Of a stretch of 36,032 nucleotides of DNA, positions 1-36,032 are shown in pieces (position 1 is the stretch's first letter; each line of letters opens with the position of its first letter). The notes beneath the pieces were generated by a model, which saw nothing but the letters and a program-made list of their open reading frames with translations, did not search any database and had not been told where the DNA came from. Origin of the DNA: a virus. The translations under genes were made by a program, and so were the position numbers. Where the stretch lies: the IMG/VR virus record IMGVR_UViG_3300023184_000308, positions 1-36,032 of that record, one strand, 5' to 3'.

Positions 1-15
1 GCAAATAATGCCAAC

Positions 16-117
16 TCATTCATGTCTCTCCAATTCTTCTAATCTCTGCTCCAACTCGTAGACCCTTTGAGCCAACGCAATAAGAAGCAGCATCCAAAAT
101 TCTTGTGTGTTTTCCAT
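16..117 (-). CDS. possible 33-aa coiled-coil peptide
   Basis: A 33-codon reading frame starts at an ATG just past the terminator that closes the SSB-like gene. The product has a hydrophobic N-terminal third (WMLLLIALA) followed by a strongly heptad-like, Glu/Leu/Arg-rich tail (YELEQRLEELERHE), which suggests a short amphipathic helix or coiled coil. No Shine-Dalgarno sequence precedes the ATG, because the T-run of the terminator lies there. Translation would therefore need read-through or a promoter inside the terminator. I do not recognise a family. It may be a real small gene or a chance frame. Confidence 0.3.
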   Translation of the reverse strand: MENTQEFWMLLLIALAQRVYELEQRLEELERHE

Positions 118-122
118 AGAGG

Positions 123-157
123 AAAAAAAACGGGACTGATCGTTAGACCAGCCCCGT
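123..157 (-). terminator. Rho-independent terminator of the leftward recombination operon
   Basis: Read on the minus strand, a 12-bp stem (ACGGGGCTGGTC against GATCAGTCCCGT, two G-T wobbles) with a TAAC loop is followed directly by eight T residues. It lies 13 bases after the stop codon of the SSB-like gene. It is a textbook intrinsic terminator for the operon that runs leftward from about 3853. Confidence 0.9.
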
Positions 158-169
158 CTCTCCTAAGAG

Positions 170-778
170 TTAAAACATCTCGTCGTCTTCGACTGCCTGA
201 GCCATTGCAGTCTTAGGCGCTGCCTTTGGTTGCGGTGCTGCTGGAGCTGGTGCTGCCATGCTGATCTTGCCGTCACTATCAAATGCTTGCGTTCCATCGT
301 CCACCGCGTCCATGCCAGCAGGTCTCTCGATCCAAGACACCACATCAAAGTTAGGGATTCTTGTTGTCCCCTTGCCGATCTTCTCTAGCGTCGAGCCTTT
401 GTACTCAATCACAGGTAACTTGTCCGCATTGGCTGCTTGACCCGCCTCGATTGCCTTCCACAGCTTCTCCAATCCCATGTTTGGACCTGTGCCGTTAGCT
501 GACCACTCTGCGAGTCCCATCTCCTTGTTATAGAACTTGATCGAGAAACCGCGCTTGTGGTCTGGTGACGGTTGAGCACCCTTCTTACCAAGACTTGCGT
601 CTGGCTGCCAGTCGCGCACACCTTCTCCGAGGTGCATCCAACCAGTCTGCAACGAGTCAGTATCCACAACCATTTTCTTTGGTGTGAATTCCTCCTTGTT
701 TGAGTTAAGCCATGCGTTAGCAGATGGCATAAATCGGATGTAGTTACCACCGCCAGATGATGATGAAAGATTAAGCAT
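170..778 (-). CDS. probable phage single-stranded DNA-binding protein (202 aa)
   Basis: The last gene of the leftward recombination operon, directly after the Cas4/RecB-like nuclease. The C-terminus is the main clue: a low-complexity Ala/Pro/Lys linker leads into an acidic tip ending DDEMF, the arrangement that phage and bacterial SSBs use to recruit partners. The N-terminal three quarters would be the OB-like DNA-binding part, but I cannot prove the fold from sequence. I chose the ATG at 778 (MLNLSSSSGGG) because AAAGG sits 5 bases upstream. A GTG nine codons earlier has no ribosome site. Position next to a nuclease and resolvase supports a role in replication or recombination. The alternative is another recombination-mediator type. 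A strong terminator follows. Confidence 0.6.
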   Translation of the reverse strand: MLNLSSSSGGGNYIRFMPSANAWLNSNKEEFTPKKMVVDTDSLQTGWMHLGEGVRDWQPDASLGKKGAQPSPDHKRGFSIKFYNKEMGLAEWSANGTGPNMGLEKLWKAIEAGQAANADKLPVIEYKGSTLEKIGKGTTRIPNFDVVSWIERPAGMDAVDDGTQAFDSDGKISMAAPAPAAPQPKAAPKTAMAQAVEDDEMF

Positions 779-829
779 TTGAGCCTTTCGTTTTTTATGT
801 TGCACAAGGCAACGGTTTGGGGGAATGGA

Positions 830-1930
830 TTATTGACCTAAAGAATAGTCTCGCGCAAGAGTTAAACCACTACTCTCTTTCTTGGTGAGCGTGTCAATGA
901 GGTCTTTAGATTCTTTGGGTAAGAGTTTGGCTGCTTCAGATGGACTAATTAGTTCGCTAGAGACCAACTGATCCGCAGGGATACCAGCGTCATGTAATTG
1001 ATTCTTTGCGTCGTTCTCGTCAATCCACTTGCGATACGCACGCTTCGGTTGCATCTGCCAGCCCTTGATCACTTCACCTGCCTCAATGCGAGTGACAGCA
1101 TGAGCACGCACAGCATCAATGAACTTCTCAACGAGTGGTGCGCGTTCTAGCAGGTCTGCGATAACTTCTGGCGCAAGAGCTGTCAGCGCAGCGTTAACGC
1201 CTTCTTTGTTTAGATGCTGAATGCTTGGGTACGCAGCAATTACCTCAAACCCTTTGCGCTGCGCAGGACAGATTGCTTTTGCTGGACACCATTGACAGCC
1301 TGACTCAGTAGGTGTGGGTTCTGTGTCACCCTTCTTGATTGCTTGTATCGCTGGGGTTAACTGCGTCTCAGCCCACTCGTTCAATTCCTTAAATGTGATC
1401 TTGTGCGTTCTAGGTTCACCGTGATGCGGTTGAATGATCGACAGCTCGATGTTCCTAAATTCAATCTTTGCGTGACGCATCGCACCGATGGCGTAAATCT
1501 TCATCTGATCCGAATCAGCGTCCACATATCCGCGACCAGTCTTCAAGTCTGCAATGACTAAGGTTGACTTCTCGTCGTTCCACGCCACCACATCGGCAGT
1601 ACCACCCAGCTCAATGTCCTTGTCCTTGTACACGGTGACATACTGCTCGACCTTTAGCGTGCCAAGACGCAACTCCAAGTCGCGTATGTGGTTCACATGA
1701 GCTGCTGCAAAGTCAGCGTTCTGCTCGGTGATAAGAATGTCTTTGACTGTCTTGCCCACCCAGTCATAGGGGCTTGAGTTAGTAAGGAATGCAGTCTCAG
1801 CCACCTCATGTATCGCAGTACCGATCTGCGCAGCCTCTCCTGCTGGCTGGTAGGGTATGTTTTCTGATAACCGTACCGATGCTGGACAGGAAAGCCATCG
1901 AGTGGCAGCGCTGGGGCGTAGTTTTATCAT
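830..1930 (-). CDS. Cas4/RecB-like PD-(D/E)XK exonuclease, DUF2800-type
   Basis: A 366-aa phage recombination nuclease. Motifs in order are RWLSCP with Cys15, GTAIHE with His41, GGTADVV with Asp113, ADLKTG with Asp128 and Lys130, and QMKIYA with Gln142 and Tyr146. These make up the RecB-family active site. Cys15 together with Cys212, Cys215 and Cys221 (CQWCPAKAIC) forms the split four-cysteine iron-sulfur pattern known from Cas4 and AddB. Such proteins resect DNA ends for phage recombination. In phages of this kind the gene is normally paired with an ssDNA-binding or annealing protein, as here. The start has only a weak AAAGAAA ribosome site. The exact polarity and substrate cannot be read from the sequence. 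Confidence 0.82.
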   Translation of the reverse strand: MIKLRPSAATRWLSCPASVRLSENIPYQPAGEAAQIGTAIHEVAETAFLTNSSPYDWVGKTVKDILITEQNADFAAAHVNHIRDLELRLGTLKVEQYVTVYKDKDIELGGTADVVAWNDEKSTLVIADLKTGRGYVDADSDQMKIYAIGAMRHAKIEFRNIELSIIQPHHGEPRTHKITFKELNEWAETQLTPAIQAIKKGDTEPTPTESGCQWCPAKAICPAQRKGFEVIAAYPSIQHLNKEGVNAALTALAPEVIADLLERAPLVEKFIDAVRAHAVTRIEAGEVIKGWQMQPKRAYRKWIDENDAKNQLHDAGIPADQLVSSELISPSEAAKLLPKESKDLIDTLTKKESSGLTLARDYSLGQ

Positions 1931-1949
1931 TGTTTTCTTTCGTTTTTAG

Positions 1950-2804
1950 TTAATCACCACAAAAGCAAGATATGCCTTCTTCATTTTGGTCAAATATATC
2001 TGATTGCTCAAATGAGTATTTATACATTTGCGCATAGCTTGGACGATCAATGGCAAAAAACTTACCGTCTCCAGTACATCTTTTGGCTGCCTCCTCTTCG
2101 TGACCAATCCACCATATCGCTCGTTGCGGTTTCTCTTTAATCAAACTAAGTATCTGTGCCTTTGGTTTCAGCATACAAAGATCACAATTTCCATGCATTG
2201 TTTTCCCATTAATGTTTGGCAGTCCCAAATCAAAAGACTGATTCTTCCAAAAGTCACCAACAATTTTTGATGTTATTTCGTTTGGGACTAATGGCAAACA
2301 GATAGTTTCGTACTTACCTTTTGGGTGAGGATTAGCCCTAAATTTGGCAACTCTTCTTGGTTCATCAGCGCGAATACCAATAAAAGAATCCCACTCTTCC
2401 CATCTAATAGACTTCAAATATCTGTGTACGGTTCTAGTTTTTAGATAGTCAGAGCAGTATCTGGAGCGTCCGTTAGGAAGAGTAGGAAGGAAGCGATTAA
2501 TCAGAGCATTAAATGGTTCTCCATTCCTTGATGCGGAGTCAAAATCTACAACCTTAACAGAATGCTCAGTATTGATGTTTTGATATTCCAGCCAAGTAAT
2601 TTCTACATTCCATTGCTTAGAGCATTCATTTATGAATTCCAATGTTGCCTCTTCTTCTTTTCCTGTATTACAGAAAACTATTTTTGCTTCGTCTGGCAAC
2701 TTCCCGTCGTGGGACTGTAAGACGCGCCAAAGCATATAAGCAGAAGTACGTCCACCGCTAAATGAGATGCAAGTCGGTTCTATTATTTTGAATGGGTCTG
2801 ACAC
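1950..2804 (-). CDS. phosphoadenosine-phosphosulfate reductase family protein (284 aa)
   Basis: A PP-loop ATP-pyrophosphatase-fold protein of the PAPS reductase/DndC superfamily. Visible motifs are SFSGGRTSAY (nucleotide-binding PP-loop, residues 14-23), a GIRADEPRR segment near 143-151, Cys117 in RYCSDYLKT, a CDLC pair (207, 210) and a terminal CFC (280, 282), which together could hold an iron-sulfur cluster. The GTG start is preceded by AGGA and overlaps the neighbour in TAAGTG. Family members either reduce activated sulfate or take part in sulfur modification of DNA or RNA. The phage substrate is unknown. The gene is visibly more AT-rich than its neighbours, which suggests later acquisition into the recombination operon. 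Confidence 0.8.
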   Translation of the reverse strand: MSDPFKIIEPTCISFSGGRTSAYMLWRVLQSHDGKLPDEAKIVFCNTGKEEEATLEFINECSKQWNVEITWLEYQNINTEHSVKVVDFDSASRNGEPFNALINRFLPTLPNGRSRYCSDYLKTRTVHRYLKSIRWEEWDSFIGIRADEPRRVAKFRANPHPKGKYETICLPLVPNEITSKIVGDFWKNQSFDLGLPNINGKTMHGNCDLCMLKPKAQILSLIKEKPQRAIWWIGHEEEAAKRCTGDGKFFAIDRPSYAQMYKYSFEQSDIFDQNEEGISCFCGD

Positions 2805-2999
2805 TTATTTTTCCTGTAAGTGCAAAATTGTGTAGATGCGACCACGCACCTCGTTAGTGACTGCGTGACCCAGCTCGTCAGGGTTAAGTAACTCAGACAG
2901 CAATTCGTCTCGTATCTTGAGCTTGGTTCTGGTGTCCTCCAGCTCCTTAGTAAGCCAGACAATGTGCTCGCGCATTGCGCCTCGTTCTTCGTCGATCAT
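2805..2999 (-). CDS. small coiled-coil protein (64 aa), unknown
   Basis: A short, highly charged protein dominated by one predicted helix (IVWLTKELEDTRTKLKIRDELLSELL), likely a coiled coil. It shares an ATGA overlap with the gene before it and abuts the PAPS-reductase-family gene after it, so it is translated as part of this operon. No motif or family is recognised. Confidence 0.6.
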   Translation of the reverse strand: MIDEERGAMREHIVWLTKELEDTRTKLKIRDELLSELLNPDELGHAVTNEVRGRIYTILHLQEK

Positions 3000-3181
3000 T
3001 GTTTTGCTCTCAGTTCTCTTATTGCGTTTGCAGCAAATGCGAAGTAGTTGTCCTTACCGACTCGCGCCTTGTGTAGTTCGTCGCAGATAGCAGCACACGC
3101 CTCACGCTCTGCTAAGACTGCTTCTTCGATCATGCGCTTGACTAGCTCGTGGTCATATGTTGCGTTGACTTGATCGATCAT
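2996..3181 (-). CDS. small phage protein with EREACA motif (61 aa)
   Basis: The product contains AEREACAAICDEL followed by a charged helix ending in AIRELRAKQ. This EREACA...C...AIR layout is common in small proteins of early phage operons, and its function is not known to me. It overlaps the resolvase gene by ATGA at its start and the next gene by ATGA at its end, so its translation is probably coupled to both. Confidence 0.65.
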   Translation of the reverse strand: MIDQVNATYDHELVKRMIEEAVLAEREACAAICDELHKARVGKDNYFAFAANAIRELRAKQ

Positions 3182-3648
3182 TTAGCCTGACTCCCAAAGT
3201 AAGCGATCATGGTTGCGTCAGCCCTGCCAGAGTCCTTGACGCGAGAAAACATTTGCTGGTGTTCTGGATGCAGTTCCATGCAACGGTGTCTGATTGCGTC
3301 CTTACCCTTTGCGCAACCCGTAGCCTTCTGCCACACCAAGGGATTTATGTAGGTGATGGGTACTGAGAAAGACGCGAGTGCGCCTTCAATAATTCCAGCA
3401 GCTCTGCCGAAGGCATACATACTGGCAGTGCCTTGGTTTGGCATTGCGCCTGTGCGTTCTACGAATGCGTGCGTAGGGGCGAATACCTTGACGATGCTTG
3501 CAACGCCCTGCGCAGAGACTTGGCGCTTGTTCTTGCCACCCCTGAGCACTTCTACGATAGGCATATCGACGACCTGCTCAAACTTACCGTCGACATACAA
3601 AGAGAATGCTCCGAGTGCGCCAACATCCACACCCAAGCATCTAATCAT
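3178..3648 (-). CDS. RuvC-like Holliday junction resolvase
   Basis: A 156-aa protein of the RuvC/RNase H-fold resolvase type, expected to cut branched DNA during recombination or before packaging. Acidic catalytic positions are visible: Asp8 in GVDVGALGAFSLY, Glu64 in AFVERTGAMPNQG and Asp144 in SGRADATMIAYF. The GQ-rich stretch and the final RADA motif are typical of phage RuvC-like enzymes. Length is close to that of bacterial RuvC. The start overlaps the end of the HTH gene by 8 bp (AATGATTAG). It sits in the operon with the nuclease and the SSB-like protein, consistent with a recombination role. Confidence 0.82.
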   Translation of the reverse strand: MIRCLGVDVGALGAFSLYVDGKFEQVVDMPIVEVLRGGKNKRQVSAQGVASIVKVFAPTHAFVERTGAMPNQGTASMYAFGRAAGIIEGALASFSVPITYINPLVWQKATGCAKGKDAIRHRCMELHPEHQQMFSRVKDSGRADATMIAYFGSQAK

Positions 3649-3853
3649 TCTTGACCCCTAGAGCCTCGACCCGTGATGCGATCAAGCGATCTGTTGCGGT
3701 TTTGAGTTTCTCTATGCTGGTGATTAGGGGTACGGTATGCCCCGCTATCCAGCGAGACATTTGAGCCTGATCTATGCCAGCCTCTCGGCATATATCGGAC
3801 ATCTTGAACCCCGCCTTCTCAGCGCGTTCTATGATTTCGGTTATGTAGTTCAT
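3641..3853 (-). CDS. Cro/CI-type helix-turn-helix regulator (70 aa)
   Basis: A compact HTH_XRE-like protein. Residues 16-40 form the helix-turn-helix (FKMSDICREAGIDQAQMSRW), followed by a helix typical of Cro-sized regulators. There is no dimerisation or protease domain, so it resembles Cro or an excisionase-like regulator more than a full CI repressor. It is the first gene of the leftward operon, next to the divergent control region, and probably binds the dyads there to set the balance between the two operons and its own expression. Whether the phage is temperate cannot be decided, because no integrase is in the window. Confidence 0.78.
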   Translation of the reverse strand: MNYITEIIERAEKAGFKMSDICREAGIDQAQMSRWIAGHTVPLITSIEKLKTATDRLIASRVEALGVKND

Positions 3854-3865
3854 GGCTAGAATGTT

Positions 3866-3884
3866 AACTCATAATTGACGAGTT
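3866..3884. promoter_or_regulatory. dyad upstream of the HTH gene, possible autoregulatory operator
   Basis: AACTC and GAGTT form a perfect dyad with 9-base spacing. Counting one mismatch, the arms extend to TTAACTC and GAGTTCAA. It lies 13-31 bases upstream of the HTH start codon, where that gene's own promoter would be (TTGTTG, 17 bases, TTAACA on the minus strand is a weak match). It is a natural place for autorepression. Binding is inferred. Confidence 0.4.
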
Positions 3885-3897
3885 CAACAAGGCAGAC

Positions 3898-3931
3898 AAA
3901 AAAAGGGGCTGAGTCCTCTTACCCAGCCCCT
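3898..3931 (-). terminator. Rho-independent terminator in the leader of the leftward unit
   Basis: On the minus strand an 11-bp stem (AGGGGCTGGGT against ACTCAGCCCCT, one G-T wobble) with loop AAGAGG is followed by seven T residues. It is a strong intrinsic terminator, but it lies upstream of the HTH gene with no protein gene before it on that strand. It must end a short RNA or act as an attenuator. Confidence 0.85.
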
Positions 3932-4012
3932 ATCAAGGCAACTGCACCTCTTGCGGAGACATAAGGCACAGCCGACAGGGAAACTACACCCTGTCAGGAC
4001 TGATTGTATTTG
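3898..4012 (-). ncRNA. putative short leader/small RNA ending at the 3898 terminator
   Basis: A minus-strand transcript starting near the dyad at 4021-4055 would be about 100-120 bases long. It would contain a 7-bp hairpin (GACAGGG/CCCTGTC, 3974-3995, extendable by flanking pairs) and end at the strong terminator. It holds only a 9-codon ATG frame. It could be a phage regulatory RNA or an attenuated leader of the HTH operon. The promoter is not clearly recognisable, so the 5' end is approximate. Confidence 0.35.
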
Positions 4013-4020
4013 CGTAATAG

Positions 4021-4055
4021 TTGACTAAACCATAGGGTATTGATTACTTAGTCAA
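4021..4055. promoter_or_regulatory. 8-bp inverted repeat, probable operator between divergent units
   Basis: TTGACTAA (4021-4028) and TTAGTCAA (4048-4055) are exact inverted copies with centres 27 bp apart. The right copy lies between the -35 and -10 elements of the rightward promoter, so a protein bound there would block that promoter. Each half-site also contains TTGACT, a good -35 element. The HTH protein encoded at 3641-3853 is the obvious candidate ligand. Confidence 0.55.
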
Positions 4056-4067
4056 TTCGTGTATGAT
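4040..4067 (+). promoter_or_regulatory. sigma70-like promoter of the rightward early operon
   Basis: TTGATT (4040-4045), a 16-base spacer and TATGAT (4062-4067) place transcription start near 4074. That is about 27 bases before the first start codon, which has AAGGAG at 4090-4095. The operator half-site at 4048-4055 sits within the spacer. Confidence 0.6.
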
Positions 4068-4100
4068 TGGCACATCAACAACCAAAGCTAAGGAGCAAAC

Positions 4101-4346
4101 ATGAAAGTCGTAGAAGTTTATTGTCAAGAGGAAAAATTTAATCCTCGTCTTAATTGCACCGTATCAGGTGCATGGATTGCGGTGTACGACAACGGCATCG
4201 AGCTTGCCATCTGCCGTGACTATGAGGCATCCAGCGCCAAAGAAGCATTAGCCATCTTTAACCAAGACAAGACTTGGAATCACAACGCACCCTACAACTC
4301 TCAATTCCTTGGCGCACAACCCGCACGCGCTGATCAAGATTATTAA
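4101..4346 (+). CDS. early protein of unknown function (81 aa)
   Basis: The first gene of the rightward operon, with an ideal ribosome site (AAGGAG five bases before ATG). The soluble, mixed-charge product includes a segment like WIAVYDNGIELAICRDYEASSAKEALAIF, which reads as strands followed by a helix. No family is recognised. First position after the promoter suggests an immediate-early role such as host takeover, but nothing in the sequence proves this. Confidence 0.7.
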   Translation: MKVVEVYCQEEKFNPRLNCTVSGAWIAVYDNGIELAICRDYEASSAKEALAIFNQDKTWNHNAPYNSQFLGAQPARADQDY

Positions 4347-4359
4347 AGGAGCAAACGAA

Positions 4360-4596
4360 ATGCTAGAAGACCTGTACAGATTTAAGTGCGAAGTGGAAGG
4401 AGTAACTCTCGTCTGTTTCCTAGAGCATGAACCCGAAGAACTAAACCACGGGGAAGCGCCAGACTTCCCTGCGTGCATGAATCTGGTCAATGCCTATTGC
4501 GATAAGGTTGACATCGCTCACCTTCTTATGCAGTCCATCGTGGATCACATCTGCGAAGAAGCCCTCACACAATTTAACTCTGAAAGCGAACTATGA
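4360..4596 (+). CDS. early acidic protein of unknown function (78 aa)
   Basis: The start was placed at the ATG at 4360 because AAAGGAG precedes it at good spacing. A longer frame from a TTG at 4309 would run through the end of the previous gene. The product (MLEDLYRFKCEVEG...) is acidic with five cysteines spread over its length and no clear metal-binding spacing. Its stop overlaps the next start as ATGA. Family unknown. Confidence 0.65.
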   Translation: MLEDLYRFKCEVEGVTLVCFLEHEPEELNHGEAPDFPACMNLVNAYCDKVDIAHLLMQSIVDHICEEALTQFNSESEL

Positions 4597-4736
4597 AACA
4601 CCAAAACTACACAGAAAACTTTGAAGTCGATGGACCTTACGAAGACAAGTCAATCAAACTGGTTGATTGCGTCTTCATCTTCTTGGCTGGCGTATCTGTC
4701 GGTCTGATCACCGCAATGCTAACAATGGGGTACTAA
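4593..4736 (+). CDS. 47-aa single-pass membrane peptide
   Basis: A short frame that begins in an ATGA overlap with the preceding stop and ends one base before the next ATG. After a charged 20-residue N-terminus it has one hydrophobic segment (LVDCVFIFLAGVSVGLITAM), which predicts a single transmembrane helix. The tight fit into the operon argues that it is real. The function is unknown. Early phage membrane peptides of this size often act on the host envelope or on superinfection, which is inference only. Confidence 0.6.
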   Translation: MKHQNYTENFEVDGPYEDKSIKLVDCVFIFLAGVSVGLITAMLTMGY

Positions 4737-4737
4737 T

Positions 4738-4998
4738 ATGTCAGTAGAAAAGAAAATCGAAGAGATGGTCTTGAAGTACATACTTGCTGCCGAAGGCAAA
4801 GCACGCATCATGTCGCCACAGGACATCGGAAAGCTCACCAGAGAAGCCATGCACAAAGGTGCAATGCTTGGATACGACGCTGGAATGCAGATGGCACGAC
4901 GCTCACACGGTAAAGAGCTGGAGGTTGCGGAGTTAACCGTCAAAGAGTTAACCGAGCGCGTCAAAGAGTTAGAGATGCAAATGATTGCGCAGCAATGA
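4738..4998 (+). CDS. early helical protein (86 aa), unknown
   Basis: The product starts MSVEKKIEEMVLKYILAAEG and ends in a long charged helix (ELTVKELTERVKELEMQMIAQQ) with heptad spacing, a likely coiled coil. The middle resembles a small helical bundle. It overlaps the next gene by ATGA. No family is recognised. Confidence 0.65.
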   Translation: MSVEKKIEEMVLKYILAAEGKARIMSPQDIGKLTREAMHKGAMLGYDAGMQMARRSHGKELEVAELTVKELTERVKELEMQMIAQQ

Positions 4999-5147
4999 CA
5001 GAGCCAGTCATTAAAACTAGATGGGTGACACCGCCACCGTGGGTTGTACTACGCACCAAGTGCGAGACCCTTGGCGTGTGTCAGTCCAAGGAAAAAGTGT
5101 TCTGCATAAACTGCCCAAGGTTAAAACGCAATGCGAAAAAGAAGTAA
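4995..5147 (+). CDS. 50-aa four-cysteine mini protein, possible zinc ribbon
   Basis: It starts within the ATGA overlap of the previous gene. The four cysteines at 23, 29, 37 and 40 (CETLGVC and CINC) could bind one zinc, and the tail is very basic (RLKRNAKKK). This looks like a tiny nucleic-acid-binding or adaptor protein. It overlaps the following gene by 17 bp in another frame. Function unknown. Confidence 0.55.
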   Translation: MTEPVIKTRWVTPPPWVVLRTKCETLGVCQSKEKVFCINCPRLKRNAKKK

Positions 5148-5613
5148 ATACAAACCAAAAGGTGTGCGCCTTGATGTCGCCACATGGGTGATCAATGGCT
5201 TTAAGCCAGTCTCCGCTACTGGCAGCGCTGTTCTTGATCTCAAGATTAAGAACCACTCTGCCTTGGAAGCGCTCAGGACGGGTCAGGCAAAGCGCTACGA
5301 CATCGACTCCATCATCTCTGCTCTAAATGTCTCCGAAGCCCTCTCAAGGCTTGGCATTGGGCATGAATATGTAGACGAGATCAAGCAAGGTCAGGATGCC
5401 TTGCTGGAGTTATCGCGTCGCGGTATCAACCGTGAAGATAGATTCGTGGCAAAAGCATCAGAGCTGACAGCGATCAACTATGTCATGGAACTGCACGACG
5501 CAATGCTAGAGATCACCACCATTGCCCAGCTAGAGAAGGCACTAGATATTGTGATGAATGAGATAAAGTCACGCAAGGCTAGAGTCATTGAGGAGAAGAG
5601 CAATGTTGCCTGA
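5131..5613 (+). CDS. conserved phage early protein (160 aa), unknown
   Basis: The N-terminus is RKRSKYKPKGVRLDVATWVI. From memory, phage proteins of similar length with the same opening (basic, KPKGVRLD) recur in early operons of proteobacterial phages without a known function. The rest is helical and soluble, with no catalytic motif visible. The SD is AAGG about 10 bases upstream, inside the preceding gene. It is the largest protein of the early operon. Confidence 0.7.
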   Translation: MRKRSKYKPKGVRLDVATWVINGFKPVSATGSAVLDLKIKNHSALEALRTGQAKRYDIDSIISALNVSEALSRLGIGHEYVDEIKQGQDALLELSRRGINREDRFVAKASELTAINYVMELHDAMLEITTIAQLEKALDIVMNEIKSRKARVIEEKSNVA

Positions 5614-5674
5614 CCCAATGGTTATTGTGAAATTTATTCAATGGGTTTTAAAACTCAAGGAGAAAACGGCATGA
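5603..5674 (+). CDS. possible 23-aa translationally coupled peptide
   Basis: The ATG is preceded by a strong AGGAG, and the frame ends in an ATGA overlap with the next gene's start. The product (MLPDPMVIVKFIQWVLKLKEKTA) has an amphipathic, hydrophobic centre. It may be a true microprotein or only a coupling leader that delivers ribosomes to the next gene. Confidence 0.4.
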   Translation: MLPDPMVIVKFIQWVLKLKEKTA

Positions 5675-5895
5675 CAAGACCAATAGGCATCTCAGTCCCT
5701 CACCGCAAGGTTGAGGACGAACCACAGATTGCAATTAACTCTAAAGTTGTTGGATATGTCGTCAAAAAAAGAGCATGGGTATCCCTCACAGACAAGCAGA
5801 TACATGAGTGTATAGCCTACGGCAAAGGTGGCTGCGAGATTGAGCAGACAGCTAAGAATATCGAGTTAAAACTAAAGGCACTTAACTATGATTGA
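5671..5895 (+). CDS. early protein of unknown function (74 aa)
   Basis: The start was set at 5671 because AAGGAG lies eight bases upstream and the ATG overlaps the stop of the 23-codon frame. A nominal start at 5641 has no ribosome site. The product begins MTRPIGISVPHRK, with a likely strand-rich middle (VVGYVVKKRAWVSLTDKQI) and a helical end. No family is recognised. Confidence 0.6.
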   Translation: MTRPIGISVPHRKVEDEPQIAINSKVVGYVVKKRAWVSLTDKQIHECIAYGKGGCEIEQTAKNIELKLKALNYD

Positions 5896-6004
5896 AGCAC
5901 TACACAGCATCTTGACATTGTTTGTCTTGCTTCTTGTTGGCGCTTGCATCGGTGTCGCAGTCATCTTTGCGGTGCTCTACATCAGTCTGGACAAGGACGA
6001 ATGA
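5888..6004 (+). CDS. 38-aa single-pass membrane peptide
   Basis: The frame overlaps the previous gene's end and finishes in an ATGA overlap with the next start. Nearly the whole peptide is one hydrophobic helix (LTLFVLLLVGACIGVAVIFAVLY) with a charged DKDE end, so it is an inner-membrane peptide. It is the second such peptide in this operon. Function unknown. Confidence 0.6.
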   Translation: MIEALHSILTLFVLLLVGACIGVAVIFAVLYISLDKDE

Positions 6005-6372
6005 AAGCCGTCAGACTGCCACGACTCATAGCCCTGATCACCAACAAGGGATACACGGCTGTCGAGCTGGCTGCGCTACTCTTTTGCACCGTCAGGTCTA
6101 GCCGTGACATGATCGCCAAGCTACGCAAGGACAACAAGGTGCATATCCAGTCATGGCGTAAGACCAGCGTGACGCAATGGTCTGCCGTGTACCGCTACGG
6201 GATTGGAGTCGATGCAGATAAGCCAGAACCTGTTAGCAGCAGCTCAAGGTTGCGTAAGCACCGAGCCAAAGAAGATGCAGACGCAAAGGAAAGAAGACTA
6301 ACCAAGCAGAATCAACTAAGACGCAAGATTAAGCGTGACCCGTTGATTGCTGCTTTTTATGGGGAAAGATAA
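6001..6372 (+). CDS. winged-helix-like DNA-binding protein (123 aa)
   Basis: The start at 6001 lies in an ATGA overlap with the membrane peptide. A longer frame from 5944 would run through that gene. Residues 13-55 (ITNKGYTAVELAALLFCTVRSSRDMIAKLRKDNKVHIQSWRK) read as a helix-turn-helix with a following wing, of the kind used to bind DNA. The second half is very basic (RLRKHRAKEDADAKERRLTK). It is probably a regulator of later phage transcription or a DNA-associated factor. The target is unknown. Confidence 0.6.
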   Translation: MKAVRLPRLIALITNKGYTAVELAALLFCTVRSSRDMIAKLRKDNKVHIQSWRKTSVTQWSAVYRYGIGVDADKPEPVSSSSRLRKHRAKEDADAKERRLTKQNQLRRKIKRDPLIAAFYGER

Positions 6373-6581
6373 TGCCATACGAATACATCACACATCCCAA
6401 CGGTTTCACCGAGATCATTGCGGTAAACCTTACCGAGGCAGAAGAAGCTGCTCAAATGAGAAGAATGGCTGGGGTTAAGTCATTCCCTTCAGCCAATCAC
6501 CGATCTACTGTAATTGCGAAGGATCAAGAACTGCGCGAGCAGGTTCAGCCAGAACAACCCCAGAAGCCAAAGCAGCAGTAA
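6372..6581 (+). CDS. last gene of the rightward operon (69 aa), unknown
   Basis: It starts at the last base of the previous stop (TAATG). The product begins MPYEYITHPNGFTEIIAVNL and ends with a Gln/Pro-rich low-complexity tail. Its last 77 bases overlap tail-to-tail with the end of the leftward late operon, so the two units converge here. No terminator hairpin is evident at the junction. Confidence 0.6.
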   Translation: MPYEYITHPNGFTEIIAVNLTEAEEAAQMRRMAGVKSFPSANHRSTVIAKDQELREQVQPEQPQKPKQQ

Positions 6582-8589
6582 GACCAGCAATTCCTTTTGC
6601 TGCAAATATTTCTCTGGCTTTTTGTATATCTTCTCTTACCTTACCGCCAGTTCGTTTTGCAAACTCTGCATCGCGCTGCATATTAGCAAGCGCTTTTTGT
6701 TGTAGTGCTGGTTCAATACTTTGCGCAAATTGTTCATTTGTTTTTAAAGTATCTAAAAACTGTTTTGTAGCTTTGCCTTTTCCTACATCTTTCCAAAGAC
6801 TTTCATAGTCTTGATAACCTGTTTCTATTTTTACTCTTTGACCTGTATCTCCAATAACATCTTTTAATGTAGCGCCAAGATTACCTTTTATTTCTTTTGA
6901 TAAAGTAATACCAGTTCTTGATTTTCCTATGCTTGAATATGGGTCATTTATTAGGTTAACTCCTTTTCCAGTATCGACAGCAAACATACCATTTTGCGTT
7001 GCCAACTCACTTAGTTTAGACATCTGCTCTGGTGTAGGACTCTTATCTAATGGAATATTTATGCTGTTTCTTTCAGCAGCACTAGTTTGCGTGTCTGGAA
7101 TTATTTTGTGCCACGCACCAGCATTTTGCGCATCAATGTAAGCGCGTGATGACTCTCCAATGTTTAGCATTTGTGCATCACTTGGAATAATTGCACCACC
7201 AGATTGCTGCACCAAAGGTCTTGCAACTTCTGCTGGATTTACTTCAAGAAGACCAGTAGCTTTTGGCGTGTAAGCACCGACTGCTTTTGTTGATGGTTCA
7301 ACAAGTAAACCGCCAGAACCATAAATCATGTCCCTGCCTCTTTGATCTGTCCAAGGTACTGCATTTTGAAATGCAAGTCTTTCCTCATAAGGCATAGACA
7401 ATAAATTTTCAATGTGACCAATTCCAGCGCCAGTAGCTTGCTCATGCGTAGCCATAGCCTGATACTTAGGAGAAAAATCACCATAGTGCATTGCAGCATC
7501 AGATGGAAGTAAATCGCCAGAGCGAATTTTTGCACCAGTCCATGCTGCTGCTTGCGTGTTAAGTGGATTCCAATTTGTAAATCCACCAGACTTTGCGTTA
7601 TTTAATTGATCCTGTATGGCAACCATTTGTTGATCCATAAATGCGTGTTGCTGTGGACTAAACCCAGCATCCCAAGGCTTTCCTTCTGGTGTTTTGTATC
7701 CAAATGCTCTGCCTTGCCAAATATCGTGTACTGGATATTGAGCCATAGATGGATTCCACTCAACACTTAAATTAGACGCAAAGGGTTGTCTCTTCGGACC
7801 AAGATGTTGCTGTATACCAGCAAGTGCATTCTGAATCAATGGAGACTGATTGCTTGGAAACCTTCCAGTTTCAACAGGCAATCCAGCAGCAAATTGATTG
7901 ATACCTTTAACAGCAAATCCAAGATTTGAATCCACGCCAGTACCTTGCGAAGACACGCCAATAGCATCTGCAATAGCCTGACTTCTATTCTCTGGTGCTA
8001 CTTCTGAAATCCACTTGCTTGCATCGTCATACCAGTCTCGTCCAGCAATACCTTGATTTACATCTTTCATGTAATTTGCACGCATTGCTGCGAGCTTTTG
8101 AGGGCTGTCTATTCCCTGTGGAGCACCAACATATTGACCAGTAGTACCAACCCTGTTTTTAGACTTTCCAACGCCTTGTCGTGCTGATGTTGGTGCAGCA
8201 GCAAACATTGCTATTGGAGGTTCTTCTAACAAGCTAGGTAATATTGATTGACCAGTAGCAACTCTTGTTGCCATCTCTTCACCAAGACTTTTAACACCAC
8301 TCATGGTTGCTCTTGCAGCAGGTACAACAACAGGCGCAATTTGAGATGCATTGCCAAGTTGGTAACCGTAATACGCAGCTTCTTTTGCTGCTTGCGTATT
8401 AGGAGACAAGACGCTCATTCCAAGTTGGTCTGGAGATGTTCCAAGCAAACCACTTATAAAACCATAAGTCCTTGGGTCTGGTAAGTTCTCAGGAATTCTT
8501 CCTTGCGCAGCAGCTCGCATCCTTGCAGCTTGACGCTGAAGTTGTGGGTAATAGCCAAATGCTGCGCCTTCTTCGTCTAGTAGTGCCAT
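6505..8589 (-). CDS. large internal virion/ejection-type protein (694 aa)
   Basis: The last gene of the late operon, after two other large Ala/Gly-rich proteins, the usual place of podovirus internal or DNA-ejection proteins. The N-terminus is helical, and a predicted globular region around residues 180-250 has GRDWYDDASKWISE followed by a GVSSQGTGVDSN segment and NQFAAGLPVETGRF. I have seen this pattern in large phage virion proteins but cannot give it an enzymatic role. A hydrophobic helix lies near the C-terminus (GIAGLTAALASGVVLA). The gene is more AT-rich than the adjacent structural genes, suggesting a separate origin. Confidence 0.55.
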   Translation of the reverse strand: MALLDEEGAAFGYYPQLQRQAARMRAAAQGRIPENLPDPRTYGFISGLLGTSPDQLGMSVLSPNTQAAKEAAYYGYQLGNASQIAPVVVPAARATMSGVKSLGEEMATRVATGQSILPSLLEEPPIAMFAAAPTSARQGVGKSKNRVGTTGQYVGAPQGIDSPQKLAAMRANYMKDVNQGIAGRDWYDDASKWISEVAPENRSQAIADAIGVSSQGTGVDSNLGFAVKGINQFAAGLPVETGRFPSNQSPLIQNALAGIQQHLGPKRQPFASNLSVEWNPSMAQYPVHDIWQGRAFGYKTPEGKPWDAGFSPQQHAFMDQQMVAIQDQLNNAKSGGFTNWNPLNTQAAAWTGAKIRSGDLLPSDAAMHYGDFSPKYQAMATHEQATGAGIGHIENLLSMPYEERLAFQNAVPWTDQRGRDMIYGSGGLLVEPSTKAVGAYTPKATGLLEVNPAEVARPLVQQSGGAIIPSDAQMLNIGESSRAYIDAQNAGAWHKIIPDTQTSAAERNSINIPLDKSPTPEQMSKLSELATQNGMFAVDTGKGVNLINDPYSSIGKSRTGITLSKEIKGNLGATLKDVIGDTGQRVKIETGYQDYESLWKDVGKGKATKQFLDTLKTNEQFAQSIEPALQQKALANMQRDAEFAKRTGGKVREDIQKAREIFAAKGIAGLTAALASGVVLAEPARAVLDPSQLQ

Positions 8590-8593
8590 CGTC

Positions 8594-10522
8594 TTATTTC
8601 CCTAAAAGTCCGCCAGAGATATTTGGTGCATAACTTCCAGCAGTTATTGCAGCAGCCGAAGGCAGTACGCGCTGTGCTGTGCCAAATAACTGCGCCACAC
8701 GGTCTTGTAGCATCTTGATTCCACTCTGATCATTGAGTGCATTCATCACAAACTTAGGGTCTTCAGACACCAAGACCTTTGCGACTTGCTGTCTCTGTTC
8801 ATCTGTCAAGTTTGGTGACGACTTAGCCAAGGCTTTTTTCGTCAGAGAAATATAACTTCCAATATTCCCAGACAAAGCGCCAGCAACCTCTTCGGTTGAG
8901 ATATTCATTCCAACACGATTCTGGTTGAAGACAGTTGGCGCTGTTGCTGATCCACCAAGGATTGCAGTTGCAGCCTTCTGAGACTGAGATGCACGACCGA
9001 CAGTTGCAAGCATCTTATCTAACTCATCTTGCGGGAAAAGTGTGCGCAGAATCTGACCTTCTTTGGACGCTGGATCGTCAATCTTTTGCATCATAGTTTT
9101 ACCAGCACCAAGACTAGCCTTATTGCGTAAGGCATCCATCACGCCAGCCCTAAAAGCCTTGGCAGCGCCTTCGCTCTTAGTCGCCAAGTTCTCAAAGTCG
9201 TATGCGATCTCGTCAGCGCTCTTTGTAAATACCTTGCGTCCTGCGTCGAATGACTCAGACGCTAGACGATTCTGAGCGAATGTATCGCGTGCAGTCTTCA
9301 AAGCCAAAGACGCTGTATCGAGTTCTGTGCGAAGTGCATTCTCGGCTGCGCCTAAGTTCTTACCGACTTCACCATACCCGCCAGTAAATGCAGCATTCTT
9401 TGCGGATGCCACACCACGACGAATAATCTCCATGTCCTGCAATGTTGGCGTGCGATCCCATTTGACTTCACCTGTTGGTGTAACCGTCCAGAATGGCTTG
9501 TTACCAGTCGCTGACTGATAGGCTTCATTGATAGCTTTTCCAGCCTCTGGAGCGCGTTTTAATGCGTCTGAGGCAGCGTCTAGCATTGGCTTGCTAACGA
9601 TACCGCCTTGTTTGAAAGCGCCTGTGTACAAGTCTTTCTCTAACTTACCCAACTCTTGCTCACCCAAACGGTATGAGCGTAAAACATTGGTGTCTAAGTC
9701 GCCAGCAAGTCCTGCTTGCAGTTCATTCATCGCTTGCGTGCGAAGAGCTGGAGGACGACGAGTTAATGCTTCTTTGAGTGTTGTTGCAGCTTTACCACCG
9801 CCACGCGCAAAGGCACGCACAGCGTCTTGTAATGTTGCGTTCTCTGCCATGATCTCGCCATTGGCAACCTTCTGGACGATCTCGTCAGTCGTCAATCCTG
9901 ACTCAGTAGCCAGTCGATTGATCTCTGTCTCCACGACCTTCGCGCCACGATCACCAACACGACGACGGGTTGCGTCGATCACGCCATTGATCAAAGCACC
10001 GCCAGCCTTAATAACTCCCTGCGCCACAGGAGCGATCAGAGCGCCTTCAGCAGTACCTACTGCGCCAGCCTTGGCGCGTGATGCTAGATCGCCTTCAGCG
10101 CTGGCTGCACCAGTCACACCGCCTTGAAGACCACCCATACCCATCAACTTCAAGAGTTGTGGTCCAACCGTAGCAGTTCCAGCAGCCACAGAGCCACCAC
10201 CAGTAAATGGAGCGAGTGCAACGGCTGGAGCAACAGCACCGCCAAGCTCGTAGCCAGCAGCTTCGACTGGATAGGCTTTCTTGTAAGCACTAAGTTTTGA
10301 GCGAATAGAAGCTAGTTCGTCTTCGTACTTAGTACCTTTGAGTTGCGACTGAATCAAGGCTTCTGCCTCGTCAGCAGTACCCATCGTTGCGCCTTGAGCA
10401 AACTGTCTAATGCGTTGCGTTTCTGGCTTTGGAAGTAACGCAATGGCTGCTTCCATCTGTTCGCGTGTCATGTTGTCTGGTAACTGAACCAGACCAACGC
10501 CTTCAACATTAACGGTTGTCAT
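8594..10522 (-). CDS. internal virion / DNA-ejection protein candidate (642 aa)
   Basis: A long helical protein with an Ala/Gly-rich, weakly hydrophobic stretch at about residues 90-175 (GGAVAPAVALAPFTGGGSVAAG and following), typical of phage proteins that enter or cross the host membrane during DNA delivery. The N-terminus (VNVEGVGLVQLPDNMTREQMEAAI) resembles a small domain often found at the start of such proteins. It lies between two other putative ejection proteins. No lytic transglycosylase motif is apparent. Confidence 0.55.
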   Translation of the reverse strand: MTTVNVEGVGLVQLPDNMTREQMEAAIALLPKPETQRIRQFAQGATMGTADEAEALIQSQLKGTKYEDELASIRSKLSAYKKAYPVEAAGYELGGAVAPAVALAPFTGGGSVAAGTATVGPQLLKLMGMGGLQGGVTGAASAEGDLASRAKAGAVGTAEGALIAPVAQGVIKAGGALINGVIDATRRRVGDRGAKVVETEINRLATESGLTTDEIVQKVANGEIMAENATLQDAVRAFARGGGKAATTLKEALTRRPPALRTQAMNELQAGLAGDLDTNVLRSYRLGEQELGKLEKDLYTGAFKQGGIVSKPMLDAASDALKRAPEAGKAINEAYQSATGNKPFWTVTPTGEVKWDRTPTLQDMEIIRRGVASAKNAAFTGGYGEVGKNLGAAENALRTELDTASLALKTARDTFAQNRLASESFDAGRKVFTKSADEIAYDFENLATKSEGAAKAFRAGVMDALRNKASLGAGKTMMQKIDDPASKEGQILRTLFPQDELDKMLATVGRASQSQKAATAILGGSATAPTVFNQNRVGMNISTEEVAGALSGNIGSYISLTKKALAKSSPNLTDEQRQQVAKVLVSEDPKFVMNALNDQSGIKMLQDRVAQLFGTAQRVLPSAAAITAGSYAPNISGGLLGK

Positions 10523-10526
10523 GCTA

Positions 10527-11870
10527 TTACTTCCATTGACGGGTTACTGGGTCATAGGTAAGGATTGGAGCGCCAGATGGAGCTGTTGTATTAGCTCTGA
10601 GATTCTTCTGAAACTCTGTCTTTGATGCCATCTCTGGTGGTACTGTGTACTTCTGGAATGTTGAATCAATCACAGCTTGAGGAGCATATTGCCTTAGCAA
10701 ACCAGCCTTGCGATCTGCTTGGCGGTTGTATGCCTCAATTGCTATCTTTGCAGATGATCGTGCCAAGTTAGCAAGATCAAGCCTTGCTTGCTCGCTACCA
10801 ACACCACCAGCAGCGATTTTCTCAACCAGTCCCTGCATACGGTCAGCCATGCCTTGCATCTGCGCAGCAGCATTAGCCTCACCCTGCATAACAGCAGAGG
10901 TAGGATCAAGCGCTTTGATCGACTTAATTAGCACGCCATAGTCAGAGATACCGCCTTCGCCAGTTTGTACTAAATCCTTAACGATGTTATAAGACTGCAA
11001 GATGCTTTCTACTGGTGTCCGATACTTGGTGTCCCAGTCTTGTACCGTAGTCATAATCTGCTCAGGTTTCAATGCTGGAGACATTCCACCGCCATAGGTA
11101 GGCATTGCACCAGTTGGCTTTGGTACTGTTCCACTTGCCACCACTCTGTCTTGCACAGGTTTAGGTACAACACCAAGTGGATTATTCATGTCCATCAATT
11201 GCTTGCCACCAGCAGGTGTCTCAATCCATTGATAGTCAGGACGATAGACTATTTTCGTTTCACCATTAGGTAACTTGTACGCCAAAGTTGTTGGCGGTAA
11301 ACCTAGTCCTGTGAGTTCTGACTCAGTTAATTGATTAGCCTTTTGTCCAGCAGCCTTGAATGCCTCGCCAATAGCCTCTGTTGGCTTCATTAAAGGCAAT
11401 AAGCGTCTTTGCTCTGGCGTGAGACCAGCAAACATCCCACCACCAGCAGGAGCGCCAGCAGTTGGAGCAGAGCCAACAGGAGGTACGCCACCAGCTCCAG
11501 CAGGAATTACTGGAATACCTCCTTGACCAGCAACGGCTGGAGCACCAGACTCACCTCCAAGTGCATCAAGATAAGCCTTCATTCTGGCTTGCTCTAGTGC
11601 GCCTTCTTGTAACTTCTGGCGTGTCAACAGATTTTGTATAGCGCCTTGTTGCGCTTGAGCATAGCCTTGTTGACTTGCTTGTAGAGCACCGCCAAGCGCT
11701 TGACCAATAGAGATTGGCTGACGGCTTGGACCACCAGCAGAAAGCAAAGCAGATGCTGCTTGCAACATTGATTGCTGTTGAATGTTTTGCTGTTGTTCTG
11801 GCGAGAGATAGTCTTCAAGACCAGTACCGCCTTGACCAAAGAGTAAACCACCAAAGTCTGTGAGTGCCAT
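10527..11870 (-). CDS. DNA-transfer/ejection-type protein (447 aa)
   Basis: A Gln/Ala/Gly-rich helical protein with a low-complexity proline/glycine section near residues 110-150, then a more ordered C-terminal half. This matches the look of podovirus ejection proteins such as P22 gp7/gp20 types, although no specific homology can be claimed by eye. The second of two consecutive ATGs was chosen because it stands six bases after AAGGAG. The first is too close. Confidence 0.5.
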   Translation of the reverse strand: MALTDFGGLLFGQGGTGLEDYLSPEQQQNIQQQSMLQAASALLSAGGPSRQPISIGQALGGALQASQQGYAQAQQGAIQNLLTRQKLQEGALEQARMKAYLDALGGESGAPAVAGQGGIPVIPAGAGGVPPVGSAPTAGAPAGGGMFAGLTPEQRRLLPLMKPTEAIGEAFKAAGQKANQLTESELTGLGLPPTTLAYKLPNGETKIVYRPDYQWIETPAGGKQLMDMNNPLGVVPKPVQDRVVASGTVPKPTGAMPTYGGGMSPALKPEQIMTTVQDWDTKYRTPVESILQSYNIVKDLVQTGEGGISDYGVLIKSIKALDPTSAVMQGEANAAAQMQGMADRMQGLVEKIAAGGVGSEQARLDLANLARSSAKIAIEAYNRQADRKAGLLRQYAPQAVIDSTFQKYTVPPEMASKTEFQKNLRANTTAPSGAPILTYDPVTRQWK

Positions 11871-11880
11871 CATTTACTCC

Positions 11881-12948
11881 TTACATGAAACCAAGCAAAC
11901 CACCGAGTCCAGCGCCATAAGCAGCGTACTCAGGATTAGCAGTTCCACCAATTAACTTACCCAATTGAGCGCCACCCAAAGCACCGCCAAGAGCAGATGC
12001 TGTTGGATTTCTGTACAGAGGAGTTGTCTGCGTTCCACCGATATTTGCAGGTTGCAAGCTCAATGCGCCTTGTGCCACATTCAAACGCTCTAAACCTAAG
12101 TTGCGTGCTGCATCAAGTTTTTGTTGCTCGTACTGCTGGCGCAATGCCTCTTGTGAGAGTCCAAGGTTTTGTGCCTGTGCAAAGCCAGTCTGACGCAGTT
12201 GTGCAGCCAAGTTACCAGCATTGCGTAGTGCTGCCTCATCAATCAATGATCTGGTTACGCCTTGGCGTGATCCACCAAATGCTCTGGCTGCTGTGGCTGC
12301 CGCGCCTTCTTGAGCCATTTGAGTTTGTCTTGCACGCTCAATATCGCCAAGAGTTCCTTGGATAACACTTTGCTCATAAGGGTTCATGTATTGCTGAACC
12401 ATACCAAGGTTGTATTGTGGGAATTCAGCAAATTGCTTTGGCGCTAAATTAGCAGCAGTCGCTCTTGCTTCCGCAAGATTTTGCAAATATGCAGCCTTAA
12501 TTTGCGGATCAATACTGGTTGTCGTAGTAGAAGATGTTGGTGTAGTTCCACCCAAAGCATTGGCAGCAGTTAAAGCAAGTCCTGCTGCTGGCAATGGATT
12601 AGTCTTAGCCCAGTCTATTGCGCTACTAGCCAAATTACCTAGAGTGCTACCACCAGCAGCATTGACGGCTGCTTGAGCTGCTGCTGCGCCACTTAAACCA
12701 GTACCTAAACCGCCAGCAGTTAAACCGCCACCAGCGCCAGTTGCAGCCATGTCGCCTAAAGCCATTGTGTCTAATGCGCCAGCGCCACCAAGACTGCCAA
12801 GTCCACTAAGACCACCAGTAGCATACAAGCCACCAGCAAGTAATGCAGCCTTGCCAAGATCGCTACCAACTACATCGCCAACAGCATTACCAATACCACT
12901 TACGGCATCACCGACACCGCTAACTACATCGCTTACGACTCCACCCAT
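11881..12948 (-). CDS. ejection/tail-needle-region protein (355 aa)
   Basis: The N-terminus is a Gly/Val/Ala repeat-like membrane-active stretch (VVSDVVSGVGDAVSGIGNAV). The C-terminal half is helical, with a segment SRQGVTRSLIDEAALRN followed by repeated Gln/Leu helices. Proteins with this layout lie next to tail-hub genes in many podovirus genomes and are thought to be ejected with DNA. The SD AAGGGAG is seven bases before the ATG. Function is inferred from composition and position. Confidence 0.5.
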   Translation of the reverse strand: MGGVVSDVVSGVGDAVSGIGNAVGDVVGSDLGKAALLAGGLYATGGLSGLGSLGGAGALDTMALGDMAATGAGGGLTAGGLGTGLSGAAAAQAAVNAAGGSTLGNLASSAIDWAKTNPLPAAGLALTAANALGGTTPTSSTTTTSIDPQIKAAYLQNLAEARATAANLAPKQFAEFPQYNLGMVQQYMNPYEQSVIQGTLGDIERARQTQMAQEGAAATAARAFGGSRQGVTRSLIDEAALRNAGNLAAQLRQTGFAQAQNLGLSQEALRQQYEQQKLDAARNLGLERLNVAQGALSLQPANIGGTQTTPLYRNPTASALGGALGGAQLGKLIGGTANPEYAAYGAGLGGLLGFM

Positions 12949-12962
12949 ATCAATCTCCCTTG

Positions 12963-13301
12963 CTACGCACTAGCGTAAATAAAAGCCTTTGATCCGTCTA
13001 ATAGTGATATTTGACATTTCTCAGACCAGCCAAATGACTTGGCAAATCTTGCAAGTTTGATGTCATCTTCGCGTATCAGCGCGTAGATAGGCTTCCCAAC
13101 CAAATTCTCTATAAGAGCAAAGTCCTTATGACAACCCTTCTTTACCTGTGGTGACCACCGCTTGATGTCGATGTGAAACCACAAAAGATTTTCATAAAAC
13201 TCCAAGTAAAAGATGTAATCCTCTCGGATACATACAGGTACTTTCCCAGCCCTTAATTCTTGACTCAATTCTAAGTCACCGCTTACCCATTGGCACAACA
13301 T
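12963..13301 (-). CDS. conserved small late protein (112 aa), unknown
   Basis: It overlaps the end of the tail-hub gene. The product is a soluble alpha/beta-looking protein ending ISLLDGSKAFIYASA. It sits between tail hub and ejection proteins, so a virion or assembly role is likely. The start is uncertain: the ATG at 13301 has no clear ribosome site, and a TTG about 11 codons further in follows GGTGA. No family is recognised. Confidence 0.55.
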   Translation of the reverse strand: MLCQWVSGDLELSQELRAGKVPVCIREDYIFYLEFYENLLWFHIDIKRWSPQVKKGCHKDFALIENLVGKPIYALIREDDIKLARFAKSFGWSEKCQISLLDGSKAFIYASA

Positions 13302-14757
13302 CAAATCTGTTTACGCCTACACGCCAGTCCTCTGAGACATTTCCTGTGTAGCGAACCTTGACCTGTCTTGCTGCGAATCTCACATCTGTCGGTTGCGATG
13401 CTGTGTATGGTCCATAAGTCGTCTCAGTAGAAGTCGGATACATCCGAGTTTTGAAGGACACAACGACTTCACCCAAGGTCTGCTCGTCAGGTATGACGCG
13501 ACGCACCGACATAATGTTCTCACCAGCGCCAATCTCATAAGGACCAGACTCAGCAAATGGTGTAGAACCGTCGTAAGAGAAACCTACTTCGTGCTCGTAG
13601 ATATATCCATCGGACGAAATCATCAATGGATTGACGAATACACCTCTGTCAGTTCCTGCGGTGCGAGACAAAGAGCCAATAGCCCAATGCCCTTCGCGGT
13701 AGTTATAGACTACATAGGAGTCGTTCTCATTGCTGGCGCTAGAAGGGTAAAACCAGATGATCTCTCCATACTTGCTGTTGTGTACTGCATAGACTTTACT
13801 GGCTTGGTTGTAGTTGATATTCTGGAAGATGTAGTCGCCAACATCTGATACTAAAGGCTTGACATAGCCGTCATATACCCAGAAGCCTGACTTAGACATC
13901 CAGATGGCTGCGGTGTCAATAGCTGCTACGGCTTGCGCTGAGATCACGCCACAACCCGATCCAGCCTTCTCAAAGCTGTAAACATAAGGCAGACCAATGT
14001 ATGTCGCCACATGGACATCTACATCGGTAAACAGCAGATTTATACCCCTGACGCGCTTACCGCACTTGAGAGAGCCGACTGAGTTAATCTCAAAGTCACC
14101 AGCCTGATTGGTAGCCGATGGTGTCCAGACAGTATTGTTTTCCTGATCACACCAAGAAACCTTGCGTGGGTTGCCTGACGCGCCAAGACCAAATACAAAT
14201 CTTTCTGCTGTCGTCATCACGGCTGCACAACTTGTTGGCGCGTTAGTAATCGCCACAGCCTTTGTTGGCGTGGTAAAGCCTAGTTGCCACTCTAAGAGTT
14301 GACCGTCCTTGCTAGAGCACGCAACCAAGTATTCACCCCAAGAATCCATTGTCCAAGTGGTTGCTGGAATGACATCGCCTAAGTCTGGACGCGCTACACC
14401 ATAGTCATAAGAGCCATAGTTACCATATCCATAACCAGTCTTTAGACTTGCGTCTGTTGCGCCAGTCGTAAAGGTTGTAGGGGTAATGTCTTTGAGAGTT
14501 CCCGCCTCATTCATGGCGTAGAGCTTGGATGGCGTACCAGCAGCGATCCAACGAAGATTGGAGTTGTCACGCCAAGTCAGCATTCCACGACTGACACCAG
14601 TCATCTGAGAGGTTGAGCGCTTACGCCACCCACCCCAAGGTCTGAGCGTATTCTCAAACCAACGCACAAGGTTTGAGTCATACCAGCGTCCCGCAGACTG
14701 GTACTCAGTACCGTTACGGTATACGCCAGCAGGGATTTTGAGTGGTACGAGTGCCAT
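13276..14757 (-). CDS. P22 gp10-like tail hub / DNA-stabilisation protein
   Basis: A 493-aa beta-rich protein of the size of P22 gp10, which plugs the portal channel and carries the tail spikes. Recognisable features are an N-terminal YRNGTEYQSAGRWYDSNLVRW segment, repeated aromatic beta strands compatible with a beta-propeller, and VVYNYREGHWAIGS, a segment type seen in gp10-like proteins. It is placed between the tail and ejection proteins, as expected. Assignment is by pattern recognition and context. Confidence 0.65.
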   Translation of the reverse strand: MALVPLKIPAGVYRNGTEYQSAGRWYDSNLVRWFENTLRPWGGWRKRSTSQMTGVSRGMLTWRDNSNLRWIAAGTPSKLYAMNEAGTLKDITPTTFTTGATDASLKTGYGYGNYGSYDYGVARPDLGDVIPATTWTMDSWGEYLVACSSKDGQLLEWQLGFTTPTKAVAITNAPTSCAAVMTTAERFVFGLGASGNPRKVSWCDQENNTVWTPSATNQAGDFEINSVGSLKCGKRVRGINLLFTDVDVHVATYIGLPYVYSFEKAGSGCGVISAQAVAAIDTAAIWMSKSGFWVYDGYVKPLVSDVGDYIFQNINYNQASKVYAVHNSKYGEIIWFYPSSASNENDSYVVYNYREGHWAIGSLSRTAGTDRGVFVNPLMISSDGYIYEHEVGFSYDGSTPFAESGPYEIGAGENIMSVRRVIPDEQTLGEVVVSFKTRMYPTSTETTYGPYTASQPTDVRFAARQVKVRYTGNVSEDWRVGVNRFDVVPMGKR

Positions 14758-14766
14758 AGGGTCTAA

Positions 14767-15438
14767 TTATGCTGAAAGATTGGAGACAAATGTCATTGTC
14801 GCAACGACTGATGCCGTTGACGGTCTAGTGGGTGATGTTCCTGCTGCATACGCTTGTATGGTTACATTGGTGTCTGGTGTTGACCACCATATCTCTACAA
14901 AGTCGTTTGCGTTAAGGGTAATAAAGTAATTCCACCCAACGATGGCGTGACCACTTATGCCGCCATGAGAACTAGGCACGCCAACTAATCCTGCTGATCC
15001 AGCAATGTCAGTCCCAGCGCCAGAAGCGTCTTGACGCAACCAGATGCTGACATCATGCTCTTGCGTGTCGGTGTTATCAAACTGCACACTAAATTGCAAG
15101 TTATAGACACCAGCTTGTGCGACAGTCAGTCTCGATGCCTTACCGCCACTTGTAACAACAGACACGCCATTGGATAAGTCTGTCGTGTTGAATGTCATCA
15201 CCGTGGCGGTGTTAGCCGTAGCCGTCTGGTCTGTGGTGTCTTGGAATGCCCCGTAAGGCATATTTAGAAACCTTCCACCCCGTGGTGACGCAATGGATTG
15301 CAAGGCATTTGTCAACTTCAAGAAGAAGGTGCGCAATGCACCATTCGTCTGCGCAACCGTCAGACGGTCATACCTATCTTGCGGGTTAGGCAGATCAGGT
15401 ACGGCAGGAGTCTGGAGCTGCTGGTAGAAGTTCGTCAT
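14767..15438 (-). CDS. C1q/TNF-like jelly-roll virion protein (223 aa)
   Basis: The N-terminal third is a helical linker (TVAQTNGALRTFFLKLTNALQSI). The C-terminal two thirds look like a C1q-type jelly roll: GVYNLQFSVQFDN, DVSIWLRQDASG and NDFVEIWWS are strand signatures of that fold. Such proteins form trimeric decoration or fibre tips in podoviruses. The start overlaps the endolysin stop by ATGA, so structural and lysis genes are interleaved here. Confidence 0.65.
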   Translation of the reverse strand: MTNFYQQLQTPAVPDLPNPQDRYDRLTVAQTNGALRTFFLKLTNALQSIASPRGGRFLNMPYGAFQDTTDQTATANTATVMTFNTTDLSNGVSVVTSGGKASRLTVAQAGVYNLQFSVQFDNTDTQEHDVSIWLRQDASGAGTDIAGSAGLVGVPSSHGGISGHAIVGWNYFITLNANDFVEIWWSTPDTNVTIQAYAAGTSPTRPSTASVVATMTFVSNLSA

Positions 15439-15902
15439 ACAGCCTTGTTGTACTCTTCTTGCGTCAACAAGCCGATGGCGTATTTGTTTTGAGGTCTAAA
15501 AATGGTGAGCTTTTGCTGACGCATTGCTGGCGCAAAGGAGATGTGAGTCCAGCCCTTATCTCCAAACTCATGGATCATTTGGTCAAACTTGATACCTGCT
15601 GCGTCAATAGCCTTGCAAACCTCTAGTGGAGTGCCAAAGCCTCTACACACAAAGTCAATAGCCCAGCCGTCCATGTGCGAGCTGATCTTCGATCCGCCCA
15701 CCGCCACATTGACCTCTGGCAAACGAATCCATGAATTGATGTTGATAGGCTTGCCCAACAATGCTCTGACCTTCTCCATGCCAGCAGCAGCCGTCTTCAT
15801 GTTTTCTAGTTGCTGTGCGTCTGGCTGATTGCTTATGCCGAGCCTTGTGGCGGTGTCGGAGTGCGTTGCCTCCTCAAGACTAAAGTGATCACTTAGCTGC
15901 AT
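15435..15902 (-). CDS. M15-family peptidase endolysin (155 aa)
   Basis: A cell-wall-cutting L,D- or D,D-carboxypeptidase of the M15 type, the phage endolysin. The zinc site is visible as SSHMDGWAIDF (His76, Asp83) and WTHISF (His120), with Glu112 in the position of a general base. INSWIRLPEVNVAVGGS is the usual preceding motif. The start at 15902 was chosen because GGGAG precedes it at eight bases. A longer frame from 15989 lies within the neighbouring membrane-protein gene. It has no signal peptide, so export depends on a holin. Confidence 0.85.
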   Translation of the reverse strand: MQLSDHFSLEEATHSDTATRLGISNQPDAQQLENMKTAAAGMEKVRALLGKPININSWIRLPEVNVAVGGSKISSHMDGWAIDFVCRGFGTPLEVCKAIDAAGIKFDQMIHEFGDKGWTHISFAPAMRQQKLTIFRPQNKYAIGLLTQEEYNKAV

Positions 15903-16206
15903 CGTCTTCTCCCACAATGGCTTTTGCAATGGCAGTTGATGCCTTGCGTCCTGAGATACCGCCCATAGTGCCGACACCCATGAATGCAATGGCTTTCAAG
16001 ATTTCGAGAAATACAGAGTCGATTGGCGCGAGTTCAGCGTCTTGCTTCTCAAACCCGATCAGATACAAAACACCAAACGCAATGCCAAGCACCATGACGG
16101 TGATTGACTTGACGACAAATGCCCAGACTTGGACTTCGACCTCTTCGACGGTAGGCTTCGGACGGTTGACCTTAGCCAGCAATAACTCTTTTAAGAATTC
16201 AATCAT
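15889..16206 (-). CDS. two-helix membrane protein, holin candidate (105 aa)
   Basis: Directly upstream of the endolysin, overlapping it by 14 bp. It has two hydrophobic segments at about residues 30-51 (FVVKSITVMVLGIAFGVLYLIG) and 66-86, joined by a short acidic loop, with charged ends. Its position and topology fit a holin or holin regulator. The 3TM protein next door is the better holin candidate by sequence. Confidence 0.55.
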   Translation of the reverse strand: MIEFLKELLLAKVNRPKPTVEEVEVQVWAFVVKSITVMVLGIAFGVLYLIGFEKQDAELAPIDSVFLEILKAIAFMGVGTMGGISGRKASTAIAKAIVGEDDAAK

Positions 16207-16700
16207 TTTGCGCCTTTCATCATCTCTTCAGTCTTAGCCTTGCTACCAGCAGAACTACCACGATGGAAGTTCACTACCGTACCCGTCAGAGTCCAGAGCG
16301 ATCCTAGAGCTGTGAAAGCCATTGACTTATTCTGTTCTGGTACGCCAACAATAAACACCACAAAGGTCATGGTGAGAGCGCCAGCAATGATTGCTACATC
16401 GATGACATAGGCAATATTCTTTGCTAACCAAGACGCTGTGGCAGAGTTCTGTATCTCTGAATTCATCTTCCTTGCGTCGGCAGTATTGGCTGCATCAATC
16501 TTCGCCATCTCCAGCTCAAGCTCTGCTATCTTTTCAGCAGCCTTTGGATCGCCAGCAATAGCCTTTGCAACGGCATCAACACTATCAGAAACGCCAAACT
16601 TACTAGCCAAAGCGGTAACAGCAGCGCCACCCATAGGACCAGCGACAGCCATTGCCAGCGTGGGTGCGACACCCTTGAGAAGATTGAGTAAGTCATTCAT
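16203..16700 (-). CDS. GTA/3TM-type holin (165 aa)
   Basis: The C-terminal half carries two membrane helices (NIAYVIDVAIIAGALTMTFVVFI and FTALGSLWTLTGTVV) followed by NFHRGSSAGSKAK, a signature tail of the 3TM holin family first described in gene-transfer agents. An Ala/Gly-rich N-terminal helix and a charged helical region precede them. It would form the lesions that release the endolysin. It overlaps both lysis-cassette neighbours by a few bases. Confidence 0.75.
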   Translation of the reverse strand: MNDLLNLLKGVAPTLAMAVAGPMGGAAVTALASKFGVSDSVDAVAKAIAGDPKAAEKIAELELEMAKIDAANTADARKMNSEIQNSATASWLAKNIAYVIDVAIIAGALTMTFVVFIVGVPEQNKSMAFTALGSLWTLTGTVVNFHRGSSAGSKAKTEEMMKGAK

Positions 16701-16875
16701 CTTTCTGCCTTAACTGTTGAAGTTGACGGTTAATCTGCTTTTCTTTGCGTTCAATCCTGATTTCAGCCTTCTGAATCTTGATCCACATCATTATCATTAC
16801 TGGCGAGATGATCAGGACGATAGTCAGCATCACACACACAAGAATCAAAATGCCTCGATAAATGAATTTATCCAT
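16693..16875 (-). CDS. small membrane-anchored helical protein, possible spanin-like (60 aa)
   Basis: An N-terminal membrane helix (ILILVCVMLTIVLIISPVMIMMW) is followed by a charged helix (KIQKAEIRIERKEKQINRQLQQLRQ). That is the order of an inner-membrane spanin, though it is much shorter than classical Rz. The start at ATG 16875 was preferred to a TTG five codons upstream. No strong SD is seen, and coupling to the overlapping upstream gene is likely. Confidence 0.5.
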   Translation of the reverse strand: MDKFIYRGILILVCVMLTIVLIISPVMIMMWIKIQKAEIRIERKEKQINRQLQQLRQKDE

Positions 16876-17576
16876 ACGGCATAGAGCCAAGAAACAATGA
16901 TTAGCACCAGAAACAATCCCATGCCAAGCTCAATCTTTTCTTGTCTGAACCTTTCTTGTTTGTAAGCCTCTATCTGTCTCCTAATTCTAATTTGTTCCTT
17001 GCGTTTTAGTTGTTCTGCTTGAACCTTAGAGTAGATGTTGTTGTAGTTCTCCCAGAGTGGTCCGAGTTGGTGTGGTACGCCAGCACCTCTCATCATTCCG
17101 CTTAACTTTACATACGACTGGTCTAACTCGTTTTTGTAAACAGAGAGTTCCAGAATCGTCTCAGGGTCTGGGTCACTACTTGCAAATACCTCTTCGTACT
17201 TGATTTCCACATACTCTGTCAGCTCCTTGTGGTGTCTAAAGAATGCGCCTAAATGCCCAATAAACTGCTGGACGATCTCAGTCTCATTTGGGATGTGAGT
17301 TGTATAGACTTCCTTCTTTTTCGCCACAGGCTTGGCTTCTGTGGCTGTCTTGGAGTCTGACTGCTTAATGTCTGGCTTTGAGCCACCAAAGAGATTCTTG
17401 AAGAATCCGAAGATTGACTTGGTATCCTTGATGATGGTCTGAGCATCATCGGTTGCCTTCTTAATCTTCTGGACAGCGACCTTACCTTCGGATAAGGCTT
17501 CGCAACAGTAGGTGATCCCGTCATAAGCCAGTTGCATTGCCTTGAAAGCAGCGCCAATGGTAATGGGATCAAACAC
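16845..17576 (-). CDS. helical tail-anchored membrane protein in lysis cassette (243 aa)
   Basis: An N-terminal helical region with a hydrophobic start, a lysine-rich linker (SDSKTATEAKPVAKKK), a long charged helical domain, then one membrane helix close to the C-terminus (MGLFLVLIIVSWLYAVWI). This tail-anchored layout lies between two holin-like genes. It could be a lysis regulator, spanin-like protein or tail-associated protein. No family is recognised. Confidence 0.55.
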   Translation of the reverse strand: MFDPITIGAAFKAMQLAYDGITYCCEALSEGKVAVQKIKKATDDAQTIIKDTKSIFGFFKNLFGGSKPDIKQSDSKTATEAKPVAKKKEVYTTHIPNETEIVQQFIGHLGAFFRHHKELTEYVEIKYEEVFASSDPDPETILELSVYKNELDQSYVKLSGMMRGAGVPHQLGPLWENYNNIYSKVQAEQLKRKEQIRIRRQIEAYKQERFRQEKIELGMGLFLVLIIVSWLYAVWINSFIEAF

Positions 17577-17577
17577 A

Positions 17578-17766
17578 TCACTTCTTTATGTCTTTATAAA
17601 TCTGGTAACACTTGTGGCAGATCATCAAGACCGTGTAGATCAGAGTCGCCCAGATCAAAACTTCGCTGACTTGAAAGCCAGCGACAGTCGCCAATGACAC
17701 GCCTACTGGCGGTGCTACCTTGGCGACGATTGCAGCAGCGCCTTCAGTTGTGTGCTCTGAGGTCAT
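17578..17766 (-). CDS. small class II-type holin candidate (62 aa)
   Basis: Two adjacent hydrophobic helices (AAIVAKVAPPVGVSLATVAGF and VLIWATLIYTVLMICHKCYQIY) with a short basic tail. The APPVGVS...VLIWATLIYT arrangement is typical of small phage holins. Its start overlaps the small fibre-partner gene by ATGA. It is the third membrane protein in this region that could serve as a holin. Confidence 0.6.
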   Translation of the reverse strand: MTSEHTTEGAAAIVAKVAPPVGVSLATVAGFQVSEVLIWATLIYTVLMICHKCYQIYKDIKK

Positions 17767-17927
17767 GCTGGTGTATCCGCAGGTAAAGGCGTGTTGCCTT
17801 CAGCCACCCACTTTAAATAGGCTTGGTAGTCTGTGTTGTCTGGGTCAAAAGGGATTGAATCTTTATCATCATGCAATACACCGCAAGGCTTTTGTTTATC
17901 ATCTAACAATAATTTATATTTAGTCAT
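17763..17927 (-). CDS. small tail-fibre partner / assembly-type protein (54 aa)
   Basis: The frame begins right at the fibre stop (ATGATGA) with GGAG five bases before the second ATG. The product contains DNTDYQAYLKWVAEGNTPLPAD, a conserved ending that I know from small proteins encoded just after tail-fibre genes in many phages, where related proteins help assemble fibres. It ends in an ATGA overlap with the holin-like gene. Confidence 0.65.
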   Translation of the reverse strand: MTKYKLLLDDKQKPCGVLHDDKDSIPFDPDNTDYQAYLKWVAEGNTPLPADTPA

Positions 17928-19369
17928 CATAACTCCGCATTAAATCCAAGATAAACAGTTCCAGTTCCATTTAAGTCTATAAGTCCAGAAGGACTACCAC
18001 TGGTTAAGCCAGTTGTAGTACTGCCTAATCTACATATACTAGTGGATGGTGATGCGTTCACAATAGTAGGAACTGCATTTAAAGTTGCTGTGGATGCTCC
18101 AGGAAGTCTTAAACCATAATCTGATGCAGTTCCAGTTGTTGTTAATGTTGGAGTTGCACGCATTGATACTGGATAATAAAAATAATTAATTGATGCAGTT
18201 GTACTATCACAAAATCCACTAATACCACCGCCACCACCAAAGATAACTTTATTAAAATATCTTTGGCAAAGAGCAAACTCAGTACCATAAGGGCGGTAAT
18301 CAAACGATGTTGCGGTACTGCCTTTTTCTAGTTGTACGCCTGTGATGTAGAAGGTTGCGCCATTTGTTCCGACTACGCTTGTTGCGCCTGTTGGTGCGTA
18401 ATAATTTGATGTAGTCCAAGCACCAGCAGTACCGCTTCCATAGGTTGAGCCAATCCCTAAACTAAAATCCAATTCAATACCATTACCATTAGTTTTTAGC
18501 CAAGTTCCTGATGTTGCACCAGTAATTGTTATAGATTTTTGTTCCCATGTATTTGCAGAAGAAACTGTATAGCTAAATGGGTAATTGTAATTACCAGCAT
18601 CATTTCTTAATGCACCACCAAAAGTACCAGTCAAAGAACTACGCACCCAAAAAGATAAAGTGATAGTTTGTGCATTGGCTGTTCCCCATGCTAAATCAGC
18701 AGTATTAAATCCTTCTATTCTTTGACCAAGCCAAAAATAATCTCCAGATAAAACTGAATAAGCTGATGTTGAAGTTACACCAAGATAATTATTAAATCCT
18801 ACTGGTGGAGTTACAGAACCAGCGTTTTGTTGAACAGTTAATTTTCCAGTTTGACTGTTACTAATTGACCACCTATCAAGTGTATAAGTTCCATTAGGCG
18901 TAACACTAGCCCCCGCATTACGCTGGTCAATCACCATCGCTGAATTTATGAGGCGGTTCTTAAAGCCAAAATTGCTGGATGCATTGAATACATCTGAGCC
19001 GTTAACCTTAGCAGTAATCTCTCCAGTACCTTTTGCGACTAACTTGAAACCTATATTGGTATCGTCGCCAGATGCAGTTAATGTTGGAGCACCACCAGTT
19101 GCAGCATTTGCAAGCGTTACTTCATTGACTGCCGATGTTGTTGCAGTTACCTTTAGCAGCTCATTGCCATTAGTGTCAATGACATCGCCAACAATTTTCA
19201 GCTTCTTACCGCTACCAACATTAAGACCGACCGATGTTCCAGTACCTGCTGCTGCAAAGATTGCATCAACCGAGTCCAGATCGGTATTGATCTTCGTACC
19301 CCATGTATCGGTACTAGCCCCGACTTCTGGCTTAGTTAGTAATAGGTTAGTTGTTGTGGTATCTGCCAT
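17927..19369 (-). CDS. tail fibre / receptor-binding protein (480 aa)
   Basis: The N-terminus (LLLTKPEVGASTDTWGTKIN, then DLDSVDAIF) is the common virion-attachment start of podovirus fibres. A beta-rich stem follows. From about residue 140 there is a carbohydrate-binding-like jelly roll (NRLINSAMVIDQRNAG through ITGVQLEKGSTATSFDYRPYG). The Gly/Thr/Ser-rich C-terminal part is likely the receptor-binding tip. The second half of the gene is AT-richer than the first, consistent with exchange of the host-specific domain. No adjacent template repeat or reverse transcriptase indicates diversity generation. Confidence 0.8.
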   Translation of the reverse strand: MADTTTTNLLLTKPEVGASTDTWGTKINTDLDSVDAIFAAAGTGTSVGLNVGSGKKLKIVGDVIDTNGNELLKVTATTSAVNEVTLANAATGGAPTLTASGDDTNIGFKLVAKGTGEITAKVNGSDVFNASSNFGFKNRLINSAMVIDQRNAGASVTPNGTYTLDRWSISNSQTGKLTVQQNAGSVTPPVGFNNYLGVTSTSAYSVLSGDYFWLGQRIEGFNTADLAWGTANAQTITLSFWVRSSLTGTFGGALRNDAGNYNYPFSYTVSSANTWEQKSITITGATSGTWLKTNGNGIELDFSLGIGSTYGSGTAGAWTTSNYYAPTGATSVVGTNGATFYITGVQLEKGSTATSFDYRPYGTEFALCQRYFNKVIFGGGGGISGFCDSTTASINYFYYPVSMRATPTLTTTGTASDYGLRLPGASTATLNAVPTIVNASPSTSICRLGSTTTGLTSGSPSGLIDLNGTGTVYLGFNAEL

Positions 19370-19378
19370 AGTTCACCT

Positions 19379-20218
19379 TCATGCTGGGACTTGCGTCCAT
19401 GTTTCTGAATTGTCCGATATTTCTGACCAATCTTCAGATGTGTCTGAGACTGGACTCCAGCTCTCGGATGTATCTGCGATTGCTGTCCAGTCCTCTGATG
19501 TGTCTGATTGTGCTGTCCAAGTCTCTGGCGTGTCTGGTACTGCACCCCAGCCAAAGCCAATCATTGTGCCGATCAACCCAGATGCCTCAACCCCAATTAT
19601 CGCAATAGATACTGCATTTGTAACGCTGTCGATTGAGGCAGTACCGCCAACACCAGTAATTGCAACAAAGGATAATGTCTCTGCCAGCATCGTGCCGACC
19701 GAGCCAGTTAACGAATTACCAGATGCAGCAAATGACGCTGCGCCTCTGGCAATGTTGCCAAGAGATACGACTGACTCGTTGCCAGTAACTGCAAAGTTGA
19801 TTGCACCACGGGCAACACTTCCAACAGACAGCGTGGAAGATAGACCAGTCATGGCAAAGGATGTCGCGCCACGCGCAATATCGCCAACCGATAGGGTTGA
19901 CGCATTGCCTGTAAGGGATATTTGGCTTGATTGAGTAACCGATCCAACAGATAGGGTTAAAGCGTTACCTGTAACAGCAAAACTTCTCTCACCTACCGCT
20001 AGAGTGCCAACCGATAAGGTTGACGAATTGCCTGTAATTGCAACAGTTCTGGAGATGCCAACCGAGCCGACATTACCTGTGGCAATGTTGCCATCCTCTT
20101 GCTCGGATATGTTTACGCCAAGAGTGCCAATGCCAATAGTTGACGAGTTGCCACTAATGACGACATTACCAATACCATAGACACCAAGCCCGTAGTAGCC
20201 AGAGCCGTAAGCAGCCAT
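19379..20218 (-). CDS. two-part repeat virion protein (279 aa)
   Basis: Residues 15-215 are about nine imperfect copies of a 20-22-residue unit with core VTGNSSTLSVGxxARGAxxF, expected to build a beta-solenoid or stacked beta rod. Residues 228-277 are five exact-length 10-residue copies of the type SDTSEDWTAI. The first residues are Tyr/Gly-rich. A strong AAGGGG precedes the ATG. It lies between the tail fibre and other structural genes and is probably an exposed virion protein, perhaps an adhesion or decoration element. From memory, similar VTG...G-V repeats with Trp-rich tails occur in aquatic phages. Confidence 0.65.
   Translation of the reverse strand: MAAYGSGYYGLGVYGIGNVVISGNSSTIGIGTLGVNISEQEDGNIATGNVGSVGISRTVAITGNSSTLSVGTLAVGERSFAVTGNALTLSVGSVTQSSQISLTGNASTLSVGDIARGATSFAMTGLSSTLSVGSVARGAINFAVTGNESVVSLGNIARGAASFAASGNSLTGSVGTMLAETLSFVAITGVGGTASIDSVTNAVSIAIIGVEASGLIGTMIGFGWGAVPDTPETWTAQSDTSEDWTAIADTSESWSPVSDTSEDWSEISDNSETWTQVPA
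19388..19537 (-). repeat. five tandem 30-bp coding repeats
   Basis: These 150 bases encode five in-register decapeptides: PDTPETWTAQ, SDTSEDWTAI, ADTSESWSPV, SDTSEDWSEI and SDNSETWTQV. Asp2, Glu5 and Trp7 are invariant. DNA copies share tctgatgtgtctga-like segments on the plus strand. Unit number may vary between related phages through slippage or recombination. Confidence 0.85.
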
Positions 20219-20235
20219 GTTGCTGCCCCTTAAAT

Positions 20236-20676
20236 TTAAGCGAGTCTGATCAAGCCTGTGCTTGAATCATTTGTCGGCATGGTTAAGGTAAATGTTCCAG
20301 CCGTAACGGTCTGAGAACCGAAAGTGTGAACGCTGACTGCTTTGTTTGACTGGCTTGAGTTGTAGATCAAGACCGCATCGAATGCAGTTGATAGGGTCAC
20401 ATTGGAGTATGTGATGCTGGCGCTTGGAGTCACAAATGCCGTCGTGCTGGTAGAGCTTGGCGCTGTACCAAATGTCACCGTAACACCACCAGCCGTATAA
20501 TTAGTGCCTGTCACCTCACCAGTAGACGAGTAGGCAGTTGTGGATGCGTTAACCGTGGCAGAAGCCAAGTACAAGGCAGCCTTGAATGTGTCGGCAGTAC
20601 CTGCTGTGTGAGCTGGTACGCTAGTAGAAAATGCGTGTACAGCGTTGAGTAAATCAACCTTGAAACTTGTACACAT
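20236..20676 (-). CDS. virion structural protein (146 aa or slightly longer)
   Basis: A small Thr/Ser/Ala-rich beta protein with DTFKAALYLASATVNASTTAYS and GTNYTAGGVTV segments, which I recognise from structural proteins of podoviruses encoded near tail genes. The first ATG (20676) lacks a ribosome site. The frame stays open upstream, encoding ANTQAM, with AAGGGA placed six bases before an in-frame ATC at 20694. Homologues I recall begin with IANTQAM, so translation may start upstream at a rare ATC codon. Confidence 0.65.
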   Translation of the reverse strand: MCTSFKVDLLNAVHAFSTSVPAHTAGTADTFKAALYLASATVNASTTAYSSTGEVTGTNYTAGGVTVTFGTAPSSTSTTAFVTPSASITYSNVTLSTAFDAVLIYNSSQSNKAVSVHTFGSQTVTAGTFTLTMPTNDSSTGLIRLA

Positions 20677-20730
20677 TGCTTGTGTGTTTGCGATGATAGT
20701 TCCCTTCTTGGGTTAAACCCAATTCAAATT

Positions 20731-20922
20731 TCAGCTCAAAGATTGAGCGACTGCTTCACCAGTCACATTTCGTTTTAAGGTCATATGGACTGAGCGATGC
20801 ACAAGCTCGCCTTCTAGCCAATATTCCACCCAGTTCGTCGTCTCGTTATCGTTGTCGATAGTACCTTCTTGCTTCTCCAGCAAAGAATCATCCATCTCAC
20901 CCTTTGTTGTGTTCACTAGCAT
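20731..20922 (-). CDS. small acidic late protein (63 aa), unknown
   Basis: The ATG is preceded by GGGG at a spacing of six. The product contains NWVEYWLEGELVHRSVHM, a short amphipathic core that could form a small beta-helix fold. It lies between the adaptor and a structural protein and probably has a minor virion or assembly role. No family is recognised. Confidence 0.55.
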   Translation of the reverse strand: MLVNTTKGEMDDSLLEKQEGTIDNDNETTNWVEYWLEGELVHRSVHMTLKRNVTGEAVAQSLS

Positions 20923-20925
20923 CTG

Positions 20926-21546
20926 TTACCCCAAAGTCCTTGCGCGTGTGATCAGTACACCACCAGTTGAAGAACTACGATCATCTGCTTTTGTAACTTC
21001 TTCAAGACCAGCTCGGTACATCGATGCCCATACAGCAATTCTCGCATCATCTTGCAGATAAGGAGCTGCTTGCATGAGAGCACCATATAAGTAAACATCT
21101 GGAGCAGCAGTCAATAGCCAGTTGGTTGTGTTGCTGGTTGATAACTTGCTCAACTTTGCGTAATAGATCAACTCGCCTGTGTAGGCAGTATCTGGTACTG
21201 GAAGGTAGCGAAACTGCTCACCCACCACAGTAAAGAATACGGGTTTAGTCGATGTGCGATATGTAACCGCCAAGGTATCCATTGAGTCGATAGTCTCGAA
21301 CTGCAATGGAGTGACTGGGTTGGTATCGAGCTTGAAAGACTTAACTTCTAGGAAGTTATCTGGGACTGCGGAGTATTCGGTAGTGATCGACGCGGTAGCA
21401 CGCACGATCATCTGTCTGGTGCGCAGATTACGCTCGATCTGAGCCTCTGCCAGAGAGATAAAGTCAGGAATAGCAGTAGTCAGGTCTGAGCGATTAAGCC
21501 AGTCCCCGACCGAAGTCTTCAGTTCAGCATAGGTTGTTAACGCCAT
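20926..21546 (-). CDS. head-tail adaptor protein, SU10-type (206 aa)
   Basis: The helical N-terminus MALTTYAELKTSVGDWLNRS, with AEAQIERNLRTRQM shortly after, matches the adaptor that caps the portal in SU10-like and related podoviruses. A beta-rich centre and a helical C-terminus follow. The start at 21546 was chosen because AAGG precedes it at seven bases. A longer frame from 21576 lies inside the glycosyltransferase gene, which it overlaps by 23 bp. It connects portal and tail and fits its place after the capsid genes. Confidence 0.65.
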   Translation of the reverse strand: MALTTYAELKTSVGDWLNRSDLTTAIPDFISLAEAQIERNLRTRQMIVRATASITTEYSAVPDNFLEVKSFKLDTNPVTPLQFETIDSMDTLAVTYRTSTKPVFFTVVGEQFRYLPVPDTAYTGELIYYAKLSKLSTSNTTNWLLTAAPDVYLYGALMQAAPYLQDDARIAVWASMYRAGLEEVTKADDRSSSTGGVLITRARTLG

Positions 21547-22207
21547 CTTCAGCCTTTTCTGCTTTCTCAAGATCACGCATCACCCAAGTGTGATCGTGCT
21601 TGAATTCAAAAGTCCCAATGTGTCCGATCTCTTTGGACACATCATGGTCAATGTAGATTTTAAAGCCAGCAGCCTGTGCTTTACGGCAAAAGAATACATC
21701 CTCTCCAACATATCCGCGCTTGTCGGTACGCCAAGGAGTCTCGAACCAAGGTTCACTCAAAGCCTCAAAGACCTTGCGTTTGATCAGCATCACTCCCATG
21801 CCAATAGAGCCGACTTCCTCGATTCCTGTGGAGTCTGGCATTGTGTAGACCAGCACTCGCTCACCATTCTCGTCATAGCGCTGGGCAGTTGGTCCTGTGG
21901 GCATTCTGCGCCTTGCGCAGTTCGTTGCCACGATGTCCAAGTCATGCGCCAAGAGTCTTTCGATCATGTCCTGCGGGAAGGTCATGTCCGAGTCCACAAA
22001 TAAGATATGGGTACAACCCTCTGCCATTGCGTCTAGGCACAGATCAGCACGCTGGGTCTGGATAAGTGTCCCTTGCATAATCTTCAAGGACACGGCATCA
22101 GTCGTGTTAATCGTGTGGTGCGCCACCATGTTCACCATACAGAAGGTGAAATTAGCGTGAACCATGTCACGCGCTGGGGTGCATACCGCAATGTAGTTTG
22201 GAGTCAT
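21524..22207 (-). CDS. GT-A-fold glycosyltransferase (227 aa)
   Basis: A family 2-like enzyme: an N-terminal nucleotide-sugar-binding region, FVDSD at 70-74 supplying the metal-binding DxD, GEDVFFCRKAQAAGFKIYID at 168-187 as the catalytic/acceptor region, and a GHIGT segment beyond it. It should transfer a sugar from a nucleotide-sugar donor. It lies between capsid and adaptor genes, so a virion protein or the phage DNA may be the acceptor. It overlaps both neighbours, showing that it is part of the late operon rather than a loose insertion. Confidence 0.75.
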   Translation of the reverse strand: MTPNYIAVCTPARDMVHANFTFCMVNMVAHHTINTTDAVSLKIMQGTLIQTQRADLCLDAMAEGCTHILFVDSDMTFPQDMIERLLAHDLDIVATNCARRRMPTGPTAQRYDENGERVLVYTMPDSTGIEEVGSIGMGVMLIKRKVFEALSEPWFETPWRTDKRGYVGEDVFFCRKAQAAGFKIYIDHDVSKEIGHIGTFEFKHDHTWVMRDLEKAEKAEDGVNNLC

Positions 22208-22518
22208 AGTTTTCCTGCTCTTGTTCTGAAATACTTGTTTTCTGGGTCATTAAGCCAACGCTTCATGTAGGCTTCGTCTTCTAACTTGCCTTCAGCCTTG
22301 AGCTGGAAGTAAATAGACATAGGGATGCTGGCGACTCTGCTCCACTCGCCCCACCGAGCACGCTCATCAACCTGTGCGTACTCTTGCTTATTCTCTTCAA
22401 TGATCGCAGTCACATCTTGCTGCGTGTGAATCGTTGCCTGATTCGTTTCATCATCAAATTCAAATGTGCGCGTGATCCCCTGATCAGCGTCTGTACTAAA
22501 TAGTCTTTTTTCAATCAT
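22204..22518 (-). CDS. conserved late protein downstream of capsid (104 aa)
   Basis: The product includes ARWGEWSRVASIPMSIYFQL and YMKRWLNDPENKYFRTRAGK. I recall similar segments in small proteins encoded after SU10-type capsid genes, usually without a known role. It begins after the capsid terminator and overlaps the glycosyltransferase start by ATGA. Likely an assembly or minor head protein. Confidence 0.6.
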   Translation of the reverse strand: MIEKRLFSTDADQGITRTFEFDDETNQATIHTQQDVTAIIEENKQEYAQVDERARWGEWSRVASIPMSIYFQLKAEGKLEDEAYMKRWLNDPENKYFRTRAGKL

Positions 22519-22522
22519 GTAG

Positions 22523-22553
22523 AAAAAAAGGGTCTGAGTTTCCCCAGACCCTT
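22523..22553 (-). terminator. intrinsic terminator after the capsid gene
   Basis: On the minus strand GGGTCTG, loop GGGAAACT and CAGACCC, with extra A-T pairs at the base, are followed by seven T residues. It lies just after the major capsid stop. Partial termination here would make capsid message more abundant than that of downstream late genes. Confidence 0.85.
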
Positions 22554-22564
22554 CGTTAGTTCAA

Positions 22565-23527
22565 TTAAGAAGTAACCAAGTCAGCAGCAATGCCGTGGGC
22601 ATTCTCTGCCAACACTTTGTGACCCCACTCAACGATCAGCATACGCTTTTCAGCGTCGCCAGTCTTTGCCAACTCAACTTGTTGGTAAGGACGCAAAGTT
22701 GTGACTTTTGCGTAATCTGGATCGATCACGAAAGCATCACGCTCGCGCTGGAAGCGGTTAGGCACGACTTGCACTTGACCGAAGTCAGATACATAGATGT
22801 CGGCAGCACCAATGATCGTTGCAGGACGGTCACCACCATTGAGGTTGTAACGAGCTGAAGCGATACCAGAGAAGCCAGACACGCGCTGCTTGTTGACTGG
22901 ACCAGTCATCAAGATTTTTGGTGTACCGCCAGAAGTCCAAACTTGTTGAATAACATTCTTCAAGATGGTTTCTGTGAAGGTACGCACATTGCCGTCACTA
23001 CGAGCGCCAGTAGGCACAGTTGTATACGATGGGTTAGCACCGTTAGTCTGCATATCGTAGTTAGTCTTGATGAAGGCTTGCAATGAAGCAGTACCACGAG
23101 CTGTTGTAGTGTTGCCAGCAGCAGCGACAGCACCGTTCAACATAGAGAACTCTTGGTCACGCTTCAACTCAGCGCTACGCTTGGCAATTTGGTATGCCAA
23201 TTCGCTACGACGACCAGCCTTGTTAACGGTCTCTTCAGTTGCAGACAAGACGATAGTCTTACGGCTGATCTGAGCATAGTTTTGCAGACGCACAGTAGCA
23301 GTTACGCTATCGAAAGAAGTTACATCGTCGCCCTCTAACTGCTTGTTAGCAGCAGCAGAAGCCAATGTGTCAGTCTGCCACTCAAACAATGAGTTGCTGA
23401 TTGACTCACGACCTATATTGCTCATATAGGGCGTTTCTTCTGGTGCTATATTAGTTATCAAATTGGAAAGGTCTTCCCTGATACCTTTTGCATCGAATGT
23501 GGTGAATGTGTTGGTTACGATTGCCAT
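22565..23527 (-). CDS. major capsid protein, SU10-like HK97 fold (320 aa)
   Basis: It forms the icosahedral shell. The N-terminal arm and first helix (LITNIAPEETPYMSNIG) are followed by SLFEWQTDTLAS and QLEGDDVTS, then YAQISRKTIVLSATEETV, all typical of the SU10 major-capsid family. The length agrees with the family. It is flanked by scaffold upstream and a strong terminator downstream, as usual for capsid genes. The SD GAGG is eight bases before the ATG. Confidence 0.85.
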   Translation of the reverse strand: MAIVTNTFTTFDAKGIREDLSNLITNIAPEETPYMSNIGRESISNSLFEWQTDTLASAAANKQLEGDDVTSFDSVTATVRLQNYAQISRKTIVLSATEETVNKAGRRSELAYQIAKRSAELKRDQEFSMLNGAVAAAGNTTTARGTASLQAFIKTNYDMQTNGANPSYTTVPTGARSDGNVRTFTETILKNVIQQVWTSGGTPKILMTGPVNKQRVSGFSGIASARYNLNGGDRPATIIGAADIYVSDFGQVQVVPNRFQRERDAFVIDPDYAKVTTLRPYQQVELAKTGDAEKRMLIVEWGHKVLAENAHGIAADLVTS

Positions 23528-23537
23528 TTAAGTGCCT

Positions 23538-24521
23538 CTATTTCAGTAAAAGTTCTATTGCTTTAGCCGCGTCATCGACGCGACCAGACTTTGCAAGACG
23601 CTGTTTTGCGCGTGTACTTTCAGTTGTTGTAGAGACGCGACCTGCTGCACTAGGCTTGGCAGTGCGAGGACCGTTGTTGACGACTGGCTTGATCTGTCCA
23701 CGCTTGGACATCATCTGGTCATAGAGCGCAGCTTTACGCAACGCAATGACAGCCCTGTGGTCATAAACATTCTTGAGTTCTTCGTCGCTGAATCCGATCT
23801 TTTTACCAAATTCGACGAGTAGAGCTTTTTCAGCCTGTGCCTTCTTGGAATCTTTCCACTCAGGTACGGCTTGGATCAGGGCTTCTTGCTGTTGCGCAAG
23901 GTGAGCTTGCATTTCCTGTGCTCTTTGTTGCGCTGTTAGCTGAGAAAGTCGCTGCTGCTCAGATTGAATAGCTGCGAGTTTTTCTTGCTTCTGGCGTCTA
24001 ATCTCCGACTGCCTCACCCATTCGATAGGGTCTTCATCTCGAAGACGCTCCATGTCGATAGATGGTTCAGCCGACTCAAGTTGCTGTTGCAACGCTCCCA
24101 ACAATTGAGCGTACTGTTCACGCTCGGCACGAATAGCAGCAGCCTCAGCCTCAACAGCCTTGCGGGTCTCAGCGATCTGTTGCGTCTTTCGTGTGTAGTC
24201 CTGAGTACGCGAATATCCTTTTTGAAGTTCGTCTAGCGTTACCTCGACCTCTTTACCGTCAACTTTGACGGTGTAGACCTCGGCTGGCTTTTCTTCTTCT
24301 TCGGTTTCTTCACTTTCCTCTGACTGTTCCTCTGTCGTTTCATCACTCGATTCGTCGTCTTGCACATCGAGTTCTTCGTCAACAGAAGCCGCGACTTCGG
24401 ACTCTTCGTCCTCAGTCAAACGCGCCTTGTCATCTGTCTGCTGTTCTCCATCTAGTGGCAACATCATCTGATCAAGAGCACTAGCTGCATCAGCTACGGA
24501 CATAGGGGTTTGGTTTTCCAT
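23538..24521 (-). CDS. scaffolding protein (327 aa)
   Basis: A very acidic N-terminal quarter (long Glu/Ser/Asp run around 35-80) leads into a short beta-like module (VYTVKVDGKEVEVTLDELQKG). A long Gln/Glu/Ala coiled-coil region at about 105-215 follows, then a basic C-terminus that would bind the capsid shell. Composition and position between portal and capsid genes are those of a scaffold that guides procapsid assembly. It is not expected in the mature virion. Confidence 0.78.
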   Translation of the reverse strand: MENQTPMSVADAASALDQMMLPLDGEQQTDDKARLTEDEESEVAASVDEELDVQDDESSDETTEEQSEESEETEEEEKPAEVYTVKVDGKEVEVTLDELQKGYSRTQDYTRKTQQIAETRKAVEAEAAAIRAEREQYAQLLGALQQQLESAEPSIDMERLRDEDPIEWVRQSEIRRQKQEKLAAIQSEQQRLSQLTAQQRAQEMQAHLAQQQEALIQAVPEWKDSKKAQAEKALLVEFGKKIGFSDEELKNVYDHRAVIALRKAALYDQMMSKRGQIKPVVNNGPRTAKPSAAGRVSTTTESTRAKQRLAKSGRVDDAAKAIELLLK

Positions 24522-24532
24522 TGCCTAGTCCT

Positions 24533-24799
24533 TTACACCAACGACTTTTGTTCACGCTCAATCTGGCGTTGTGCGACTTTTCCGTTATCCATGATCTTTG
24601 AAATCTCGGTTCGAAAGTTGTCAATCGCACGCAACATATGCCAAGCGTGTTCTCTTCTCACGGTGTCCTCTGGTTTCGTATCTTTCCAAAGCCAGACGGC
24701 ATCGTTCTCCATCTTCAACAAAGCAGTTGAGAAAGCCTCGTCAGCGATAAGCGACTCAGCCTTCTTGCCTTTTCTTACATCTTCTTCTAGTTTGCTCAC
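24533..24799 (-). CDS. small helical late protein between portal and scaffold (88 aa)
   Basis: The GTG start abuts the portal stop (TAAGTG) with AAGGA upstream. The product is all-helical, with EDTVRREHAWHMLRAIDNFR as its most distinctive part. Small helical proteins sit at this place in related genomes and are thought to assist head assembly. I do not recognise a named family. Confidence 0.55.
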   Translation of the reverse strand: MSKLEEDVRKGKKAESLIADEAFSTALLKMENDAVWLWKDTKPEDTVRREHAWHMLRAIDNFRTEISKIMDNGKVAQRQIEREQKSLV

Positions 24800-26992
24800 T
24801 TAAACCATTCCTTGTGGGTTGATGGGTTGCTCTGGTGCTGGCTGGGCTTGCGCCATAGCCTGTTGTACCAAAGCACTTTGCTCTTTTACAACCTCTCGGT
24901 TGACATTCTGCTCCGCAACAATTTGCGCGGTGCTCACCTGTGTGTTGTACTTTAACTCAAGTTCGTACTGACGAAGTAGTCTATCTTGGTTCATTTGATC
25001 GCGTCTGAAATCATCATCTCTGATCATCTTCTGGCGCTGTAACTCAAGATCGGCAGCCTTTTTCTGGATGTCTGCCTTAATAGACTCGGCTTGAACCTGC
25101 GCCAAAACCTCTTCTGGAGTTGGCTTTTGTGGTGCTTGTGGTGGCTTCCAGCCATCTGGAATATCCGCAAAGTAGCTTGATGCGTCCTTAAATCCTGAGA
25201 GTTCAACGACCTTCTTTAAGGTGCGCACATACATCTGAGGAGACACCACGGGATTCTCAAGACCGTACTGGTTGATGATGGATTCTTGCTTGGCGAGTAT
25301 CTGCATCAGGGTTGCAATACGCTCATTGGTGTCGCCATTGCCAAGACCGATATTGATGTTGACATCCATCGTGTTGTCCCAAGCGCGTGGGTCAATCTGT
25401 ACCCACTTGTTGCGCAAGCGGATCATGCGTGGCTTGTCTTGATGCGTCGTGACCAAGAACAAAATCGTTTTAAACAGCTCCTTCATGCCTTCAGCCATAA
25501 GACGCGCAGTCAACTCAATGCGTCCTTGGCTGGCGCTTACTGTGGCTGCCACAGCAGCCTTGGTGCTGGACTGCAAAGCATCTGGATTCAATCCCATAGA
25601 TGCCTTGGACATTCCTGTGCGACCTTCCTTGATCTCGTCCAAGTAAGAAAGCACAGGGAAAGCAGCCTGCCCAACAAACGGTGTCACCAACGGCTGCACC
25701 ATATTTGGAGCACGCGCACGAATGATTGCGCCTGTCTCGTTATTCAAAGCGTCGTCAATGTTGACTTGACCTTCGACAATCACGGTGCGCGGATGGATGG
25801 ATTGCGCCAAAGAATCAAGCGTATTGCGCATGACTTCTGACTTGATCTCCTGCAAGTCTCGCGTAATGTCAAATATCGACATCGCCTCAAGTGGTGATGT
25901 GTGGGGTTCTGGATCGCAAGGAAACTCAATAAACGGGATGTACGACGCTGGCAGATTGCGCACCATCTTGTAACCCGAACCCATAAAGCACATCTTGCGC
26001 AACTCAGGGATACCGTCACCGTCATAGTCAACCTTGGCATAGCCCTCGACATAGAGGACACGCATCATCATGGGGTTATTGCTCTCGCCAAAATACTGGT
26101 TATTAGCAAGAGGAGCGCGAGCCAGAGCCTCTTCGTTGTCGTTCAAGTCTGACGAGCCAATGTAGTCCATCACCTCGTCTTCGTCATAGCCCATGCCAAT
26201 CAACTCAGCCACAGTCGCCATCTTGCGGTGACCAATGAACGGTGCATCTTTGAATGACATCGCTTGACGCGAAAGCAATAACTCTTCTGGCGGTAGGCAC
26301 GCCACATGAATACGCTTGTCAACAATCTTGCGCTTGACTTGCACATCATGGATCATTGCCTGTGGCGCTGGTTGACCAGTCATAGGATCGATCTGCATCG
26401 CGCCTTGCATGGCGTCGTCTGGATAGCTCGCAACGATCTGCACATCTGCGCCATCTTCTTGCATTACGATCTGCAATGTCTGGTCATCGAGTCCAGAATA
26501 TTCTTCAATGCGTACAGACTCGGTGTCTTCAACCCAAGCCTTCATAATTCCACATTTACGCACCAAAGCGTCTTTAAATGTGGCGTATGCCACCATAAAA
26601 CCGTTGTTGTCGTTGTTAAAGATGTAATTTGCGTAGTCTGTGGCTTGCTGTGCGCCAGCAACATCTTCTGGACCACGGGGTACATACTCAACGACATTCT
26701 CTGTTGAGAAAAATACCTTCATCAAAGACGGCAACATGGCAGATACGGTGTCGCGCACTTCCATCGCCACGACTTGTGAGCGACCTTCTTCCTCGTTACC
26801 GAAGGGGTCACCACGGTAATACTCAGTACCGCGAGCGCGAATGGGAGACAAGTCGGAGTCGATGTAGCTCACAGCGTCTGTGATCTCAGCGTCTATCATG
26901 GCTTCCAAGTCTGTATCTGTCATGGGTGTAAGTGTCGGGTCAACTTCTGACGCGATGTCTGTGCTTATACCGATTTCTTTATTTAGGTGCAT
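24800..26992 (-). CDS. portal protein, P22-type size class (730 aa)
   Basis: It forms the dodecameric ring at the packaging vertex. The length is close to P22 gp1. The helical N-terminus includes a stretch rich in Asp/Glu, the wing contains SMLPSLMKVFFSTENVVEYVP, and the stem and tunnel loop lie around residues 380-480. The long Gln-rich helical C-terminus (LELQRQKMIRDDDFRRDQM) fits the barrel of P22-type portals. It sits between terminase and scaffold as expected. AAGGG is seven bases before the ATG. Confidence 0.8.
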   Translation of the reverse strand: MHLNKEIGISTDIASEVDPTLTPMTDTDLEAMIDAEITDAVSYIDSDLSPIRARGTEYYRGDPFGNEEEGRSQVVAMEVRDTVSAMLPSLMKVFFSTENVVEYVPRGPEDVAGAQQATDYANYIFNNDNNGFMVAYATFKDALVRKCGIMKAWVEDTESVRIEEYSGLDDQTLQIVMQEDGADVQIVASYPDDAMQGAMQIDPMTGQPAPQAMIHDVQVKRKIVDKRIHVACLPPEELLLSRQAMSFKDAPFIGHRKMATVAELIGMGYDEDEVMDYIGSSDLNDNEEALARAPLANNQYFGESNNPMMMRVLYVEGYAKVDYDGDGIPELRKMCFMGSGYKMVRNLPASYIPFIEFPCDPEPHTSPLEAMSIFDITRDLQEIKSEVMRNTLDSLAQSIHPRTVIVEGQVNIDDALNNETGAIIRARAPNMVQPLVTPFVGQAAFPVLSYLDEIKEGRTGMSKASMGLNPDALQSSTKAAVAATVSASQGRIELTARLMAEGMKELFKTILFLVTTHQDKPRMIRLRNKWVQIDPRAWDNTMDVNINIGLGNGDTNERIATLMQILAKQESIINQYGLENPVVSPQMYVRTLKKVVELSGFKDASSYFADIPDGWKPPQAPQKPTPEEVLAQVQAESIKADIQKKAADLELQRQKMIRDDDFRRDQMNQDRLLRQYELELKYNTQVSTAQIVAEQNVNREVVKEQSALVQQAMAQAQPAPEQPINPQGMV

Positions 26993-26994
26993 TT

Positions 26995-27522
26995 TTAACC
27001 CTTAGTCAATACGACATACATGGAGTCCACAGCTCGCGGAGTCCTCAGTAATTCTTCCTGTGTCAATTTTAGGTCTTGTGCGAATGGATTTAACCTAAAT
27101 TCCAAGTGGGTCATGTAAAACCGATCTTCCCAGCCAAGATACCAATGCCAGTCGGTGTAATAAAGCCACGACTTCTCATTGAATGCGCGAAGGTGTGTAG
27201 GGTCTTGCCACGCGCCATAACTCAAGTCATAAGGCACATGAATGCGCATCTCGCCACCAGACTTCAGCAACTTCTTGCAGCTCGTCATCGCGCCAACCAG
27301 ATCGGGCAGGTGTTCGAGCACATCGTTGGCAAGAATTGCGTCAAACATTCCCTCTTTGACATCGAAGTCTCCAAGCCTTGTGGAGATCGCATCTCCCCAC
27401 GGGACATTGCAAATATCAAGCAACCAGTCGTGCTTGACGCGCAGTTGAATATCTGCGTTGATGCAGTCTTCTCTGAAATCTTTTCCAGAGCCTAAGTTAA
27501 GTACCAAAGAATCGTTTTGCAT
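26995..27522 (-). CDS. class I SAM-dependent methyltransferase (175 aa)
   Basis: The SAM-binding motif LNLGSGKD is at 8-15, and the second and fourth motifs are visible as LLDICNVPWGD and ANDVLEHLPD (65-74). It belongs to the small Methyltransf_11-like group often linked to sugar or lipid methylation, not to the DNA methylase types. It overlaps the glycosyltransferase by 26 bp and precedes the portal, so the two probably act on the same acceptor, for example methylating an added sugar. The acceptor is unknown. Confidence 0.72.
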   Translation of the reverse strand: MQNDSLVLNLGSGKDFREDCINADIQLRVKHDWLLDICNVPWGDAISTRLGDFDVKEGMFDAILANDVLEHLPDLVGAMTSCKKLLKSGGEMRIHVPYDLSYGAWQDPTHLRAFNEKSWLYYTDWHWYLGWEDRFYMTHLEFRLNPFAQDLKLTQEELLRTPRAVDSMYVVLTKG

Positions 27523-28186
27523 ACTGTGGACGGTGCTCTTTTACCCAAGGCATTGCTTGGGCAGTTAGTTTTTTAGCGTCCTGACCTACGGTCTGGCTGC
27601 CGACATGATGTACATAGGCGCTAGAGACAAAGTTCTGGTATCCCTGATTAAGTAAATCTGCGCAACTTACATCATCAGAAAACCAGTTAATCGGGGGGAA
27701 TCTGCCGTGATGCCATGCGTCACGCGAGATATACGCAAAAATTGGTGCGATGGTGTCTGAATACCGTATAAAGTTTTCTGACTTAAATCTGCACATCTCA
27801 AGCGGATCACCGTCTGGGTTGTAACGAATGTTTTGTGCAGGACGCACAAAGTCACTTCTTGCCCCCACCCAACCAACATTGATCTCTAGCTCGCGGATCA
27901 CTTCTACATCTTCGAGTAGTCGCTGGTAAGAATTCGGTGTTAGCACCACATCGTCATTGCAGACAATGCAAGCCTGTGCATAGCGCAATGCGTCGTCGAT
28001 TACTTCGTTGTAATCTTCGCCAAAGTTACGGGGTTCGCCAAAGATAAGTCTTGCGTTCTTGTATCCAGAGATGACTCTCTCTGTGCCACGCAAGTAGACA
28101 AATGCCTCTGGCGCATATTGCTTGATGGACTCCAAGAGGACTGGCAATCCCTTGCCGTGTACCGTTGCGATGCAGATTGGGATCAC
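27497..28186 (-). CDS. glycosyltransferase, GT2-like (229 aa)
   Basis: The N-terminus IPICIATVHGKGLPVLLESI is a GT-A donor-binding opening, ACIVCNDDVV at 72-81 provides the DxD-like metal site, and the C-terminal HHVGSQTVG is a common ending of phage-encoded glycosyltransferases. It is followed by an overlapping methyltransferase. Lying between terminase and portal genes, it is a tailoring enzyme inside the packaging/head module. It differs in sequence from the second glycosyltransferase near the capsid gene. Confidence 0.72.
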   Translation of the reverse strand: MIPICIATVHGKGLPVLLESIKQYAPEAFVYLRGTERVISGYKNARLIFGEPRNFGEDYNEVIDDALRYAQACIVCNDDVVLTPNSYQRLLEDVEVIRELEINVGWVGARSDFVRPAQNIRYNPDGDPLEMCRFKSENFIRYSDTIAPIFAYISRDAWHHGRFPPINWFSDDVSCADLLNQGYQNFVSSAYVHHVGSQTVGQDAKKLTAQAMPWVKEHRPQYAKRFFGT

Positions 28187-28476
28187 TTCTTAGCCTTATT
28201 CCTTGCGGAGATCGCCTTGGCTTTTGCCTTGGCATCGGCTTTACTGGACGCGCCCCATGCGTTGAGACTTAACAGAAGACGGGTCTTTTCACCGTCTTTG
28301 TACTCTGGTCCAGCATTTCCCGCCATACGCGCAAGAAAGCTCGCTCGTCTGGGGTTGTCGCCAGACTTGACGGGTGCTTTGAGGTTCATACCTTCGGCTT
28401 TCGCGGAGGCACGACCTTTGGCATTTAAGCCACCACTAGGTGACTTTCCCTCTTTCCTTTGCCAAGCTGCTGTCAC
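28183..28476 (-). CDS. small basic phage protein, DUF6321-like (97 aa)
   Basis: The product has AAWQRKEGKSPSGGLNAKGR near its start and a Lys/Ala-rich end. From memory this is a widespread small basic phage protein, placed in DUF6321 as far as I recall. It starts with GTG in a GTGA overlap with the previous small gene. A nucleic-acid or head-interior role is suggested only by charge and by position near terminase. Confidence 0.65.
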   Translation of the reverse strand: MTAAWQRKEGKSPSGGLNAKGRASAKAEGMNLKAPVKSGDNPRRASFLARMAGNAGPEYKDGEKTRLLLSLNAWGASSKADAKAKAKAISARNKAKK

Positions 28477-28631
28477 TTCTTAGCCTTCGGCTTCTTGGCT
28501 GTCTTGGCAGCAGCTCTAAAGTCGGCAGCACTTGGAGCTGCCTTAGAGCCGACACGGTTCATCTTTTCGCCAGAGCCAGCAGCAATACGCTTTTGCTTGG
28601 CGTGGATGTTTTCGTAGAGTCCATTCTTCAT
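28473..28631 (-). CDS. small basic phage protein (52 aa)
   Basis: The frame begins in an ATGA overlap with the homing-endonuclease stop and ends in GTGA with the next gene. The product starts MKNGLYENIHAKQKRIAAGS and ends in a lysine-rich tail. The GLYENIHAKQKRI...GSGEKM pattern recurs in small phage proteins encoded near portal genes. It is probably a minor virion or DNA-associated protein. Confidence 0.65.
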   Translation of the reverse strand: MKNGLYENIHAKQKRIAAGSGEKMNRVGSKAAPSAADFRAAAKTAKKPKAKK

Positions 28632-29212
28632 GAATTAGTCCTTTCTAACTTTCTTTGCTCAATTTTCCATCTTCTTGAGCCAACAATTCTTTGACCTTTG
28701 TTCCAAGGAATTTTTCCTCTTCCATTTATGTTTACATAGGAAACACCTTTATTCCAAGGAGCTCTTCCTTTTAATGCTTGAGACTGTTTGACAGCAGCAG
28801 ATAACCTTATTTCCTTTAGTTCTTCCTCAGTCTTTTTTATGTACGGCTTTTTTGTACCTTTGTTGTAAGGAGCTTTTCCTTTTCTTTGTTCAGACCAGAT
28901 TCTTCTCGTCTCTTCGCTTGGCTTCCATCCAGACCTACCTTGACCGCCAGTCGTTAGATTGCAAATTGGAATACCAAGTTTTTTCAACTTGTCTATATAT
29001 TCCTGTTCAGCAAGCAAAGACAAATCTTCGTCAACATCTGACACCAACTCTTCAGCAGTAAATCCACCAGCCTCATTAACTATTTCATGCCAGCGATTAT
29101 TTCTATTTTGAGTTTTTGTTTTTCTATATGGATTGGATGCTTTACCAACGTAAAAAATCTGACCGTTGTCAGCTCTTCTATGTTGATAAATTGAACAGCC
29201 TTCAGTCTTCAT
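28628..29212 (-). CDS. GIY-YIG homing endonuclease with NUMOD3 motifs (194 aa)
   Basis: Variant GIY and YIG motifs are SIYQHR (7-12) and FYVGKA (20-25), with Arg30, Glu69 and Asn85 in the expected order for the nuclease. Three DNA-binding NUMOD3 motifs follow: GKAPYNKG, GRAPWNKG and GKIPWNKG. It is a free-standing homing endonuclease inserted between two small virion-region genes, keeping short overlaps with both. The gene is clearly AT-richer than its surroundings, a mark of recent arrival. Confidence 0.85.
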   Translation of the reverse strand: MKTEGCSIYQHRRADNGQIFYVGKASNPYRKTKTQNRNNRWHEIVNEAGGFTAEELVSDVDEDLSLLAEQEYIDKLKKLGIPICNLTTGGQGRSGWKPSEETRRIWSEQRKGKAPYNKGTKKPYIKKTEEELKEIRLSAAVKQSQALKGRAPWNKGVSYVNINGRGKIPWNKGQRIVGSRRWKIEQRKLERTNS

Positions 29213-29684
29213 TTGTTTGATTCATTTCTTCTGGAGACTCTCCTTCGTCTTCCCCATCTCCAGTATTCGGACCACCGACTACCCATGCTAGGCACGATCT
29301 TGAACCCGCACATTTGAAATCAAAAATCTCACAATATCCAAGGTCTGCTAACTCAATAGTTCCCCACGGATCGGCTTCGTTGCCGATACCGTCAGCGATA
29401 CATTGCTTGATGGAATCAGAGACATTGAACGCTGCGCAATTACCGCAACGGCTTTTCTTTGCATCTTCGACAGACACATCCCACTCATCAGCCATGCGCT
29501 TCCAGTAAGCCTCATTGGGAAGATTAGGATTCTCAGGACCGTACTTCGCAGTCGTGATCGCCTTGGCGCGGTTCTTCAGATTCAGAGTGATGTCTTGTGT
29601 GGGAAGTGGACACTTGCTGGTGTCCGACTCAGACATCATCTGATCCATTGCGCCTTGTAAGCGCTTGGGGTATGAGGAAGCCAT
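29202..29684 (-). CDS. cysteine-rich phage protein near terminase (160 aa)
   Basis: The centre carries a Cys cluster: CGNCAAF (80, 83), Cys95, YC (118), KC (125) and Cys131 in a SCLAWVVGGP segment. The spacing could hold a metal or an iron-sulfur cluster. I recall the CGNCAAF...GYC...FKC...WVVGGP pattern from proteins encoded next to terminase genes in many podoviruses, with unknown role. The C-terminal tail is acidic and low-complexity. It overlaps the endonuclease start by 11 bp. Confidence 0.65.
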   Translation of the reverse strand: MASSYPKRLQGAMDQMMSESDTSKCPLPTQDITLNLKNRAKAITTAKYGPENPNLPNEAYWKRMADEWDVSVEDAKKSRCGNCAAFNVSDSIKQCIADGIGNEADPWGTIELADLGYCEIFDFKCAGSRSCLAWVVGGPNTGDGEDEGESPEEMNQTNED

Positions 29685-29854
29685 TACTTCATTCCCTTCT
29701 TAGGCTTCACGCCAGCAGAGGATAAAGCAATAGCCAAGGCTTGCTTTGGATTCTTGACGACTGGTCCAGTCTTCGATCCGCTATGCATCTTGCCGGCCTT
29801 GAATTCGTTATAAACCTTAGAGATTTTTTTCTCTGTCTTTGTCTTCTTCATCAT
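29684..29854 (-). CDS. small basic phage protein, DUF6496-like (56 aa)
   Basis: The start was put at 29854 because AAGGAG is eight bases upstream. A longer frame from 29977 lies within the terminase gene. The sequence VYNEFKAGKMHSGSKTGPVV, with NPKQALAIALS following, is a common small phage protein of the DUF6496 type. Function unknown. Its stop overlaps the next gene's start. Confidence 0.7.
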   Translation of the reverse strand: MMKKTKTEKKISKVYNEFKAGKMHSGSKTGPVVKNPKQALAIALSSAGVKPKKGMK

Positions 29855-29885
29855 GTCAGTTACTCCTTGAATTGAGATAGACGAA

Positions 29886-31430
29886 TTATGCAACCCTAGA
29901 GAGGTTTCTACGCAACGGCTGAGACCACTTCTGCGATGCGTTTGCACCGAATGCACCGATAGCTGCTTCAGATGCAAATGTCAGCACAAATGAATCTGCC
30001 TTGTCGGGGGACTTCAAGCCACGCTTTCGGATGTCGTCCTTGCCCTCGACTTGAATCTTTCCAGAGCTGCTAAAGAAGTACCTCACAGTCGCAAGTTCTG
30101 CCACAAGTTCTTCGTCTGCGGGGATACGACAATCACGCGCCTCGAACCACGCCTTCGCCTTGTACCAAAGCTCTGCGCGTAGATTCCTGTAAGTCGTACC
30201 CATCGCGGGGGACTCTGAAACATTGATGCCTCGAGCTGGAAGTCCGAGTTCTCGTAGACGATCAACTACGCCAGCACCAAGACCAATCGAGTCCACCATA
30301 ATCTCGTGGGGACGCTGACTAGGTGGTAGAGCTTCCCACTCTGCGACGACAGCGCCAGTCAATTGCATCAAGTCCAAGTTTTTCCAAATCTTTGTGGGTT
30401 CGATGAGCGCGTTGCCTTGTCTCTTCGAGAGTGCAGACCTGTCACCACCAAAGCGTGCGACATCCAAGCCCCAGATCAGCTTGGCGTGCTGACTTGTCTC
30501 TACATCGCGGTGCTTTGCCAGTTCCAGCAACTCCATCGGGATGATCGTGTCGTCGTCTGCCCTTGGAAACTCGCCAAGGACGCGGATACGGTAGGCATTG
30601 GATTCCTCACCGTAGCGCGACTTCATCTCTTCGACATACGCATCTGAGACCCTTGGAGAGTCAACGCAAGAGACTTTCATCGTCACCCAGTCGTTGGCGA
30701 GTCGGTTCTGGGTGTCGTAAAAGAATCCGCTAGAGCGTACAGGGTTGCCCAGTAGAAGGGTCACGGCATTGTGTCCAGACATCGAACCAGCAGCAGCTTC
30801 AAACACTTGCTCTGGGATACCCGACGCCTCGTCAGCCACCAGCATCACATTCTCTGAGTGGACACCTTGCAGGGCTTCTGGTTGCTCTGCCCTCGATGTC
30901 CTTGCGGACACGAAAGCCTCTGTCGCTGCTTCCTTGACCTCGATACGGTCTTGCTTGACTTCGAGCATCTCTCTAAGAGTCTCAGGTAACTCTTTGACCC
31001 AACGCTTTAGTTCCGCAAAGAGCGCGTCGTATAGCTGGCTGGATGTGGGGGCTGTTACCACCACCTTGACGGGGTAACGCAAGAGCAGATACCAGATGAT
31101 CGCCCAGCTCGCTGCTGTGGACTTGCCTACGCCATGACCTGATCTGACAGATATGCGTCGGTTTCCCTTGGCGATGTGGGTGAGGAAAGTCTCTTGCCAA
31201 GTGTCGGGGTTAGCGTTTAAGACTTCCTTGACAAAGAGGACTGGATTGTTCTTGTAGCGTATGGTGAACGCAACAAAGGGATTCTTTGAGAGTTCGTCTT
31301 GCTTCTTGTCGTGGATGCGGTCTAGCGTCTCCTTGACCTGTGGGTGTAGTTTCTTTTTTACTGGTGCAGTTGATTCTGTCGTCATGTCGGGATTGTGCCA
31401 CCAAGATGGGTTGTTGGTGACTCCGTTCAT
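29886..31430 (-). CDS. terL: terminase large subunit (514 aa)
   Basis: The DNA-packaging motor and nuclease. The ATPase half shows Walker A SGHGVGKST (97-105), Walker B VMLVADEAS (195-203, Asp200/Glu201) and the coupling segment LLLGNP. The RNase H-like nuclease half shows GLDVARFGGD (Asp323), IMVDSIGLGAG (Asp380) and SPDKADSFVL (Asp476/Asp479). The first ATG at 31430 has no close SD. An ATG 15 codons in (31385) is the alternative start. Unusually, it is separated from the small subunit gene by 476 non-coding bases. Confidence 0.92.
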   Translation of the reverse strand: MNGVTNNPSWWHNPDMTTESTAPVKKKLHPQVKETLDRIHDKKQDELSKNPFVAFTIRYKNNPVLFVKEVLNANPDTWQETFLTHIAKGNRRISVRSGHGVGKSTAASWAIIWYLLLRYPVKVVVTAPTSSQLYDALFAELKRWVKELPETLREMLEVKQDRIEVKEAATEAFVSARTSRAEQPEALQGVHSENVMLVADEASGIPEQVFEAAAGSMSGHNAVTLLLGNPVRSSGFFYDTQNRLANDWVTMKVSCVDSPRVSDAYVEEMKSRYGEESNAYRIRVLGEFPRADDDTIIPMELLELAKHRDVETSQHAKLIWGLDVARFGGDRSALSKRQGNALIEPTKIWKNLDLMQLTGAVVAEWEALPPSQRPHEIMVDSIGLGAGVVDRLRELGLPARGINVSESPAMGTTYRNLRAELWYKAKAWFEARDCRIPADEELVAELATVRYFFSSSGKIQVEGKDDIRKRGLKSPDKADSFVLTFASEAAIGAFGANASQKWSQPLRRNLSRVA

Positions 31431-31668
31431 TTTTGAGCGTAGGCTCCGACGGAATAGCGGAGATAGAACAATATTCGATGGCGTCTTTCTGTGCTGTGTG
31501 CATAGCGACTACCTTTCACCAACACGGCTGGGGACTGTCAGGGCATATTCTTACCTGAGAAACCCAGTATTACCTGCAATGCAATCAATCCCCATGCGTG
31601 TTGATACGCAAGTCAAGTATATGAGATTTTTTATTTTTTATTTTTTTTGTGGGAGTGTGGTGCTGTGT

Positions 31669-31690
31669 GGGTGGGAGTGTGGGGGGTGGG
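31669..31690 (+). other. G-quadruplex motif
   Basis: GGG, T, GGG, AGTGT, GGGGGG, T, GGG satisfies the G3+N1-7 four-run rule on the plus strand. Further G runs lie on each side. It sits between the T-tracts and the DnaA boxes. Formation in the cell is not shown. Confidence 0.55.
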
Positions 31691-31726
31691 TTCGGTATCT
31701 GTCGGGGTGCAGTTTCAGCCCACCCC
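31683..31726. repeat. inverted repeat GGGGTGGG / CCCACCCC
   Basis: Exact 8-bp arms at 31683-31690 and 31719-31726 (10 bp with a G-T and a T-A pair) enclose 28 bases. No T-run follows on either strand, so it is not a simple terminator. Its place beside terL allows a packaging-recognition role. Confidence 0.5.
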
Positions 31727-31842
31727 GTCGCGCAGAGCGAAGGGGGGGTAAACCCGAATGATGTGGCAGATAACAGTCAGAAATGAATACTATCTGCTTC
31801 ACCTAGTTTACACTATGTTCATTATGTAAAGTTATTTTGCTG

Positions 31843-31930
31843 TTATCCACAGGTTTGTAAGCGTTTTTGTGGATAACTTCGCCAGTTTCCACGCAAATGT
31901 GGATAATTAGGACAACTTGTCTGTGGATAC
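31843..31930. other. cluster of four DnaA boxes, candidate replication origin
   Basis: TTATCCACA at 31843-31851 (plus) and TGTGGATAA at 31868-31876 and 31898-31906 (the same box on the minus strand) are exact matches to the high-affinity DnaA box. A fourth, TGTGGATAC at 31922-31930, differs by one base and lies in the end of the terS gene. Spacing is 24-30 bp and the intergenic part is AT-rich. This arrangement resembles bacterial origins and implies host DnaA use. Confidence 0.7.
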
Positions 31931-32338
31931 ATCTTCGACAACCTCGATCCGACGCAACGCATCGAGCCTCATGCCAGACAGATTTACCTGCACCGAAGGC
32001 ATTTTGTTCTGCGCATAGGCTGCTGGATTCCATCTTTCAGCCACCCATTGACGAGTTTGCACCCGTAATCTAGCCTTTTGTACCTCTTCCACATCTGTTT
32101 CGTCAGCAATTAGTATGCTTTCTGCTACCATGTCGTCTGCCGCCTTCGCGCGCGCACGCGAGGAGAGACCTTCGTTCTCTGGTTTATTGAGCCAATCTTC
32201 GAGCGCAACACGACCCACACCAAGCGCGTAACAGATGCGAGCAATCGGCTGTCCAGCCTCAAGCATCGACACGATATGTTCTTTGGGCAAAGAATCGAGT
32301 GCAGCCAAGTCAGACTTGCGTTTTGGTCTTCCAGCCAT
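31907..32338 (-). CDS. terS: terminase small subunit (143 aa)
   Basis: An N-terminal helix-turn-helix (ARICYALGVGRVALEDWLN) would recognise the packaging site. The central acidic helix supports oligomer formation, and RQWVAERWNPAAY is a segment typical of phage small terminases. It is followed by a basic, strand-rich C-terminus. GGAGG is eight bases before the ATG, inside the 18-codon frame that ends at TAAATG. It is encoded upstream of the large subunit in the same direction. Confidence 0.75.
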   Translation of the reverse strand: MAGRPKRKSDLAALDSLPKEHIVSMLEAGQPIARICYALGVGRVALEDWLNKPENEGLSSRARAKAADDMVAESILIADETDVEEVQKARLRVQTRQWVAERWNPAAYAQNKMPSVQVNLSGMRLDALRRIEVVEDVSTDKLS

Positions 32339-32395
32339 TTAAAAGCCCTCCAAGGCATCAAAGCCATTCACCCACCACAAAGTATCAACAAGCAT
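32339..32395 (-). CDS. 18-aa small ORF coupled to terS
   Basis: It starts directly after the preceding gene's TAG with a strong GGAGGAG upstream, encodes MLVDTLWWVNGFDALEGF, and ends TAA directly abutting the terS ATG. It contains the terS Shine-Dalgarno site. It may be a translated leader that tunes terS expression or a microprotein. Its precise fit between two genes suggests it is not random. Confidence 0.5.
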   Translation of the reverse strand: MLVDTLWWVNGFDALEGF

Positions 32396-33085
32396 CTAAA
32401 TCTCCTCCAAAGCCCGATTAGCCGTATTTTTGCCCATCTTGCTGGTGTCAAACACCTTCGGCAACGACGAAGCCTCCAGTTCGTCGGACTTCATGTCATC
32501 CAATCCTGTCGCACCACCCTCTGGAAATTCTTTAGCGTCCTTGTCCAACCTGACAAGTGCTGCACAAGGCATTAGCGCCTTGATCTTCATGGTCTCCTTG
32601 ATGACTGGAGACTCCATGATCAACTCCAGCTCTTCCATCGTCCAGATGTGTCTGTTCTGCACATCTGGTCTGAACTGTTGGTACAGCGTCGCGTCGTGAT
32701 GATTTCCAACCACCACCATGACCGACCCGTCTTGCATCTCATGCTCCACAACATTGATTTCTGGCATCTCAGACACACCGTTCTCAACAGCCCAAGCCTC
32801 CAACGCACCGTAAGCCTTGACCATCCCACCGACAGCTCTGTCCAACTTCACCTCATCCCTTGACCTTGACGCATCGAACACTCTCTCAGCCTGTCGCCAC
32901 ACTTTGATCCGAAACTCTGAGTCCACCAACTCAATCAACCTGTTAATACCCCAACGCTTTTCATGGTCTCTCTTCACCACAGACAGCTCCACTAACCTCG
33001 AATTCATAAATACTTCAAAAGTATTCATCGGGAATTCTGGCTGTTTTAGACCACCAAGAACTTTATTCAAACTCTTCTTACCCAT
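32396..33085 (-). CDS. conserved phage protein upstream of terS (229 aa), unknown
   Basis: A soluble protein with a helical first half (KRDHEKRWGINRLIELVDSEF) and a second half that contains VVVGNHHDATLYQQFRPDVQ and HIWTMEELE. No catalytic motif is clear. It lies between the primase-helicase and terminase genes and follows a region of short repeats. Role unknown. A replication or packaging accessory is plausible from position only. Confidence 0.65.
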   Translation of the reverse strand: MGKKSLNKVLGGLKQPEFPMNTFEVFMNSRLVELSVVKRDHEKRWGINRLIELVDSEFRIKVWRQAERVFDASRSRDEVKLDRAVGGMVKAYGALEAWAVENGVSEMPEINVVEHEMQDGSVMVVVGNHHDATLYQQFRPDVQNRHIWTMEELELIMESPVIKETMKIKALMPCAALVRLDKDAKEFPEGGATGLDDMKSDELEASSLPKVFDTSKMGKNTANRALEEI

Positions 33086-33132
33086 TTTTTCTCCAATCCT
33101 TAAATTCTAAAAACCGCGACATCCACTAAGGG

Positions 33133-33233
33133 GGACAGATGGTGTGTATACATACACACACCATCCATCTGTCCACCTTTTTGTGGTGGACAAATGCATT
33201 TTTCGTTGTCCCTATTTGTCCCCCCATTTGTCC
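33133..33233. repeat. iteron-like GGACA(A/G)AT repeat cluster
   Basis: Copies of GGACAGAT or GGACAAAT occur on both strands: 33133-33140 (+), 33167-33174 (-), 33188-33195 (+), 33214-33221 (-) and 33226-33233 (-). A degenerate copy lies at 33205-33211. The first two flank a TGTGTAT-AC-ATACACA palindrome (33142-33157), forming a large interrupted dyad. The region lies directly after the primase-helicase gene and is a candidate origin, operator or replication-protein binding site. Confidence 0.6.
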
Positions 33234-33246
33234 CTGTCCCCCCCCA

Positions 33247-35298
33247 TCATTTCTTCACCAAAGCGACGACAGAATTGACCTGTTTTGCGTCCTCTTTTTC
33301 CTCAAACACAGCCCAGCACATATCATCATAAATTACTACTTTTTCCATTTCCACCAAGTCCAACTTGACCCGTTGCCAAGCCTTTTTTAGCGTATCTGGC
33401 GACACATCGCTACCGATTCGAGCCTTAAATTCAGACCTCCATTGCTCAATCTTTATGCACTTATTGCGCATTCCGTTGATGGTTTGCATCTCCCCAAACT
33501 TGGCAATTGCTTCATGAAGCGAGTTCAAAGCGAGCTTCTGGTTCGTCCCTTTGCCCTTCTTTTCTGGTGGTTTCATGGACTCTTTTCTGTCGTTTATGGC
33601 TTGATCGTCAGACTCCACCGCCAGACTGGAAGTGCCAGACTCAAAGTCCACTACACCACCAGAAGTGGTGCTTACCTCGACCATCTTGAACCCGATGCGC
33701 TGCCCGTCTTCCCCGTCCTTTTGTTTGCTTATGTGGAGGATTCCTTTTGGCGGTTGAGCGCCTTCGATCCTGATAATCTCCAGCTCTGTGTCTACTGCTC
33801 CGAGCAGGGAAGAGTGACCGCGCAGACCTTTGGTTGCGTCCTTACCAGCGTGGTGAACTACTAGCAAGCCACACTCATACCGTCCTTGTATAGCGCCAGC
33901 AGCAGTAATGAATGCACCCATGTCTTCACTTGCGTTCTCGTTACCACCGCCAAACGCTCTAGCCAAGGTGTCAATGATGATCAGCTCGAAGTTGATCTCG
34001 TTGATTGCCTTCAAGTCATCTATTGCGTTAACTAAGTCTTGCAGGTCTGTCTTACTTGATCTGAGATTGACCTGCCGTCTTAGGAAATAGACTGGCGCTC
34101 CAACTGGCGTGCTGTGATGCGTCTTCAGCGCCTTGATCCTTGACCCGATACCGCCATGACCCTCACCAGCGATGTATAGGACTGCACCTTGCTTCGTGAT
34201 CTGGTTGCCGAGGAATGCTCTGCCTGTGGCGATGCACTCTGCAATGTCCAAGGCAATGAATGACTTAAAACTGGCTGGAGGTGCGTATAAAGCAACGAAT
34301 GATCGTTGCGGTATGACTCCTTGCACTAACCACTCGACAGGTTCGTCCTCGATGCTGTCCCACGCTTCGAGCTTGAATCCTTCGCGTTGTAGTGGTACTT
34401 GTGGCAACTCCAACTCTTCCATTACTGGTGTCTCAGCAACGCCAATCAATCTTGCAGGAGTCGTTACATCTGACTCACTTTGTATTGCTTGCGTGGCTTT
34501 TGTCAGGTCAACCAGCCTGTCCTTGTCACCGCCATACTTGTGGACAAACTCGTATGCGTCCTCCTTGATCTCTTGTAACCCAAGGTCTATTACTCGGATA
34601 CTTTTTGTAACCGACTTGAGAGCTGCGACTGCCTTCCTTGCGTACTCCCAGCCCACCGTGTCGTTGTCAGGGACTATGGCGATGGTGAGTCCTACTAAGT
34701 GCTTGACCACATCTTCTGGGAAGCTGCTTGCACCGTTGTGCGTACAGGTTGCCACCACACCGATAGTCTTTAAAGCGTCTGCTGCCTTCTCGCCTTCGCA
34801 CAAGAAGACTGTGCGTCCTGTCTTTCTTGCAAAGTCCACCTCTGGTAAGTTGTAGGGGACGATGTTCGCACCAGTCATGGATGCGTGTCTGCGTCCCTGC
34901 TCGTCCACTCTGAACTGCTTATAGGTCTTTCCCTTGGCGTCGAAGGTCTTGTATCTCTGCTTGATGTGCTGGGTGACGCCATCCTCATCGGTGTAGTGCC
35001 ATTCCTGCTCGAGCACAGGGTCTTGCTTTTGTATTGGCTTGAGTTGCGTTAAGAAGTCTGTTGGATTGGGTAAGTCTGGCAGCAACCCAAAGTCCCTGAC
35101 TGCTTGGAATACCGAGTCTTGAGAGCACCCACCGTAGCACTTGAATAACGGTTTGCCTTCGTCGTTCTCTGTGACGCATAGAGATGGATTCCTGTCCCCG
35201 TTACCCTGCCCGTGTGAGCTCACAGGACAGCTCGCCATCCATTGCCCGTTCACCTTCTTTGCGTTGCCAAGCGCTTGCGCTATTTGTTCGGCTTGCAT
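33247..35298 (-). CDS. primase-helicase fusion (683 aa)
   Basis: The main replication enzyme. The N-terminal zinc-binding part has C24, H29, C54 and C58 (CPVSSH and CYGGC). The TOPRIM primase core has FLCEGEKAADAL (165-176) and VPDNDT (209-214). The RepA/RecA-like helicase domain has Walker A YAPPASFKSF (338-347), Walker B LIIIDTLAR (439-447), VHHAGKD (481-487) and GLRGHSSL (491-498). The C-terminal 120 residues are an additional winged-helix-like region. The start has only a weak purine-rich ribosome site. It would unwind and prime the phage DNA. Confidence 0.85.
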   Translation of the reverse strand: MQAEQIAQALGNAKKVNGQWMASCPVSSHGQGNGDRNPSLCVTENDEGKPLFKCYGGCSQDSVFQAVRDFGLLPDLPNPTDFLTQLKPIQKQDPVLEQEWHYTDEDGVTQHIKQRYKTFDAKGKTYKQFRVDEQGRRHASMTGANIVPYNLPEVDFARKTGRTVFLCEGEKAADALKTIGVVATCTHNGASSFPEDVVKHLVGLTIAIVPDNDTVGWEYARKAVAALKSVTKSIRVIDLGLQEIKEDAYEFVHKYGGDKDRLVDLTKATQAIQSESDVTTPARLIGVAETPVMEELELPQVPLQREGFKLEAWDSIEDEPVEWLVQGVIPQRSFVALYAPPASFKSFIALDIAECIATGRAFLGNQITKQGAVLYIAGEGHGGIGSRIKALKTHHSTPVGAPVYFLRRQVNLRSSKTDLQDLVNAIDDLKAINEINFELIIIDTLARAFGGGNENASEDMGAFITAAGAIQGRYECGLLVVHHAGKDATKGLRGHSSLLGAVDTELEIIRIEGAQPPKGILHISKQKDGEDGQRIGFKMVEVSTTSGGVVDFESGTSSLAVESDDQAINDRKESMKPPEKKGKGTNQKLALNSLHEAIAKFGEMQTINGMRNKCIKIEQWRSEFKARIGSDVSPDTLKKAWQRVKLDLVEMEKVVIYDDMCWAVFEEKEDAKQVNSVVALVKK

Positions 35299-35315
35299 CT
35301 AGTTTTCTTTCATAT

Positions 35316-36032
35316 TTATTTTGTTAGTAATTGCCATGCTGCCGCTGCCACTCTTGGAACTTGTCCATTTCCAACGGCTGCAATTCTGTCCAACCCATTA
35401 ACCATCCCATCACTACTTCTCCACATGATGGGTCTGGTATTGTCTTTCTGTCCTCTAACCCGCCAAGATGGAGATGCTCTTTCGTCATCTCCCACCACAA
35501 AGTCGATCCAACCTTGACACCGCTCTTGCGTAGTCCACCGTTGAAATACTTTGCCTTTGCGCTCGACCAATGATTGAAAAGGTTTTTTGGAGGAGTCGGC
35601 AACAATCCAGATTCTTTCCCTTCGATGTTGCCCACCGAAGTCGTCGTGTCCCAGCACTCCCCATTGCGCATCAAACCCCATCTGGGCAAGATCACACAAC
35701 ACTCTGTCGAGTCCTCGAAGAGTGAGTGCTGGTGAGTTCTCAATGAATGCGTATCTTGGCTGTACTTCGCGAATGACCCGTGACATTTCTCCCCAGAGTC
35801 CTGATCGTTCCCCATCGAGTCCTGCGCCTCTTCCTGCAACGCTGATGTCCTGACAGGGAAATCCACCGCTGACGACTTGGACCTTTCCCCGCCAAGGTTT
35901 GCCGTCGAATGTGGTGATGTCGTCCCAGATAGGGAATCTAGGTAAGAGTCCGTCAGCTTGCCGTTGCAATAAAACTCTGCGTGGGTAATCTTCGATTTCA
36001 ACGGCACACACGGTACGCCACCCCAACAAATG
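35316..36032 (-). CDS. C5-cytosine DNA methyltransferase, 5' end cut by window
   Basis: Visible motifs, numbered from a TTG at 36029, are GGFPCQDIS with catalytic Cys59, FIENSPAL (motif VI-like, Glu97), GGQHRRERIWIVA (motif VIII), and GNGQVPRVAAAAW near the end (motif X). The SAM-binding motif I lies beyond the window, so the gene is partial. The target-recognition region between motifs VIII and X is short, about 70 residues. The enzyme would methylate cytosine in phage DNA, for instance against host restriction. A second open frame covers the whole gene. Confidence 0.85.
   Translation of the reverse strand, partial: HLLGWRTVCAVEIEDYPRRVLLQRQADGLLPRFPIWDDITTFDGKPWRGKVQVVSGGFPCQDISVAGRGAGLDGERSGLWGEMSRVIREVQPRYAFIENSPALTLRGLDRVLCDLAQMGFDAQWGVLGHDDFGGQHRRERIWIVADSSKKPFQSLVERKGKVFQRWTTQERCQGWIDFVVGDDERASPSWRVRGQKDNTRPIMWRSSDGMVNGLDRIAAVGNGQVPRVAAAAWQLLTK
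35324..36032 (-). CDS. overlapping frame-shifted protein within the methyltransferase gene (at least 227 aa)
   Basis: Shifted by one base from the methyltransferase frame on the same strand, this frame is open from the window edge to 35324. Counting from a GTG at 36007, it carries FAKY (79-82), LPRWGLMRNGECW (107-119), GLLPTP (134-139) and WLMGWTELQPLEMDKF (202-217). I recognise this ordered set, including DFPVRTS near 49-55, from a phage protein type often found near C5 methyltransferase genes. Its presence inside the methyltransferase gene suggests overprinting. A start codon within the window (GTG 36007) has no obvious SD, so translation may begin upstream. Confidence 0.5.
   Translation of the reverse strand, partial: ICWGGVPCVPLKSKITHAEFYCNGKLTDSYLDSLSGTTSPHSTANLGGERSKSSAVDFPVRTSALQEEAQDSMGNDQDSGEKCHGSFAKYSQDTHSLRTHQHSLFEDSTECCVILPRWGLMRNGECWDTTTSVGNIEGKESGLLPTPPKNLFNHWSSAKAKYFNGGLRKSGVKVGSTLWWEMTKEHLHLGGLEDRKTIPDPSCGEVVMGWLMGWTELQPLEMDKFQEWQRQHGNY

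Follow-up and report, generated by a model that had tools for sequence, protein, structure and literature searches.

DnaA boxes and a dif-like Xer site are spatially coupled in a conserved module of divergent phages, a candidate replication-and-resolution locus

The gap between the terminase genes

The DNA analysed here (the window) is a complete virus record of 36,032 bases, IMGVR_UViG_3300023184_000308. A related contig, L033, holds the two window ends 28 nt apart, indicating that the window is a nearly complete genome that can be joined into a circle; the record ends (positions 1 and 36032) fall inside a cytosine methyltransferase gene. The region of interest lies between the genes for the small and large terminase subunits, where a cluster of DnaA boxes adjoins a 28-bp element resembling the bacterial dif site. 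We refer to boxes and element together as the module. The features are as follows.

29886..31430, minus strand: terL, terminase large subunit (phrog_2, 1e-43)
31618..31647: A/T tract, candidate unwinding element
31716..31748, minus strand: GC-rich imperfect hairpin beginning with a C run
31805..31832, plus strand: dif-like Xer core site, 28 bp in an 11-6-11 layout, AGTTTACACTA-TGTTCA-TTATGTAAAGT; XerC-like half 31805-31815, centre 31816-31821, XerD-like half 31822-31832, which faces the boxes
31843..31851, plus strand: DnaA box, exact TTATCCACA; nearest to the dif-like site, 10 bp away
31868..31876, minus strand: DnaA box, exact TTATCCACA
31898..31906, minus strand: DnaA box, exact TTATCCACA, abutting the terS stop codon
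31922..31930, minus strand: box 4, DnaA-like, one mismatch (GTATCCACA), inside the 3′ end of terS
31907..32338, minus strand: terS, terminase small subunit (phrog_1482, 4e-14; PF20901, 3e-13)
32396..33085, minus strand: 229-aa protein, function not assigned
33247..35298, minus strand: primase-helicase (phrog_906, phrog_239, PF13481)

The gap proper spans 31431-31906; the true start of terL may lie slightly later, since the terL alignments of relatives mostly begin at residue 12. Window-like phages share the gene order primase-helicase, 229-aa protein, terS, module, terL. The 229-aa protein, often encoded upstream of the module, gave a 42-member alignment with 11 invariant residues and has a predicted helical core of moderate confidence. 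It resembles phage proteins only, nearly all of them uncharacterised and one named terminase small subunit; searches of solved-structure profiles, PHROGs and folds returned nothing informative and no known fold.

Several further elements were noted. The GC-rich hairpin occurs in the relatives inspected, and its fold is weak (z -1.82). An optional element upstream of terL, at about 31480-31580 on the minus strand, consists of a hypervariable insert enclosed by a conserved outer stem (CAACACGCATGGGGATTG ... CAGTCCCCAGCCGTGTTGGTG) and exists in 14 distinct versions of 67-113 nt; TGAGGA/TCCTCA replaces TGGGGA/TCCCCA in some, a compensatory change, and the insert of L055 looks like the T arm of a tmRNA. 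No Rfam family reached its gathering score in the window, optional element included, and the three Rfam hits in the gap were all below cut-offs, with E up to 5. Elsewhere in the window, a long inverted repeat around TGTGTGTATACATACACACA (33134-33175) was seen by eye between the primase-helicase and 229-aa genes, a phosphoadenosine phosphosulfate reductase gene (1950-2804; phrog_424, 1.5e-46) represents an auxiliary metabolic gene, and no tRNAs were found.

A conserved cluster of DnaA boxes

The original prediction was of a host-DnaA-dependent origin, based on three exact boxes and one single-mismatch box at 24-30-bp spacing. All four are present at 31843, 31868, 31898 and 31922, their starts 25, 30 and 24 bp apart. 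The first three are the only exact copies of TTATCCACA in the window, where 0.24 would be expected, placing the observed three far above chance; none of 100 shuffles reached three, and exact boxes never exceeded one per 80 bp in 300 Markov genomes. Sites with at most one mismatch number 28 across the window against 32.5 expected and are thus not enriched overall, so that the signal is the exact cluster. The description of the cluster as non-coding holds for three boxes; the fourth lies within terS (31907-32338), and one of the four is therefore in coding sequence.

Two further sequence properties bear on the idea of an origin. The A/T tract at 31618 has a GC content of 0.07, the lowest of any 30-mer in the whole window. 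Although it falls in the same gap, it stands some 200 bp away from the closest box; relatives, too, have A-rich tracts upstream of terL. GC skew lends the origin no support, as it shows no sign change at the gap.

A terL search of viral contigs returned at least 80 relatives; in 70 of them, the window not counted, both terS and terL were present. The remaining ten, in which no terS was detected, do not enter the gap counts; most are contigs that start in or near the gap. Among the matches listed, 67 of the 70 syntenic relatives keep an exact box in the gap, and 68 have at least two copies of TTRTNCACA; L045 and L073 have a single TTRTNCACA each. In G008 there is no exact box. Exact boxes are concentrated in the gaps, whose 30.4 kb hold 112, against 13 in the 812 kb outside (among the matches listed). 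These loci are not independent: the 71 gaps among the matches listed comprise 61 distinct sequences, or about 9.7 effective ones at 85% identity.

Aligning the 61 distinct gaps among the matches listed showed how each box place varies. The place at 31843 holds TTATCCACA in 44 of them and another DnaA-like 9-mer in most others. At 31868, TTATCCACA and TTATGCACA occur in 16 gaps each (32/61 together), the box being lost or replaced in the rest, while 31898 carries TTATCCACA in 27 and TTGTCCACA in 21; at 31922, exact TTATCCACA is found in 8. The variants at aligned boxes (TTATCCACA, TTATGCACA, TTGTCCACA, TTATACACA, TTACGCACA and the like) are largely DnaA-like, and such changes are ones that DnaA tolerates.

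A dif-like site beside the boxes

Conservation within the gap peaks outside the boxes, in a 16-bp core at 31817-31832. This core belongs to a dif-like site, better conserved than the boxes, that the original prediction did not contain. We built a matrix from 16 published dif sites, with sequences taken from PMC3025954 and PMC2731167. With this matrix the window site scores 23.7 and ranks first, the best non-overlapping place reaching 6.5 and the maximum over 40 same-size Markov genomes 17.0. An earlier three-seed matrix separated less clearly (17.9 for the window versus up to 17.0 in 12 Markov genomes) and placed the site first in 21 of 24 relatives and, in two more, the same site on the other strand; L077 has no match to the regular expression of the site and a weak top hit of 11.8. 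Among the 18 near-full-length module phages described below, the 16-bp core is single-copy in 16 at up to one mismatch, the other two forming a diverged group.

The window site is identical at 21 of 28 positions to the best published dif, that of Rhodoferax ferrireducens (PMC2731167); other module sites reach up to 24 of 28 against the same sequence. Its XerD-like half equals the Bordetella pertussis half in the window and the Rhodoferax half in many other sites, which hints at hosts in the Burkholderiales. The centres are of the TGTCCA, TGTTCA and CGTCCA types, as against TGTATA in Rhodoferax dif (PMC2731167), and the dif of the actual host may differ. Sequence evidence is strong for the boxes and, by layout and rank, for a dif-type XerCD core site at 31805-31832, on which XerC and XerD may act.

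Coupling of boxes and dif-like site

We scanned viral contigs for ACTTWACATAATGNAC and, together with the earlier loci, obtained at least 117 places, many of them from close relatives. Selection by this pattern fixes the XerD half and most of the centre in advance, so that free tests are confined to the XerC half, to palindromy and to the boxes. Among the matches listed, at least one TTRTNCACA occurs no more than 200 bp away on the XerD side at 94 of 117 places; 23 lack boxes on both sides, and at none are boxes confined to the other side. The XerC half, which lies outside the search pattern, has a median score of 4.1 with boxes versus -6.6 without (p 2.6e-7, among the distinct sites listed); 7-9 of the 11 arm positions are paired in 95/117 places with boxes and in 3/22 without (among the matches listed). 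The poor XerC halves and arm pairing of the boxless sites suggest that the 23 boxless places are probably mostly chance matches. Clustering at 70% identity left at least 35 clusters, in which boxes prefer offsets near -98, -75, -60 and -19 from the site.

A reverse test was independent of ACTTWACATAATGNAC: 120 viral contigs, among the matches listed, were chosen only for a convergent pair of DnaA boxes. A dif-like site scoring at least 17 lies within 300 bp in 21 of these 120, compared with none of 302 control stretches, and in 16 of 120 the score is at least 20 (both among the matches listed). Every one of the 21 loci, which form 11 clusters among the matches listed, carries boxes on the XerD side; in nine they are found on the other side too. 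For the remaining 99 of the 120 listed pairs, no dif-like site within 300 bp reaches a score of 17, indicating that DnaA-box pairs in phages are commoner than the module. Collectively, these results demonstrate that the boxes and the dif-like site are both real and conserved, and that divergent phages keep them in spatial association.

The arm pairing seen in 95/117 of the matches listed makes the element near-palindromic, as expected if it were the operator of a dimeric protein or a phage initiator site, its likeness to dif being convergent and the boxes still forming an origin; the conserved 229-aa protein of no known fold, a frequent companion of the module, might be a candidate binder. Both halves and the 11-6-11 layout nevertheless score as dif, and the XerD half TTATGT[A/T]AAGT is that of Bordetella and Rhodoferax. 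We consider an operator unlikely.

Initiators and the role of the boxes

We assembled by hand 18 near-full-length module phages, the window included, from contigs of more than 32 kb bearing the module. The primase-helicase ATPase PF13481 occurs in all 18. The O-like initiator phrog_1032 and the DnaA C-terminal domain Bac_DnaA_C were each found in none of the 18, the phage C72C1 serving as positive control for both, and the claim that the window has no visible initiator is upheld for these two families. The PolA-type polymerase DNA_pol_A was likewise found in 0/18, as were tyrosine integrase, serine resolvase and ParB. Separately, the annotation 'dnaa protein helix-turn-helix' is attached to genes of two Manatee Spring phages.

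The control phage is itself informative. C72C1 (L210, OQ984150.1), whose terL is 50% identical to that of the window, keeps a dif-like site in the stretch separating terS from terL; this site scores 15.1 and has the centre CGTCCA. The phage lacks a box cluster and PF13481 and encodes an O-like initiator (phrog_1032, 2.2e-19). This pattern fits an origin role for the boxes better than an accessory one at the Xer site; it is one case, and the phage also encodes a DnaA C-terminal DNA-binding domain (26387-26581; PF08299, 1.1e-21).

The same phage bears on the possibility that the boxes are accessory sequences, DnaA wrapping the DNA to control XerCD while replication starts elsewhere. The last box stands at a preferred spacing from the XerD half, and the plasmid sites cer and psi require accessory proteins according to PMC5357621; the accessory proteins known for cer are ArgR and PepA, not DnaA (PMC5357621), and C72C1 retains a dif-like site in the same place without a box cluster. 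We regard an accessory role as rather improbable.

The dif-like site could alternatively be an attP at which host XerCD inserts the phage into the chromosomal dif, as with CTXphi and other integrative mobile elements exploiting Xer (IMEX), the boxes again being an origin. The absence of tyrosine integrase and serine resolvase from all 18 module phages, the identity of up to 24 of 28 positions to bacterial dif and a weak repressor-like match at 3641-3853 of the window would suit such a lifestyle. However, the module pattern occurs in none of the contigs of 84,980 species genomes, whose sampling may miss the hosts, a search of the same genome contigs with the window terL gave no match, and the TGTNCA-type centre does not match the TGTATA found in the closest dif. 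Integration at dif is in our judgement a doubtful account of the site.

Genomic context of the module

Most module loci have terminase genes nearby, in varied arrangements. In L211 the module is inverted relative to terS and terL, which are 32% and 76% identical, respectively, to those of the window; in the L240 type it is also inverted and terL is about 32% identical; in the L310 type it is followed by a small gene and by a terL of a different kind. In 7 of the 21 box-pair loci, among the matches listed, the 229-aa protein was detected, unlike terS and terL; these loci may be fragments or have other terminases. The inversions and unlike terminases indicate that the module goes with more than one terminase and more than one orientation.

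These arrangements weigh on the proposal that the stretch is a packaging site (pac, cos or a terminal repeat) read by TerS, with the TTATCCACA repeats as TerS sites. The adjacency of terS and terL in most loci invites it, as does phage phiM5, whose direct terminal repeat ends just before terL. Against this, the module is inverted in L211 despite the 76% identical terL and occurs beside unlike terminases, the repeats vary as DnaA boxes do, and phiM5 has no such cluster in the parts examined. Contig ends also cluster in a C-rich tract upstream of terL: L023, L030, L037, L061, L065 and L066 begin in this tract 33-61 bases before the terL match, and other contigs end 58-339 bases past the start of the dif-like core. 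Such ends in the C-rich tract could be assembly breaks or virion ends. The breaks sit in low-complexity sequence, and we dropped them as a sign of virion ends because they fall at different places within the C-rich sequence. We judge a packaging site very unlikely. DnaA control of a late terL promoter, or titration of host DnaA, is more improbable still: the boxes do lie upstream of terL and DnaA is a known regulator, but their orientation to terL is not conserved, four boxes would presumably be few beside the host's own, and the coupled dif-like site would be left unexplained.

Discussion

The conservation of the boxes, their DnaA-like variation and the absence of the O-like initiator and the DnaA domain from the 18 module phages make a host-DnaA origin the best reading of the boxes. 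The original prediction of such an origin is partly supported by these observations, finds no support in GC skew, and was incomplete in having missed the dif-like site. We propose, at about even odds, that the gap is a compact replication-and-resolution module in which a host-DnaA origin is coupled to a host-XerCD site. Host DnaA would bind the box cluster and open nearby A/T-rich DNA, for which the tract at 31618 is a candidate; the phage primase-helicase, or host DnaB, together with the host polymerase would then copy the genome as a circle. Host XerC and XerD would bind the adjacent 28-bp site and either turn genome dimers into monomers or circularise terminally redundant DNA. DnaA binding, origin firing and XerCD recombination with its purpose are all deduced here from sequence patterns.

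A further and more tentative possibility is that the module is a mobile cassette that starts and resolves replication, spread through tailed phages of several terminase types, with a host-DnaA origin beside an Xer site, unidirectional theta replication and XerCD resolving or circularising the product.

Both parts of the module have precedents, and DnaA-box phage origins and Xer sites in phages and plasmids are each already known. The Plasmaviridae (Acholeplasma phage L2) have two ori sites, each a DnaA box with AT-rich 6-mer repeats (PMC12662186), and a DnaA-box origin was predicted for Pseudomonas phage 254 (PMC11512268). Bacterial oriC and the Plasmaviridae origins share with the gap their DnaA boxes, A/T-rich DNA and reliance on the host replisome, whereas here a tailed phage has its own primase-helicase and four boxes at conserved spacing by a dif-like site.

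Xer core sites on mobile replicons are likewise familiar from plasmid cer and psi and from Acinetobacter pdif, which neighbour ArgR or ArcA sites, whereas the phage-borne site neighbours DnaA boxes. Acinetobacter plasmid stretches match the L240 module over the dif-like element, and two of the three examined share the centre CGTCCA, which is found in 19 of 117 phage sites among the matches listed. We take these plasmid stretches to be pdif sites. In phage P1, lox lies near pac, and Cre-lox circularises terminally redundant DNA; that arrangement likewise places a recombination site near packaging genes, but P1 encodes Cre, whereas here the recombinase would be the host's. The IMEX phages CTXphi, VGJphi and TLCphi (PMC5357621) and the dif-integrating microviruses (a gokushovirus is reported) resemble the module phages in having a dif-like site, no integrase and a presumed reliance on host XerCD; the present phages differ from the IMEX in being double-stranded and tailed, with a box cluster attached to the site and no integrated copy in 84,980 species genomes. 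Pseudoalteromonas chromids offer a further parallel, with dif2 near ori2 linked to unidirectional replication (PMC7858055). There the two sites are 4-27 kb apart and replication is RepA-driven, compared with 10 bp and DnaA boxes here.

A BLAST search of the module against named phages gave short matches only, the best in Streptomyces phages, and a plasmid search gave short weak matches besides the Acinetobacter Xer-like sites. The Streptomyces phages BoomerJR, Stanimal and Yaboi (about 119 kb) have a 42-base match to the two-box part (88.6%, E 8e-4) in unannotated DNA, possibly a DnaA-box cluster in actinophages. We found no report of a joined DnaA-box and Xer module in phages in the open-access literature searched.

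If the proposed roles hold, the module would serve to pinpoint replication origins by sequence in many uncultured phages and would link the replication of these phages to the activity of host DnaA and Xer proteins; its dif-like site may point to host lineages. It would also raise the question of whether dif beside an origin means unidirectional replication, as reported for the Pseudoalteromonas chromids (PMC7858055). Should the mobile cassette exist as well, replication of the circle would start and end at almost one place, and phages seemingly without integrase or partition genes would possess a plasmid-like replicon core.

Follow-up and report, generated by a model that had tools for sequence, protein, structure and literature searches.

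The DNA analysed here, called the window below, is the whole 36,032-nt stretch of the IMG/VR virus record IMGVR_UViG_3300023184_000308. Because it carries genes for virion structural, tail fibre, scaffolding, portal and terminase proteins (13276-14757, 17927-19369, 23538-24521, 24800-26992 and 29886-31430 (-)), we assign it to a tailed phage. At its end, two long reading frames occupy the same minus-strand DNA. The methyltransferase frame (alpha, 35316-36032) is open for 238 codons down to a stop at 35316-35318 and encodes a C5-cytosine methyltransferase with motifs I-VIII and X (PF00145, E 1.2e-22; phrog_363, 7.9e-54). The +1 frame (beta, 35324-36031) is open for 235 codons down to a stop at 35324-35326 and matches phrog_1008 (2.3e-10) as well as phrog_35493 and phrog_26627. 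Both ORFs are truncated, their 5' ends lying beyond the window edge, so that motif I of alpha is partly past the window end; full-length beta has 251 aa in the related locus L115. Over 35316-36032 the third minus-strand frame contains 11 stops and the plus-strand frames contain 8, 5 and 12. The downstream neighbour (33247-35298, minus strand) encodes a primase/helicase-like AAA_25 protein and served as our control gene.

In C5-methyltransferases motifs I-X follow one another in order, and the target recognition domain (TRD) lies between VIII and IX. The alpha profile matches M.HhaI across motifs I-VIII, and the catalytic and SAM-binding motifs I-VIII of PF00145 are present in the alpha of the window. 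Motif IV (GFPCQ, 35850-35864) reads DFPVRTS in the +1 frame, and motif X (GNGQVP, 35355-35372, placed by sequence and alignment) reads LEMDKFQ. In beta we recognize a constrained block (block 1, SFAKY...LPRWGLMRNGECWD, 35648-35776) above motifs V-VIII of alpha, a degenerate TL-like (target recognition) element, LPTPP (35588-35602), which takes the strict form P[STCA]PT in many relatives, and a motif IX-like segment, PDPSCGEVVMGWLMGWTEL (35381-35437), with the consensus LNPxWVEWLMGWPxGWTDL. All the motifs that an earlier note had quoted for the methyltransferase and for the +1 frame are present.

The start region missing from the window was read from the near-identical contigs L001, L002 and L007: ATGAATGAGTTGG. 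In these contigs alpha runs from the first ATG (MNEL...) and beta from an ATG 4 nt later (MSW...), and a run of G12-G15 lies in motif I, just downstream of both starts. Of 161 distinct contexts, 159 have ATG or GTG as the beta start triplet, which lies 4 nt inside the alpha frame. It is formed by an Asn codon, which is AAT in 155 of these contexts and AAC in none, compared with a usage of 128 AAT to 95 AAC in the window. No ATG, GTG or TTG is available to alpha at the usual position in 24 of the 161 contexts; in two of them that were read by hand (L016 and L032) the alpha ATG is found further upstream and the beta ATG is retained. As judged from these start sites, beta is predicted to initiate independently of alpha. 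Co-expression by frameshifting, which the earlier note had put forward, is not the best account of how the +1 frame is expressed, since this frame possesses a conserved start codon of its own.

The window methyltransferase was recoded synonymously 20,000 times, with codons drawn according to their usage in nine other genes of the window; the recoded versions had a mean of 8.1 stops in the +1 frame and none was stop-free. The outcome was alike for 24 relatives, except for three more distant ones from Bacteroides and Stenotrophomonas phages (L082-L084), in which the +1 frame does contain stops. As the first relatives had been fetched with the +1 protein, a second search was carried out by methyltransferase alignment to guard against retrieval bias. 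All 79 full viral genes obtained in this way have no stop in the +1 frame from the start to motif X, and their +2 frame contains a mean of 16.9 stops (minimum 8); homologues that keep the methyltransferase and break the +1 frame, which would have told against the earlier note, therefore numbered 0 of 79.

Divergence at the fourfold-degenerate sites of alpha, taken over 3163 pairs at 50-65% identity that are not independent of one another, is 0.46-0.62 in codons 1-108, falls to 0.29-0.40 in codons 109-144 (block 1, against ~0.6 upstream), goes back up to 0.67 in codons 145-156 and falls again to 0.09 and 0.23 in codons 217-240, the value over the motif IX-like segment being 0.09. The neighbouring primase gene gave 0.67 at 50-60% identity and 0.54 at 60-70%, and the fourfold sites of alpha codons 1-108 are barely more constrained than those of this control. 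Because divergence drops only there, the constraint on beta is confined to SFAKY...GECW and EWLMGWPxGWTDLKPLEMDKF, and its first hundred residues need only stay open. The synonymous constraint that the earlier note had proposed to look for is thus found across homologues, as a collapse to 0.09-0.40 over the conserved blocks of beta. The two-frame arrangement is real and far from chance, and both frames are under selection; the claims that both are open across 35316-36032 and that a second, conserved protein family occupies the +1 frame of a C5-methyltransferase gene are confirmed, the former by the 11 stops of the third frame and the recoding result.

Alpha does not hold motifs I-X in one chain. 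It has motifs I-VIII and X, but between VIII and X it is without the IX segment present there in single-chain relatives (L316, L318, L319, L321 and L322); this segment is found in the +1 frame instead. The C-terminal end of beta (LNPxWVEWLMGWPxGW) has the spacing of canonical motif IX (LTPREAARIQTFPDNF in L214), and in a direct profile comparison (hhalign) with canonical methyltransferases beta falls exactly on motif IX, with a P of 0.18 that is not significant. In the same five single-chain enzymes, which are of the type found in phage Bibwit, a single frame holds I-VIII, PTPT repeats, PRLNAAFAEWMMMLPAGH and motif X. In hhalign the beta C-terminus matches their IX segment with P 6e-10 (probability 96.6), and their IX segment plus X aligns in register with canonical IX-X (P 6e-5). 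By way of these intermediate single-chain fusions, which the link needs, the C-terminal part of beta is predicted to be the motif IX segment missing from alpha. A +1 family unrelated to the methyltransferase was rejected on the same grounds.

The AlphaFold2 model of the single chain L316 has a pTM of 0.67 and, in its IX-X part, pLDDT values that mostly exceed 90; it superposes over its full length on M.HhaI, with 256 residues aligned at Z 23.3 and rmsd 3.5. The model of beta alone has a pLDDT of 54, with residues 1-100 disordered, short strands at 105-144 and a helical end, which broadly fits the divergence pattern; this low-confidence model gave no fold match in Foldseek. Profile searches of PDB chains returned only one insignificant match for beta and no known homologue of block 1 (SFAKY...GECW). 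In some variants (L066-L069, L108 and L114) beta holds IX and then X, and alpha ends after VIII. The actinophages Upyo, Abidatro and Sebastisaurus encode the enzyme as two ORFs, I-VIII and TRD-IX-X; their neighbouring 'DNA methylase' genes (L231, L232 and L234) are halves of one enzyme, and in L231 and L232 the frame of the second half is open upstream across the end of the first (SGMTR.G...).

The TL-type motif P[STCA]PT, as defined in PMC2413257, is present in 37 of 98 beta sequences compared with 1.4 expected, and in 0 of 89 alpha sequences. Several PTPT-like repeats precede motif IX in the beta ORFs of L067, L114, L190 and L199, and recall multi-specific methyltransferases with several target recognition units. 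In Gordonia phage Bibwit (L233, 2117-3826), as also in L315 and L317, a single-chain methyltransferase is annotated as two joined pieces with a LAGLIDADG endonuclease ORF sitting between them, either in an intron or in an intein.

Carriers of the arrangement comprise viral contigs, prophages and four E. coli genomes, the prophages being those of Acinetobacter, Thiobacillus, Halomonas relatives, Pseudomonas, Citrobacter, Kluyvera, Lelliottia, Desulfuromonadales and a spirochaete MAG. The same plan is found in more distant phages: E. coli K1ind2, Paenibacillus Diva, Salmonella SW3, Mycobacterium Zerg and Rhynn, Microbacterium R1, Erwinia and Komagataeibacter. The earlier note had described the +1 family as ordinary annotated phage proteins, and such entries do exist. 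Both CDSs are annotated in K1ind2 ('C-specific methylase' and 'Mte8-like'), and the beta CDS of Diva is named 'g49 internal gene'; like the 'Mte8-like' CDS, it is nested in a methyltransferase. Pseudomonas phage phPA-G has an annotated CDS ('hypothetical protein') in the beta frame and none for alpha. In PHROGs the two frames match phrog_363 (alpha) and phrog_1008 (beta), which are entered as separate families, both as DNA methyltransferase, and among the matches obtained their overlap is unrecorded. Two short families of 'unknown function' (~70 aa), phrog_26627 and phrog_35493, match the beta C-terminus and are likely to be beta fragments called as genes of their own.

All 15 phrog_1008 loci from bacterial genomes, which came from two genome searches and of which a few share a genome or contig, are nested in an alpha methyltransferase ORF, and none of the 15 is a free-standing beta. 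Because of this, the apparently 'independent' members of phrog_1008 are a matter of gene-caller choice. The earlier note was right that a second protein family exists; its proposal that this family later separated from the methyltransferase genes is not borne out. In L151 (2497-3240) alpha is broken by a single stop at 2818-2820 and beta is intact. A literature search, mostly of open-access papers, did not find the overlap described as a phage-wide family, and an earlier description is possible.

Runs of at least 9 G or C occur 36 times inside the gene and 0 times in 478 kb of flanks among 112 distinct viral loci. They occupy three places, at motif I and behind motifs IV and VIII, with tracts at about nt 23 of the ORF in L001-L004 and L007, at about nt 249 in L016, L017 and L023, and at about nt 490 in L033, L035, L043, L045-L047, L049, L051, L062, L063 and L078; most loci are tract-free. 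Several pairs have 0 substitutions in ~320 nt and differ only in tract length (L017/L023, G15/G14; L003/L004, G11/G10; L045/L046, C12/C13; L035/L051, C10/C11), although single-base differences of this kind may be errors in metagenome assemblies. The frames track tract length modulo three. With C12, alpha contains I-VIII and X and beta ends in IX; with C11, I-VIII is joined to IX; and with C10 and C13 the N-terminal part of beta is joined to X. At the motif I tract, the reading frame from the alpha start passes into that of beta with G11, and the one from the beta start into that of alpha with G10. As in phase-variable genes, a coding homopolymer thus differs in length between close relatives and shifts the frame.

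Because the tracts are restricted to the methyltransferase gene and the frames agree with their length, we consider them real and probably phase-variable; a change in tract length would rearrange the frames and in this way switch the enzyme on or off. At 36032 in the window, and at the starts of L005 and L006, the sequence breaks off no more than some tens of bases from where the motif I poly-G tract is expected, a pattern that would fit assemblies broken by tract-length mixtures. It is possible, if somewhat doubtful, that such two-frame enzymes form a class widespread among phages, with both methyltransferase subunits encoded by nearly the same DNA and with hypermutable G/C tracts, at fixed positions within it, that shuffle which motif block joins which. 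If so, slippage would, besides switching the enzyme on or off, produce alpha alone, beta alone or rejoined chains (such as I-VIII fused to IX), and would let phages diversify their DNA modification against host restriction.

Taken together, these data make it highly probable that the locus encodes a split C5-cytosine DNA methyltransferase, whose alpha and beta subunits are specified by near-completely overlapping genes. Alpha would provide the catalytic and SAM-binding domain (I-VIII) and motif X, and beta, started a few nucleotides inside alpha, a tolerant and probably disordered N-terminal part of ~100 residues, the conserved block, the TL-like region and motif IX. Two closely spaced start codons on a single messenger would give rise to both polypeptides. 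We infer the formation of a heterodimer, its activity, a target site and a role in protecting phage DNA: alpha and beta would assemble into one active enzyme, which would shield the phage DNA from restriction. Such a locus may have evolved from a single-chain enzyme through two frameshifts, the first after VIII, which divided the chain, and the second between IX and X, which restored X to alpha; the beta N-terminal half and the stretch of alpha from VIII to X would then be the parts overprinted de novo.

In M.EcoHK31I the beta gene is nested in the alpha gene in a different frame, its start lies well downstream of that of alpha, and the main target-recognition part has been placed in the large subunit. 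In the phage locus, in contrast, beta starts 4 nt inside alpha and spans nearly all of it; moreover, the phage family is an orphan of phages and prophages, has tracts, and includes beta variants that may carry X. With respect to motifs, the large subunit of M.EcoHK31I contains I-VIII and X and the small subunit only IX, and M.AquI is split as I-VIII / IX-X (PMC3404938). The likeness of our locus to M.EcoHK31I (and M.EaeI) comes from this layout: alpha likewise has I-VIII and X; IX lies on a separate, smaller polypeptide, as indicated by the single-chain link, the direct comparison not being significant; and at the window locus the second subunit is encoded inside the first gene in another frame. 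The M.AquI division is the same as that of L066-L069, L108 and L114 and of the actinophages L231, L232 and L234. It leaves no X in alpha, and the phage beta frame, unlike M.AquI, runs upstream through the alpha gene. The single-chain phage enzymes with PTPT repeats (Bibwit type; L233 and L315-L322) share the catalytic half, the PTPT region, IX and X with the two-frame locus but have one frame and one chain. The near-complete overlap, the wide spread in phages and prophages, the beta variants with X and the gene-confined G/C tracts go beyond the M.EcoHK31I precedent.

Several other explanations have to be considered. Beta could be a de novo overprinted protein with a function of its own, like a regulator, an inhibitor or an anti-restriction factor, with an accidental likeness to motif IX, and both the homologue-free block 1 over motifs V-VIII and the missing fold match of beta alone would fit this; we regard it as unlikely, however, as the beta C-terminus is linked to the single-chain IX segment at P 6e-10, alpha is without IX, several variants have X in beta too, and free-standing beta was not found among the 15 bacterial-genome loci. 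A beta frame made only as a continuation of alpha, through programmed frameshifting or transcriptional slippage to a full-length single chain, seems quite improbable to us. It would agree with the slippage-capable tracts in a minority of loci, the fused ORFs in L023, L043, L075 and L076 and the consecutive +1-shifted ORFs for I-VIII and TRD-IX-X in actinophages, but not with an independent beta start conserved in 159 of 161 contexts, a +1 frame open throughout from that start, the absence of tracts from most loci or a constrained beta block above motifs V-VIII.

There is next to no chance that the open +1 frame is a by-product of methyltransferase conservation or of composition. The fourfold sites of codons 1-108, hardly below the control gene, are what it would predict, and it is contradicted by the recoding tests, the 79 of 79 open frames, the start conservation and the local collapse of synonymous divergence; its codon-bias version is ruled out by the recoding and synonymous-site tests. 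Homopolymer lengths are error-prone in metagenome contigs, yet a normal single-frame methyltransferase split by sequencing or assembly error is scarcely believable when the identical arrangement is present in tract-free isolate phages, prophages and E. coli chromosomes.

Outside eukaryotic viruses, only a few long overlaps between genes on the same strand are known, and these are debated. The overlapping genes for a split methyltransferase described in this work offer one that is common in phages and prophages and can be tested in hundreds of genomes, although the records examined mostly annotate just one of the two frames. Because alpha alone is predicted to be inactive, the way in which phage 'orphan' cytosine methyltransferases are cloned and tested would have to change. 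The family also represents a natural series of partitions of one enzyme (a single chain, I-VIII / IX-X, and I-VIII+X / IX) and would illustrate a route to gene overlap through frameshifts within an existing protein. Finally, the tracts point to a phage phase-variation system for DNA modification.
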